Shown: one piece after another, positions 1 through 64,000 of the stretch
Position numbering within the stretch: position 1 is the first letter of the stretch
Layout: each line of letters starts with the position of its first letter
Assembly: GCF_019649055.1 (NCBI RefSeq)
Contig: NW_026570378.1
Span: 186,001 to 250,000 of the forward strand
Length of the DNA stretch: 64,000 bases
Source: Paramacrobiotus metropolitanus
Taxonomy: Eukaryota > Tardigrada > Eutardigrada > Parachela > Macrobiotidae
Direction of reading: 5' to 3'
Position numbers and translations under genes: made by a program
Notes under the pieces: generated by a model
What the model was told of the DNA's origin: nothing
Database searches by the model: none
Seen by the model: only the letters and a program-made list of their open reading frames with translations

Positions 1-1139
1 TAGATCAAGTAGCCATAATGTTGTGTACAACGGAATTTGTGTGTTGTCGCACCGGCAACCACCGTGCCCACTGCCCACACCGCCCGTATTGTATATCGTT
101 AATGCCCAAGCGGTGCCACCTACCCACCTCCCCTTCAAATTCTAAACTACTACTTCTAAACAAATTCTATTCTAGCAAAAATTTACTGCAGCAAAAATTT
201 TGAAAAAAATAGTTCAGGGTAATTTATTGTTATTCTATGGTATGAATTTGCAACTTCGACAAAAAATTCCTTGATACCTCGGGCATTGCCGGGTTAAGCA
301 GATTTGCCGTAGTTTTAATTTCGCTGTAATCACGGTTTAGTGTCAGAAATAACTTGAAACTACTCGCAAAAGATACTGGACATACGATGATAACTTAAAA
401 ATGATCAATTTGTATTTGTTGACGGGTGATATGTGGCAAATTATGGGAACAACTGCTCTAAGCTTGCTTAACTACAAAGTGAAAAAACTAAAACTGAAAG
501 AAGAAAGAAAGAACAGAAATGAAAGAAGAACGGTGGCAAAAAAGTTTAGTCTGGTTTTCAGTTTTTCCCACATGTTGTCCGAGAATGATTTACAAAAAAT
601 GTCAATGAATTTTTGTCGGCGGGCCATACAACAAAGCTTCTTGACCAAGCTGTGAAATCGCTTCGCTCCGGTCTGTTAAGGCACGCCAACGTGCATTTTT
701 CTAGTTATAAATTTTTGCAGTATTTTGGTGGGTCCGGCAGTGCACGGTATAAGAAAATGATGGCACACCTACTCTAGGGCTCTTTAAAAGTTTCTGATCT
801 CATTCTTATGACAGGTCCATTGCAAGAAAGATCTACAGGAGTTTATTCAAACAAGTAAGTACTGTTTTGTCTTGCGTACATTATACATGCGCTTGTGTAT
901 CAAATGTTTTTAGCTTACGATTAGAACCTATTGTAACCGTGTCATCGTTGTATCGTACCCCATAAATACATATACAAAGATCGGAAAGACTGGCTAACAT
1001 AACTGCAGCAGAAGCAGTTACGAGTGCATCAAGACAGTAGTAAGCATTAAGCATACGGCTTAAGCATTAAGCATACGGCATTAAGCATAAGCACTGCTTA
1101 CTGCGCATTTATTGAACAATACAACTAATACGCTACGCC
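1..1139. other. Intergenic, no gene recognised
   Basis: I see no coding region that I can support here; the open frames are short and have no recognisable domains. Around 1035-1095 there is a small tandem repeat in which a unit like TAAGCATTAAGCATACGGC is repeated imperfectly. The block that precedes type A lectin genes begins at about 1140. Confidence 0.5.
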
Positions 1140-1563
1140 GTTATGATAAGCTTTTATATGCATTGAAATAAATGTTGTCAGAGGTGTGCTAACGGTAAAA
1201 GCTTTAGGGCGTCAAGAATTTATCGGTAGTAGTAAGCGTGCTTTCCAGACGGATGCGAACATATACGTGGAATGTAGGAAATTTTGGCGGTAAACTTACT
1301 AGAAGTTACACGAGCTCGCGGCTACATTGAAGGGTGATGGAATGCGGCTTCTTTTGATCTGTGGTTTTAAGCCGGAACCAAACTTTAACGGAATGACGCG
1401 TTGTTGGGGAGCATAACGACCATGTTAAAAAAGCTAGCATTACAGTTTGGAGATACGGATACGATGCTTACACAAAACTTTTACTGCATGCCTCCAATAA
1501 TTACCTTGATAAAATTAAGAAACTTTGCATCCTGCATTTATGACCGGAAGACGCTTTAAATAA
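1140..1563 (+). promoter_or_regulatory. Conserved upstream block of type A lectin genes, copy 1
   Basis: This ~420-bp block is clearly similar to 6780-7230 (+) and to the reverse complement of 23870-24310. Shared stretches include GTGCTTTCCAGACGGATGCG, ACACGAGCTCG, GAGCCGGAACC-like and ACAAAACTTTTA. In two of three cases it lies 400-550 bp upstream of a type A lectin start codon. It is therefore probably 5' flank or promoter duplicated with the gene. An untranslated exon or an old repeat carried along is also possible. Confidence 0.55.
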
Positions 1564-2099
1564 TAGTGTCGGGTACAACCGCAAGCAATGCAAATACTCG
1601 TAATATATAGTAGTATGCTCTATATATAACGCTACAATTTACAAACCGGTGTACAATGCGAGCAAGAAAGGAAGCTACGGGTTTAGGGTATGCGTTGTAG
1701 CGAAGACAGCGAAAACCGGTTTGTACAGCTAGTACGCGCACAGACAGCCACACTCATACGTGTGTAAGTGAATGCGAGCGGATTTACCCACTCACACACA
1801 CATGTGCGCGATTGATCGATACAGCAAGGCAGCACTCCGCTTGCGCTTTTTGGCAGCACCGGAATGCGCTGTCTTCAGTCTATTTATAGTCACAACAGAG
1901 AGGCTGCATTGATCAACCAGCCTCAGAGGGCAAAAAGGCTGTTCGCTGGCTTTTTAACATAGACCGTAGCCTCCTCATTTAGTCAGATTGTATGCAGTGT
2001 CTGTTTCGGTCACAAAGAAGTGAAAGAACCCAGTTTGCTGCTACGCAGCCCCTTAATATACTGTCTAGAATAGCGGTAAAAATTAATCGAGTCGAAGAG

Positions 2100-3717
2100 A
2101 TGTCATCAAAGAAAGTTATCGTTCTTATGAAAGTTATGGTCCTGGCTTGTGTATCGGAATTGGCATCCGGCGTGTGGAACCCATTCGAGGATCCCTCAAA
2201 ATCTCAAGCCTTAAAAAATGCTCAAGAACGATTTAAAGCGTCCAGCGGATTCGTGGCGAATGTTTCTTCGGAAAGCGGTCAGTTGACTCTTTTACCGGTA
2301 CTACGTATAGCGATAAACCAATTACTACCTGGCCACGATTCAACAAACCAGTTTAATTGATGGTTTTTCATCACGGACTATGCGTCTAGGTCGCGATACT
2401 GCTGCCCTGGTGCAGAACCTTGAAAAAGTCGTGGCCACCTGTTCGAGTGGAAATCTGGCACTGTCCCAACGCGTTCTATCCATAGAACAGTCCATCAAAA
2501 ACTATTTATTCAATACAACAGCACAATTCAACCAGGCTTTGTCCGATCGCGTTCAGTCATTAGAACAGTCTATAAAGAAAGAGTTGACCAATACGACCGC
2601 ACAATCCAACCTGGCGTTATCGGCTCGCGTGCAATCCTTAGAGCAGTCCATGAAAAATGAGTTTGCCACTGCAATTGCGCAATTCTCTAAGGACATACAG
2701 AATCTGCGACTGATGTTAGTTAGCCGCCTCACTCCACTGGCATTCGGCGTGGATATCGCCGCACATGCTTCCATGAAGTGCTCTCTGAAGAAACGCGATC
2801 GACCACTTCCAGGTGAATTAGCAAAGCTGTTCTTGAGTTTTATTTAGCGACGAGCGTAATAAAGTTTCTCCAATTTTAGTGGGGACTCTAAAAATAGGCG
2901 ATTACCTCTACGCTGAAGAGCAGTTCTGCTCTACCGACAACACAACTTGCCTGTACTTACAGAGCAACGGAAATCTGGTATTGTATCAGACCAATACACT
3001 GCAAGTTATGTGGACAGCGAATTCCGGCGGCGGTGACTGTCGGTCATTTGTGAAGATGCAAGACGACTGGCGCGTTGGACTGTATCATTACCCGTATGGA
3101 TTGGCTGAATGGGTGACACCTCAATTCAAAGGTAAGACTTCATTTTTACTCGTATGAACCCTGCTGCGTGTAGAAACTGCCATTCAGACTAGAGCTCTGC
3201 GCGAGCGCCGAGCCTTGGCTCGGCTCGTGAGCGCTGGCGGCTCGCGAGCCGAATGAGCAGGCTTTTACCGCTACTGGCGCGAGCCGAGTCGAGCCGAGTG
3301 GTCGTTTATCGATGGGCGAGCGGAGCGAGCGGCAATCAGAGGTCAAGAGCGAGCTGAGCACTGCTTTCTGTCCCGTACTATTTTTTATAGAATTTCTAGC
3401 GATTTGTTTGGAAAAATGCGTTGGCTTCGCGCTTCGAAGCTGTCCCGAACTATTTTTTTGTATAATTTCTAGAGATTTTCCTGTAAAAATGCGCGTCGGC
3501 TTCGCCCTTTGCGCGAAATAAACTAGACATAAGCTACTACTCTATGTTTCTACTTTTAAACATTCCAACTAAATGCTCTGTACTTGTCTCCCGATTAGGT
3601 GCCGAGCTAACGTTTCGGAATAATGGACATCTGTGTCTGAAGATACGGTCGAAGATACCAGCAGGACAAGACGCGGACTGCCTTTGGACTACAGATTTAA
3701 TTGATGCTCCGCTATGA
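2100..3717 (+). pseudogene. Secreted bulb-type lectin, type A copy 1, with nonsense and frameshift lesions
   Basis: Three exons are visible: 2100-2812, 2880-3131 and 3599-3717, with GT-AG introns at 2813-2879 and 3132-3598. The predicted product has a signal peptide (MSSKKVIVLMKV start), a spacer, three 26-residue coiled-coil repeats (core ALSDRVQSLEQS, with Asn-Thr-Thr N-glycosylation sites), a conserved segment ending in MKCSLKKRDRPLP, and a B_lectin domain across exons 2-3. The mannose-pocket motif QxDxNxVxY appears as QSNGNLVLY, with Asn for Asp. The frame is broken. An in-frame TGA lies at 2358-2360 where the minus-strand paralogue has Gly. About 5 nt are then missing just after (near 2380), which moves the coiled coil to another frame. 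I saw no intron that would remove these lesions. The intact gene probably encoded a secreted glycan-binding protein. Confidence 0.7.
3166..3505 (+). repeat. Intronic repeats: GAGCCGA-rich stretch and a ~70-bp tandem duplication
   Basis: Inside intron 2 of the first lectin gene, 3185-3360 is dense in GAGCCGA/TCGGCTC words on both strands. It is followed by two tandem copies (about 3366-3432 and 3441-3505) sharing TCCCG-ACTATTTTTT, AATTTCTAG, GATTT, AAAAATGCG and GGCTTCGC. The equivalent introns of the other lectin copies lack this, so it was gained after duplication. Confidence 0.6.
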
Positions 3718-4240
3718 TAATTATTATCATAAACGCAAATTGTTTTCAATAGGTAGTTTTCAGTTTAATAAGATTCTTTCCAGTCCGCATCTATATTTGC
3801 TAGTATCTGCTCTAGATATACAGTTTTTCCATACAGCCACTTTGCGCAGTAATAGAAATACTACAGATATATTAAAGCTTTTTTTGACACCAAAATTAAG
3901 AAAGAGTTTAGACTACGAGATGATATACGTAAAGAGGGAGCATGTCAATGGCGAAGCGCATCAAATTAACGTCGATCTTATGCATAGGTTCGTAACCACT
4001 TAGGAATACAGGATTGACAAGTAAGCCAAGGGAAGATGGAATCAGTTAGGCTGTTCCACTATTTGGATGACAGCTTTATAAATTAGCATCCCAATCGACT
4101 AATTATAACTGAAAACATTTGTAGACTGCATAGTTTAATTGTGGCCTTGCATAAATTGTATGAATAAGCACTTAAAAAAATTTGGTGCATATAAGTAAGT
4201 CTGTTCATTTAGCTAGCCTGCGGTCATTTTCTAAAGAAAC

Positions 4241-4330
4241 ATGATTACTTTAAGTACTAATATCTTGGTTTGTGCGTTGTCTTCATCCGCGGCATTTGGT
4301 TCACTGCATTCGAATTTTGGTCATCTCGAC
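4241..4330 (+). pseudogene. Type B lectin, first-exon fragment
   Basis: The ATG at 4241 begins a stretch closely matching the start of the type B lectin gene at 19237: MITLS-NILV, then FGSLH-NF. Similarity stops at about 4330 and no coiled coil or lectin exon follows. The 5' flank (about 3950-4240) also resembles 18735-19236, so this is the truncated second gene of a duplicated type A + type B unit. It abuts the stop codon of the minus-strand receptor-like gene. Confidence 0.6.
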
Positions 4331-4337
4331 TCGATTT

Positions 4338-5763
4338 TTAGCGATGCTTGTCGCTCAGTTCTGCTACGACCAAAACATAGCCAAACACGCCACAAATAAT
4401 CTGCAAAGCAGAAATAATTTTTAATCCAGTACTTGTACGCTTTAAACCAGTGTTAATCCGTTACATTGCTATATTATTTAAAGCGCCGTACATTTGTACA
4501 GATACGACGCAATAAGCATCTTTATAATTATGCTATGTGAATCAGCCAGATTGCAATTACATAATGAAACTAAACAGCTGAGGCTGGAACTTACCCCAAC
4601 CACGCGGTCTCGATTGACAAGTATGTCAGCTAAGGTTACTCGAGGCTCCATGGTGGATATTTGATCTAAATGGTGTCTCACAATGATATGGTTGTCAGAT
4701 GACGGTCTATCAAAGGCCAACATTCGCTCCAGTAAATTGATTAGGCTCTCATTCTACAAATGAGCCCATGAAATTTTATGGCGTTATAATTAAGCTAAAT
4801 CAATAATGCCTTGTTGAAAACGACAAGTACGGTGGAAATTGTCAATTCGTACCATTTCGTTATAGCGATGAAAACAGCTGCAGTGCAACAACGTGCTCTG
4901 TACGTGTTGGATGCCAATTTAATTGTCAAATACAACAATGTAAGTATGTAACGATAACGCTAGTCCATAAGGTCATCGAGAAAAACTGCATACTGATATG
5001 CCCCATGTTAATCAAAAGCTTTTCCTTAAAGGTTATCATATTCAGCCAAGACAGGTGTTGATTATACGTGTATAACCGTTGACAGACCACTAATTAGTGT
5101 GTTTCCAGTACACTCTCCAGTTTGAATGAATCAACAACGTTCCTGGAATAAGCGTCAATGGTGTCTCGAAACGCCGCTTTTTGTAGTCCTTCGATGTACG
5201 GAAACATAATCAGAGCACACTGGAGATATTGATAGCCCATCCAGCAGGCAGCATATAAAAATTCAGCGCAAATGGCAATCGGTCTGGCACTGAGCTCCAA
5301 AACGGTGTAACAAAACGGTGTAATTGGAAAGCATATCTCCAAAGTTCCATATTCCCGTGCTCCATTCCATTAAACTCGACACTACATTCGAAGCAGGATA
5401 GACGATAAAAAGAAGTACTGAAATAATTGCTTTTTTGATCTTGTGATTCGGTTGTATGAATGGCTTAAAGGTTGTCACGACTGATGCAGAATAAACCGAT
5501 AACAAGCCCTCCAGTCGCCAAATCGGAGCGGAATAAGCTAGTCTTGTCAGTGGAAAGGTGGCTTGTATTGGAGCCAACATTATCTTTCTTGGCATATTAG
5601 TAATTACAGATGTTCCTTGCATTAATCTGACAGCCCTGACGACCTTCGTGACAAACTGCAGAATAATGTAAGCTTCCATTACACAATACGCAAGGATGCG
5701 CAGCAGACGCGAGCTGATTAGTTTCCGTACCGGTATTAAAGTGAAGTAGCCGCTAATGTGCAT
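4338..5763 (-). pseudogene. Multi-pass membrane protein, gustatory-receptor-like, broken by a 13-bp duplication
   Basis: Three minus-strand exons are supported: 5112-5763, 4595-4753 and 4338-4400, joined in phase 0 by good GT-AG sites. Hydrophobic segments include LLRILAYCVMEAYIILQF, IISVLLFIVYPASNVV, AICAEFLYAACWMGYQYL and the C-terminal IICGVFGYVLVVAEL. Short terminal exons joined in phase 0 and a last hydrophobic segment encoded by a tiny exon resemble the insect-type chemoreceptor superfamily. I do not see its usual TYhhhhhQF motif, so the family call is tentative. The first exon is disrupted by two tandem copies of CAAAACGGTGTAA (plus strand, 5298-5310 and 5311-5323). Without one copy the exon is exactly 213 codons and the two open frames join. 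Another 5' exon may be missing: about 286 residues is short for a receptor. Confidence 0.45.
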
Positions 5764-6779
5764 AATGGCTAATGCAAAACCAGAAATAATTATGCAGTTT
5801 CAGACAACCGATCACAAACACTTCTGATTTGCTATTCATTTTTATTTACGCACTGTTCCAAGGTAATAAAATATTGCAGTGTTATACCGAGTCAAACTGC
5901 AAAAACTACGACTCAACTAAGCATATACCGTATCACGAACCAGAAGCGGGAAACCAGAATATCGCATAATACAGCTGTCAAATGTATGTATTGGCCCAGC
6001 TGCAAGTTCACAGTGCAACCGTATTCGGCCTAGCATAGCAGGATTGGTGACTAAAGTACAGTTACAAAACATATCGGATTTTAAAGTGGTAAACATTGTG
6101 TGAAGCAATAATATTACGAAGAAGGACTATCCGGTCAACAGCGGTTAGACTTAGGTTCCAATGCATGGCACGAATCAGCTACTTAACTGCGAAAGAACAA
6201 AACGTAAAGCAATTAACTATTATGCGTTTTGGTAAGCAAAGGTTATGTTGAACATAATACCGGTGGTTAACCTTTAAATCTTTAAATTTTTAAGCCGTGG
6301 ACTTCTTCGGCACAATAACAAAATTGTTGGCACATTATTTTGTGGCTTTGAGAAATGATGACTGTCATTCATGCCGCGAATGTTGTACAAGTGCATGTCA
6401 TTGTCGGTATTTGTTTGTGTACCATGTATATACATATCTGTATATGTGTCTATGTGTCCATTTTTATACCTACGTACCGGAATTATATATTCTGTAACAC
6501 TTTTACCAGAAGACCAAAGTCTATTGGATGTTTTATCAGTATGTAAAGATGTGTACTGCAACTGTCTATAAGACGATAAGTATACTCAGTATAGTACAAA
6601 TATAATGCAGCGATTACAGAATGGTAAAATTTACCATACTGTATTTAATAACATACTGTGTTATTAAATAATAATATACTGTATTGACATAATAACATCG
6701 CTTATGTTCAAAGAGCTCTGCACATCTAAAGCAGTTTATGCTATGCTGTAGTACGAAGTTGTTATATGCCGAAAAATGC
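5764..6779. other. Intergenic, no gene recognised
   Basis: A minus-strand open frame at 5917-6108 could be an upstream exon of the receptor-like gene, but I cannot place splice sites. The stretch at 6600-6690 is AT-rich with short self-complementary runs such as TGGTAAAATTTACCA. Nothing else is supported. Confidence 0.4.
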
Positions 6780-7230
6780 ATGGTGTCAGAGGAGTGTAAG
6801 CGTCAACGTAAAAGAGCCTTAAGGCTTAAGAAGTATTCCCGTACAGCCGTACTTGTAAACGTGCTTTCCAGACGGATGCGGCTATTTACGTGGAATGTGA
6901 AAAGTTTTGGCGGTTAAATAACTAGAAATTACACGAGCTCGAGGCCACTTTGAAGGTTGAGGGAATGCGGTTTCCTGTGGTCTTTGGGCTTTGAGCCGGA
7001 ACCCACGTTTAACTGAATGCTTAATGAAGACCATAACGGCCCGGTAAAAGGAAATAACAAAACAGGTGGGAGGTACGGACACAATGCTTAGACAAAACTT
7101 TTATTGTATGCCTCCGTTAATTTCACTTATGGTTAGTCAATCTTGATACAGATTAAGGTATTTTGAATCCTGCATCCATGATCAGAAGATACTTTAAATA
7201 AGAACGTCACGTACAACCGGAAGCATATAT
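6780..7230 (+). promoter_or_regulatory. Conserved upstream block of type A lectin genes, copy 2, cut off from its gene
   Basis: This matches 1140-1563 in order and orientation, including CTTTCCAGACGGATGCGG, TACGTGGAATGT, TTTTGGCGG, ACACGAGCTCGAGG and ACAACCGGAAGC. The type A coding region expected a few hundred bases downstream only appears at 16989. The gap is filled by the nested transposons, so this is probably the orphaned 5' flank of that copy. Confidence 0.55.
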
Positions 7231-7394
7231 AAATCTACAAAACCAATGTATGCGGTGTCTATATAGCTGTTTCGGTTACGAATATGCCGCGCCAGGTTGG
7301 ACAAAACTGTAACAATTCGCGCAAGACCAAGCCACACACGTGATGGTGAACAAATCTTTAAAGTTCGATACAGACCTGTGCAGTTATTTTTAAC

Positions 7395-7530
7395 TATTTA
7401 ACGTAACGCGAGTTATTTTCGAGTTATCGAGTTATAACGTAACTTTGAAGCGTAACTCGCCTCCTCGAAAACTTAACTCTAGCGTAACTCGCTCAAAAAT
7501 TGTATGTATTGTCTATGGTAGCGTAACTCG
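7395..7530 (+). repeat. Repeats of GCGTAACTCGC just outside the Harbinger left end
   Basis: The word GCGTAACTCGC or a close relative (CGTAACGCGAGTT, GCGTAACTCGC three times, CGAGTTATCGAGTT) recurs between 7395 and 7530. These could be subterminal repeats of the outer integrase-type element, since such repeats often bind transposase. I saw no matching set at the right end. Confidence 0.4.
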
Positions 7531-8147
7531 CAGAATAAGGGATCGTCTCATATCTATAGCGTATCGCGCTACGATACAGTACCGTAGCTAGTTTCGTTAT
7601 GGTACAGAAATGGGACAGTCTTTGGTGCGCGTCAGCAAGGTACAGTACAGGCTACGCGCATCGAAACTGTGCTCGCTATCGGTTTCCTGTATCGAATCTG
7701 TAGCTTTATTGCCGTATCGCTGTACTTGCGTCTCACCGCTTCGATCGCATCTTGCCGCGCATAACGTTTTCTGTACAAGAACCTATCAGTCCGTACGTTC
7801 TCGCTTTTTAACGTCGAAGTTCGGGCAAAATCTTTCAAAGTTATGTTTTTTGGTTGAAAGTGGCCTGATTATCGCGCTGTAGCTAACGTATGTGGTACCT
7901 GCCTATCGGTTTTTCTTCGCAGACCGCAGTTATCTGTGGACGGGCAGCTGAAGTTCTTCGTCAAATTTCCCCAGCTTTCAAAGCCTTCGTGAGCAAAAGT
8001 AAGTGCCACTGGTCATGATAAGCAGTATTGTAACATCGTAAAATGGTTCAGTAATTACGGTTAACGGCACTTACATGTCACAGCAATACAGTATTTTGTG
8101 ATTCTCGTGTTTTACTGTCATGTTTTACCTGACCAGTTGTCGGAACG

Positions 8148-9199
8148 ATGCCTCGTCCTCCCAAATCTGCTCCCCTGTCTCCCAAAAAGATGAAGTGAGT
8201 AATATCTGATGCCTATGTTGTGTGCTTTTTTCTCTAACCGATGGCTGCAGATGTGCTTTCAGGTCAACAGCTACGTAAAATCGTTTTTTTCAGGTGGCTT
8301 GTAGCTACTCGCATCGACCGCGAAGATGAATTCCGACGCTGTACCAGTAAGGCGAAGTTCTGGTCAAAAGTTTTCCAAGAAATGCAGAGCGTTTTTAAAG
8401 ATGCCCTGGGTAACCGAACCAGCGAAAACCTGAAGATCTCGTACGAAAATGCGTGGAAGAAATATAAGGTGAATAAATTTTATGAAAGTTTTTTCTCGGC
8501 TTGTAAGCCTAATTAATTATGTCGAACTTGTTTGTCTGTATCAGTTCACACATGCCACCAGTAATTACGCATTAACAGTAGATTTTACAAACTGATAAAT
8601 ACATTGTGGATTTTTTGTGGTTACTTGCAGGCAGAGAAAAAACGAAAAAATGTCACCGGAGAGAGCGGCGAAGTAAAATACTATTTATTCGAACTATTTG
8701 ACAAGACGTACGGAGACCGAGACGATATTGCTTTTGCCAATAATTCGGTAGCTTTAGGAAGCGGTTCTGCGAGTAGTGCTTTGGAAGATATCGGTTGCGA
8801 GGACGGTGAAATGAACCTCAGGTAAACATGTTCGATATTTTCATGTACTCCGATACTGCCTTTGTAATCTGTAAAGTCGACATGGTTAAAACAAAAATGT
8901 TGAAATGTTAATTTAGTGACGACGATACACCACAGGATACTCCTGTTGGATCTCCAGCTGGAAGCGCGGAAAAAGCAAAAAAGGCTAAAAAAAGTGAAAA
9001 GCGAAGCGCCGCTGGTGAGACTGTGAAACTCATGACGCGATCCGTGGCCATCATGGATGATATGCGAACCTCCTTGACTGAGATGGTCAAACTTGAGAGA
9101 ATGAAGGTTGAGCTAGCAAAGTTGAAGTTTGAGCGTCAATATAATGTCGAGGTTGAGCTGGGAGTAGAGGAAGTTGTGGCGGTTTTAGAGGAAGGGTGA
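8148..9199 (+). CDS. Harbinger-associated Myb/SANT-like DNA-binding protein
   Basis: Four exons, 8148-8194, 8294-8468, 8631-8821 and 8917-9199, all join in frame through GT-AG introns to give 231 residues. After a basic, proline-rich start (MPRPPKSAPLSPKKM) comes a trihelix-type Myb/SANT-like segment with regularly spaced Trp and aromatic residues (WLVATRIDREDEF; FWSKVFQEMQ; YENAWKKYK). Then follow an acidic Ser-rich linker, a Lys-rich stretch (AEKAKKAKKSEKR) and a C-terminal helix rich in Leu, Glu and Lys that looks like a coiled coil. PIF/Harbinger elements normally encode such a partner, which helps the transposase enter the nucleus and bind the ends. No lesion is visible. Confidence 0.75.
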
Positions 9200-9702
9200 A
9201 ATTTCTTTAAAGTGAAATCTTGTGAAACGGGAGTCCCACGTTGTGAGATTATTGTGGTAAATCTGGAGAAATTCTGGTGTAGTTATTTTTGTTGTACTCT
9301 GGAAGTCACCGAAAACCTGCATTATGAATAAAGATAGCGCTTAACGACTTCTTTGATGTATAATTTTGTATAATTTACTTAATAACACTGAACGTTGTAA
9401 TAAATTCACACAAACTGCTGCTGCAACAATTTTGTCAAAAAAGCATTGAAAAGCACCAGCACGCAACTGCAAAAAAAATAACCATCTGGCATAATCAACA
9501 TTTTGCACAACAAAGTCAACATGAAAGGTACACTTTAAAGACTTCCCAGAGAAAACTTCTATCCCGACCGTCAAGCAATAAAACATCATGGAAAAGATCG
9601 CAATGCAACAAAAAACGTAGCTGATCATGGTCAGCAGCCCGTTAACAACGTAAGCCTTACTGTCACTAAAATTCATAAACTAATACTTCGCTCACCGATT
9701 AC

Positions 9703-11088
9703 TTATCCCAGCGAATCTGGCAGCATGCGCGTTACGAGTGCGTTTTTGAAGTCGCCAAACGATCCTTCGTCAACACCATCGTCGTCGTCCAGATAAAAGT
9801 CTTCAAGATCGTTATCCATATCCGACGTAAATTCATCCGCAGACTGGATGTCCAAATTATGAAGCAGACAGCAAACTATAATAATGTGTTTCATGGTGCA
9901 CATGTCATCATAATCCAAATACTTCAAAATTTTAAATCGCCGTTTCAAAACCCCGAACGCTCTGTCTACAACTTTTCGCAGACTTGACTGAATTTCGTTG
10001 AATTCTTCTTGTTTAGCAGATAGGCGGCCGTTCTCTCGGAACGGCGTTAATACTTTTCGCGTCGCACGATAACCACCATCACCTACAAATTACAAGTATA
10101 ATAAAAAAACACCTCGTATAACATGATTGACAGTACTAATAGAAGAATGACGGCTTTATTAATAAAGTACTTAATTAAACAATTGCTTAAATTAACAACA
10201 GTGCAGAATTAAGCAGTTACAGTACGCACATATAAACAGCTGCTTATTACATACAAAATAATAAGTAACTGTACGTATTTGTTAGCGCCTACGCTTACCC
10301 AGAATCATCCAGTTCTCTGGAATTAAGGCTTCCAGTCCCGAATTATCAAAAACATTCTGATCATGCACTCTTCCTGGAGCTCCCACATACAGATGGATAA
10401 ATTCCAATGAAGAATTCACGCAAGCTTGTACATTTAAGGACAGTTCTCCTTTCCTGTTGACATAACTTTCTGGGCGAAAGCGCGGCGCCTTAATATTAAT
10501 GTGTGTTCCATCCACTGCTCCCAGTATTTTTGGCATCCACTGAGCACCATAAAGCAGTCCCTTCTCTTCAAACTCACGAGCCGAACGTATCATGCCTCCT
10601 TCTTCGGGAAACTTAATCAGTGACCAGTACTCGTTTTTCACTGCATTCAAAAATATCCGAAAAGCACGACTTGCAGTTGAACGGGATAAACCATGGAGTT
10701 CACACTGAGACCGTACCGACGATCCATGTGCTAGCATATGAATGCAGGCAGCTATTTTGCACTCTATTGCATAAGGTTTTTTCGTCGTACTTCGTTCAAA
10801 ATAAGGCCGTAATTTTTCCACAATTTCACGAAACACATCCGGATTAATGTGGTACGTCTCCAAAAACAATCGCCCAGGATAACGGTTGTAGAGATTCTGT
10901 GCAGCAGAACGAATTTCTCGCCGATTAACGTTTTCGTTATCCCCGCGAGACAGAAGTCCCTTCGCACTCAAGTGTTTTAAGCCCCCAAATAAGTTCTGAA
11001 TCACACTACAAACGGACATGCATACAGCGCCCACAGTGTTTGTAGTGCTTTCGGCTTCGTCATCCGAAGAAATGGAATCATACTCCAT
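9703..11088 (-). CDS. PIF/Harbinger transposase (DDE_Tnp_4, HARBI1-like)
   Basis: Two exons, 10299-11088 and 9703-10082 (intron 10083-10298), give a 389-residue protein that starts MEYDSISSDDEAES and has no internal stop. A helix-turn-helix-like stretch (LHGLSRSTASRAFRIF, about residues 131-146) precedes the RNase-H-like catalytic domain. The first acidic residue is Asp193 in GAVDGTHINIKAP and the second is Asp243 in APGRVHDQNVF. The motif that normally carries the third, VERAFGxLKxRF, here reads VVDRAFGVLKRRF, so Asp303 replaces the usual Glu. The C-terminus is a strongly acidic tail. The reading frame is intact, so the copy could be young, but activity with Asp in the third position is uncertain. 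Confidence 0.85.
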
Positions 11089-11517
11089 TTTGAAAAATTT
11101 TCCATAAACACGAAAGAAAATGAAATCTCATTCCAGTGGTTACACGAAAAAGTTCTTATGAAATTTTTATAACAGAGATACCAGGGAAAGCCACCTCTGG
11201 AGGTGGCTTCGCGTACCGTATCGTTTTTCTTTGTTTTCGACGGTATGCGAAAAAAAGGCGCTCACCATTTCCGCTTGATATGAGACGCAGGGTTAGTACA
11301 GGTTACGAGATACGTTGCGCGAAGCATCGTATCTACCCGTTGCGAATACGGGACGCTCTGGGATACGCTGCGTACCTCCGTCCCGAATCTTTTCATGGGT
11401 AACCAGATGCGCGAATCGAAAACCGGCATACCGTATCCCGTATCTGCTGTTTTGGGACGGTGGGGTACTGCACGGAAGCTAGTTTCGCTATAGATATGAG
11501 ACGATCCCTTAGACGGT

Positions 11518-13029
11518 ATGGCAAATGAAACTGATTTGGAATTTCATCGCAGAACACTTCTAGCACTGCTAAATCGCGTGCGGTTGGCCTATCGACAGGT
11601 AAGGTAATTAATTTCGATATACTAAAATTAATAAAATTTAAATATTTTCTTGAGTATGCGTTCATTTGTGTTTTCTTAAAGTCATGTTTATTGGCACAAT
11701 TTCTGAATAAAAAACTAACAAGCAATAAAGATTATTATTCTAAGAAGTAGTGAGCTAACGTTACTTGCCGAACACGAACAACTTCATTTACAACTTCTGC
11801 AGACTGAGGATCCTGTAGAAGAGCAACCGGAACTACTGCGCGTCAAGCTGGAACGAACCAACGGGCGGCCCAAGATTGTCCTAGATAGAAACGTGTTGGA
11901 AGTTTTACGCGGTGAAGGTTTAACTTGGACTGAAATTTCTGGTCTTCTTCGAATTTCAACGAAAACATTGCAGCGGCGGAGAAAAGAATTACATTTAGCA
12001 GATAACCAGGCCCATACCGTTATTTCCGATGAGCAACTGGATGAACACGTTCGCTCGATAATCGTGCAAGCGCCCTGTTTAGGATCGATTATGGTTTGCG
12101 GAGGAATTCGGAGCAAAGGTTTACGTGTATCTCGGCATCGTGTGCGCGATTCAATTCGAAGGGGAGATCCGTGGGGAGTACTGGAGCGTTGGTCAGCAAT
12201 AATCCCCCGCCGTCAGTACAAAGTTGCTGGGCCGAACTCTCTATGGCATCTCGATGGCAATCGTAAGCTGATCAACTGGAAGCTTGTAACACACGGCTGT
12301 ATCGATGGATTTTTTCGTCTCGTTGTTTTCCTCAGGTGTAACGATAACAACAGAGCCGAAACAGTGCTGCGGTGCTTTATTGAGGGGGCAGCAGCGCTAG
12401 GTGCGCTGCCGTCTCGAGTAAGAGGAGATCGGGGTGTCGAAAACGTTGATGTAAGACGCTACATGGAAGAAAAGCGCGGGGAGGGCCGAGGAAGTTTTAT
12501 TTGTGGCCGTTCCGTGCACAATCAGCGCATAGAGCGACTTTGGAGGGATGTGACGAGCAAAGTAACAAGTTACTACAAATCAATTATTATCCAACTGGAG
12601 CAAAGCGGAATTCTTGATTCAGACAACGAGATGCATTTATTTTGTTTGCACAGGATATTTCTGCCAAAAATTAATAGTTCTCTGCAGCAGTTCGTCGCTA
12701 GCTACAACTCTCATCGCCTAACTAGTGAGGGCGGACACAGTCCAAGAGCTTTATATGCCAGCGGCCTGTTTACAAGCGGCCCAAGAGGAGCTGACATTGA
12801 CCCAACGGAAATCGGGATATATGGCATTGTTGTGGATGGACCACTGCCGGAAGACGTCGCAGAAGAGTCTGGTGTTATTGTTCCCAACATTGTACTCCCA
12901 CTGACGGAGGAAAATCTAAACGACTTGTACAGCCGCTTTCCGGAAGAAGAAGGAGATATGATTTCCGGCATTTCGCGCTACGAAGAGATGATGAATTATA
13001 TGTTGCATACTTACGGAAACTTGGAGTAA
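11518..13029 (+). CDS. Integrase-core DDE transposase (IS3EU-like, rve family)
   Basis: Two exons, 11518-11598 and 11755-13029, join in phase 0 to 451 residues. The N-terminus is helical. A helix-turn-helix region follows ([20 protein letters not shown]), then the integrase core: Asp194 in SLWHLDGN, Asp252 in RGDRGVEN and Glu287 in [10 protein letters not shown]. The Asp-to-Glu spacing is 34 residues, as in retroviral-type and IS3-type integrases (DD35E). The extended motif set ([33 protein letters not shown]) is typical of a family widespread in aquatic animals, often annotated simply as integrase-core proteins and close to IS3EU elements. The role is cut-and-paste transposition. The ORF is undamaged. 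The second-exon acceptor is a choice: the AG at 11753-11754 keeps the frame. Confidence 0.8.
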
Positions 13030-13746
13030 ACTAGGTGGAATGATTAGTTAGGATTGGTTAGGATTGGTTGGGATTGGACCTTTGCAGTCATCTAACTGAT
13101 AAAATTTTTGGTATTTTTGTTAATATCTAACTGCTTGTTTTTTCATAGACGTTTCGTAATGCTTCTCGCAAGGCGTTTTTACTTTCTATTATTTAGGGTT
13201 CTTTTGTTTTTGAAATACTATGTGTGCACTGCTGTTGTTATGTATAAATCGTTTATATATTATGCGCAACAAGAGATTATTAATTTTCTTGCATTGCAGT
13301 TTTAGGCAGATTGATGAGCTCAATAATTCAAAATTAAAACTTGAAAACTGCTGATTAAGCGATGCAGTGCCTGCAAGAAAACGGATGCTCCTGTCACACG
13401 TTACAGAATCTTCTGCCTGGCAGTCTCTCTCGCTGTTCATGTAAATACTTGCTTGCTTGCGTTCATGTAAGTACTGTATGGTAAAAGGTCAGCATAAGAT
13501 GATAATATTAGATCCGACTGCTAGACAGACTTTTTCAAGAGTGACCTCCTTCTTTTGTTTTTGAATCCGGGATGCCAGTACTCATTAATCACGATTACAA
13601 CACTTGCGCAAAATACAGCACATGCTGACATAATTTGTAACTTTGCGCACTTGGCAAGCTCACCGAAATTCGCCAATTCATTAGAGAGTTCTTCCGTTGT
13701 ATTTTCAATAAAAAAATAATAACTGCTCTTTATATTGCGAAATAAA
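13030..13746. other. Spacer between the two element genes
   Basis: This 700-bp stretch separates the transposase and accessory genes of the integrase-type element. It is AT-rich and contains a short tandem TTAGGATTGG repeat right after the transposase stop (about 13048-13077). I see no supported gene; a minus-strand open frame at 13521-13871 has no recognisable feature and overlaps the next gene. Confidence 0.4.
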
Positions 13747-16700
13747 ATGGCAGATTTGCTACGTTCTGTGTATGGTAAAGCAGCACTTAGTTCGTGTGGT
13801 CTTTGTAACTGCACAGTTTGGATTCCGGGGACTGAGACTATTGAAAACCCGGACGGGTACCTTGTCTGCAAAAATCCGGCATGTGCACATTTATGTTCCT
13901 GCCATCATTTACAATCATCATCATCCAACGGCGCGCTAGCTCCGGCAAGCGCCAGTGCAGGACCGTTGTTTGCAACTGGGAGTACGCAAGGTCCCGGGAA
14001 TTCCGGAACAATTGGCCGCACTACGAATCCGGTCGACGTCCTTGCAACAATTCGTGACATCTCCGCTCGGAGAGGAATCTCCAGCGCTGCCCTCACCCAC
14101 GCCGGCTCATCCAACATGAATGCTCATACTCCACTTCACAGCTCACCTTTTCTCCCACACCGAAAACGGGAGGGCCGGGCTTACACGCAGCTGGCGAACG
14201 CCCGTAAGCGAAAGCGTGGACAGCGCGGTCCAGCTGAAATGTGGCTAAAGGCGACGGTTATTGTGCTCACACAGCATACACGACCAACACTAGTGCGCTA
14301 CGGATCAGCTAGGTAAACCTTCAGTATCCGGCAAAATTAATAGTAATTTACATCAACTTTTTAATATGATTAATTAAACAATTTTTGATTTTATTACGGA
14401 TTTGTACGAAGGTATTAAATTGTTGTTTGTCTATAGATTTATTCCTATTTCCTAATTTCGTACATATTTATGTATTTCTTTATGTGTTTCAAGATCTTAT
14501 ATACGTAAAAAAGTCAATATTAATTTGTATATTTATATAGCATTTAGATACCGCTAACTGTTCAATTGGTTAGATGTATTACTATTTGATTGATCGATAT
14601 ACTTGTTAAGATTAAATTATCGTACTATTTTAAGGTGGAGTGAAATGCATGAGGCTGGCTTGATACGAGAGAATGTCCAGTGGGGTGGTTCGAATCCATC
14701 AGACTGGACGGCGGAAGCGATGAAACGGAAATTTCATGAACATTGGGGCGTTTTAGCGGAAACCGATATGGTTGTTTACAAATCCGGGCAATCTCAGGGA
14801 CTGCAACCACTCACAATGCCGAACGGAGGCTGGAATTTGCAGGAGTTAAAAAAGTAAACCAGCTAAACTAGCCGTTGTTGCTACAATCTGTTACAGTTTT
14901 TAATGATTTTTTCATAGGGTTAGCACCCAAACCCGTCGGCTGTACGTTGGTCCAAAAACTGCTTCAATTTTTATCGGAGGTACATAAACACGATTCTCTG
15001 TCTGTGCCGATTTGTCTGGTTAATGATTATTTGTACACGACAGAGGAAGGTGCAGTGTCGGTTTTACGAGATGAAAACAGCGAAGATACTTCCGGCATTG
15101 ACTTGCCAGCAGGAACGGCAGCCTGCCAGAATGCGGAAGAAACAACAGTAGCGGAATTCAGTGATGAAAACAGCTCATCCGAAGTACGTTTTAACGGAAG
15201 AAGTTATTAATCACGAGATAATAGAAATATTACGTTGGTAATTTTAGGATTGTAGTGAACCGCGTACACCACTTACGAGCACTCGCCGCGGTAATCCTGA
15301 TTTACTAGGGGATGTTATGGCCACTGATCACGAGGAGTCCGCGGAGGTTTGATTAATCGACTAGATTTCCTAAAACCTTTTTGAAAATTAGCTAAATAAT
15401 TACTTTCGATATTTTGTTTATTTCGATATTTTGCTGGATTTTTATTTAGGACAATGGTGATGTTACAATTACGGCGGAGATTCATAGAAACGCAGTGGAA
15501 GTGTCGGCAGCCAACCGTACAGGTTATACTTACTGTGTTCTAAATTTAATAACGCACTCATAACAAAATTATAGAAAAGCAAATTTAGCATAATTCTAAT
15601 AACGGTGTTATTTTTTTACCAAGCTAGCGGTACGCACTTTATAGACAGATAAAATTCTCCTAATAAGATGATTTTATGTGTTTATAAAGTTTTATGATTC
15701 TGTTATCTGCATTCTGCATTTAATATTTTGTTATTTTTTAATTGTATTTTAGTACTGTGTTTCTATTACTGTGCACTGTACTGTGTGTAGTACTGCGTAG
15801 TATAGTACTGTGTTTAGTACTGTGTTTATTTTTTAGTACTGTGTTTATATTACTATTAAACCATTTTTAACTTAAATACTGTAATTTTTTGCAAATCCAG
15901 TGCAGTTGGAAATCGTCGACGATCGGCTCGGACAGCGAACGTTGTGCAGTCCGCCGTGTACGCCGAAAACGACAGCTTCAACGCTTCCACTTCCGATTTT
16001 GTGTGCGAGCTTATGGACGGCTTCTTCCAGAGATTCGTAGACGAATCACCGGATCAACATCCAGAAATCACGCTGGATTCAGTCGACACTGCTTTGGACC
16101 AAATGTTGGTGTTTCTCGAAAGCAACCGGCTACCGCTAACGGCAAGAATCAAAGTCAAAAACCAACAGTAAAAGCATTTTTGAACAAATTCAAAGCGTCG
16201 GTTGCATAAGAGAGTACATATTTCAGCGCTTACGATGCCGGCGGAGTTTTGCGCGACACTGTCAACGCAATCTGGAAGCAGGCTGCCGATTCCGTTTTTT
16301 TTGAAGGTGAACAGCAGAAGGTTCTCACTGCTCACGTGCTTCAGGAGTGGAAAATTCGTTCGCTCGGGAAACTGTTTTTCATATGCGGGCCTCACCATTT
16401 GGACTGGCCGCAGTTTGCTGACAGTTCCACGTTTCTTTATATTTTTGGCGAGCAGGTGCCGGCATCGCATATTCATGCTGTTTTCCCAATCACGGGCGAA
16501 CTTTGTTCCAAAGTTATGAACAGCAATGTGGAAACCAATCTACCTGGCAACGTGCCTGAATTAGCAGAATGGATGGCGAACAATAACATTCAGGTAGCGG
16601 TCATTTTGTTGTACACGTAGCAGTCCAGCACGTAGCAGTTCAGAAAGTTAATACATGTGATCTTTGAAGGTGCGGGAATGGAAAAATCTGGATAAAACTC

Positions 16701-16969
16701 AGCTTGTGGACGCAATTGTGAAGCACGAATTATACAATAAGCGTGCGCACAACATTGCCTTTTTTAAAGAAGGCTTTGATCAACAAGCCAAGGATGAGCA
16801 GGAGTTTGTCAAGGTGGCTATAGCGTTATTGCATATTTTAGGTTTTTCTTTAAAGAACTGTTTATCTTTAAAGGAGTGTTACAGTTTTGTCCACTCCGGC
16901 GCGGCATATACGAAGAACGCATTCTTATTACGGAACGGAACCTTTATCTGCAGTGGAGACTACAATTAA
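13747..16969 (+). CDS. Accessory protein of the integrase-type element, HECT-like C-terminal region
   Basis: Multi-exon gene; exon confidence varies. The first exon, 13747-14312, starts MADLLRSVYGK, has a Cys/His-rich N-terminus (CGLCNC, CKNPACAHLCSCHH) that may bind zinc, and ends in a basic stretch. Exon 14635-14853 is in frame. The middle exons (about 14918-15185, 15248-15350, 15450-15525) are tentative and I could not make every phase agree. The last part is solid: an exon ending at 16167, then 16227-16593 and 16670-16969 in frame. That part contains AYDAGGVLRDTVNAIW, SLGKLFFICG, STFLYIFGE and LVDAIVKHELYNKRAHNI. It resembles the G2E3-type HECT-like region found in many transposon-associated animal proteins. 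No catalytic Cys is obvious. Function in transposition is unknown. The final ~10 residues may derive from flanking lectin DNA. Confidence 0.5.
15735..15855 (+). repeat. Short tandem repeat of TAGTACTGTGTTTA-like units
   Basis: Within an intron of the accessory gene, TAGTACTGTGTTT or near variants occur five to six times in about 110 bp, separated by short T-rich spacers. It is simple minisatellite-like DNA. Confidence 0.6.
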
Positions 16970-16988
16970 ACAATAGTAGTGCCAAAAA

Positions 16989-18436
16989 AATGCCATCGAT
17001 AAAGGCTTTTTTCTTATCTCTCTGGCCCTAGCTTGTGTATCGGAAGCGGAGTCTGGTGATCATGAGCGGAACCTATTCGAGGATCCTTCGAAAGCCCAAG
17101 CCATTAAAAGTGCTCAAGAGGCTAGCAACATTTCAAAGAGCAACAATGTACTGCTTCATGCGTCTTCCGTGGAAAACAATCAGTTGTCCATGTTTACCGG
17201 TACTACTGACAAACCAATTATCGGCCAACGTTCAACAAATCAGGTTAACGGATGGTTTGTCACCACGGGCTATGCGTTTACTCTGGGTCGCGATATTGCT
17301 GCCCTGGCGCAGAAATTGGAAAAGATAAGCCAGCTGTTCGAGTGGATTATTCTGTGGATATCTGACCACGCGCGTGTGTAGCCGGCAGAAAGGTGGACGG
17401 GTGGATGGTGGATGTTCAATGAAATTTCATCCACCAATCTGCCGACCTTCGGCAGATTGGTGGATGAGCCGTCCACCTTTCTGCCGGATCACATCCACCT
17501 TTCTGCCGGCTACACGCGTGCAATCCTTGGAAGAGTCCATGAAAAACGAGTTAGCCAATACAACAACACAATTCAACCAAGCCTTGTCCGATCGTATGCA
17601 GTCCTCAGAACAGTCTATAAAGAACGAGTTGAGCAAAACAACAACCCAATCCAACCTGGTATTGTCGGCTCGCGCGCAATCGTTAGAGCAGTCCATGAAG
17701 AATGAGTTTGCCACTGCAACAGCACAGTTCTCTCAGGACATCCAGAATCTGCGGCTGATGTTAGTTAGCCGCCTCACTCCATTAGCATTCGGTGTGGATA
17801 CTGCCGCACATGCTTCCATGAAGTGCTCTCTGAAAAAACGCGATCGACCACTTCCAGGTGAGTCGGCAAAGTCATTCCTAATTCTTTTCAGGTTGTTGTG
17901 TGTAATACATGTGATTTTTAGTGGAGACCATGAAAATATACGATTATCTGTATGCTGAGGAGCAATTCTGCTCTACCGACAACGCAACATGCCTGTACTT
18001 ACAGAGCAACGGTAATCTTGTTCTGTATCAGACCAGTACGCTGCAAGTTATTTGGACAACGAATTCCGGCGGCGGTGACTGCCGCTCCTTCGTCAAGATG
18101 CAAGGCGATGGACGTGTTGGACTGTATCATTACCCGTATGGATTGGCTGCATGGGTGACACCTGTATTCAGAGGTATAACTTGTGATCAAGCAAACATGA
18201 TTACAACCGCATTTGCAGCAACACAGCTGTACATACTCGTAGAAATGGCCATTACATTAACTACTGTATGTTTCTGGTTTTAAACATGCGAACTAGATGC
18301 TTTGTGTCACGATTAAGGCGCCGAGCTAACGTTTCAGAAAAATGGACATCTGTATATGAAAATGCAATCGAAGGTTGCGGAAGCGCAAGACGGAGACTGC
18401 CTTTGGACTACGGATCTAATTGCTGCGCCAATATAG
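16989..18436 (+). pseudogene. Secreted bulb-type lectin, type A copy 2, with frameshifts and a MITE in the coiled coil
   Basis: The ATG at 16989 begins a signal peptide (MPSIKAFFLSLW) that hits TAG. Shifting frame by one base restores ALACVSEAESG and the rest of the family sequence, so there is an indel inside the signal peptide. A second frame change occurs near 17330-17350, and a 138-bp palindromic insertion (17377-17514) interrupts the start of the coiled coil. Downstream, three heptad-type repeats, the conserved MKCSLKKRDRPLP segment (exon end near 17863), the lectin exon (start 17923, end 18172) and the last exon (18318-18436, ending LIAAPI and TAG) are all readable. Parts of the lectin domain remain well conserved (QSNGNLVLY, SFVKMQGDGRVGLYHY). 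This is a non-functional relative of the minus-strand copy at 22410-23703. Confidence 0.75.
17377..17514. mobile_element. Palindromic MITE with 6-bp target-site duplication
   Basis: This is a 138-bp insertion with terminal inverted repeats beginning TGTAGCCGGCAGAAAGGTGG and a largely self-complementary interior that includes CACCAATCTGCCGA and its complement. It is flanked by CGCGTG at 17371-17376 and 17515-17520, a perfect 6-bp duplication. Removing the element plus one duplication restores the lectin sequence ...CGCGTGCAATCC. A 6-bp duplication is what I recall for IS3EU-type elements, but the terminal sequences of the integrase element nearby are unknown, so family assignment is open. Confidence 0.75.
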
Positions 18437-19236
18437 TATTTGTAGTGTTTTAAATCAGCTCTGACAAACTGAGTAAATGTGTACAGACAGTCAAATTAAA
18501 ATGTCCAGACGGCAGACAGCCGATATCATAAACGCATTGAGCCGATCAGCAAACTGTTTTTCGGCGTTCAATTTGTTTCGGTTTCTTCCAAACCGCTTTT
18601 ATATTTGCTAGTATCTGCTGCAGACAAACAGTACATACGAGTACAATGACTTTGCGCAGTAAAAGTCTCTTTGAACTACTGATAGAACGGAATTAATAAG
18701 ACAATACAGCTAAACAGACGATCTACGTCTTGATGGACAATGGCGAAGCACATTGAAGTAAGGCTTATTTTATGCATAATTAACTCAGAGACAATGAATT
18801 GTTGACAAGAAAGCCAACCATTCATTGTTGCGGTTGCTTCTCCCGACCTTTCATTTGGGTAATTTAAAGGTGACGGCCAGTCGGCCACTGGCGGCGAGTT
18901 GTCAACGCACACAATACCGGCGCCGTGTCGTATCTGTAGTAGACAAAGGCGTTTTGAAGCCTGGAAGCAGACTGAGTACTGGACGGAATCAGTTACGCTA
19001 TTCCGACTGTTCAGATGAGATAATTACAAATTATCATACTGCGCAAAATAAGAGTTGTTCTACCACAGCACCACTTGTAGACTGTACAGTGCATAGTTGA
19101 ATGTGGATCGTGTCTATGTACGAATATGAAATATGTGAATAAGCCAAGATTGAACCAAAAAAATTTTGTTTTATATTAGAAGAGCTGCTTATTTGCTTAT
19201 TTCAGTTAGTCTTTGGTCGTTTTGTGCTATCCAAAT
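18437..19236. other. Intergenic between type A copy 2 and type B lectin
   Basis: Parts of this stretch resemble 3720-4240, the interval between the first type A gene and the type B fragment, for example GACAATGGCGAAGCACAT around 18732. This supports duplication of the whole A+B unit. No gene is seen. Confidence 0.45.
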
Positions 19237-21204
19237 ATGATTACTCTCAGTATTAACATCTTAGTTTTTATATTCTCTGCAGCAACGATATTTGGTTCTT
19301 TGCATCCGAATTTCAATAATCTCCCGGATTGGCGTAATAATTTCCAACCCACGGCTTATGGAGCCAATTATCATATTCCGAATGGAAAGACTGCCTCAGC
19401 CGAAGCCCATGATTCTGGACAATCCACTAACGGAACCGGCTACAGAAGTCCTGATTACAGTCCCAGTGTAACGACTGCCCAAGACAAAGCTCAAAAATCC
19501 CCAACACCCAGAGCTGGAGAACAGGTCGATGCACCATCCAGCCGCGATGTTTCCGCCATTCTGGACAAGCTCGATAAGGTCATGGGTCAGTGTCTGAGCG
19601 GTTATACAGAACTCTCCGCCCGTCTGCAATCTTTGGAGCAAGCTGTAAAGGTAGGATTCGCTTATTTCGGCAGCAAATCAAACAACATTTCGGAGGAGAT
19701 TTAGAGTCTCCGAGTCGAAATGGCCAATCGTATCGCTCCATTGGAGAACAGCGCTGATATTGTCACACGAGCTGCAATGAAGTGCTCTGTAAAACAAAGA
19801 AACAATCCTGTTCCTGGTAAGTGTTGGCTCACTGCGACAATTAAGTTAGCCGACAAAATACTGTGATACGTATGTATTTTGAAGTTCGGCCCTCAAAAGG
19901 ACGGTACATGATTGTGTACGGATGTATATATACGAGTAGATAACACCTTGTAAACCTATAATTCTTTTACGTACTGCGACTTTCGCTCGGATTGGAATAT
20001 CAAAAGACGATGCTGACAAAATTCTGCGTCCTGAAATTTGGCCTTCTAACGTCTTCGTCCGAGAATGGGTGTATTGATTTAACTTGTTGTCTCTGTGAAA
20101 TTTCTCGTTTTTTAAGTTTACCTGCTGAATGTACATTCCTACAACTTTTACGATTGTGAATGATACCTCAGAGAAATGTTGTAAGGGGCTGTCCTTTTGT
20201 GGCAGCAGTTCTTGAACGGTTGTCTGCAACCTCGTGCAGGAACTATTCCTTATCGTTGTAGACATTAAGCTGATTAAACAGCAGTAACATAGTTGCGAAT
20301 AAGTCACCTAGAAGCAATTCATTTTTTGTAGTGGGAATCATGAAAGCGGGAGATGAATTATATCCCGAAGAACAATTTTGTGCCACCGACAACCAGACAT
20401 GCCTGTATCTGCAGAGCAACGGAAACATGGTGCTCTACCGTACAAAAACGTACGAGGTTATCTGGACGTCATACACCGGGGTGGGTGACTGTCGGTCACT
20501 ATTAAAGATGCAGGATGATGGACGTCTCGCGCTTTATCATTACCCATTGACGGTTGCCAGATGGGCAACGGAGCAGTTTGATGGTGAGTGGTTACCTTAT
20601 CGCGTGTCGTAATGTTCGTACTGTTTGGTAATACTGAAAATGGTTGTCGTTTGTGATGATTTTATTCATGAGATGGATACGAATTACAGCGAACTCAAAA
20701 ACATTATTGTAATTTTCTACCGTTAAAACAGTTTAAAAAGAAGATCAGAAGAATAGGGACTGTATATTATTGTAGGTACAGATTTTGGAATATTCAGAGT
20801 TAATTCGGCAACGGTACATATTTCAGCAATGCAAACTAACGATATTCCAATTTTTCTTTGCGTTGCTTCATAAATGTTTAAAGACAACAGTGTGTATGTA
20901 CCGCGGTTGACAGCAGCGAGCAGTTAAACAGTAAACGTTTTAAGAACCAGGGTAACCGTGGCACGGTTACTGTCTTCCCGACCTGAACCTTCCTTACCTA
21001 TGTCGTGCTCCCATGGTTTAATAATGTTTTACTCCCGCAGATGCCGAGCTCGTCTTTCAAAAGAACGGTCACCTGTGCCTTAGATTCACGTCCGGCGCTA
21101 CCGCAAATAGTGACTACGAGTGCCTGTGGTCTACCGTCCTTATCGAACCGACCTGGGAAGCTCAAACAGATTACCAAAGCCGGGAATTATTTACGGTTCT
21201 GTAA
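19237..21204 (+). pseudogene. Secreted bulb-type lectin, type B, with in-frame stop in exon 1
   Basis: Exons 19237-19816, 20332-20583 and 21041-21204 are joined by clean GT-AG introns at positions matching the type A genes. The product starts MITLSINILVFIFSAATIF (signal peptide) and continues with a ~75-residue low-complexity linker rich in Pro, Ser and Thr. It has a single coiled-coil unit (LSARLQSLEQAVK), a conserved MKCSV segment and a complete B_lectin domain (QSNGNMVLY, LLKMQDDGRLALYHY, LVFQKNGHLCL). It ends in an extension after the Trp-rich strand (WEAQTDYQSRELFTVL) absent from type A. A TAG at 19702-19704 interrupts exon 1; the frame is open again directly after it. If the stop is real, only a secreted linker and coiled coil would be made. 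A recent nonsense allele or sequencing error is possible because everything else is intact. Confidence 0.7.
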
Positions 21205-21744
21205 TTCCATCTTAGCTATTAAATTTAGCAACACCCAAAAATGTCTTAGTCTCCGGAAGGCAGATTTTTGGGAATGCTTCTGTTTTTCTCCCTTTAATAC
21301 GCCGCTTCTGACATTAAACACCGTTATGCTGGGAATTTTCGGAAACGCGGATTTTGATAAGCTCAATTTTACAACAGCATTCAGATCAGAGTTAACCTGG
21401 AAATGTGCATTTAAGATGTGGTTTTTACCTTCCAAGGCCACCTAGGCCAGTTTTCCAATAAAATGTATTCTTGTGTTGAACTAATAGATCACCGCATTTG
21501 ATTCTACAATTATTACGAATAACATACATTAGACTACGACTACATGTGCACATCTAGAGAAAATATTTTCCCATTGTACAGGTTTTTTACTTCGCATTTT
21601 AATACGTACAGGCTACAGATATAAAAAATAATTATAAAAAGCAAAATGTACCTACTCCGGCTACTCGTATGTGCGAAGCTAATAATTATCATAAACTGTC
21701 CTCTACAGCAGCCTACAGCGTTTGCTGTCAGCGAATAGATGCAT
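21205..21744. other. Intergenic, no gene recognised
   Basis: This is the 3' flank of the type B lectin. Frames at 21205-21445 have no recognisable domain. Confidence 0.4.
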
Positions 21745-21885
21745 CTATTCAGCCGAAAAAATACGCGCAGCTTTCTTAAGTAATTTATGAGACCGTAATT
21801 CATCGCAGTACGAAGGTATCGTGCAGCGTTGGGACTGTGCGGCTAAAATGACCCGATGGCCAGAAGATGTACGTCCATCAGCAAA
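21745..21885 (-). pseudogene. BTB gene fragment with internal deletion
   Basis: On the minus strand the sequence reads HRVILAAQS, then after a gap the final KLLKKAARIFSAE and stop. Both ends closely match the BTB gene at 25764-27518 (PAHRVILAAQS and KLLKKAARIVSAE), but the ~270 bp between them are missing. The reading frame is not maintained. This is a duplicated remnant brought in with the second lectin unit. Confidence 0.65.
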
Positions 21886-21899
21886 CGGTTTTATAGAAG

Positions 21900-22045
21900 G
21901 CGATTTTATAAAATAATGGCATAAACTATGTTGTCACATCTGATGCAGAATAAATCGATAAAAAATCCTGCAGTCGCTAAATCTGAACGCTGTAAATTAC
22001 TCAGCTAGTCGGCGGAAAGCTCGCCTGTGCTGCAGTTAACATCTG
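21900..22045 (-). pseudogene. Fragment of the gustatory-receptor-like gene
   Basis: Plus-strand words such as CTGATGCAGAATAAA, GATAA, CAGTCGC, AAATC and GCTAGTC-GGAAAG appear in the same order and spacing as at 5480-5570, inside exon 1 of the receptor-like gene, in the same orientation. Only part of one exon is present and it is not open. Confidence 0.5.
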
Positions 22046-22409
22046 TCAATTCAGGCCTCCTTGAGTGGGTTTTGCCTAAAATAAGTTCTAAATCAGCGTG
22101 CTTTGCCATTGTCTATCATTGCACTGTCTGCCTAGATCCATTTTTTTATTATTTTGTGCTGGGGTTGGCAGCGTTCTTTAAAAACAGAGTACATTATGCC
22201 TTTTGTTAGGTAAAGCGACTGCATAATAAAACTATCTGCAAACTGCATCAGATATTAGCTAACATAAAAGCCGAGTGGAAAACTAGAAAATTACAACGGG
22301 AAAAAATAAGTTGCTGATTAGCCTAATATTGATGATACCGGGCGCCTACTCTAGAAATTAACGTGCACATTAGCCAGTTCGTCAGATTTGATTTAAAATG
22401 CTGCAAATA

Positions 22410-23703
22410 CTAGATTGGCGCACTAATTAAATCCGTAGTCCAAAGACAGTCCCTGTCTTGCCCTTCTGCAATCTTTGAATGCACCTTCATACACAGATGT
22501 CCATTATGCTGGAACGTTAGCTCGGCATCTAAACCGTAATATAAGGTATTTACATAGTTGATGTTTTCGAAAGCAGGAACATACAGGAGATTATTTCTGA
22601 AGGGCAATTTCTACTTGCAGCAATGTTTACGAAAATGAAATTGTAATGACGTTTCTCGGACTTCAAGTCATACCTTTGAATATAGGTGTCACCCAGCTAG
22701 CTAGACCATCATAAGGGTAATGATACAGTCCAACACGCCCATCACGTTGCATCTTGACAAAAGACCGACAGTCTCCGCGACCGGAATTCGCTGTCCATAT
22801 AACTTTCAGCGTACTGGTCTGATACAACACCAGATTTCCATTCCCCTGTAGGTACAAGCAGGTTGTGTTGTCGGTAGAGCAGAATCGCTCCTCAGCATAC
22901 AGATAATCGTCCATTTTCAGGATCCCCACGTAAATTGGAGAACAATTTTTATGCCCGTAGCTACATAAAAATCAAGAGTACCTTAGCTGTGACTCACCTG
23001 GGAGTGGTCGACCGCGTTTCTTTAGAGAGCACTTCATGGAAGCATGTGCGGCAATATCCACACCGAATGCTAATGGAGTGAGGCGGCTAACTAACATCAG
23101 CCGCAGATTCTGGATGTCCTGAGAGAATTGTGCTGTTGCAGATGCAAATTCATTTTTCATGGACTGCTCTAATGATTGCACGCGAGCCGACAATGCCAGG
23201 TTGAGTTGGGTTGTTGTGTTGATTAACTCGTTCTTTATAGACTGTTCTAAGGACTGCACACGATCGGACAACGCCTGGTTGAGCTGTGTTGTTGTACTGG
23301 CTAACTCGTTTTTCATGGACTGTTCCAAGGATTGGACGCGATCGGATAACGCCAGGTATCCACTCGAACAGCTGGCCATGACCTTTTCCATTTTCTGCGT
23401 CATGTTAGCAATATCGCGACCCAGAGTAAGCGCATAGCCCGTGGTGATAAACCATCCAATAAACTGATTTTCTGAATCTTGGCTAGTAACTGGTTTATCT
23501 GTAGTGCCGGTAAACATGGGCAACTGACCGTTTTCTGAAGAAACATTCGTTCTAGATTCGCTGAACGTTTCAAATCTTTCTTGAGCATTTTTTAAAGCTT
23601 GGGCTTTTGAAGGATCTTCTAAAGGGGTCCACACACCGGATGCGGATTCCGATACGTAAGCTAAGACCACAATGCTAAACACGATAACTTTTTTGGATGG
23701 CAT
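22410..23703 (-). CDS. Secreted bulb-type lectin, type A copy 3; best preserved, but one splice acceptor is lost
   Basis: The three minus-strand exons expected from the paralogues are fully open: 22998-23703, 22674-22928 and 22410-22528. Together they would encode about 360 residues: a signal peptide (MPSKKVIVFSIVVLAYVSESASG), a spacer, three 26-residue coiled-coil repeats (ALSDRVQSLEQS core, Asn-Thr-Thr sites), the MKCSLKKRGRPLP segment and a B_lectin domain (QGNGNLVLY; FVKMQRDGRVGLYHY; LTFQHNGHLCMKV). Such a protein would form a coiled-coil oligomer that displays lectin heads outside the cell. Bases 22929-22931 read ACG where the paralogues have the TAG of the first intron's acceptor. The intron therefore probably cannot be removed normally; retention would end the protein after PLPGESQLRYS, before the lectin domain. 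Confidence 0.7.
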
Positions 23704-23869
23704 GTTTTTGACACGATTGTTGTTTAATGGTAGCCTAGGCTGTAATTAAAGGTGCTGTTTATCAATAAAACTGAATTCTTCGTAATTGAAATACTGATGC
23801 AGGATCGGTTTTATAGCACTACATATAGCTGATTTTTGCATAGCTTCCGGTTGTAAGTGACACTCTTAT

Positions 23870-24310
23870 ATAAAGCAACTTCTGACCATAAATGCAGGAT
23901 GCGAAGTACTTTAAATTTATCAAGATCGGCTAAGTGAAGTTAACGAAGACATGCAGTAAATGGTTTGTGTAAGCGTCGTATCCGTATCTCCCAACTGTAT
24001 ACCTGTAGTTAGCTAGTTTTCGTTATGGTCTCCAAGGCGTCATTAGGTTAAAGTTTGGTTCCGGCTTAAAACCAGAGACCAGAAGAAGATGCATTCCTTC
24101 ACCCTTCAACGTTGCCGCGAGCTCGTGTAATTTCTGGTTAGTTTACGGCCGCCAAAAATTCCTACATTCCACGTATATGTTCACATCCGTCTGGAAAACA
24201 CGTTTACTGCTACCGGTACATTTCTGACGCCCCAAATATTTCACTTAGCATTCCTCTGACAACATTTATTCAGTGCATATAAAAACTTCTCATAACGGCG
24301 TAGCGTAAGC
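23870..24310 (-). promoter_or_regulatory. Conserved upstream block of type A lectin genes, copy 3
   Basis: The reverse complement matches 1140-1563 and 6780-7230, for example CTGCATTTATGGTCAGAAG, GTTCCGGCTTAAAACCA-like and GAGCTCGTGTAATTTCTGG in plus-strand form. It lies 170-600 bp upstream of the start codon at 23703, the same position as in copy 1. This strengthens the view that it belongs to the gene's 5' region. Confidence 0.6.
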
Positions 24311-25221
24311 TACTCGTACATTGTTCAGTACATGCACAGCAAGCTGTGGACGTATGCTTAATGCCTACTGTACCCTGCAGTTTTGTTATCCACTCATTCC
24401 GATCTTGTAAATGTTTTCGTAGGCTACGATACATAGATCATATGCAAAAATATAAGGTATGCAAGATAAATCACATGTTTTGTATAAATTTCCTGTAGAT
24501 CTTTCATCCAGTGAACCAATCCAGCGATCCAGTGAACCAATCATGATGATGAGAGCGTTTAAAGAAACCCTAAGTGTGCCATAATTTTCTTTTGCAATAC
24601 ATTGCCGAGCGCGTCACAATATTGCAGAAATTTATACTGTAACTGATGACTTAATTAACCGAATTTCAAGGTTGCGTAACGTCAACTTTACCTACTGTAC
24701 ACATTCTTCCACAACGTTCCACAAATACCCAGGCGGGTGCGTACCGTGCAATGAAATCCAAATCCAACCGCTCATGACATGATATTTTATAACTCCCTGC
24801 TTTGTTTTGCTTTACATAATGCCAGATGTTTGCCACTTGATTAAGAATATGATATGTTTGGTAACTATGAATTAGCAAACAACGCTGCCATGCTCTGCCG
24901 CATGTGCCTAAGATACAGTAACTGATTCGTAGCGTAAGTTTGGCGGGGGCTGGTTACCGGTTCTTACACAGCCACAAGGGGTGGTGGAACCTTGCAATTC
25001 TTATTTTTCTAATATGGAACATGCAATTCTTATTTTTCTAATATGCACTAACAGCCTGCATCTACCACTATAGAATCTGCTCTCCGGTTGCGATATTTCA
25101 TTAATTCAAAGCGCTGTGCTACTGAAAAGGAAAGACAAATCAGGAATGCAACAAATGTTAGTTCGAAGCTGCACAATTGATTCTGATTTGGCATGATTCA
25201 CATTTGTGGTTACTTCTGCTT
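24311..25221. other. Intergenic, no gene recognised
   Basis: No supported gene. A short direct repeat (ATGCAATTCTTATTTTTCTAATATG) occurs twice around 24990-25045, and CCAGTGAACCAATC occurs twice around 24510-24545. Confidence 0.4.
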
Positions 25222-25387
25222 GCCGAGAGATCGTGGATCAAAAGAGTGGCCACCTGTGCCTTAGAGTCACGTCCGATGCTATACCACCAATACCGATCGC
25301 GAATGCTTGTGGTTTACCGCCCTTGTCGAGCCGACCTGGGATGCTCAAACAGATTATCAAAGTCGGGAATTAATCACGGTTCATTAA
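25222..25387 (+). pseudogene. Type B lectin, last-exon fragment
   Basis: The sequence closely matches exon 3 of the type B gene at 21041-21204, including GGCCACCTGTGCCTTAGAG, GAGCCGACCTGGGATGCTC and GGGAATTAATCACGGTT, ending in TAA at 25385-25387. The first ~25 bp carry an indel that breaks the frame and no upstream lectin exons are found. This marks a third copy of the A+B unit, mostly deleted. Confidence 0.6.
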
Positions 25388-25763
25388 CTGTATGGCTGTC
25401 TATGATCTGAATTGCATCGAAAAATATTTTCCGTGGAATTAAGAAGGCGGCTCAACAGCCCCTCAAGGGAGCTTCTCTGGAACTGCTCAGTTTAACAGTA
25501 GTGCTTTCGATTCCACCTACGACTGAAGGGCGCCAGCATACATACATACTGTAAATCTATGGAGCATCTTTACAGTTTCATCGGTTCCTGTATTATTTTG
25601 ATATTCGAAGCATGTACAGTATATACAGTCTGTACGAGCCGCGTATCTTTTGCGCTCGAATGAAAACAGTATAATTATATATGCTTCCATACGTATCATT
25701 ATTATGTATATGTACAGTACAAACTTATGTATACTTTACAAAATTCAAGTAACAACAGTACAT

Positions 25764-27518
25764 CTATTCGGCCGATACAATACGCGCTGCTTTCTTCAGC
25801 AACTTATCCAGCCCGTAATTCACCGCAATACGAAGGAATCGTGCAGCGTTCTCCTGTCGCAACTCTGCCGTTAAAAGATCTTCGCACACACTACGCAGAT
25901 CATCTAAATCATATTTATCCGCCGCCGCCAGAACTTCTTCGGCGTTATTTTTGATACCTTCGAACACGATATGCCGGTACAGGAAGTCCAGCACAATATC
26001 CAGTATTTCCCCTCGGACGTCGGCGATCGTACAGACACCACTCGTTTTCTCCAAAGTGTCATGACTGAACATGGCGGCAAACACCGGCGACTGTGCGGCT
26101 AAAATGACCCGATGCGCAGGAAAGGACCGCTCGTCAGCGGACACCAGAGTACAGTCGGTAAAGGTCGCCGACCGCAGAATGTTGCCTAGCTGTTTGGACA
26201 TGGTGTTTTTCGCCAAGGAACCGATATGGAAAACCATTTCGAGATTCCATGCGTCGGTGGGAAGTGCATCCTTATGGGAAAAGTAACCGATGTGAGGTAT
26301 TTTAATGGGCGTGCATTGGAATGTCTGGTTATTTAGAGTGGCTGATCCTTTCATAATTTTGCCGGCATCCGATCCACTAGAAAGAAATTATTAAAAAAAT
26401 AAATTCTCGATGAGAGTTTAACAAAAAGAAAAAAAAATTAATATTAGTAATTTTAAAATAATAATTAATAATTATAAAATAATGATATATTGATAATAAT
26501 ATAAGATAATTGATAAATAATTCAGTTATTTATCAATTATTATAATTGATAATAGTTATTGATAATAATTATAAAATTGAGACAAATGATAACGCAGAGA
26601 AAATGATATTAAAACTAACCGGTTCTTCATCGAATAGGTCCATAACTATTTCATAATTATTCGAATTAGTATAGCTGGATGCCATAGCTACTATACGTAG
26701 TTATTACTTTTCTGATAAAAAAGTGGCAAAATATGAATAATACTGTGCATCGGAGCATTACCCACGGCCACGAGTAAGTTGTAGCTGATGATTATTGCTT
26801 AATTGGTTTCCTTCATGTTTAACAACAACGATTATACTACGGTTACAAATTCCGAAAACAACCAAAATCCTCAAACTTGTAGCTTGTAAACTCCATAACA
26901 ACAATTTTCTTAAAATCAATAAAGTGTGCGAAAATAATAAAAGACTGCCACAAAGATGTGGTAATCTTAAAATGTTTTTGAGAATGCCATATTTTTGTGT
27001 GAACCACGAAGATTCAGAAATCACAAGCCATAGAGTTGGGAGCTAAAAATGAAGCGAAATAGCGATTTGCAGTAACTATAAGCGTACTCGTCCAAATTAG
27101 AATTTGTTTCTGTGAGAATATCTGTATTTAACAAGACTGACCTCATAAAAAAGTCAAGCAGGAAATCGGAAAAGCCAGGTGATTTAATTTGACGTTCCTC
27201 CAGTGGGGTGGCGCACAGTATCAGCGAAACATTAGTTTCCTTGCCGTGATATACTTTCGATCCAATTTCGCGTATCGCACATTCGTGTATGGAAAATTTC
27301 CATAACCCGGCAGGGATCTCTTTGTACCCCTCCTGGCTGGGAACGATCAAGTTGGTTTCGTGAGTGCATATTCTAAATCGGCGCAGAATCCCCTTCTCAT
27401 CCGGTAGGTTCTCTTCGGTCTGGTGTGTACGTAAGCTGTTGCGGGAAATGGTAAAGCTCACCCGGACTTCCGGCGTGGCTTGCCGCGTAGGAAACAGGGT
27501 AGGATTTTGGTTGTTCAT
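25764..27518 (-). CDS. Divergent MATH-BTB protein (SPOP-like adaptor)
   Basis: Two exons, 27142-27518 and 25764-26376, join (AG|T) to a 329-residue protein starting MNNQNPTLFPTRQ. The N-terminal ~200 residues have the size and beta-rich character of a MATH domain (LWKFSIHECAIREIG) but are strongly diverged. The BTB/POZ domain is clear: FTDCTLVSADERSFPAHRVI, LAAQSPVFAAMF, VLDFLYR, and the helix AEEVLAAADKYDLDDLRSVCED. A short BACK-like tail ends AARIVSAE, earlier than in SPOP. Proteins of this type recruit substrates to cullin-3 ubiquitin ligases. The family is usually expanded in invertebrates, and a second member lies at 46186. The 765-bp intron is very AT-rich. A further small exon inside it cannot be excluded. 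Confidence 0.7.
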
Positions 27519-28636
27519 CGGCCTGTACTAAGATGCAAAATTACGATATTTCGACACCAAGCAAAATCTATGAATTTTTGTTCCCTTAGAATGCAACTGT
27601 TGACGGTGTTAGTACGGTACATGATAACCACATGCTCTACTATAGCTTCTCTTGAGCATCAAACTGAAGCACCCGCGTCTAGGCAAGCAGTGCGGTGTAA
27701 TGTGGACTACCGTACTCAACGGTACTCGTACGCACTATACTTGCATTTAGAGCGAGCGGCTCGCTCATTATCCGGCAGATCGATCATATGCGATTCTCCG
27801 GAACAGATACCCGTTGTGTATTTAAAATCATGCACATGGTACACTTTTACCGCATGCACGATCTCGGTATGTTACTGCTACCGTGCGATGAACTGGTTTT
27901 GGTTAATTTGATAACAGCGTAGCGCTGCATTTAATACAGTACCTTCTACGAGCAGTAATTTTTGTAGTTGCACTGTGAATTTCAACAGTCGCTTGACGGG
28001 TATTAAAACAAAGCTCAAAATAATACTATACATCTACATACAGTCGATACAGAGTATGTACTTGTACATGCAGCCGGCACGAGCGCTAATGTGATGTTGT
28101 AATCGAGCGGTTTATATGCACTGTAGTCTGAACTATCAATAATGAAAGTAATATATACAATACACTTTACAGCGTTGCTTTACTACCGGTATTAATTACT
28201 TTACCGCAATACATTCACAACATAAACATTGAATTTGAGTCTCATAATTTTCCTTCAAATTGTTTCCTGGCCGAAGAGACATGGCTAGAAAATTCAAGTG
28301 TATAGCGGTAAATAGCCACCATCTTAAAGGCTCAGAAGCGCCGCCTGTGCGTCAGCTTGACCCTATTAAGTCAAAGTGATTTTTACCTTCCTGAAAATTT
28401 ACTAAATTCGACAATTTAATTTGCACAGCGTGTCTGCTAAAATCAATATTGTTACTAAGCTGCACAGGTTAGGATCGCCCGACCATTTCCGTCCGGAGAA
28501 GTGTACACTATACTGGTGTGTGTACACTATACTGGTCTATCAGCGCGCTACGAAATTGTTGCCATTTTTATCCTCCAAAACCAATGTCTGCAGAACCAGG
28601 AGGTCAGTAAGGTGTAGGGCTCCAATTCGCCGCTAA
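27519..28636. other. Intergenic, no gene recognised
   Basis: This region holds short frames without recognisable domains. TACAGTAC/GTACTGTA-like words are frequent, as elsewhere in non-coding parts of the window. A 17-bp direct repeat, GTACACTATACTGGT, occurs twice near 28501-28535. Confidence 0.4.
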
Positions 28637-29311
28637 TTAATGTATCACACGTAATCGAGGCATTTGGGAAGCATGCACTTTCTTAACGACCACGTTGTTG
28701 CAGTGCAATCCCAAAGCGTAATACAACGCCTGTGGTAAGTTTCCGAGTTTGTTTGTCATTTCGCTGCTGCGCACAGTGAAATACTTTATCACTGCTATTT
28801 GTATCAACTTGTTGCGAATGGGGTTGATCACGTACTTCAAAATTAATGGGATCTTCCCGGTCCTCTTCATAGAGCGCTAGACGGCCTAGGCTAATGGTCG
28901 GCCGGGGGCTGATTTGGCTGGATGCGTCCGTTTGTTTCATCACACGGTCGCGCTTTTCAAACTCACACTTCAGCTCGACATAGGTCCAACGTGCAATTGG
29001 ACATAGAGGTGTTGCTGGAATTCTTTTTTGGATGCGCTGAGACAGTTCGGACTACCTCGTATCCACTCTTTGGTACAAGTTGCTTCCGGCATGAAACGCA
29101 CGCGAATTTCCTCCCGTGTTAGTGTATTACTGCGGAAGGGGAAGTCGGATGAAGGAACCGGTGTTGGTAACCAGGGAGATAGGCTGCACTCGGTCTTCCC
29201 GTCATCGGTAAAGCCTGCAGACAAAACTGTTGACAGCTGCTGACTGTATTAAAAATGCAGATAGTGTTACGTACTGGTCAATGAAGCAGCAGCAGCAACG
29301 GTAAATCCATG
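28637..29311 (-). pseudogene. Degraded LRR-like secreted protein, type B
   Basis: On the minus strand the exon after the signal peptide reads GFTDDGKTECS, SSDFPFRSNTLTREE, FMPEATC, CLSASKKEFQ and later NLPQALYYALGLHCNNVVVKK and MPRL, matching the type B genes at 37989 and 40607. The pieces are in different frames (28970-29224 and 28637-28870 among them). The signal-peptide exon near 29308 (MDLPLLLLLH) is followed at once by a stop, and the C-terminal half including the LRRCT-like cap is missing. It lies in opposite orientation to the other type B genes. Confidence 0.65.
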
Positions 29312-30354
29312 CCGGCTGGGCCTTTTTTGCCACTTTCTTTCAGTCGAGGTTTTCGTAAAAAAGTTCTGCAAAAAACTCCAAAGCCCGAAGAAAAGAAAAA
29401 CAGTCCAAAAGCAAAACAGGTGCAACGCACAGTTTGTACGCTCATTAGGTAAATGTCAAATTCAGAAAATTTCGATTTAGTGTTGCATGATTAGCAGGCT
29501 CATCTGCAAAGAGCAAAGCTATCGATATGTCTCCGTCGGGCTACGTGACGGGTCGTCGCGGGACATTTGGTTTCACGGACATTTCGGCAAAGGACAACTC
29601 GTTTTTGTGGCAGATACTAATACGACTGTTCGCTCCCATAAACCAGTCGATAATTTTTCGACTCCCCAAAAATCACGCAACCAAATGTCACACAACAAAA
29701 CGGCTGCAATATGAGTTCTTCCCAAATAAATCAGCCGCTGCGACGAAAAACGTGTGGCGCAATGTCCCACCGACGAAATGTCCCGCCACCACTTGGGCTG
29801 TCACGCTCCGTGGCCAGCTACTGAGCGAGTGCGCTGTTCAACCAACTCACCCCATCTTTCCGTTGCTTAATCTTTAAATGCAGTACATTCTAACCTGTCT
29901 GTATGTACTGAATCTGCACTGTAAGTATGTATACTGTACGGGCTATACTGTATAATTATATGATAGCATGATAATCAACGGACCGCTGCACCTAATATTT
30001 GCACCCCGCATGAAATGAGATATTGGTCTGCAGATAAAACAGTGGATTCTTCGGTTTATGGCAAGCCAGTGCTAACGATGTGGTGTTTAATTTGCGTTAA
30101 TATTTGATTCGGTAACTTTCAATGCACGAAAACTACAAGTGTCCCAACTGAAAGAAACCAAGCTATTAGTCCGGGCGTCCATATTTTTGGTTTTCTGAAG
30201 ATTTTAATTACGTAATACAACTTTTGTTTTCAACGCTTTGTTACAAGCGCACCGGCTGCTTCTTACTCTCAGCATGCGGACAGCCATTAATCAAAAGCCA
30301 AACCCAAGAAATTTCGTAACGTGAATAGAAACAGCATCTAATAAGCATCATCGG
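29312..30354. other. Intergenic with imperfect inverted GGGACATTT motifs
   Basis: Between 29540 and 29800 the word GGGACATTT or GGACATTT appears on one side, and its complement (AAATGTCCC, AAATGTCAC, CAATGTCCC) on the other, with CG-rich flanks. This suggests a small decayed inverted-repeat element, but I cannot define its ends. No gene is supported. Confidence 0.35.
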
Positions 30355-31463
30355 TTAGCAGCGCACATTGTAACACGCTGTGTTGTACGAGAACTGAGTA
30401 CCGGCACGGACATTGTCCTGTGTAAAATTTTTCCCGCAGTCCACACTCAGTACCGATTGATAGCTATCCCGAATCCACACGGCGGCCGACAGGAAATTCC
30501 CCAGAATATACGCTTGGCCCTTGACCTTTTCCGCGATCAAACTGGGATTCTTTTTGAGGAAGTTGCGGAACCAGGCAAAGGAGCAGTCACAGTGCAGCTT
30601 CCTCACTCGTTCCACATCCGCATCGGCAATGAAATTCCCCGCGGGCAGATTATGCTTAAGCCCATCGGCTTTCTGCTCCATAAAGTGCGCGATGTGCTCC
30701 TCGATCACCAAGCTACGCAGATAGCCGAGATTGGTGAAAGTGTACGGTTCCATTGACTCGATAGTTGACCCCAGAAAACGCATCATGCGCACTTGCGGCA
30801 ACCGTTCGAAATCGCGCTTCTTCACGACCAAACTCCAGCACGACTGCATATCAAAAAGCAGCACGAACGGCAGATTGCCGAGATCATAGACTTTTGCTGT
30901 CGCCGTGTTGGTGACGCAGTTGCGAATGGACAGATGGATGAGCTGGTTGCGGATCGGTTCGATGACGTCCGTGTGTACCGGGTCGGTGGTGTCGTTGCGC
31001 TCCTGCAGTTCGATTTTCGTGGCGCGATTGGCGGCCAGGGTCGGGATATTTTTGGTTAATTGCACCATCGCAGCGCGGTCGTTTGCGCTGCAGCCGACAT
31101 CGAGGTAGGTCTTGGATGTCGGTTGAAAGAGAAATTCGTCGTTGGTGGTGGTGTTGCACTGGGGGATGATCGGAGGATTGCAAGCGCCCTCTGGCTTTAT
31201 CAACGCAACATAGGCATTGCATTCATCGGTGGTTAAACGATCCACGCGGAATGAAAACGTTGCGGCTGGAGTCGGTGCGTTACTAGCGGCGGGCGGGTTA
31301 CACTCAGTTTCCAGTTCATAACCAGCAGAAACACCTGTAATGCAAGTAAATCATTCTTCCCATTACCATTCGAATGAATAAGTGATATTTACGCTAAACA
31401 CTTACCGGTTGTCTTGCCGGCTAAAAGGAAACAGGTGAGCGATAATACCAGGAATAGCTCCAT
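30355..31463 (-). CDS. Secreted LRR-like protein, type A copy 1
   Basis: Two exons, 31406-31463 and 30355-31334, encode 345 residues. The first exon encodes only the signal peptide (MELFLVLSLTCFLLAG). The mature part opens with a Cys/Pro/Ala-rich linker. A conserved middle has degenerate leucine-rich units (YDLGNLPFVL, LPQVRMMRFL, MEPYTFTNLGYLRSLVI). It ends in an LRRCT-like cap (LHCDCSFAWFRNFLKKNP) and a conserved Cys-containing tail (VLSVDCGKNF, YNTACYNVRC). Even Cys content and the cap point to an extracellular protein. I do not recognise a named family. It forms a divergent pair with the type B pseudogene at 32484; their start codons are about 1 kb apart. Confidence 0.7.
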
Positions 31464-32483
31464 CGTTCAGAATCTGTGGAGAAAAATAACAGCCGTTTCG
31501 GGGACCATATTTTAATTTCTTTGCTTAAATCGGCTTAACTTTTTAGAGAATCGCAATGTCTACTGTACCCCGTTACACATCAGTTTGCCGATTCACTTAC
31601 CGACTACGAAATCTGTTTTTAGCAACGGTTTTATAAAGAACTAAGACAGGAAGAAGATGGTGTAATAATGTTATACCTAAAAGGAAATCTGACTGTAGCA
31701 ACTAGTGGCGGTGGCTGGGCAGTTTGAGCGCACAACTGTGATTAGATCGCAAATCGCTAAATCAAAGTCGAACGTACAGTCTGTAGTAGTGCAAATTGAA
31801 TTGTAGAGTTAGAGGTATGATAATAGTAGTTTACGATTCCACTTCATAATTATTATTATGCTCGCCTGTGTTTATCCACCGGCATATAAGTACTACCCAG
31901 TAGAAACTAGAAAGCAGAAAGGAAGGTAGTACCGCTTGGCTGTTATACGGCAAAGCAAGTGCAAAAATGTTCACAAAATTTCTTGCTGGCAATTATTCAT
32001 TAGGTAAACCTGCAGGCCACCGTTATGAATTATTTGATAGTACTGCAATATCATTTTTCGTCCCGAAGGCATAAAAAAGGTGCAGCTGTCTGTTAATTTT
32101 TCAGTGCAGTTCAGTGTTAATAGTAAACGTCAGTCAGCAGAGCGTGTAATCGAATTTCGAAAGCGCCCGCGTGATTTATTTTCTTAGCTGGTTGTAGTAT
32201 GTACCGTATTAATCGAGAATTTCAACACACAGATTAGCTGATCTGATACCAAAGCGCACTCGTTTTTATGCGTGGGAAAGTAGACACTTTCTCTGGAAAA
32301 CATCGGCGCTTTGGTCTTCGCTGGTCCACCTGTAAACCATAATTTGTAGCCAAATTTTTGAGGCTTAAAAAATTTTGTTATCGGTGTGCATTGCATCAGT
32401 TTTTCTCGAGTTTTTTTCAGCACTGTTCGAGTACTTGTACTGTTGTGCACTACAGTAACAAAATTGATGTGCCAGCAATCGGC

Positions 32484-33640
32484 ATGAGTTTATCGTTGCT
32501 GCTGGTGCTGCTGCTTGCGGCTTCGTCGGTAACCGGTAAGCCGCACTGTTCTTAAAATCCACATGCGCATTTTGTCAGCAGTTTTGTCGACAGGTTTCAC
32601 CGATGATCTGGAAACTGAGTGTAACGTGCCACCGTCGCCACCACCAGCTGTTTTCCATCTAGCTTCCCCTTCCGCACCGACACATTAACAAGGGAAGAAT
32701 TCTGTGTGCGCTTCATGAAGGAAACAGACTGTAACCAAGAGTGGATGAAACCCGATTTTCCCAACTGTCTCAACGCATCCGAAGCGGAATTCCAGCGCCA
32801 TCCGTACGCATCTCTAGCCAAGTGGACTTATGCCGAATTCAGTTGCGGAGCGGAAACACGGGATCGTATGAAAACACGAGCGGAGACATTCCGCCGAATT
32901 AGCCCGTTTCGTGCCATCAGCATTGCATTCTACGCCGACAGAGAAGACCGGGAACAATATGATCCCATTAATTTCGATGTCGTCGACCCCATTCGCAATC
33001 AGGTGATACAAGTGGCGGTGATGCAGTGTGCCACCGTACACACTACTGCCAAGACGTACGACCTCGGTGATTTACCACAGGCACTGCTCTACTTCCTGGG
33101 TTTGGACTGCCACAACCTGGTCATCAAGAAAGTGCATTTTTCGAGGATGCCTCGATTACGTCAGATACACCTGATGTCGGCGACCATCGGCGAACTGGAG
33201 CCCTATACGTTTACCGATCTCCCAGATCTGCAGTCAATCATTCTGGAGGATAAAATTGGCAACAGTTTGGTGGCTCGCTTGCAGTATGCTGATTATTATG
33301 ATACAAGTCTCTTGCCGGATGCCGGTGTCGAAAATCTGAGGCGCTTGCACTGCGATTGCTCGTTTGCTTGGTTTCGCAATTTTCTCAAAATGAAACCTTA
33401 CCTGATTGAAGCAAAGAAAAAAGGCCAAGTGGTTACGATGGGAACGTTTAAACTGCCCCTAATGATGTTCTTCCACCGGGAACTTTCCGAAACGTCAGTA
33501 CATTGAGCGCGAAAGAGGCAACTTCAATGACCTGGAATTCGGTGCTAAGTGTGGACTGCGCTCGCGAGTTCAACTGGAGAAATACACAAGCCGGTGGCCA
33601 AATTTCTTACAACACATCTTGCTATAATTTGAACTGTTGA
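32484..33640 (+). pseudogene. Secreted LRR-like protein, type B, with two frameshifts
   Basis: The signal-peptide exon 32484-32535 (MSLSLLLVLLLAASSVTG) and the acceptor at 32593 match the intact type B genes. In the second exon the proline-linker region (about 32655-32675) has lost bases relative to the paralogues, so the frame runs into TAA. The long frame that follows (32706-33506) carries CVRFMKETDCNQEW, DLPQALLYFLGLDC, LEPYTFTDLPDLQSI and LHCDCSFAWFRNFLK. A 1-bp deletion at about 33462 (after MGTFKLP) shifts it again, and the tail ending NLNC lies in another frame up to TGA at 33638-33640. Conserved protein similarity is high, so inactivation is recent. Confidence 0.75.
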
Positions 33641-35115
33641 TTTTTAAAGTACCATGAAATTGAACTTCGGTATCGTGGATTGATTGCGGCTCCATACGAT
33701 GGAGGAGGTTAAAGCGGCATCAGGCTGTATACAATTTCGTTTTTGCTTTATCTTCCATACCTTCTATGGTTTGTTTTATGACCAAGAAAACTGACTCTTT
33801 GTTGTACGTAGCCGTTTAAAAATTAAGATTGCATTTCCTATATGTATGGATAAATAAGCTTGTCTGATTTGTCTCGTACCGTCCTACGTACTTGAAATAC
33901 TCGGTTTTTTTGGCCAATGACAAAAAAGTCGGTATTAGTCCGGTTGGACTAAGCAGTATCATCAGGTATCAAGCCAGTGTTTGCGGACAGGGGATCAGCT
34001 TCGCTTAGACTCTATGCCACCACCGGCAATTACAAAAACATTATGGCTGCGTGAACGGGAAAACACGGGCTTTAGCTGCGCGCATGGGGTGACCGTTTTG
34101 AGTCCGCGCGGGTTTTGGCTTCGTGCACGGACTTTACTTTCTAAAATTACGTATTCAACAGTGACTGATTTTTCAGCGCTTTTGAGACATAGTTTATGGT
34201 TGCCAAGAATAAGAAACAGCTGTCTGCCGGTGCGCTTCTTACGAAGCGTTGAAAATAAAAGTTGTAATAATTAAGACCTTCAGAAACCAGAAATGGGCAC
34301 CCGAAGTCCTGGCTTGGGACAGTACTTGGGACAGTACTTGGGACGGCTTGGGACCGGGTTCGTTCAGTAGGGACGCTTTGTAGTTTCTGTTCATTGGTAG
34401 TAGTAGTTCGTATACTACAATGTACAACAAAAAGTGAAAGTCAGTCAGTCCATTCGGGGTTCAAACTCAGATTAACGCATTAAGCATCACATTATTGTCA
34501 CCACTGGACACTGGTTGTCTTAAACCGAAGAATCCACTTTTTTCGTCATACGTTGTATTACGGTTTTTAGATTTCTTTGTCTGCAGACCAATATCGAATT
34601 TCATGCTGGGGGCAATTAATAGGTGCAGCGGCCCACTGTTATCATGCTACAAAACAATTATGCAATCAGCATACCGCAGCATACACTCCAAATTTCCTAT
34701 GGACCCGTGCAATACAGTACCAATGTACTTACAGAGTACAGTACAGATACAGTACATACTTTTTGTATACATTTTTTATACATTGCTTGCTTTTTTATGC
34801 ATGCTTTTTCCATTAAGAATATTCCCACCACTTCAGTGTCGGATGTTGTTCAGAACTACCGCTTCGGTGTTCGGCATCCACCTCTAAATATGTGAAATAC
34901 ATACATATTTTACTACGGCACATAGGTATTTTCAAATTGATAGTATTACACAATATTTATTCCCCACAACGGTGTCTGCACAAGCTCTTCAAAATTCATT
35001 TAAGGTTTGATTTGGTAGTCGAACTTCAGAAGGTGTGTAGAAGCTAGCGTTCACCACTGCGATATCGTCTTACAAAGTAATTCATACTAAAACGTTTTGC
35101 TGGCTGTGTTACTGA
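33641..35115. other. Intergenic with an inverted fragment of type A 3' flank and short tandem repeats
   Basis: 34190-34310 is the reverse complement of the 3' flank of the type A genes (30185-30290): GAAGCGCACCGGC, AACGCTT and AGACCTTCAGAAACCAGAAA-like words match. At 34305-34350 GTACTTGGGACA-like units repeat three times. These probably mark the breakpoint of the local duplication. No gene is supported. Confidence 0.5.
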
Positions 35116-35524
35116 CAGGCCCGCGTTGGAGGGGGGGGGACGGTGGGGGCGGCCGCCCCCACCAGTCTCGGTTTGGCGCCGCCGGCAGGGGCGGACTTTT
35201 AAACTTGGCGCAGCCGAGCCGCCAGGGGGGCGCTTTAAATTTTTAATAATTTTTGATTTTTTCGAATTTTTTAAAAATAATAATTGCGTTTTTTCAAGTT
35301 TTTAGGTTTCTTTTAAACTTATTATCATTCTTTCGTATTTTGTACACTTTTTTAAAGCTTTTTTCTAATTTTTTGAAATTTTTTTATTAAAATTTTTTTA
35401 AAAAAATAGTCCGCCCCCGGGCGGATTTCCAAAATTTGGGCCGCCCCCCGGCGATTTTTGGGCTCCACGCCGCCCCCCGGCGGCCTTCCGCCCCCCCTAC
35501 CCAAAAGATGCCAGCGCGGGCCTG
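35116..35524. mobile_element. Small inverted-repeat element with G/C-rich ends and AT-rich core
   Basis: The ends are CAGGCCCGCG (35116-35125) and CGCGGGCCTG (35515-35524), a perfect 10-bp inverted repeat. They are followed by very G-rich, respectively C-rich, DNA (runs of up to nine G) and an AT-rich core of about 200 bp. The composition is wholly unlike the surroundings, which fits a non-autonomous insertion. I found no clear target-site duplication, so the superfamily is unknown. It lies between the two LRR-like units. Confidence 0.6.
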
Positions 35525-35760
35525 GCTATGTAATCGGTCGGTCAATTGGTCGGTTACTTGTTAGTGACGTCGCGGATCTGGATTGTTCGGTACCGTTCAG
35601 TAAACCGCCTATCGAAATGTACCCGTGAGGGCTTTTATTAAGTACGGTTTTGCTGTTTCTTATTCTCAACATGCAGCCAGCCCTTAACCAAAAGCCAAAC
35701 CCAAGAAATTTCGTAACGTGAACAGGAACAGCATCTAATAAGCATCATCGGTTACTACGG

Positions 35761-36936
35761 TTAGCAGCGCACTTTGTAACACGCTGTGTTGTACGAGAAC
35801 TGTGTACCGGCACGGACATTGTCCTGTGTAAAATTTTTCCCGCAGTCCACACTGAGCACCGATTGATAGCTATCCCGAATCCACACGGCGGCCGACAGGA
35901 AATTTCCCAGAATATACGCTTGGCCCTTGACCTTTTCCGCGATCAAACTGGGATTCTTTTTGAGGAAGTTGCGCAACCAGGCAAAGGAGCAGTCACAGTG
36001 CAGCTTCCTCACTCGTTCCACATCCGCATCGGCAATGAAATTCCCCGCGGGCAGATTATGCTTAAGCCCATCGGTTTTCTGCTCCATAAAGTATGCGATG
36101 TGCTCCTCGATCACCAAGCTACGCAGATAGCCGAGATTGGTGAAAGTGTACGGTTCCATTGACTCGATAGTTGACCCTAGAAAACGCATCATGCGCACCT
36201 GCGGCATCCGTTCGAAATCGCGCTTCTTCACGACCAAACCCCAGCACGACTGCATATCAAACCGCAGCACGAACGGCAGATTCCCGAGATCGTAGACTTT
36301 TGCTGTCGCCGAGTTGGTGACGCAGTTGCGGATAGACAAATGGATGAGCTGGTTGCGGATCGGTTCGATGACGTCCGTGTGTACCGGGTCGGTGGTGTCG
36401 TTGCGCTCCTGCAGTTCGATTTTCGTGGCGCGATTGGCGGCCAGGGTCGGGATATTTTTGGTTAATTGCACCATCGCGGCGCGGTCGTTCGCGCTGCAGC
36501 CGACATCGAGGTAGGTCTTGGATGTCGGTTGAAAGAGAAATTCGTCGTTGGTGGTGGTGTTGCACTGGGGGATGATCGGAGGATTGCAAGCGCCCTCTGG
36601 CTTTATCAACGCAACATAGGCATTGCATTCATCGGTGGTTAAACGATCCACGCGGAATGAAAACGTTGCGGCTGGAGTCGGTGCGTTACTAGCGGCGGGC
36701 GGGTTACACTCAGTTTCCAGTTCATAACCAGCAGAAACACCTGTTAAAGAGCAACAGTATAATTCCCGTTATTCTTTGAATACATTAGTGATAGTCACGA
36801 ACAGCAACACCTGCATCACAGTGCTTTTTAGAACCATTTCCGTAAACAAAATTTACGATATTTGCGCTAAACACTTACCGGTGGCCTTACCGGCTAACAG
36901 GAAACAAGCGAGCCATAATACCGGGAATAACTCCAT
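35761..36936 (-). CDS. Secreted LRR-like protein, type A copy 2
   Basis: Exons 36879-36936 (MELFPVLWLACFLLAG signal peptide) and 35761-36740 encode 345 residues. The mature protein differs from copy 1 at only about ten positions; the flanks are also similar, and the two second exons have the same length (980 bp). Cys positions, degenerate LRR units and the LRRCT-like cap (LHCDCSFAWLRNFLKKNP) are all kept. The 144-bp intron has diverged more than the coding exon, which suggests gene conversion or purifying selection on the protein. It is divergent to the intact type B gene at 37989. Confidence 0.75.
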
Positions 36937-37988
36937 CGTTCAGAATCTGTGGAGAAAAAGAACAGCCATTTCGGGAACCCTAATTTTAATTTCTGTGCTT
37001 AGATCGGCTTAATTTTTAGAGAATGGCAGTACCTACTGTAACCGATAATACATCAGTTGGCCGATAACTTACCGACTGCGAAATCTGTTTTTAGTAGCGG
37101 TTTTAATAAAACTTAAGACACGAAGAAGATGGTGTAATAATATTCTACCTGAGAGGAAATCTGCTGTGTAGCTGTCGGTGGCGACGGTGGCTGGGCAATT
37201 TGAACGCACAACTGTGATTAGATCGCAAATCGCTAAAAAATCGAACGTAGTCTGTAGCAGTAGAAGTGCAAATGGAACCGTAGTGTTTAAGGTATGGTAG
37301 CTTACGATTGCACTACATGATAATATTATCATGCTCGCCTGGGCTCATCTACCGGCATATACTGTATGTACCTAGAAAGCAGAAAGGAAGGCAGTATCTC
37401 ATTACTGTTATACAGCAAAGCTAATGAAAAATGTTCACAAAACTTCTTGCTAGCAATTTTCCATTAGGTAAACCTGCAGGCCACCGTTATGAATTTTTTA
37501 ACAGTACAGCAGTACCATTTTTCGTGCCGAGGGCATTGAAAAGAGGTGCAGCTGTCTGTTATTTTTTCAGTACTTACAGTGTTAATTATGTTAGTCAGCA
37601 AAGCGTGTCCTCGAATTTCCTGTCAGTGTCACGTGTAATTTATTTCTTAGTTGGTTGTTCGTATAGCATGTACCGTATTAATTGAGAATTTCAGCAAACA
37701 GATCAGCAAGCTGGTCTGATAAGAAAGCGTACTGTACTCGTTTCATACCTGGCAAAGTTGACACTTTTTCTCGGAAAAAATCGACGCTTTGGTCTTCGCC
37801 GATCAACCTAAGAGGACAACTGTACATGTAAACCATAATTTGTAGCCAAATTTTCCCTTAAGAATCTTCTTGTTGTCGTTTTGTGGTGAATCATCTTTTC
37901 CTTGGACACTTTTTCAGCACTGTCACAAAAACGTACATATATTATCACGAATGCTCGCACTGATAAAACACATCAAAGTGCCACCACC
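36937..37988. promoter_or_regulatory. Divergent intergenic region between type A copy 2 and type B copy
   Basis: This ~1-kb spacer corresponds to 31464-32483 in the first unit and to ~39580-40606 in the third. Shared words include GCAGGCCACCGTTATGAATT, GAAAGCAGAAAGGAAGGCAGTA-like, TTTTTAGTAGCGGTTTTA and ATTTCGCTAAA-like. Conservation across three copies and head-to-head layout make a shared promoter region likely. Individual sites cannot be assigned. Confidence 0.5.
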
Positions 37989-39133
37989 ATGAGTTTACCC
38001 CTGTTGCTGCTGCTCTCAGCTGCGTCGACGACTGGTAAGCACCACTGTTCTTAAAATGTTTCACATGAGCATGCATTTCGCCGACAGGTTTCACCGATGA
38101 CCTGGAGACCGAATGTGCCGTGCCTCCACCGCCGCCGTCAACGTTTTCTCATTCCGACTTCCCCTTCCGCACCGACACATTGACACGGGAGGAATTCTGT
38201 GTGCGCTTCATGAAGGACACAGACTGTAACCAAGAGTGGGAGGCACCCGATTTTCCCAACTGTCTCAATGCATCCGAAGCGGAATTCCAGCGCCATCCCT
38301 ACGCATCTATGGCAAAGTGGACCTTTGTCGAATTCGGTTGCGCTGAGGAAACACGGGACCGTATGAAAACACGAGCGGAGACCTTCCGCCGAATCAGCCC
38401 GCGGCGCGCCATCAGCATTGCGTTCTACGCAGACAGTGAAGACCGGGAAGAATTTGATCCCATTAATTTTGATGTGGTGGACCCCGTCCGCAACCAGGTG
38501 ATACAAGTGGCAGTGATGAGGTGCGCCACCGTGCACACCACCGAAAAGACCTACAAACTCGGCGACCTGCCGCAGGCGCTTCTCTACTTCCTGGGTTTGC
38601 ATTGTCACAATCTGGTCATCAAGAAAGCGCATTTTTCCCGAATGCCCGGATTACGTCAAATACAACTAATGTCGGCGACCATCGGAGAACTGGAACCCTA
38701 CACATTTACCGATCTCCCGGATCTACGATCGTTGATTTTAGAGGATAAAATTGGCAATAGTTTAGTAGCTCGTGTGCAGTATGCTGGTTATTTTGACACA
38801 AGCCTGTTGCCGGACACCGCTGTCGAAAATGTACGACGTCTGCACTGTGACTGCTCATTTGCCTGGTTTCGCAATTTTCTCAAGAAGAAGCCTTACCTGA
38901 TTGCCGCCAAGAAAAAAGGCGTGGTTACGATGGGAACGTACATAAAGCCCAGTAAAGATGTTCTTTCACCGGGAGCGTTTCGCAACATCAGTACCATGAC
39001 TGCCCGTGAAGCAACGACAATGGACTGGAACCCGGTGCTCAGTGTGGACTGCGCTCACGAGTTCAACTGGAGAAACACACAGGCCGGCGACCAGTTTGCT
39101 TATAATACATCCTGCTATAATCTAAATTGTTGA
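37989..39133 (+). CDS. Secreted LRR-like protein, type B, intact copy
   Basis: Exons 37989-38034 and 38088-39133 (53-bp intron) encode 363 residues. The signal peptide is MSLPLLLLLSAASTTG. A short acidic segment (FTDDLETEC) and a poly-proline linker (PPPPPSTF) follow, then a Cys-containing N-cap (CVRFMKDTDCNQEWEAPDF, NCLNASEAEF), a long conserved segment, LRR-like units (LPQALLYFLGLHC, MPGLRQIQLM, LEPYTFTDLPDLRSLIL), the LRRCT-like cap (LHCDCSFAWFRNFLKKKP) and the tail ending SCYNLNC. Overall order matches the type A protein, so both descend from one ancestor, with B having gained the N-cap. Predicted secreted and disulfide-rich; ligand unknown. Confidence 0.75.
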
Positions 39134-40606
39134 GCCGATGTGAGACACTTTAGTGAAACTTAGTGGGCTACGTATGTTTCTACCATACGAGCGGGCAGAG
39201 CTGACACTCTTATTGCTACACCGGTATTTAGACTGCTGAATGCTGTTATCAGGATACCCTTTCGATTACTTGCAAGTGCGTTATTTTTTGTTATTGTTAT
39301 TGCAATTAAAATGTTCGTCTACGAAAGTTTATCTTCTGTCTTGTTTATCTCTACTTTGTATTGTACTATCCTATCGTCCAGCCTGCAGTTTGTAGCAAAC
39401 AATGATCCGCCAGTTGGTCGACGGACACTGTGGCAAATAGACCCGATGCCGCCCCGTCACGAAAATCAAGCTACGTCTTTCTAGTGCGTCTTGGTTTTCA
39501 TTAGTTTCTTAGTTTTTCTTAGGTCTTTTTATCTTTCTTAGTTTTTGGGAAGCCATGAATAGCTTTATTGTTTACAATCTGCTGGAAATAATAACAGCGG
39601 TTTTGGGGACTAAATTTTCTTATTTTGTATCTTAATTCGGTTTTATTTTCAGATCAATTTTTAACATAATGTGGGCCTGTGGCGATCACAGGTTATGTTG
39701 CTGATTCTGCTCACCGATTATAAAATCTGTTTTCTTCATCGTTCTTGGCAGCGGTTTTTATAACAAATAATTGTAAGACACGAAGAAGATGGCCGTCTGA
39801 TAATGGTCTACCTGAAAGCACTATAGTTGTCGGCGGTACGTAGTTAAACAACTCGAGAGCAAGTGAATAACTGAGATTAAGATCACAAAACGCTAAATCA
39901 CAGTCGAATGTAGCAGTATAAGCGAAACAGAATTAAGAACTGTTGTAGATGTATTCGAGCTTATAATGATAATACGTACACACTCGTATCACGCTCGCCC
40001 GTATTCACCCACCGGTATATACACATAGAAAAACTTAACAGAAAGGAAGGCCGCTACGCTGTTATACGACATTGAAAAAGTAAAAATGTTCACAAATCCC
40101 GATTGTCCACAATTATTCTTTAAGTAAAGCTGCAGGCTACAGTTGCGAACGTTTTATCAGCATACCAATACTGATTTTCGAGCCGAGGGCATTGAAAAGA
40201 GGTACAGCTGTCTGTAAAATTTCCGTTATTTCCGTTATAAGTTAGTCAGCAAAGCGTACGCTCGCGCTTCTAATGTGCCCATGTAATTTATTTCTAAGTG
40301 GATCGCACGGTACGTATTTGAATACCGGTATTTCAGCAGAAACATCATCAGATCTGATAAAAAAACGAACTCATTTAATAGAAAGTGCTTGGCAGTTTAG
40401 ACTGGTCTTCTCGAAAACATTTGCGCTATTGCCTTCTCTGCTGCACCTACCATGACAACTGTAAACCGAAATTTGTAGCCAAATTTTCGGAAAACTTCAA
40501 TAATTCTCGCCATCGTAATGCACTGAAATAGTTTCCCTTGGACTTTTATTTTCAGCACGGCCACGAATACTGATACCGTCACGAATTCTTGCAAAATAAT
40601 ACAATA
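39134..40606. other. Spacer of the third LRR-like unit; type A gene lost
   Basis: From about 39575 the sequence again resembles the divergent spacer, starting almost exactly at the base upstream of the type A start codon (CAATCTGCTGGAAATAATAACAGCGGTTTTGGGG, compare 31468-31500). It continues to the type B gene at 40607. The type A coding exons that should lie at its left are absent; instead there is unrelated DNA at 39134-39570. A deletion removed that gene and left its promoter half. Confidence 0.55.
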
Positions 40607-41786
40607 ATGCACACCAGTTCATCCGGGGTGAGTTTACCGCTGTTGCTGCTGCTGTTTTCGGCAGTTTCGGTTACCGGTAAGCAGCACTGTACTTTACGAA
40701 GCTCACATGCGCATATTGTCAACAATTTTGTCGACAGGTTTCACCGATGACCTGGAGACTGAATGCGCCGTGCCTCCGCCTCCGCCCCCAAAGTTTTCTC
40801 CTTCCGACTTCCCCTTCCGCACCGACACATTGACACGGGAAGAATTCTGTGTGCGCTTCATGAAGGAAACAGACTGTAACCAAGAGTGGGGGACACCTGA
40901 TTTTCCCAACTGTCTCAATGCATCCGAAGCAGAATTCCGGGGCCATTCATATGCATCAGTGGCAACTTGGACTTACGTGGAATTCAGCTGCGCGTCGGAA
41001 ACACGGGATCGTATGAAAACACGAGCGGAGACATTCCGCCGAATCAGCCCGCGGCGCGCCATCAGCATTGCGTTTTACGCAGACCATGAAGACAGGGAAC
41101 AATTTGATCCCATTAATTTCGATGTCGTCGACCCCATCCGCAACCAGGTGATACAAGTGGCAGTAATGAGGTGCGCCACCGTACACACCACAGAAAAGAC
41201 ATACAAGCTGGGCGATCTACCGCAGGCACTTCTGTACTTCCTGGGTTTGCGTTGTACCAACTTGGTCATCAAGAAAGTGCATTTTTCGAGGATGCCTCGA
41301 TTACGTCAGATACACTTGATGTCGGCGACCATCGGCGAACTGGAGCCCTATACGTTTACCGATCTCCCAGATCTGCAGTCAATCATTCTGGAGGACAAAA
41401 TTGGCAACAGTTTGGTGGCACGCGTGCATTATGCTGGTTTTTATGACACCCGACTGTTGCCGGACGCCGCTGTCGAAAATGTGCGCCGTCTGCACTGTGA
41501 GTGCTCATTTGCTTGGTTTCGCAATTTTCTCAAAAAGAAACCTTATCTGATTGAAGCCAAGCGAGAAGGCCAAGTGGTTACGATGGGGACGTTTAAACTG
41601 CCCAGTAGTGATGTTCTGCCACCGGGAACTTTCCGTAATGTCAGTACCTTGAGTGCTAGAGAAGCAACGGCAATGGACTGGAACCCGGTGCTCAGTGTGG
41701 ACTGCGCTCACGAGTTCAACTGGAGAAACACACAGGCCGGCGACCAGATTGCTTATAATACATCCTGCTATAATTTGAACTGCTGA
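40607..41786 (+). CDS. Secreted LRR-like protein, type B, second intact copy
   Basis: Exons 40607-40676 and 40738-41786 (61-bp intron) encode 372 residues. The signal peptide is longer at the N-terminus than in the neighbour (MHTSSSGVSLPLLLLLFSAVSVTG). The mature part has the same order: acidic FTDDLETEC, six prolines, N-cap Cys (CVRFMKETDCNQEW), LRR-like units (LPQALLYFLGLRC, MPRLRQIHLM, LEPYTFTDLPDLQSI), LRRCT-like cap (LHCECSFAWFRNFLKKKP) and tail SCYNLNC. It is the only LRR-like gene here without a type A partner. Long identical stretches shared with the pseudogene at 32484 (GDHRRTG-region, 41285-41400) hint at gene conversion. Confidence 0.75.
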
Positions 41787-42007
41787 TATCCACCATAAAA
41801 TCGATCCCCAGTGCGGTTACCAATTCCGGCTGCATGCAAAAATGGAGAACGAAGCGACTTTACGACATCAACCTAACATAACTTCCATTGTTGTTTTATC
41901 TTCCCTGAGATCTTTAATTTTTGTTATGATCCAAAAATTACTTTATATTGTAAAGGAAGCCGTTCGAAAATTAAAAATTGCAGTTGCTCTTGGATAAGTT
42001 CATAAAA

Positions 42008-42107
42008 CCAAGACCAACAGAAAGGTCATGACAACCAAGAAAGAGTGTAATAGGAAACAACCCTCCTATTATATTCTTCCCTGCCAAGACCTTTCAGTTA
42101 GTCTTGG
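42008..42107 (+). repeat. ~100-nt imperfect hairpin
   Basis: The left arm (from 42008) begins CCAAGACCAACAGAAAGGTC and the right arm (to 42107) is its complement with a few mismatches. The two arms pair over about 44 bases to an ~8-nt loop around 42050-42058. It is near no gene boundary. It could be a small fold-back element or a structured RNA; the sequence alone does not decide. Confidence 0.5.
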
Positions 42108-43183
42108 CTTTATAAACTGGTTCGAATGCAGAAGTTTGCCTTTCCTCTTATCCATTAAAGCTATTGGCCCTAATGACACAAGGCACCGGGTAGCCTGCAA
42201 ACCATCACAAAACCAGTAAAACTTTTAGTACAGTGTGAACTACGACGATACCGCAGTGACGGACGCTGGCCGTTACGATCTCCCCAATTCATGTACATGT
42301 ACTATCGAAAAGTACGGATACCGTTCGCCAGTTCTAAAAATGTATTTCAATGCGTTTATGCAGACACTAGGGTGCCTAATAAACGTAACGTAATATTGTA
42401 TTTTGTAAACATGGAAAGGCATCCAGTATGCAAAATATTGTAGCGTTACGTTGGTGATTTTATTGCTGGAAAAGGGAGAATAAACCAAGCTGGTCACCAT
42501 TTACCGCTTTCCAGGTGAAGGTTTAGCAAACCGTCGACGGTCGACCCACGTCATAAATTGCATGGACGTCCACGCTGTCGACTGTAAAATAACGCGAACG
42601 CGCATATCATATTAAGCAATTTGCACTCATAGTTTTCACCGAGATCACCACGAGTCCCGTACTTCATCTTTGGAACCACAATAATGGTGTAATGATTTTG
42701 CTTTATTACTTCCGACAGTATTGCAGTAAACAACTTCCAACAGGTAATTTCAACTTATCACCTCAGTGCGGCCGCGATACTTAGTTTAAGCATCGTAAAT
42801 CGCGTGGCTGCTGTAAAACTTGGAGGATACGTATGAACGATATGTGTGGCCCAGTGTGGGAACAAGATAAGGATTACTTAATGAACGGCTCATAAACTTC
42901 ACCACCGCAGTATTCATCGAAGACAATTCCAAATTTAGAACGACTGTGTTTGTGCCTACCGGAAACGCCGCATATCGATATTTACGTTTGCCTTTGAGCA
43001 TAAATACACAAGTGACAAAATTCAGTGTTTTAACACGTGACGTCCATTATTATTCGGCTTTCTCGATTTCCTGGATGGATGAAAGTAAAGCGTTTTATAT
43101 AAATTCCGAAAGTTTCGCGTAATCCTTTCCTCAGCAGAATGTACCAGGGTGTGAGGTAAACTGAGCCACTGTTCAGTACGTAG
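42108..43183. other. Intergenic upstream of the magnesium transporter
   Basis: I see no supported gene in this ~1.1 kb. Short minus-strand frames (42786-43342) overlap the transporter's 5' end and lack recognisable domains. Confidence 0.4.
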
Positions 43184-45330
43184 ATGTCTGGCGATCCTCT
43201 CTCCATAATTAACATCGACCCCGAAAACCGTAGTTGTATTAATCATGGTTTCGGCATGGATAATGGGAAAGCAATACCCAAACATGTGGACACGGAACTG
43301 CCCCCCGTGGAGATTATCGAAGATGTCGCTACCGCTGTCCAAATGCCTAACGACATTCCCATCTTCGACACACTGGTCATCGAAGTACCACTGGGCAAGG
43401 AGAAACTCAAGGGATTAATTCTACAGATCTTCGTGCCCTTTCTGTTAGCCGGATTGGGTATGGTGGGTGCTGGTGTTTTATTGGACTGGGCAGAACACTG
43501 GACTGTTTTTATCGAAATCAGCGAGATTTTAATTATGGTGCCGGCGCTGTTAGGCTTAAAGGGCAATCTGGAGATGACGCTAGCCTCGCGTCTTTCCACG
43601 CAGATGAACACAGGAGGCTTTGAGGATCGGAAGCGGAAATGGAAAATTATCGGGTGTAATGTGGCACTCAACCAAGTATTATCCACTGCGGTGGGCTTTC
43701 TGGCGTCTATTTTAGCGGTAACCATGTACGCCATTAACCATAAAGGCGAAGTGCAAACACGAAACGTACTCTTGGTGCTCGGCACGGCTATGTTGTCGGC
43801 GTGTTCAACAAGTGTCATTCAAGGTTGGTCCTACACGCAGAACCTTTGGTTTTCGTGGCCTTGTAAGCAAGTATATAGTACGGTTATTTTATGCTTCTAA
43901 ATTATAAAATTGCATGACTTTTCTCTTCACTCCAGATACTGTGATGATTGGGACTATTCTCTTTGCCAAACGCTACCATCTCAATCCGGACAATATTGCC
44001 ACGCCGGTTGCGGGAACAATTGGAGATGTGTTGACGTTGGGCATCTTATCTGGATTTAGCTATCTCTTTTACAGCGCCTTTGGTAATAAGAAACATTCAG
44101 TGCCAGTGAAACCGTTTAGCTGTGCTTACGGAACTGAATGGCGATATTGCAGATGTGCAATATCGACAATGAGTTCCGTAAGCACAGCTAAATGATGTCT
44201 CTAGAAACATCGTACTGGTTAATCGGCCCCGTAGTGGCTATCAGCTGTTTAACGTGCTTGGTGCCATTATGGGTCTGGCTGGCACGGAAGGAGCCCACAA
44301 CCCGCCACGTACTGATCCATGGTTGGATACCTGTTATTGTAGCCATGATCATCAGTAGCTGCTCGGGAATTATTCTGGAGAAAGTGCTCAGCACCGGTCG
44401 ATATTTTACCGGACTGGCGGTGTTTCAACCTCTTATAAACGGTACTTGCAACGGACATACAGATATTAGTGACCTCTAGCTCGAAGATAAGCAGTCCTTT
44501 TGCTTTGGCCATTTGAACTACCCATGTTGATAAAAGAAAACAAATTTATGGAACATAACGGAAATACTTAGGCACCCGTAACGGTGGGTAATAATTTGTG
44601 CCATGCAAACTATACGCTTTTCAGGTGTGGGAGGAAACATTGTATCAGTGCAATCCAGTCGGATTGCCACATATCTCCATTTGGCCTACAAGATCCCCGG
44701 GCGCGTACCTCAGGATTACAGATTCTGTCACAGTCCTTGTCACTCTTTCTGTTCGCATTCAAACGTCAACTCCCGGACGGCTCGCCTCTTGCTGATGATG
44801 GTCATACCGGGACACTTGGTCTTCTTATTCGTGATAACCTTTGCCAAAGACGACGCGATGACTTTGCGCTTTGCCGTGGTGTTCATTGCTATGGCCTTAA
44901 TTCAAGTGTCCATGCTTCTTTACCTATCAGATGTGGTCACGCATTTCGCCTGGAAAAAAGGACTAGGTAACAAAATTATTTTTTGTTTCGTGCTGTGCAG
45001 AGGTTTGTAATATCTTGCTAGCTGTTCCGCGTAGCCTACGTTTTGCATAAAATTTTCCCGTAATCGCCATTAAATTTGTGTAACAAGTATTTGCATAAAT
45101 GAAACATTTTGAATTGACGCAATTTAAAATATTTCACAAATTCAAATAAGTACTTGTTACACAAATTAAGGAATGCTTCATTAGAGATTCATCAAGCGAT
45201 GCATGTTGTAGATCCTGATAATCAAACCATTCCATATCTGACGGCACTGGGCGATTTGAGTGGAACCGGTCTGTTGGCTTTAGCTTTCTTTTTATTATAC
45301 GTGACCGGTACTAACGACAACGTGCACTGA
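43184..45330 (+). CDS. SLC41A: SLC41-type magnesium transporter (MgtE-related)
   Basis: Five exons, 43184-43823, 43936-44082, 44205-44441, 44625-44966 and 45212-45330, all joined in phase 1, give 494 residues, close to vertebrate SLC41A1-A3. After a soluble acidic N-terminus, the first MgtE half begins at [19 protein letters not shown] and includes the signature [26 protein letters not shown]. The second half includes [59 protein letters not shown] and, near the C-terminus, [20 protein letters not shown]. These paired Pro- and Gly-rich motifs form the cation pore in MgtE relatives. It should work in the plasma membrane in Mg2+ transport. Which of A1-A3 it matches cannot be told. Introns 2 and 4 hold hairpins. 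Confidence 0.9.
44115..44192 (+). ncRNA. Candidate microRNA-like hairpin filling intron 2 of SLC41A
   Basis: A 78-nt near-perfect fold-back: a 21-bp perfect outer stem (left arm starts TTTAGCTGTGCTTACGG, 44115-44135; right arm 44172-44192), a symmetric 6+6 internal loop, a 10-bp perfect inner stem (CGATATTGCA/TGCAATATCG) and a 4-nt loop GATG. It takes up most of the 122-nt intron. Size and shape fit a pre-microRNA. The almost total lack of mismatches also fits a recent small inverted duplication, so the RNA-gene call is only a hypothesis. Confidence 0.35.
45073..45167 (+). repeat. Inverted repeat in intron 4 of SLC41A
   Basis: Perfect 17-bp arms, AATTTGTGTAACAAGTA at 45073-45089 and its complement ending at 45167, enclose about 60 bp that pair further but imperfectly. 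It is the second fold-back within introns of the same gene. It could be a small MITE remnant or a structured intron. Confidence 0.5.
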
Positions 45331-46185
45331 AGTTTTGAACTGGTTTTTTCTTAATTAAACATCCTTTTAAGCAACGTGACACGTCCTCCATCGACATTGT
45401 TGGCACACATTCTCTTATGCAGCAGTGATAGTGAACGGTCCATGAGGCTTCATAGTCATGAATATGATCTCATGACTATACTGTGTATGTAGTGAGTTTT
45501 GATAAGGTACAAGTTTGTATAAATAGTACTTGAATGGCCGTTGTGTGTAAGACGGTATACTAATACCATAACCTGTTTCATTTTTGTGGGGCCTCGTTTT
45601 ATGTTATAAGTGATTTTGTTTTACCGGTAAGTCAGGTTGCATTGTTTTTGGGCGTACACGTGCTGCGTGAGAGGAACTATAAGTCATTGCTAGTCTCTGA
45701 TTGTCTGCGTCTGCGGCCTTTCCATGTCTCCGGACATCCTGGTGCTTATAATAATTTTTGTGAAACTGATAAAAGTAAGAGTACTCGACTGCTTGAACAT
45801 GAAGAGTAAGTGTCTGATGCATCTGAAATCCGTAAAAAAAGCAGCAAAAGTAAATTTGTTGTAAGATACCAGTCAACTAGGCGTGAGCCTTGTCTTCAGA
45901 CCAACCGCCGTCGGTTGGCCACCACGCTGGACGGCTGGATCACGATGAAAGCCATCCTAACAAAACTCAAAAGCTTAGCCGAGAGTGATTTCTCATTTCT
46001 GAAATTTTGTCTTCTCGGTTTTTTTGTCTCTGCCAGTCTGCCTAATTATGGCTGTCAGACATTTTTGCTGAACAGTTTTGGCGAGATAGTAAAGCTGTGT
46101 TGTTTCGTTAACCGAATCTTCAGTTTATCCTGAGGGAATTTAAACTAACTGTGTAAGGTCTGTGTTGCAACTTGCAAGTGAAGAC
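45331..46185. other. Intergenic, no gene recognised
   Basis: This is the 3' flank of SLC41A and 5' flank of the MATH-BTB gene. A 9-bp inverted repeat (TAGTCATGA ... TCATGACTA) lies near 45453-45479. No gene is supported. Confidence 0.4.
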
Positions 46186-48097
46186 ATGGAGCAAACACGG
46201 AACAGTACGGTTCACGAACGAGTTTCGCGGGATAGTGTGCCGTTCACTTTGAAGCTGACAATTGACTGTTTCAAGTCCTTCAAAAATCGAAAAGAAACCT
46301 TCCTCAGCGAGGGCATAACGTCGTCGGAACTGGGAACCGACAGTGACTATCAAGGACGCTGGCGAGTGCGCGTGGAGACCTGTTTCAAAGAAACTGTGGC
46401 GGATTTGGAGTCAAAATACGTTTCCGTTTATCTGAGTTTCACCGACACTGATAAGGAGGCCAAAACCTATACCGGGGGCCATTCGGTAGATGCCCAGTTC
46501 AAAATCAGGTACAGTAGCATATAACTGCAGACTAGTGATTCAGGGAAGGATAACTTGCAAGCTGTAACTTGTTGTCTGTCATCTGAATACTCGTACTTCA
46601 GTATTTTGGAAGTACTTACTAAGGCGCATTAAAATTATACTTTCTGTGATCAAAGTGATGACTGATTGGCTGATATTAAAATTTGATATTAGAGCTCTGG
46701 GTATTACAAATAGTTTTGCTAATTAGATATCCGTACGGAAGATGTAATACAAGTTTAGCTTTACATTAAACTCAGAAATGAGAAATGAGACAGAAATGAG
46801 ACATAAAGGTATTCACATGTTGGCTAACTGTACAGTGTAACTTGGATTATTCTGATATTTTTTCGGTCTTGCTTGATATTCTAAAAATAAATTGATTTCA
46901 TGTGTAAATTTAATTGACACCGCTGTTGCGTTTGCTGTTTGCTTGGGTGTCTATACAATGATACAAGTATACTTCGACTTTTTTCGCATTCCGGATGTTT
47001 TCATAATACGGTAATATGGATTCGCTGGGTCACGGTGTTCTCTGCGTTGCTGCATACGTTAAAAAATATTGATTGCGGGTTAAGTACTTGCTGTTGTTCT
47101 ATGGAGCTTGTTACTGCTTGTACACGGATTAATAAAAATAAAATTCTATCGCGCACCGGACGGCAGACGATGTCGCGCTTTCTGGTGTCGGCCGTCCGGT
47201 GCGCGAATCGGCGAATCCATGTTTTGTGAAAATGTCCAGAATACAGTACGCGAAACGTCGCCGTAATAATGTTTCCTGTGTTTATTGTTTGCACAGCGTG
47301 TATACGGGAAAGGAAATGGATGTGCTCCTCAAAGCCTCATCCGCATCCTACACCTTTTCCAACGCTATCCGGGGCGGTTATGGATTCTCCAAGTTCTTCC
47401 CGTACGCAGAGCTGTTCGATGGAGCGATACTGAAAGACGACTCCGTGACTGTCGTCCTGGATGTGGTTGTGTACCAGCCGCCGAAACTCGCACGCCTTTC
47501 CGATGGTATCATCGCTAAGCCGTTTGAATCCAATGGGAAATTATTGCTGAACTTCGCTACCCGGCAAAATCTACTGCTTTCGTCGGGACAGCCAGCGCAG
47601 TCAACGGACTTTGTCCTGCACTCGGGAGACGGGAAGCAGTTCTCCGTTAGTCGCAGTTTCCTCGCGGCACAGTCACCGGTATTCTCGGCCATGTTCAAGC
47701 ACAACTGCAAGGAAAACCAGATAGCGCGCTGCGATTTGAAGGATGTGGATGGGGAAAGTGTGGGGATCCTGCTGGACTATGTGTACGGATGCAAGTTCGG
47801 TCAGATCAACCAGCGCAATGCGGAGAGAGTGCTGATTATGGCTGATAAGTACGAAATGCTGGATCTGCGTGCCGTGTGCGAGCAAATCTTGGCTAGTAAT
47901 ATTCCTCTGAGAAGGCTGCACATTATCTCGTCCTAGCCAGACAGCGCGGATTGGATGTGCTGAAGAGAGCCGTGTTTGATGTGCTGCCGGGAAATATGGA
48001 GCATGTCCTGCATACCGAAGCGTTTCAAGAGGTTATGCAGGCGGATGCTGGTCTGCTTCCGATCATCGTGGAACATGCCTCAAAAATGCAAGAATAA
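46186..48097 (+). pseudogene. MATH-BTB-BACK protein (SPOP-like) with a frameshift at the BACK domain
   Basis: Exon 1 (46186-46508, MEQTRNSTVHERVSR) and exon 2 (47297 onward) join in frame. The N-terminal half is a MATH domain (FTLKLTIDCFKSF; WRVRVETCFKE; YVSVYLSFTDTDKEA; FSNAIRGGYGFSKFF; VTVVLDVVVY). The BTB/POZ domain follows: STDFVLHSGDGKQFSVSRSF, LAAQSPVFSAMF, LLDYVYGCKF, ERVLIMADKYEMLDLRAVCE. The frame ends at TAG 47934-47936. Moving one base near 47905-47910 opens EKAAHYLVLARQRGLDVLKR and continues to MQE and TAA at 48095-48097, the normal BACK-region end. So a single-base deletion disrupts an otherwise intact cullin-3 adaptor. A base error in the assembly is equally possible. The truncated protein would keep MATH and BTB. 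Confidence 0.75.
47149..47206 (+). repeat. Perfect 16-bp inverted repeat in the MATH-BTB intron
   Basis: The arms TCGCGCACCGGACGGC (47149-47164) and GCCGTCCGGTGCGCGA (47191-47206) pair perfectly around a 26-nt loop. They are much more GC-rich than the intron around them and lie about 90 bp before the splice acceptor. Confidence 0.6.
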
Positions 48098-48285
48098 GTA
48101 CAAGTATTCACACTGGTTCTTTTCCCTGGCGGCAATGTCCTCTTTTTGAATTAAGCCCTAAGTTTGAGTTGAAGACTTGCAGTACTTAGATAAATGTTAA
48201 TAAGTACCGTACAGTATTACAGTATCGGTTATTGCCTAAAAGATCATAAAATACGTTTCTTTGGGTAGCACGACAACTCTATGAC

Positions 48286-48525
48286 CTTCATTTCGCTGAC
48301 CGACAATTTGATGACCGACTTGTTGCTGACTACCACAACTTGCTGACCGACAAATCGCTGACCGACAGTTCGTTTTCTTACAAACTGGCTGACCGACATC
48401 TTGCTGAAACAAATTTGCTGAACGACAGCTTACTTGTCGGTCAGCGAAATGTCGGTAATCGACAACTCGCTGACCGACAACTTGTAGAAGACGAAAACTT
48501 GCTGACCGACAGTTTGCTGACCAGT
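48286..48525 (+). repeat. Degenerate minisatellite, GCTGACCGACAA units
   Basis: The core GCTGACCGACA recurs about ten times at 16-20-bp spacing with variable TTG/TCG joins. One stretch near 48440-48460 runs in the opposite direction. It starts about 190 bp after the MATH-BTB gene's end. A related array in mainly inverted orientation lies at 49080-49350. Confidence 0.7.
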
Positions 48526-48720
48526 TCAACGCACATTAGCGATATTTACGCGAAAACCAGAATCTTCGTTGGTTTCATAAAAAGGAAGCAATACTACGAC
48601 AGTTATAACTGAAGTATAAGTAATTTTTTGCCATTTTTTACGCCGTATTAAATTCGCGAGTATTAATATTGTCTCAGTCAGTAATAATTATTTATTAATA
48701 ACTGTTAAAAATGTTTCAAT

Positions 48721-48905
48721 AATTACACCGGTTTCTTAGGTTCTTAGGTTTCAAAGGTTTCTTAGGTTTTCCAGGTTTCCTTAGGTTTCTTAGATTGCTT
48801 AGATTGCTTAGATTTCTTAGGTTTCTTAGGTTTTTCGGATTTCTTAGGTTTCTTAGGTTTTCAGGTTTCTTAGGTTTCATGGTTTTTTTCTGTTTCATAG
48901 GTTTT
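48721..48905 (+). repeat. Minisatellite of TTTCTTAGG units
   Basis: GGTTTCTTAGGTTTC-like 9-12-bp units are repeated about fifteen times. The minus-strand frame through it reads a Asn-Leu-Arg/Lys-Pro repeat, which is a by-product of the repeat and not a gene. It sits between the two GCTGACCGACAA-type arrays. Confidence 0.75.
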
Positions 48906-49079
48906 TAATGAAATGCACTCGTTTGCGCTCGAGCAGAACAAAGGAGAATTGGACGACTGGAATTGTCAGATTGCTGCATAAGCCGGCTGCTGTTAATAGC
49001 AGGCGAAGTGGTTGTGGTACCCGATCATAATCACGCAAATTGAGTTTTACAGGTACTTAAGGGGTAACAGACTAAATTT

Positions 49080-49350
49080 GTGATCAGCGAGTTGTCGGTA
49101 TTTCCATAAAACGTCGGTCAGTAGAATGTCGGTCAACAATTTTGTAAGTAAGCTAGTTGTCGGGTAAACATTCTGTCAGCCGGCAAAATGTCGTCAGCAA
49201 ATCGTCGGTGTCAGCGAACTGTCGTTCAGCAAAATGTCGTTCAGCGTTTTGTTGTTTCAACAAACTGTCGGGTCAAAATTTTGTCGGTCAGCAAATAGTC
49301 GTAAGCAAGTTGTCAGTTAACAAGATGACCGTCAGCGAGTTGTCGGTGTG
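49080..49350 (-). repeat. Second GCTGACCGACAA-type array, inverted relative to the first
   Basis: On the plus strand this array is made of GTCGGTCAGCAAA / GTCGTTCAGCAAAATGTCG units, the reverse complement of the 48286-48525 repeat. The two arrays face each other across ~550 bp, forming a large imperfect inverted repeat. Confidence 0.65.
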
Positions 49351-49946
49351 CCGTTTCTTTGTGTGCTCCTTGGAGAAAGAAGTACTTTTAATAGTTTATG
49401 AGCAATTTTCTATTTAGAATTTGTCGATGGACGCTTTGGACGGGTACAATAATGGAACTGGCCCTTTTTTTATAAGCTGTGATGCAATACACATTTTTAT
49501 TGTGTTCTTTATTACTTTTACGTCGCGACATAACAGTCATGAGTCAAATCACTATGGCCACTGGCCAGCATTACCCATTATACACATTATAGGCGCTGTA
49601 TACCGTAAATTACAGTGGTTAGTAGTAAGTACTTACTACACTTCCAGTACATACTATAATATAACAAGTTCGACAAACCAAAAAAGCCGAAATAGGTGGT
49701 TAATTAATGCAAATATGTAATTTTGTTATTGTTATTTTTATTAACGACTGTTCGTACCTGCATATATATTCGTCATCAGCAAAAATTTACTGGATACAGG
49801 ACGACAGAACGAAAAGTAAATGCAGAATGCGAATACATAGCATAATTAGCATCTTCCTGTTTTGTTTATTTCTTGTTGCAAATGCCTATCCCACATACTG
49901 TAAGAGCAAACGAGTTCCGGAAATGAACAAAATTCATATAGCAAAG
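49351..49946. other. Intergenic downstream of COQ3
   Basis: No gene is supported. A plus-strand frame ending at 50003 contains a hydrophobic run (IISIFLFCLFLVANAYP), but it overlaps the end of the conserved COQ3 exon and has no other support. Confidence 0.4.
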
Positions 49947-52900
49947 TCAAGCGCGTTTAACAGCAGTGATAGCATACGTCACACCACAGTAAGAAACGTC
50001 TGACCAGCGAGGTCGGCGGGCCCACGGATCCACCGGCGTACATCCGGTGAGGTTAACCTGCACCAAACCGTGTTTGTTCAGTTCATACTCAACCTCACTG
50101 GGCTTAATGAATTTGCGCAGATGATGCGTATCCATCGGCACGATGCGCAACAGGTGTTCGCCGCCAATAATCGCGATGATCAGTGCCGCCAAAGTCCGGT
50201 TGATCGTGGAGAAGATAGCACAGCCTCCAGGCCGCAGTAGTCGGCAGGACTGCGCCGCAAATTCTTTCCAGTTGGCCACATGATCGAGTACTTCTAAGCA
50301 CAACACCATGTCGAATTCCTCCGGGCGCTGCGATGAAATTTCCTCCACCGACGTGCAGAGGTAGTCTGGACCGATTTCCGTCGGATGCCTTTCGTTCCAA
50401 TGCGCTTTGGCTAACTACAGATTTAATTAGGGTTTAGTTTTGTCGTTCGCCGACACAGGCCCCACTAATTTTACATATTACCAAGTAATGTTGGTACACA
50501 ATACGCCAACTTAAACGATTTAAGCCATGAAAAATTCATCGCCAGCACAGTCTAGGGACGCAATTCGAAAATTAATGCACCTCAGGCTCATTAAGTCACA
50601 AATACCGACACCCGGTAATATGGCTGGTATGACTTATGATAAGAAAAGTTTATGTTCTGGCAGGGCCGTTAGACCCTTGTTCACCAAAACGCTACTCCTC
50701 CTACAGTTTCCATCCGATAATTTTTCTGAATACACCATTGAACTCAGCGTAAAATTCTGAACAAGATGATTGAGGCCGATTTTGAAATTCGAATTTCCCT
50801 GGATCGACTACAACGGGCGGTTGCCCTGTGCGACAGACATGTTTTTGGGGCTTTTCCCCCCTGGCCCCCCTAAACATATTTTGACACTAAAAAACACGTT
50901 TTTTAGCTTGTTTTAACTCGTTTTCATGAACTTTAACTAATATTGAGTGATTTAAATTTTTTCATGATTCTACATCGTAAATATCATCATCATTCGCTGG
51001 AAGGAAAGTGTTAAAAGGCCAGTCGTTATCCGATTCTTGCTCCAATCGATCGTTTTCCGGCACATCGTTAAAAGATTTACAATACCGTAATACTGTGCAA
51101 TTTCCAGTCCGTTTTAATGTGATCGTAAACATTTATTTTTGGTAAAATACCCCCTTCCTTCTCCGAGCAGATCGACATGTCGTTAAAAGACCGCGAAAGA
51201 TCATCACGAATAAAGTCGGTAAAACAGAATTTGTCTTCGGTCGACGTTCTTAACTTTTTAAAGTTGTAACGTCTTTCATGTTTTTTTTTATGTCGAGGTG
51301 CGCATACTGAGCTGACGCTTGCTAGAAAAACAAAATATTTCAACACCTTCATTTCTTTACCTAACATTGGCGCTTTGTAAAATATTATTCTACAAAGAGA
51401 AACGGCTACACGAGCTGGTGATCAAGCAAAAAGACGGCACAAAAAACAAGTAGAGCTTCGTTTTGGTAGCCCGGAGCGATTGCATACTTGGTGAAACTGG
51501 TTAGAAAGTTGGCCCTGTTTGGCACAGCAAAAATAAAATCGCTCAAAACCATTTAAATTTGATGAAAAACGAGTAAAAACAAGCTAAAGACGTGTTTTTT
51601 AGTGCCAAAATATGTTTAGGGGGGCCAGGGGGGAAAGCCCCAAAAACATGTCTGTCGCACAGGGCAACCGCCCGTGGTAGTCGATCCAGGGGAAATTCGA
51701 ATTTCAAAAATCGGCCTCAATCATCTTGTTCAGAATTTTACGCTGAGTTCAATGGTGTATTCAGAAAAATTATCGGATGGAAACCGTAGGAGGAGTAGTG
51801 TTTTGAAAATTGGATAGGGGTCTAACGACGGCCCTGTCTGTAAGTATTTTATTTAAATTGCGTCAGACGCGCACGCACGAGAGAGCGACCAATAGGGCGG
51901 CTGCCAATTAGCCGTCATTTCGGCAAGGCAACCATCAACGGTTGGCAATTTGAGAATGTAAGGGGCTAACAGCTTGAGCCAGCTGTTTCAAAAAATCTGA
52001 AAAAGTTACTTATCACCGAACTAAGGAACGAATTTCCACGGGTTCGGGCCCGTGGAAAGGATTTGGAAAGGAAATTGCCATGGATTTCCATGGATTCCGT
52101 GGATTTACGGAAATCCAAATGGATTTCCGTAAATCCAAGGATTTTACAGTTTTCGTTGGAAAACCATTTTTTAGCTTTGTTTCCACATAGATAGCTATCC
52201 AGCGTAGCCCGGCTACCAATTAAACACCATTTCAGTTAATGCCATCCAGTTGTTCGCTGCAGATTCATAGTTTCAACTTTCAAGCATGAAAGTAACCTGT
52301 TTTTTGCAAGACCACAAAACCGGTTGTAGTTGTTGAAACATTGAAGCTAATTAACGACTTATTACTAAATACAAATTTACGTAGCTGACTTGTTAATTTA
52401 CTTTACTAAAATACTAATTATTGAAATAATAAAACAGTTGAAAAGTGAAAAAACCTTACTAAAATAAAACATAAAAGTCTAATGTTAATTTTTAAAAATG
52501 AAAGTGGTTTGTTTATGTCTTAGATCCCATATTAGGATGCAAATTTCCCCCTTATTGTATTCGCACTTTCGTATTTTAACATAAGAATAAGTTAATTACG
52601 ATGAGCAAAACAACACTGTTATAACAAAAAGCTCTCATTCAACTGATCGGCTTCGAGATCTTGTATGTAAGTGATAGATAGAATCATATACAGTAGCATT
52701 AATGTTTTCCAAATTATTATTAGTGCGCTAAATGCCTAATCATTAGTACCGGGTGGGCGACAGTGAGGTATTTGCATTTTTGCACTCATTAAATGCTAGT
52801 GCGCTGGAATTTTTTGTCGTAACAATATAAACAATGCATCACGTTTTGTTTCCATGCCGCCAAAAAAATTGAAAACTGCTGAAACTGACATTGGTTTTGG

Positions 52901-55900
52901 CAAAAATGTGAAAAAAGTGAGAAACTGACGGCTTGGTTTCGATAATTTCGTAAGTTTTCGTACGTTTGGAAATCCAAATACAGAAATTTGGATTTCCATT
53001 CGAAAAGTGGAATTCCACGGATTTCCTAAATTCCGTTTTCCAAATCCAAGCAGGTCGCCTGGATCGCGGATTTGGAAAACGGAATTCCACCGTGGAATTC
53101 CATTTTCCGTGGATCTTCGTTCCTTACACCGAACCAAATGTTTGGAGAGATGGTGGAGTAACTGCTGTAACTCCATGCCACTCAAATTAGTACATATTAA
53201 CAGCATTTGAGCCCTATTTTTATGCTGGTCTTAATCTTATCTCTGGATAGCGCATATCCGCGTGGACACTGGTCAAAGCACCACTTTCCCATCTTTCCCG
53301 AGGTGGCTTCGGGAACTGAGCCCGTTGTGAGCGCTATCTAAAGTTCTAAACCTATTTTGGACTACAAAATTTTTTTCTTGGCATCCTGCTCTTATAAAAA
53401 GTAACAATATTTTTTCCTGGTCCGTCTGCTGTTAGAGAAACTAATAATGAACGATCCGTCGGGTTCATCGGTTCCAGCGGCCACCGAACCACCTGCGCCT
53501 GTCGCAAACATAGCGATAACCGTGAAAAGGTGGGATTTCATACTGAACTGGTATCGGTGTGGCGTGGTCGGTGTGCGTGACGACACCTTCGGCTTAGTAC
53601 GCCACGGCATCATCCGCGATCTGTCCCCCACCGGCGACTTCCTCGTCGACCTTGGCGTGACGGGTCAGGACAAAGTCAGCGTGCCCATTAACCAGTGTCT
53701 GGAATGGCGGGGCCCCCGCGCCCCCCCGTGATCCGGACCCCGTCCTGACCCTCTACTGCACCGCCCCTGATTACACAACGTTTTGTCGGGGGGTGCTCCG
53801 TTCGCTGAAGCATGTCCCCGGGCAGCCGTGGTGCTGGTACCCCTCAACCTTCCTGGCGGGGGAGGACGGCAGTGTCCAGTACAAGTATGCTTGTGTGGCC
53901 CTCCACCTCCCGGACGGGGAGACGCTGCGCACGGTGGTGCGACCGGAGCGCCTGCACTACGTCCCCCCGGCGGGGGAGGGGGACGGGTGGGTGGCTTTCT
54001 CGCCCGAGCGGTTGCGCTACTGGCGACACGCCGTGCCTGTCATGGATAAGCATGTGATGGCCGCCACCCAACAGATCCTTCTGATCCAGGCCGGGGCGGC
54101 GTTCCGCACGGCCTGGCATACCGCCACCAGTACCATCAGCGTCGGGTTGCGTCCAGGACGGACTGGGTGGCTGAACCTCGTCTACCTGTCCCACCAGGAG
54201 ACACCGATGCCCGATACTGAAGTGGTGAGTATGGAAATGAAATCACCGTTCACTGAGGCTGCGCCTGTTTTCGAACTTCGGCCGTTATTAACATGCAGGG
54301 CCGTCGTTAGACCCCTATCCAATTTTCAAAACACTACTCCTCCTACGGTTTCCATCCGATAATTTTTCTGAATACACCATTGAACTCAGCGTAAAATTCT
54401 GAACAAGATGATTGAGGCCGATTTTTGAAATTCGAATTTCCCCTGGATCGACTACCACGGGCGGTTGCCCTGTGCGACAGACATGTTTTTGGGGCTTTCC
54501 CCCCTGGCCCCCTAAACATATTTTGGCACTAAAAAACACGTCTTTAGCTTGTTTTTACTCGTTTTTCATCAAATTTAAATGGTTTTGAGCGATTTTATTT
54601 TTTTGCTGTGCCAAACAGGGCCAACTTTCTAACCAGTTTCACCAAGTATGCAATCGCTCCGGGCTACCAAAACGAAGCTCTACTTGTTTTTTGTGCCGTC
54701 TTTTTTGCTTGATCACCAGCTCGTGTAGCCGTTTCTCTTTGTAGAATAATATTTTACAAAGCGCCAATGTTAGGTAAAGAAATGAAGGTGTTGAAATATT
54801 TTGTTTTTTCTAGCAAGCGTCAGCTCAGTATGCGCACCTCGACGCAAAAAAAAACATGAAAGACGTTACAACTTTAAAAAGTTAAGAACGTCGACCGAAG
54901 ACAAATTCTGTTTTACCGACTTTATTCGTGATGATCTTTCGCGGTCTTTTAACGACATGTCGATCTGCTCGGAGAAGGAAGGGGTATTTGCCCAAAATAA
55001 ATGTTTACGATCACATTAAAACGGACTGGAAATTGCACAGTATTACGGTATTGTAAATCTTTTAACGATGTGCCGGAAAACGATCGATTGGAGCAAGAAT
55101 CGGATAACGACTGGCCTTTTAACACTTTCCTTCCAGCGAATGATGATGATATTTACGATGTAGAATCATGAAAAAATTTAAATCACTCAATATTAGTTAA
55201 AGTTCATGAAAAACGAGTTAAAACAAGCTAAAAACGTGTTTTTTAGTGTCAAAATATGTTTAGGGGGCCAGGGGAAAGCCCCAAAAACATGTCTGTCACA
55301 GGCAACCGCCTGTAGTCGATCCAGGGGAAATTCGAATTTCAAAAATCGGCCTCAATCATCTTGTTCAGAATTTTACGCTGAGTTCAATGGTGTATTCAGA
55401 AAAATTATCGGATGGAAACTGTAGGAGGAGTAGCGTTTTGAAAATTGGATAGGGGTCTAACGACGGCCCTGTGTTCTGGTAACCGGAAGGAGAAAACGGC
55501 AAAGAAAAGTTGCTGGACCAGACTCACTTTTAAATTAAACTGTTAAGCATACGAGTATAGGAATAATTTAGCTAGTTACCCTGCCATGTTGCTTAAATTA
55601 CTTATCAGAAAACACCCAATCTGCAAATTTCAAAAAAAATTAATTTGGAATTTTAAAAACTAAAAACTGAATTAAGTTCACACTAACGTGACTAACCACA
55701 AGTAAAGCTTAAAAACTTCAAAATCAATCCATTTAAATTCTATTTAAAATGATTTTTTTTAAACTGTAGAAAATTAATATAATTTTTAATAATATAATAA
55801 ATTTTTATTACTATTTTTTTATTTTAAAAGTGCTGATAATATTTTTAACAATGTTATCGCAAATGTTAAAATGTACTGTATAAATCGTTTTAACGTCTGC

Positions 55901-56515
55901 ACCTCAATGACGGCCGGAACCATATCGACTCCGGTAATATCCGCGCCGTACTCCCGCAGCGGCTCGGAAACGAATCCAGCGCCGCATCCCACATCGATGA
56001 TCTTCGCGCCACGCAGGGGATTGGTATCCGGCAACGGCTTCTGGGCAATATACTTGCTGTAGGCATCCAGAATCATCGGGATCCGGCAATGGTTAAATCC
56101 ATGCAGCAAAGCAAAGTCGCCTTCCGGGTCCCACCACTGCTGGGATAATTTCGTCCAGTGCGACAATTCGCGCTTGTCAATGGTGATGTCCCCGCTTGAC
56201 GCATCCAGCATTCCTTCGTGCTCATGCTCTCCAGCTTCGTTAGCGGGAGGAAAAGCATGCCTGTAGATTTCCACAAAAATTCGCCATGGGATCATCAGCC
56301 ATCCCAGGATAAATTCTAGTAGAGTGCCTTGCATAGCCTGTAAGCAAAACTACGATTTTGAAGAAAGCTTAGAATACACTCAAAAAATTTGCAGAAACAG
56401 TGGTGCTAATTAGCCTGCGTCCTGCGGTAAGCCGATGATTGTACAATAGATGCTAGACTTGCATGTGCAATGTGCAACAGCACCCTGCCTCATAAAAACC
56501 ACAACAACTTACCAT
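49947..56515 (-). CDS. COQ3: Ubiquinone biosynthesis O-methyltransferase
   Basis: Three exons: 56513-56515 (only the ATG, followed by GTAAGT), 55903-56337 and 49947-50414, all in phase 0, encoding 301 residues. The SAM-binding motif I, IIDVGCGAGFVSEPL, is at about 114-128, with the acidic post-I residue in ITGVD. Later motifs are FDMVLCLEVLDHV and LRPGGCAIFSTINRT, and the family-typical IVPMDTHHLRKFIKP and the Trp-rich tail follow. COQ3 carries out the two O-methylations of the ubiquinone ring at the mitochondrial inner membrane. The N-terminus (MAMQGTLLEFILGWLMIPWR) is hydrophobic rather than a classical basic presequence. Intron 2 is 5,488 bp, of which 4,819 bp are the composite transposon and its target duplication. 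It lies head-to-head with HEATR1. Confidence 0.9.
50661..51836 (-). mobile_element. Non-autonomous hAT-like element, left arm of the composite
   Basis: 1,176 bp with inverted repeats of roughly 200-300 bp (left arm lacks three bases of CAGGGCCGTCGTTAGACCCC). There is no transposase. The minus strand holds one small open frame (51077-51367) also present in the other copy. This is a fold-back-like derivative that would depend on a hAT transposase from elsewhere. Confidence 0.75.
51077..51367 (-). CDS. Small ORF of the hAT-like element, signal-peptide-like start
   Basis: 96 residues. From the second Met, the sequence MKVLKYFVFLASVSSVCA looks like a secretion signal, followed by a basic stretch (PRHKKKHERR) and a Phe/Asp-rich part (FCFTDFIRDDLSRSFNDM). 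The same frame is found at 54786-55018 in the second copy, where an indel in a G run changes its end. I recognise no family. It may be a remnant of a captured exon and not a real gene. Confidence 0.35.
   Translation of the reverse strand: MLGKEMKVLKYFVFLASVSSVCAPRHKKKHERRYNFKKLRTSTEDKFCFTDFIRDDLSRSFNDMSICSEKEGGILPKINVYDHIKTDWKLHSITVL
52022..53126. mobile_element. Second hAT-like non-autonomous element nested in the composite
   Basis: 1,105 bp with 11-bp terminal inverted repeats TAAGGAACGAA (52022-52032) and its complement (53116-53126). They are flanked by a perfect 8-bp duplication CACCGAAC at 52014-52021 and 53127-53134. The subterminal parts on both sides are packed with GGATTTCC/GGAAATCC and TCCACGG words in both orientations. 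The middle is AT-rich and non-coding. The target duplication length points to hAT; the ends differ from the outer elements, so it belongs to another family. Confidence 0.8.
53447..54230 (+). pseudogene. GC-rich gene exon carried by the composite, frameshifted and 3'-truncated
   Basis: The frame starts MNDPSGSSVPAATEPPAP and reads VKRWDFILNWYRCGVVGVRD, FGLVRHGIIRDLSPTGDFLV and VPINQCLEW. It stops at TGA 53729-53731, just after a run of seven C (53721-53727). Skipping one base continues in the next frame with LYCTAPDYTTFCRGVL, LKHVPGQPWCWYPS, KYACVALHLPDGE and AATQQILLIQAGAAF. A donor-like GTGAGT lies near 54225; the frame otherwise runs into the hAT inverted repeat at 54296. No downstream exon is present. 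GC content is far above the surroundings. The C run makes a sequencing error plausible. I do not recognise the family; the GVVGVRD...FGLV part could be a Tudor/Agenet-like barrel, but that is only an impression. Confidence 0.55.
54296..55471 (+). mobile_element. Non-autonomous hAT-like element, right arm of the composite
   Basis: 1,176 bp and nearly identical, in reverse orientation, to 50661-51836. It starts CAGGGCCGTCGTTAGACCCC and ends with the complement. It carries the same small open frame (about 54786-55018) with an indel near its end, followed by conserved but out-of-frame coding-like DNA to ~55170 (NDVPENDRLEQESDNDW in translation). Confidence 0.75.
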
Positions 56516-57172
56516 TTGTGGAATCCGTGTGGATCAAAAATTCAAAATATGACTGCAATCCTGACTATACGTTCCAACAGAAAACTAACTGAGGGAATTT
56601 ACAAAGTAAAATTTAATACTGCTTGAAAACAACGTCGAAGCAGCGTACTTATAGCAGATTCAAGGCTTTTCAAGCGCTCACAAAATTTTATCACAGTGCT
56701 TTAATACCTGGTTTATAGGTCTCACAGCTGTACGAGTGTACTGTGTACGTACTATACGGTGCATACGTAGCTGACAGTGTCGATCAGCTGGCGGGTAACG
56801 GGGAAAAGCGACAAGACAGACTACGGCACCCTACGCCACCGCTTGCTTTTTATATGCTTGCCGTTTTGCATGCACTTTTGAGTTTTGCATTTCAATTTCC
56901 GTTTTACACGTATTGTACTCGGTACAGTCGGTTCCCTCCTCGTATAAATTTTACCGTCTTTTCAGTTTTTGTCGTATTTTCGTTATCTAAAAGCTTGATT
57001 AATCCATCACTTGTATTAGCAAAGTATGGAATTATGGATTAAATTTTGCAGTTTAATGAGTTACACGCGACTTTAGCCGTGATCCGGCTGATTTACTCTG
57101 CTCTATAGTCTTTACTCTCTCTGCACGAGAGCTCCCTGTGTTTTCTCGGCGCGGAATTCATCATCCTTCGAA
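56516..57172. promoter_or_regulatory. Shared 5' region of COQ3 and HEATR1
   Basis: The two start codons are divergent and 657 bp apart, so promoters for both must lie here or overlap. No TATA box or known element stands out. A pyrimidine-rich stretch with TTACTCTCTCTG lies just before the HEATR1 ATG. Confidence 0.5.
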
Positions 57173-60100
57173 ATGGCTACCTCTTTAGCCAGCCAGCTGA
57201 AAGCGCTCGCCGTCCCGCAGACATCGGCGTTCGCCCGCGGAGTGAAAAAGCGTGCCTCCCTTCTCTTCGACCCCTCCGAAGCGGCCAAGTACGACCACAA
57301 AGAAATCCTGCAAATCTCCCTGGAGGGTCTCCACGATCTGCAGCTGCTCAACGAGGACTTTGCCCGCTACGAAGACATACTGTTTAGTCCCGTCAGTATG
57401 GAGATGGAGCGCTCGGTGCAGAATAAGGAGCTGAATGCCAAATTGGATGAGAATATCGGCGAGTTCTTGCGGATGCTGGCGCCGTATTTTCTCCATCGGC
57501 CGGCGCACAAGGCTCTGGAATGGCTGATTGTGCGGTTCCATATTCATCAGTATAATGTGGAGGCCGTTATGATGATGGTGTTGCCGTTTCACGATACGAA
57601 TATCTTCGTGCGGATGGTTCAGGTTCTGGAGTTTTCTGTAAGCGACGGTTTTCTTTGAAATTTTTTATTATTTAAAAATTCTGAATAAATTTATATTTGG
57701 TTTTTCGGATTAGATTTTCGATTTATTTGAAGTATATTTACAATGGTTGTTCTTTTTCCTACACCTATTCACATAATGTTTTTGTTATTAAATTTAAAAC
57801 TTTCTTAATAAAAAAATCTCCGTTAGAGATTGCGTTTAAATGCTGTAAATAGAAATGAACTACGAAAATTAAATACAGAAGAAAACTTTTCTTTGGTTCA
57901 GGTTTTTGTGATGCAAAATTTCTCTTTCTCTCAGCGTCCGGAAGAATTTTCTTTGACTTTGATGAAAATCATTCCCCTTTGAACCCTTATGATTGTTTTG
58001 AGTTTGCAAAATCCTTACCAATTTACATATAAATCTGTGTTATGTTAATTTAAACATTTTTATAGTTATAGTTTTTATTGTGATTTCTTTTATTTGTTTA
58101 ATTAACAATGTGTCGATGTATCAGTTGTAATAATTATGAGAATATAGGTTTTGATACTTTAGGATGTTTTAGGATTTTAGCATTCGTTTTTATTTTAATT
58201 TTTAATAATTTTATTCGACGTATTGAATTTATTTTTTGGTTTTCGCAGTATCACAAAAAGTGGTTGTGGCTGGAAGGCATCCAGCGTAAAGGTGTCCCCC
58301 TTCAAACACCCGACCTCCTAAAATATCTCACCAAACAGCCCTGGCTGCTGGAACTCCTCCTCACCGAACTAGCCAAGCGTTCGCAGAATCACTGGCTGGT
58401 TTCCGTGCAGAACGACGTCTTCCTGAAATTTGTCATCCAGATTTGTTTGGGGATTTTCAGCAATACCTCCGTCGACAACGAAATCATCGCGCTGATTGTA
58501 CCCAATTTAAGCCAATGTCTGCAGTCCACCGCGGCGGATTACCGGGCCGCTGCGTATGCATGCCTGGCCGTGATGGTGCGCCAGCTTCCGCTGGAAAAAG
58601 CAGTGGTGGGGAAAATTATTGCCGCGCTGATGATTGCAGCGGGGAAATTTTCCGATGCGGTGGGAGTGGACGCGTTAGCCGCGTGCACGTCGGAGCTGGG
58701 GACGGTCCCGAAAGAGATGATGGACTATTTGTTGAATAATGGAAAATTCGTTGAGGTAGCGTACTGCGAATGTTTGAAATTTTATCGTTTTTTAATACTT
58801 AATTTGAATTTATTAATTCGTCAATTAATCTTAATTTAGTAAGTTTTCATCCTTTTACCGATTGCTAAAATTATTATATTTCGCTGTTTATATATTAAAA
58901 GGAACAGTTTCAAATATATTATCATTTATCAGAAAGAAGACTGGTTTACTTCTGAATTTTATAGTATGGTTGATTACTTTGAGTTATTATGGGCTAGCAA
59001 CCGGAGCCTAAAATTAGTAATTAGTTTGTTTAGTTAGATACAGTAGGTCGTAGGTCAGTGGCTTTTGTCAGCCCCAAATGGCTTGTAACTTTGCCGGCTT
59101 GTAATTTTGTCAGTACCACACGTGCGTTTAAATTTTATAAACCCGTAATCGTCTTTTATAATTTTTCACCATGATAAAATCAAATGCTTCTTTTGCAGCT
59201 TGTTTGGGATTGTATCAAGCAGCATAACTTGGGCAAATTGCTGGCCGTTATTTTTCGAACCGGCACCAAAATGCTTTTCGCCAAGGGAAATTTACCGCGT
59301 AATGCATTGGTGGATTTGATGAAGAAACTGCTGGGTGAAGTTTCTGTTGAAGAGAGCCAGCAGAATGAAATGTTGCGGTATTTTGTTGCGGAATTGCTAC
59401 GGAAGAAAAACAATGTGGCCGATGTGGATTTGACGGTGGGCCAGTTGGTCGCGGTTCTGCGATCGACCATGCCGTCCAGCTGGAACGCGGTGCTCGCCGA
59501 GCGCGGACGGGAAAATGGACATTTACTGGAACGGCTGGATATGACGCTGATGAATGAAATGAGCGAAGTCAGTAATTTTATTTTTTGATAACCACTTATC
59601 GTTGTTATTTGTTACTGAGTCTTTTAAATGTTTGGTGTTTTAATTACTATTACATAATATTTTTATTACGGTCTTTGTATAGTATCATAATTTTGAAAAT
59701 TCTTCTAACCAGTTTATGCGCTTATTAATTACATATTTATCAATAATTGTTGAAAAAATTTTTTGCATAAATTCACCGATATTTTTGAGGAAATTCTTGA
59801 GACGTTCATTTATCTGTAACTATTATTTAATCTGTATCAAAAGTTTGCAGCAGAATTTTTCCAGCAGTGACAAAAAATTGAAGGTTGTTTTAACTAATTT
59901 GTTCATTTACTAATTAAGATGTAATGATTTTCGAAATTCGGGGCAGAGTTTCACTCATATTTGTGCCGTTAGGAAATTATCGGAAAACTGCCGCATACGA
60001 CGTCGATTTTCCTCAAACTGAACCACCCCAACCCGGTGATGCGCATCGATGCGGTGAAGACGTTAGTGGAAAGCTCCGAAGAGTTAAGCGCGGAATTTAT

Positions 60101-63100
60101 TCGGGAGATGGTGGGAGTGCGGTTGAAAGACCGAGAAGTGGATGTGCTGGCGGCGCTGTTCGAGGCGCCAAGCGTGGCCGTGCTTCGCAAAGCGTACGGT
60201 GATGACGTTAATAGTGTCCTGGAAAAAACGCTGTGCGCGATTTATAAAGATGCTGATCGAAAGAAATGGGCGGATGTCGAAGGGCTGGTCTTACGGGCGT
60301 TGATGGGTGGCTCGGATTTGATGGAGTATTTGCCGTTCTTGTTGACAGCCCTCTTATCTAGGTAGAGCAATAAATATAAAAACTGTCTTACCTTAATTGG
60401 ATTGATATGAATAAATAATAAAAATGCCGATAAAATTTAAATAGTGCAATATTTTGAAACAGAGCTGTTAATTTTTGCTAGTGCCATAAACTTTCCTTTG
60501 CTGCTTGAAATTATTCTTTTATTTCTGTTAAAAAATTTTCATTTCGTGGCGATTTTATTTTTATTGAAATTGTTTTTTTGTTTTACGCAGTTTATTTACA
60601 TTTTTCTTTCTGGTTTTTTAAACACTCCGCTTAGTTTTATCATATTTAATGCTGTTTGTTGTCTTAGGTTTTTTTAAACAAATGTTGCACTACAAATTGC
60701 TTTTTGTAATCTTACAAATTTTATTGCAGGAAATATCCCGTTTTTGCTGAGAATCCCACCTTCTCCGCTAAGTTTCCGCTGACCAATCAAGCACTATCCT
60801 CCGAAACGTCGTTGTTTGCGCTGCTGGATGCCGTCAGCAATGACATTCTTACCAACCATGCTACTAAAATCCCTGCATGTATCAGCCGGTATTTTTCCCT
60901 GTTGTCATCACCGGATGTTGATCTACCACTCTGGACGTCGTTCCTGACCATCACCGTGTTTATTCGCCTGATCGGTGACCGATCAGAAATGTTGGCATCC
61001 GCCGAAGGATGCACATTATTCGATATTATTTCATCCTTTTTAAGCCGCATTTATATTTCCTCCAAAGAGGTGGACACGACGTCCGGGGAAGTGGTGGTGA
61101 AAATGCTGAAACGCGGCAAAATGCCCGTTGGTGTTCTGCTGGATTGGTTCGGGAAGCTCTTCTCGATGAATGAATATTTCCTGGGTGACGGCACGGCTCG
61201 GAAGGTGTTGCTGCGTGCGGCGCGCTTGGCGTTGGAAAGCGTTAAGAAGCTGAAACATCGCGCGCTGTTTGAGCAGACCGTGGCGTTGTATGTGAAAAAG
61301 ATGGTGCGGGTGTTGAAGGATGTGGAGGAAATGTTAACGGCCATGGCAGAAGCCGGGTGGGTGAAATATTGGTCATTATTTAGTATCAAAAATATCGGTG
61401 AAATGCTGTATTGTGAAATTGACATTGTAATTACGTGCAATTCAACGAAGCTTAAGAATACTGTAATTTGATTTTTAAAATAAAATTTGTTAATAGATAA
61501 TTATTTGAACCAGCTTGAAAAATTGTTCCGATTTGCTAATCTGTTTGTAAAAACAAAACCGTGAAAAAAGGTTTATTTATTTTACAAAATTTGAAAATAC
61601 TGTTTAGTGGTAAAAGAAAATTTATTAATAAATAATTATTTGAACTAGCCTGAATAAAATCATCCACTTTATTTACCTGTTTATGCAAAACAAAGTCTGT
61701 AAAAAATTTTTATTGTTGCTGCAAAATAGAGAGGTAATTAAATTTTTATTGTGTCATTAAGTTTCTTCTGCTGGGTTTACGTCTTCACTCAGAAATTTTC
61801 GAAGCCACAGCACTACGCTTGTATTGTGGCGAGCTTCAATATGTTTACCGCTGCGATTACTGGCGAGTGCATACCATACTTACGAGCCCTTTTTTTCGGC
61901 TAATTTTTCTGAACTATGCGCTTGTAGTTGGGTATTTCATGGTTCTGTGGTCCAGTTTGCTATGAACCATTTTTTTATTATTACTTATGAATTATTATTT
62001 TCTCGGTTGTTTTTTCCTAATTATGCGCTTGTAGTTCGGGGATTTCTCCGGCTCTGCGCTCCAGTGTGCTGTCCTTCGCCGCGCAGTGTGTTGCGCTGAT
62101 TTCCCCCGACACCCTGCACGATGAGACCGCGGTGAGTTTGCTGGCGGTAATCTTGCCGTCCCTCAATAATCAGCATATCCAAATCCGCCGGCATGCCCTG
62201 CTGGTCTGCCGCAACATCGTCGCACGGCACAAGATCTCCTCACCGGAAGTGAAACAGCTGCTGCAGGTCCTGGTCAGTCAGGCCGACCGCATGGAAGTCG
62301 ATGGGTTCATCGTCAGTCAGGTGTTGGCCGATGTGTTAGCGGGAGCAACTTCGGAGCGGACGCGTGAGTTCTGGTTGGATGTATTGTTCCGACCAGTCGG
62401 CAGTGAACGACTGGGCAGTGTGGCACAATTGGAGATGCTGAAAGCGCTGCGTTTAGTGCAGGTAAAGGTGATTATTTGTTGTCTCCCTTGTACTGTAGCC
62501 CAGTTTTTTAAATACAGATTTTACCAGGCCGGTGGAGATTTTTTTGGTTAATTTTGAAATATGTATTCTTTTTTTAGTTTTATTTGTAAATTTGAAATTA
62601 AATAATTCGGGTTGAATTTCGATTTTAAAATATGTTTCTTATTGTGCTGGACTGCAGTTTGCCGGTATTTGTAGTTTCATAGGTCCGACTCGGCAAGCAG
62701 CGTTACTTTGAAATTTGAATACGAACTTCAGTGGTAAAACTGCAAAATTCCCAACCTTTCTCGTTAATCTGCGCTCAAAGCGATACTTCTAGTCATCGTA
62801 GTGGTGTGGCAGGCAGTTACGTTCCGGAAGTACTGGCTGTATGTCATTATTGGTCCATTGGGCATTTCTGATAAAACTGTATTAAATTATTTTATTTAAG
62901 CAAAATCAGTTTATTTTTGAAAACATCATTGCCTTTGAAAGAAGGAAGGAAAAAAAATTTACTGTTTTTATGAGGGTCTGCATTTAAAAGAATGAAAATA
63001 ACCGGTGTCTAAAAAATTCTTATTGGAATTACTATATTATTCATTTTACAGTCCGTAAGGATTCTTGTCCGACTGAAGCCGGTAATGGAGAAATTATTGG

Positions 63101-64000
63101 CCACCTATGATACATTGGACTCCACCGAATTAGAAATGGTTAACGAACTGGCGGAGCGGTATTCGGGAGCGTTTCGCGGCAGCGACGCCCAGGGACCATG
63201 GGAAGTCGACATGGAGACGATGGTCTTGGCAACCATCGAGCACGCGCTTCGTCTTCCGGGGCGCTGCGGTATTGCCTCGCCAGCGGAAGTTGTTCTGCGA
63301 AATTTCCAGTTCTTCGATCGGGAGAAGTTTGGCGATGGATTGTTCAACCGAATTCTAAATGTTTGTGCACTACTTCTACAACTAGTTACTTTTTAATTTA
63401 AGCATAATAAAATTGTATTGATATATTCTGTAATGTTACATTACATTACAACTGTAATGTTAAATTTGTATTTATCTTTTTTAGTTATTTTTATTTTCGA
63501 ATATTTTTGTATATTTATTTGCTGCTCTATACTGTATAACTATATGGTTTATTTTAAAATTTATTTTTTTGGTTTGCGAAAAAATCCAATCAATATTTTT
63601 TACTAAAAATTCAAAGTTGTTTATTTGCAGTTTCTTTGTTTATTTGCTTGTTGGCGTTTTTTTTTATTTTTTTGTTTGTCTTACTATTGAGGTTCTGGGC
63701 GGTTGATTGTTGATCTTATTTACAGAAAATTCTGAAGTTTTACGTGGAAAAGGCGAATCCAGCGATGAACAGTTCGTTTCGCCGCTATTTGAAACATGTT
63801 CGTCTGCCGGCGGAATTGATTCTGCACCAGCTGAATGGGCGCATAGCGGAAGGCGATGCGAAACGGAAGAAGCTGAGCGGTGCGTTAGCCCGGATGAATG
63901 ACCCAGCACGGAAAACTGTGACGTTTTGGCGGCATGCCAATGATTTGCTGGAGCTGTTGTTGAACAAGAAGAAAGTGACGGGAGTGCGGCGTGTGGTGGA
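57173..64000 (+). CDS. HEATR1: HEATR1/UTP10, small-subunit processome protein (5' part; continues past the window)
   Basis: Eight exons are visible: 57173-57637, 58249-58755, 59199-59567, 59973-60361, 60730-61356, 62065-62461, 63052-63360 and 63726 to the edge. They stay in frame at every junction and give about 1,110 of an expected ~2,100 residues. The N-terminus, MATSLASQLKALAVPQ, SLLFDPSEAAKYD, ERSVQNKELNAKLDENI and ALEWLIVRFHIHQYNVEAV, matches the conserved U3 snoRNP protein 10 start. YHKKWLWLEGIQRKGVPL and SLNHP-like LKLNHPNPVMRIDAV follow, then helical HEAT-type repeats. The protein binds U3 snoRNP in the nucleolus and supports pre-18S processing and rRNA transcription. Introns are 330-710 bp and T-rich. 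Exon 5's donor (GCCGG|GTGGGT) was chosen because it alone restores frame with exon 6. The call is firm. Confidence 0.92.

Follow-up and report, generated by a model that had tools for sequence, protein, structure and literature searches.

The 64-kb window (the whole stretch of DNA that was analysed) contains a COQ3 gene, one intron of which holds a 4,811-bp unit composed of two inverted hAT-like elements with foreign DNA between them. The spliced COQ3 protein matches UbiG TIGR01983 at E 8.1e-63, in agreement with the sequence-only reading, which had named COQ3 as the host and placed the unit in an intron. Without the unit and one duplication copy, this intron measures 669 bp. The features of the locus are as follows:

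50415..55902, minus strand: COQ3 intron holding the unit, 5,488 bp, GT..AG, splice sites read by eye
50653..50660, plus strand: left target-site duplication TGTTCTGG, 8/8 direct match with 55472-55479
50661..51836, plus strand: copy A, the left hAT-like element, 1,176 bp; 98% identical to C119:318273-319448, the closest of the other copies
50664..50684, plus strand: tract dense in changes within copy A's outer end, from alignment with copy B and the C119 copy (gap placement ambiguous)
51837..52021, plus strand: upstream portion of the captured donor DNA, closed by one copy of the duplication that flanks the nested element; 81% identity to C217:49140-49263 over 51847-51965
52022..53126, plus strand: nested 1,105-bp transposon with ends TAAGGAACGAA and its own 8-bp duplication CACCGAAC at 52014-52021 and 53127-53134
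53127..54295, plus strand: captured donor DNA, with the rest of the 5' region, a broken exon 1 (from 53447), a splice-donor-like GTGAGT and the start of intron 1; 53164-54292 is 82% identical to C217:47958-49044
54296..55471, minus strand: copy B, the right hAT-like element, 1,176 bp long, 98.7% identical to copy A in inverted orientation, 5'-type end outward
55472..55479, plus strand: right target-site duplication TGTTCTGG, 8/8 direct match with 50653-50660

The sequence-only reading had described a 4.8-kb composite of two inverted copies of about 1.18 kb, with a matching 8-bp direct duplication solely at the outermost ends and unrelated flanks at the inner ends, and this anatomy was confirmed with coordinates exact to the single base. 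TGTTCTGG flanks the outermost ends only. The inner flanks are TCTGTAAG for copy A and TTAACATG for copy B, which form the first and last 8 bp of the cargo, respectively; the two flanks of each copy match at 3/8, and all pairings of the four flanks except the outer one reach at most 3/8 in direct and 4/8 in inverted orientation. Comparison of 156 non-cognate flank pairings revealed the outer pair as the sole 8/8 match, the next best being three at 6/8. Within the window, TGTTCTGG occurs twice on the plus strand, as the two flanks of the unit, and never on the minus strand. Random pairs of 8-mers from the window match in 75 of 2,000,000 cases (3.75e-5), and 8/8 matches at the 4,819-bp spacing occur at 2 of 59,173 positions, the site itself counted.

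Alignment of copies A and B over 1,162 bases gives 98.71% identity, and both have intact termini as their inner ends. Copy A features terminal inverted repeats of about 310 bp, its 5' end agreeing with its 3' end at 87.8% across the first 320 bases. Its outer end is 5'-type from column 38 inward and carries the 5'-type state at 28/28 diagnostic columns, a state that was defined using copy B and without copy A. The element ends in CAGGGCCGTCGTTAG or CAGGCCCGTCGTTAG, found at 30 places in the genome at no mismatch, and thus has CAGGG/CAGGC-type termini, which we take to be hAT-like. An 8-bp duplication, the other hAT feature, is perfect in 10 of the 11 single copies in the genome for which both ends were found; one of these ten (C65) sits in a TA repeat and is therefore little informative, and the exception (C110) has flanks that match at 2/8. 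No recognisable transposase is present in either flanking element, and the 96-aa ORF of copy A, the one ORF checked, gives no Pfam hit at E <= 0.1; the genome holds 53 matches to PF05699 (the hAT-dimerisation domain). Beyond the A/B pair, a survey of 32 element ends, allowing up to 2 mismatches, showed no evident further composite. A looser end search gave 379 places, of which about the first 100 were listed, against 530 for a control with the pattern reversed, so distant matches were left unused. On C163, a right end of the element is followed by TGTCCTGGTAAC, which is 11/12 like the right flank of the composite; BLAST of the flanks revealed no real further homology, and the likeness is taken as coincidence or target preference.

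The nearest paralogue of the cargo is a gene on contig C217, and the homology stops 3 bp short of copy B on the right and 10 bp short of copy A on the left, while C217 itself continues through an intron of its own and more coding blocks. The gene exon that the sequence-only reading had placed in the unit is real, as a broken exon 1, and the cargo as a whole is donor-gene DNA with homology that ends at the border of the right element. Cargo and C217 differ at dS 0.168, compared with the 98.71% identity of A and B, which indicates that cargo and C217 probably split long before the two elements did. A search of 5.8 billion proteins with the exon 1 protein returned 486 candidates, none at E <= 0.001. 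The nested transposon is 90% identical to a copy on C57 and 88% to one on C91 by BLAST. Its private change of about 2.4% includes that of its source lineage and so does not date its arrival relative to the move; of the proposal that a second transposon was carried along, the element is real and has its own duplication, but it may have travelled within the unit or landed after the move.

A genome search with the 2,459-bp cargo (51837-54295), which had been suggested as a route to the donor locus and to further copies, yielded neither a donor nor a second copy of the unit among the 40 of 52 candidates scored. No closer exon 1 turned up in the genome with the exon 1 protein of C217 as query (133/133 candidates scored), and the downstream region of C217, searched without its repeat, revealed no orphan downstream exons (2/2 scored), the sole matches being C217 and, at 72%, a C217 neighbour. 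This neighbour was ruled out as a donor remnant, as it retains its own exon 1. When the repeat was left in the query, 872 candidates were returned (40 scored). A query with both flanks of the unit detected only COQ3 itself and a pseudogene-like copy on C4, and hence no empty COQ3 allele in this assembly. The intron of the C4 copy is about 240 bp long and lacks the unit; it cannot be aligned around TGTTCTGG, and the word itself is absent.

Since single relatives duplicate 8 bp in 10 of 11 cases, the lack of own duplications on A and B together with the outer match is the pattern of a composite, although it rests on one site, and the compound-transposon reading is thereby supported. Two related elements bound DNA homologous to C217, and the flanks of the outermost ends agree at 8/8 versus 3/8 for either copy. 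The best explanation and, in our judgement, a likely one is that two inverted hAT-like elements underwent composite (macro) transposition. From what is directly visible (anatomy, flank pattern, the 8-bp duplications of the family, end types and cargo homology), we infer that two non-autonomous elements of one young subfamily would have inserted in opposite orientation, bracketing a 5'-end copy of a lineage-specific gene that was already broken at the donor locus. A hAT-type transposase from elsewhere would then have paired the two outermost ends rather than both ends of one element, excised the whole block between them and, in a single event, inserted the 4,811-bp unit into the COQ3 intron with duplication of TGTTCTGG. 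The long, near-identical inverted ends could be what enabled two same-type ends to pair.

A different route, which we consider unlikely, starts from a B-oriented element that was resident in COQ3 and flanked by TGTTCTGG at either end; after a break near its left end, repair would have copied in A and the cargo, with an A-cargo-B locus elsewhere as template, a variant of the gap filling put forward for Pack-TIRs. Because both outer ends are of the same type, such later filling requires that the template be switched in the outermost 37 bp on the left, where one switch suffices. Exactly there, copy A has an unexplained altered tract, which raises the weight of repair and lowers that of composite transposition. 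Relative to copy B and the C119 copy, 12 of the first 31 columns are changed, and the private changes in the rest of copy A amount to one substitution and six single-base indels; identity to the other ends of the subfamily is 25/37 in the outer 37 columns and 90-92 of 93 in the next stretch. The tract includes CTTGTTCA, a word also found within the element in both orientations, which would suit a switch, but it matches no other genome end at up to 3 mismatches and, being unique in the genome at that tolerance, forms no family of its own. Given this heavy alteration, the outermost end of copy A may not, as it stands, be a competent end. Repair would still need a source with the A-cargo-B arrangement that, copied and not cut, should persist, yet there is none among the candidates scored in the cargo, exon 1 and downstream searches. 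In gap filling, breakpoints lie inside a single element and, in the available part of one survey (PMC8277862), tend toward its interior; here the switch would lie at the extreme end, and the cargo meets complete termini of two separate elements at its inner junctions, which does not fit.

Considerably less probable is a composite insertion of the maize type, in which reversed-ends transposition during replication, with re-replicated flanks, takes the place of simple block excision. It likewise leaves host DNA between element ends and an 8-bp duplication outside them (PMC4270019, available in part), but such insertions contain a junction of two re-replicated segments, and the cargo is collinear with one C217 stretch, the nested element and its duplication aside. 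A chance match of the outer flanks, following either two separate insertions or an inversion between a pair of copies, is more improbable still: flank matches may decay or vanish, as in the single copy at 2/8, but 8/8 has a chance of about 4e-5, two copies of such identity would both have lost their own duplications, and the inverted pairings argue against an inversion. A false join of two near-identical repeats is about as improbable: assemblers can be misled by inverted repeats this similar at a distance of 2.46 kb, and the locus was judged from the assembly alone, but a false join would not be expected to create matching 8-bp duplications within an intron that has COQ3 exons to its left and right.

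Bacterial Tn5 and Tn10 consist of two inverted insertion sequences with like ends outward and one outer duplication, all of which the COQ3 unit shares; their transposases differ from the one that would act on this unit, whose flanking elements encode none that is recognisable. That the unit is an animal hAT macrotransposon mobilised through two same-type ends in the manner of Tn5/Tn10, enabled by long symmetrical inverted repeats, is a tentative proposal, which we consider somewhat less likely than not.

Huang and Dooner reportedly described maize Ac/Ds macrotransposons in 2008. Both macrotransposons and composite insertions are known for this hAT system (PMC9910405, PMC4270019; both available in part), and as in the COQ3 unit, linked hAT element ends move the intervening DNA together and create an 8-bp duplication. 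According to these partial sources, the maize macrotransposon described there has Ac 5' and 3' sequences at its ends, whereas the COQ3 unit, in an animal, has same-type ends of inverted elements with inverted repeats of about 310 bp. For asymmetric hATs such as Ac, a like-ends arrangement would not be expected.

Pack-TIRs resemble the COQ3 unit as TIR transposons bearing captured host DNA, and the accessible portion of Tan et al. 2021 (PMC8277862) lists hAT as the commonest superfamily among the Pack-TIRs of animals (208/370) and proposes gap filling for their origin. Their filler lies inside one element, whereas the COQ3 cargo lies between two complete ones. The unit would thus be a base-precise, apparently young case of a gene 5' end moved en bloc by paired hAT-like elements in an animal, in contrast to that survey, which, in the part available, holds that repair, not transposition, accounts for the majority of single-copy gene captures by these elements (PMC8277862). 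The two routes predict opposite states for an empty COQ3 allele. If mobilisation through same-type ends is true and general, foldback-type hATs would offer a route for shuffling promoters and first exons in this lineage.

A literature search covering titles and abstract openings among the matches listed, with subscription literature thinly represented, returned no animal composite of two inverted hATs. Composite transposition itself, most familiar from bacteria and maize, already has cases in maize Ac and in the foldback elements of Drosophila, and the COQ3 unit would be a further example. Compound transposons had been called rare in so clean a form in animals; the pattern here is clean, but Drosophila offers an animal precedent in the Ising TE, which has foldback elements at its boundaries (PMC6431247, available in part). 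There, too, long inverted repeats bound co-moving DNA, but on the evidence of that partial source the Ising TE spans hundreds of kilobases, and the COQ3 unit is 4.8 kb, hAT-like and flanked by an 8-bp duplication. The foldback element FB4 is placed nearer to MULE in the accessible part of the Pack-TIR survey (PMC8277862).

Only the outermost ends of two inverted hAT-like elements in an intron of COQ3 (copies A and B) share an 8-bp direct duplication, which confirmed the flank observation of the sequence-only reading. The repeat TGTTCTGG borders both outer ends (8/8), against 3/8 for the own flanks of A and 3/8 for those of B, whose inner flanks are TCTGTAAG and TTAACATG. The features are as follows:

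50661-51836, inverted relative to B: element A, 1,176 bp
54296-55471, inverted relative to A: element B, 1,176 bp
55902-50415, minus strand: COQ3 intron containing the unit, GT..AG, read by eye
52022-53126: nested transposon with ends TAAGGAACGAA and its own 8-bp duplication, CACCGAAC
50664-50684: tight cluster of altered bases at the outer end of A, from comparison with family ends

A and B are 98.71% identical (1,162 aligned bases; 28 gap columns) and carry terminal inverted repeats of approximately 310 bp each. Over the first 320 bases, the 5′ and 3′ ends match at 87.8% in A and at 93.3% in B. They are labelled hAT-like on the basis of the 8-bp duplications and a hAT-like terminal motif. 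No transposase could be tied to A or B: one ORF in copy A had no Pfam match, and the genome contains 53 hAT-dimerisation matches.

Seventeen other family loci were chosen from matches in a search of the genome (169.8 Mb, 533 contigs); the 11 with both ends were used and the six with one end only were omitted. The 8-bp flanks are identical in 10 of these 11 single copies, one of which (on C65) is located in a TA repeat, and the exception, on C110, matches at 2/8. Among 156 non-cognate left/right pairs, the outer A/B pair is the sole 8/8 match, followed by three pairs at 6/8. Within the 64-kb window, which spans C158:186001-250000, identity of a random 8-mer pair has a probability of 3.75e-5, and an 8/8 match at 4,819-bp spacing occurs at 2 of 59,173 positions, the unit's own site included. 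The flanks of the unit and of its single relatives thus support the earlier proposal of a compound transposon, and composite transposition of A, B, and the cargo between them into COQ3 is probable.

The types of end that face outward bear on the alternative that an element resident in COQ3 was broken and repaired by copying A and the cargo from elsewhere. Of the alignment columns, 28 are diagnostic: there the 5′ state, defined from B and C119 (the closest other copy), is distinct from the state of the 3′ ends in A, B, and C119. The outer end of A, which was left out when the 5′ state was defined, has that state in 28/28 columns, and the outer end of B is 5′ by construction; from column 38 inward, the outer ends are therefore both 5′-type, and the inner ends are 3′-type. 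Only columns 38 and 52 discriminate within the outer 230, and among the copies compared these differ only inside the A/B/C119 subfamily. A lone resident element would carry a 5′-type end and a 3′-type end, so its repair would need a switch inside the outer 37 columns at one of the two. At the outer end of A, 12 of the first 31 columns are changed relative to B and C119, and 25/37 outer columns are identical to other subfamily ends, compared with 90-92/93 in the next stretch. This altered tract could mark the switch point, and a B-oriented resident would require one switch only, which is why we give repair some weight; it is nonetheless improbable, as the copied source should persist and none was found in genome searches. 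The tract could also be a change after the move, or the end may be competent as it is. It has no other genome occurrence at ≤3 mismatches and contains CTTGTTCA, an 8-mer that the element also carries internally, in either orientation; the cluster is a possible template-switch mutation.

Maize provides established cases of composite transposition by hAT elements (PMC9910405, PMC4270019). For Drosophila, PMC6431247 cites an example with foldback elements at its boundaries, and for a mosquito MITE, PMC1562414 proposes that paired P elements moved en bloc. Tan et al. 2021 (PMC8277862) put most single-copy gene capture by TIR elements in animals down to gap filling. Among the titles and abstract openings listed in literature searches, none described two inverted hATs forming a composite in an animal. 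Composite transposition as such is already known; this unit would add a clean further example, and its like-ends-outward arrangement is the most interesting feature here.

The spliced COQ3 protein has 299 aa and matches UbiG (TIGR01983) at E 8.1e-63, its 211.8 bits exceeding the model's cut-off of 102.95. Each flank of the unit, searched in the genome, matched only itself and C4:940608-941681 (2/2 candidates scored for either flank). The C4 locus is a COQ3 copy disrupted by numerous indels, and its intron of ~240 bp lacks the elements and cargo. This agrees with a putative later insertion in the window copy and falls short of empty-site proof, because TGTTCTGG is absent from the C4 copy and its intron does not align. 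The second copy (L078, C4:940400-942000) has its intron at a similar place, and this retention makes it look like a DNA-level duplicate rather than a retrocopy. An ORF adjoining COQ3 matches HEAT repeat-containing protein 1, presumably the human entry (E 4.4e-40), better than Utp10 entries, presumably fungal (best 1.3e-20); this match and a JunD-like bZIP stretch encoded next to the C217 paralogue of the cargo make an animal source likely. A repeat at 48600-49360 has many copies elsewhere in the genome at 75-94% identity, some of which show short tandem structure. At C163:140592 (L045:1793), the right end of a family member is followed by TGTCCTGGTAAC, 11/12 like the unit's right flank, with no homology beyond these bases.

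The cargo derives from the 5′ part of a gene whose nearest relative is a paralogue on C217: 51847-51965 matches C217:49140-49263 and 53164-54292 matches C217:47958-49044, with order and orientation kept and homology stopping 3 bp short of B. With the nested element left out of the alignment, identity is 78.4% in 5′ non-coding sequence (435 columns), 88.4% in exon 1 (766 columns), and 91.0% at the intron start (67 columns). A and B differ by ~1.3%, against a cargo–C217 dS of 0.168 (dN 0.097, ratio 0.58, 254 codons), which indicates that the cargo had probably become a paralogue in its own right by the time the elements inserted, although A–B gene conversion could weaken this dating. For a family of ~15 copies (a rough count), 0.0017 pairs within 1.4 kb are expected genome-wide; the proximity of A and B is thus unlikely at random and fits short-range hopping, a habit of hATs. 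The genome search proposed earlier for a donor locus did not find one: no exon 1 closer than C217 and no orphan downstream exons were detected. The donor may be lost, unassembled, or merely a partial gene.

The unit had been read as carrying an exon and another transposon along. The exon is inside, broken into two parts in different frames with an internal stop; travel of the nested transposon is suggested by its private divergence of ~2.4%, A having a single private substitution beyond its end tract; this would place the nested transposon there before the move. Several related copies of the TAAGGAACGAA-ended family occur in the genome, and that on C57 also has an 8-bp flanking repeat. Exon 1 had no Pfam match at E ≤ 0.1, and a search of 5.8 billion proteins, within its word limits, gave the captured gene no relative at E ≤ 0.001. 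The C217 gene appears to extend through two more coding blocks (exon structure read by eye), the third block having an F-box look in our own reading, and the gene adjoining it encodes a bZIP stretch closest to JunD. The captured gene's family has 56 matches in the genome, and many relatives of the exon lie on one contig (C77:540641-654903), as an expanded gene family.
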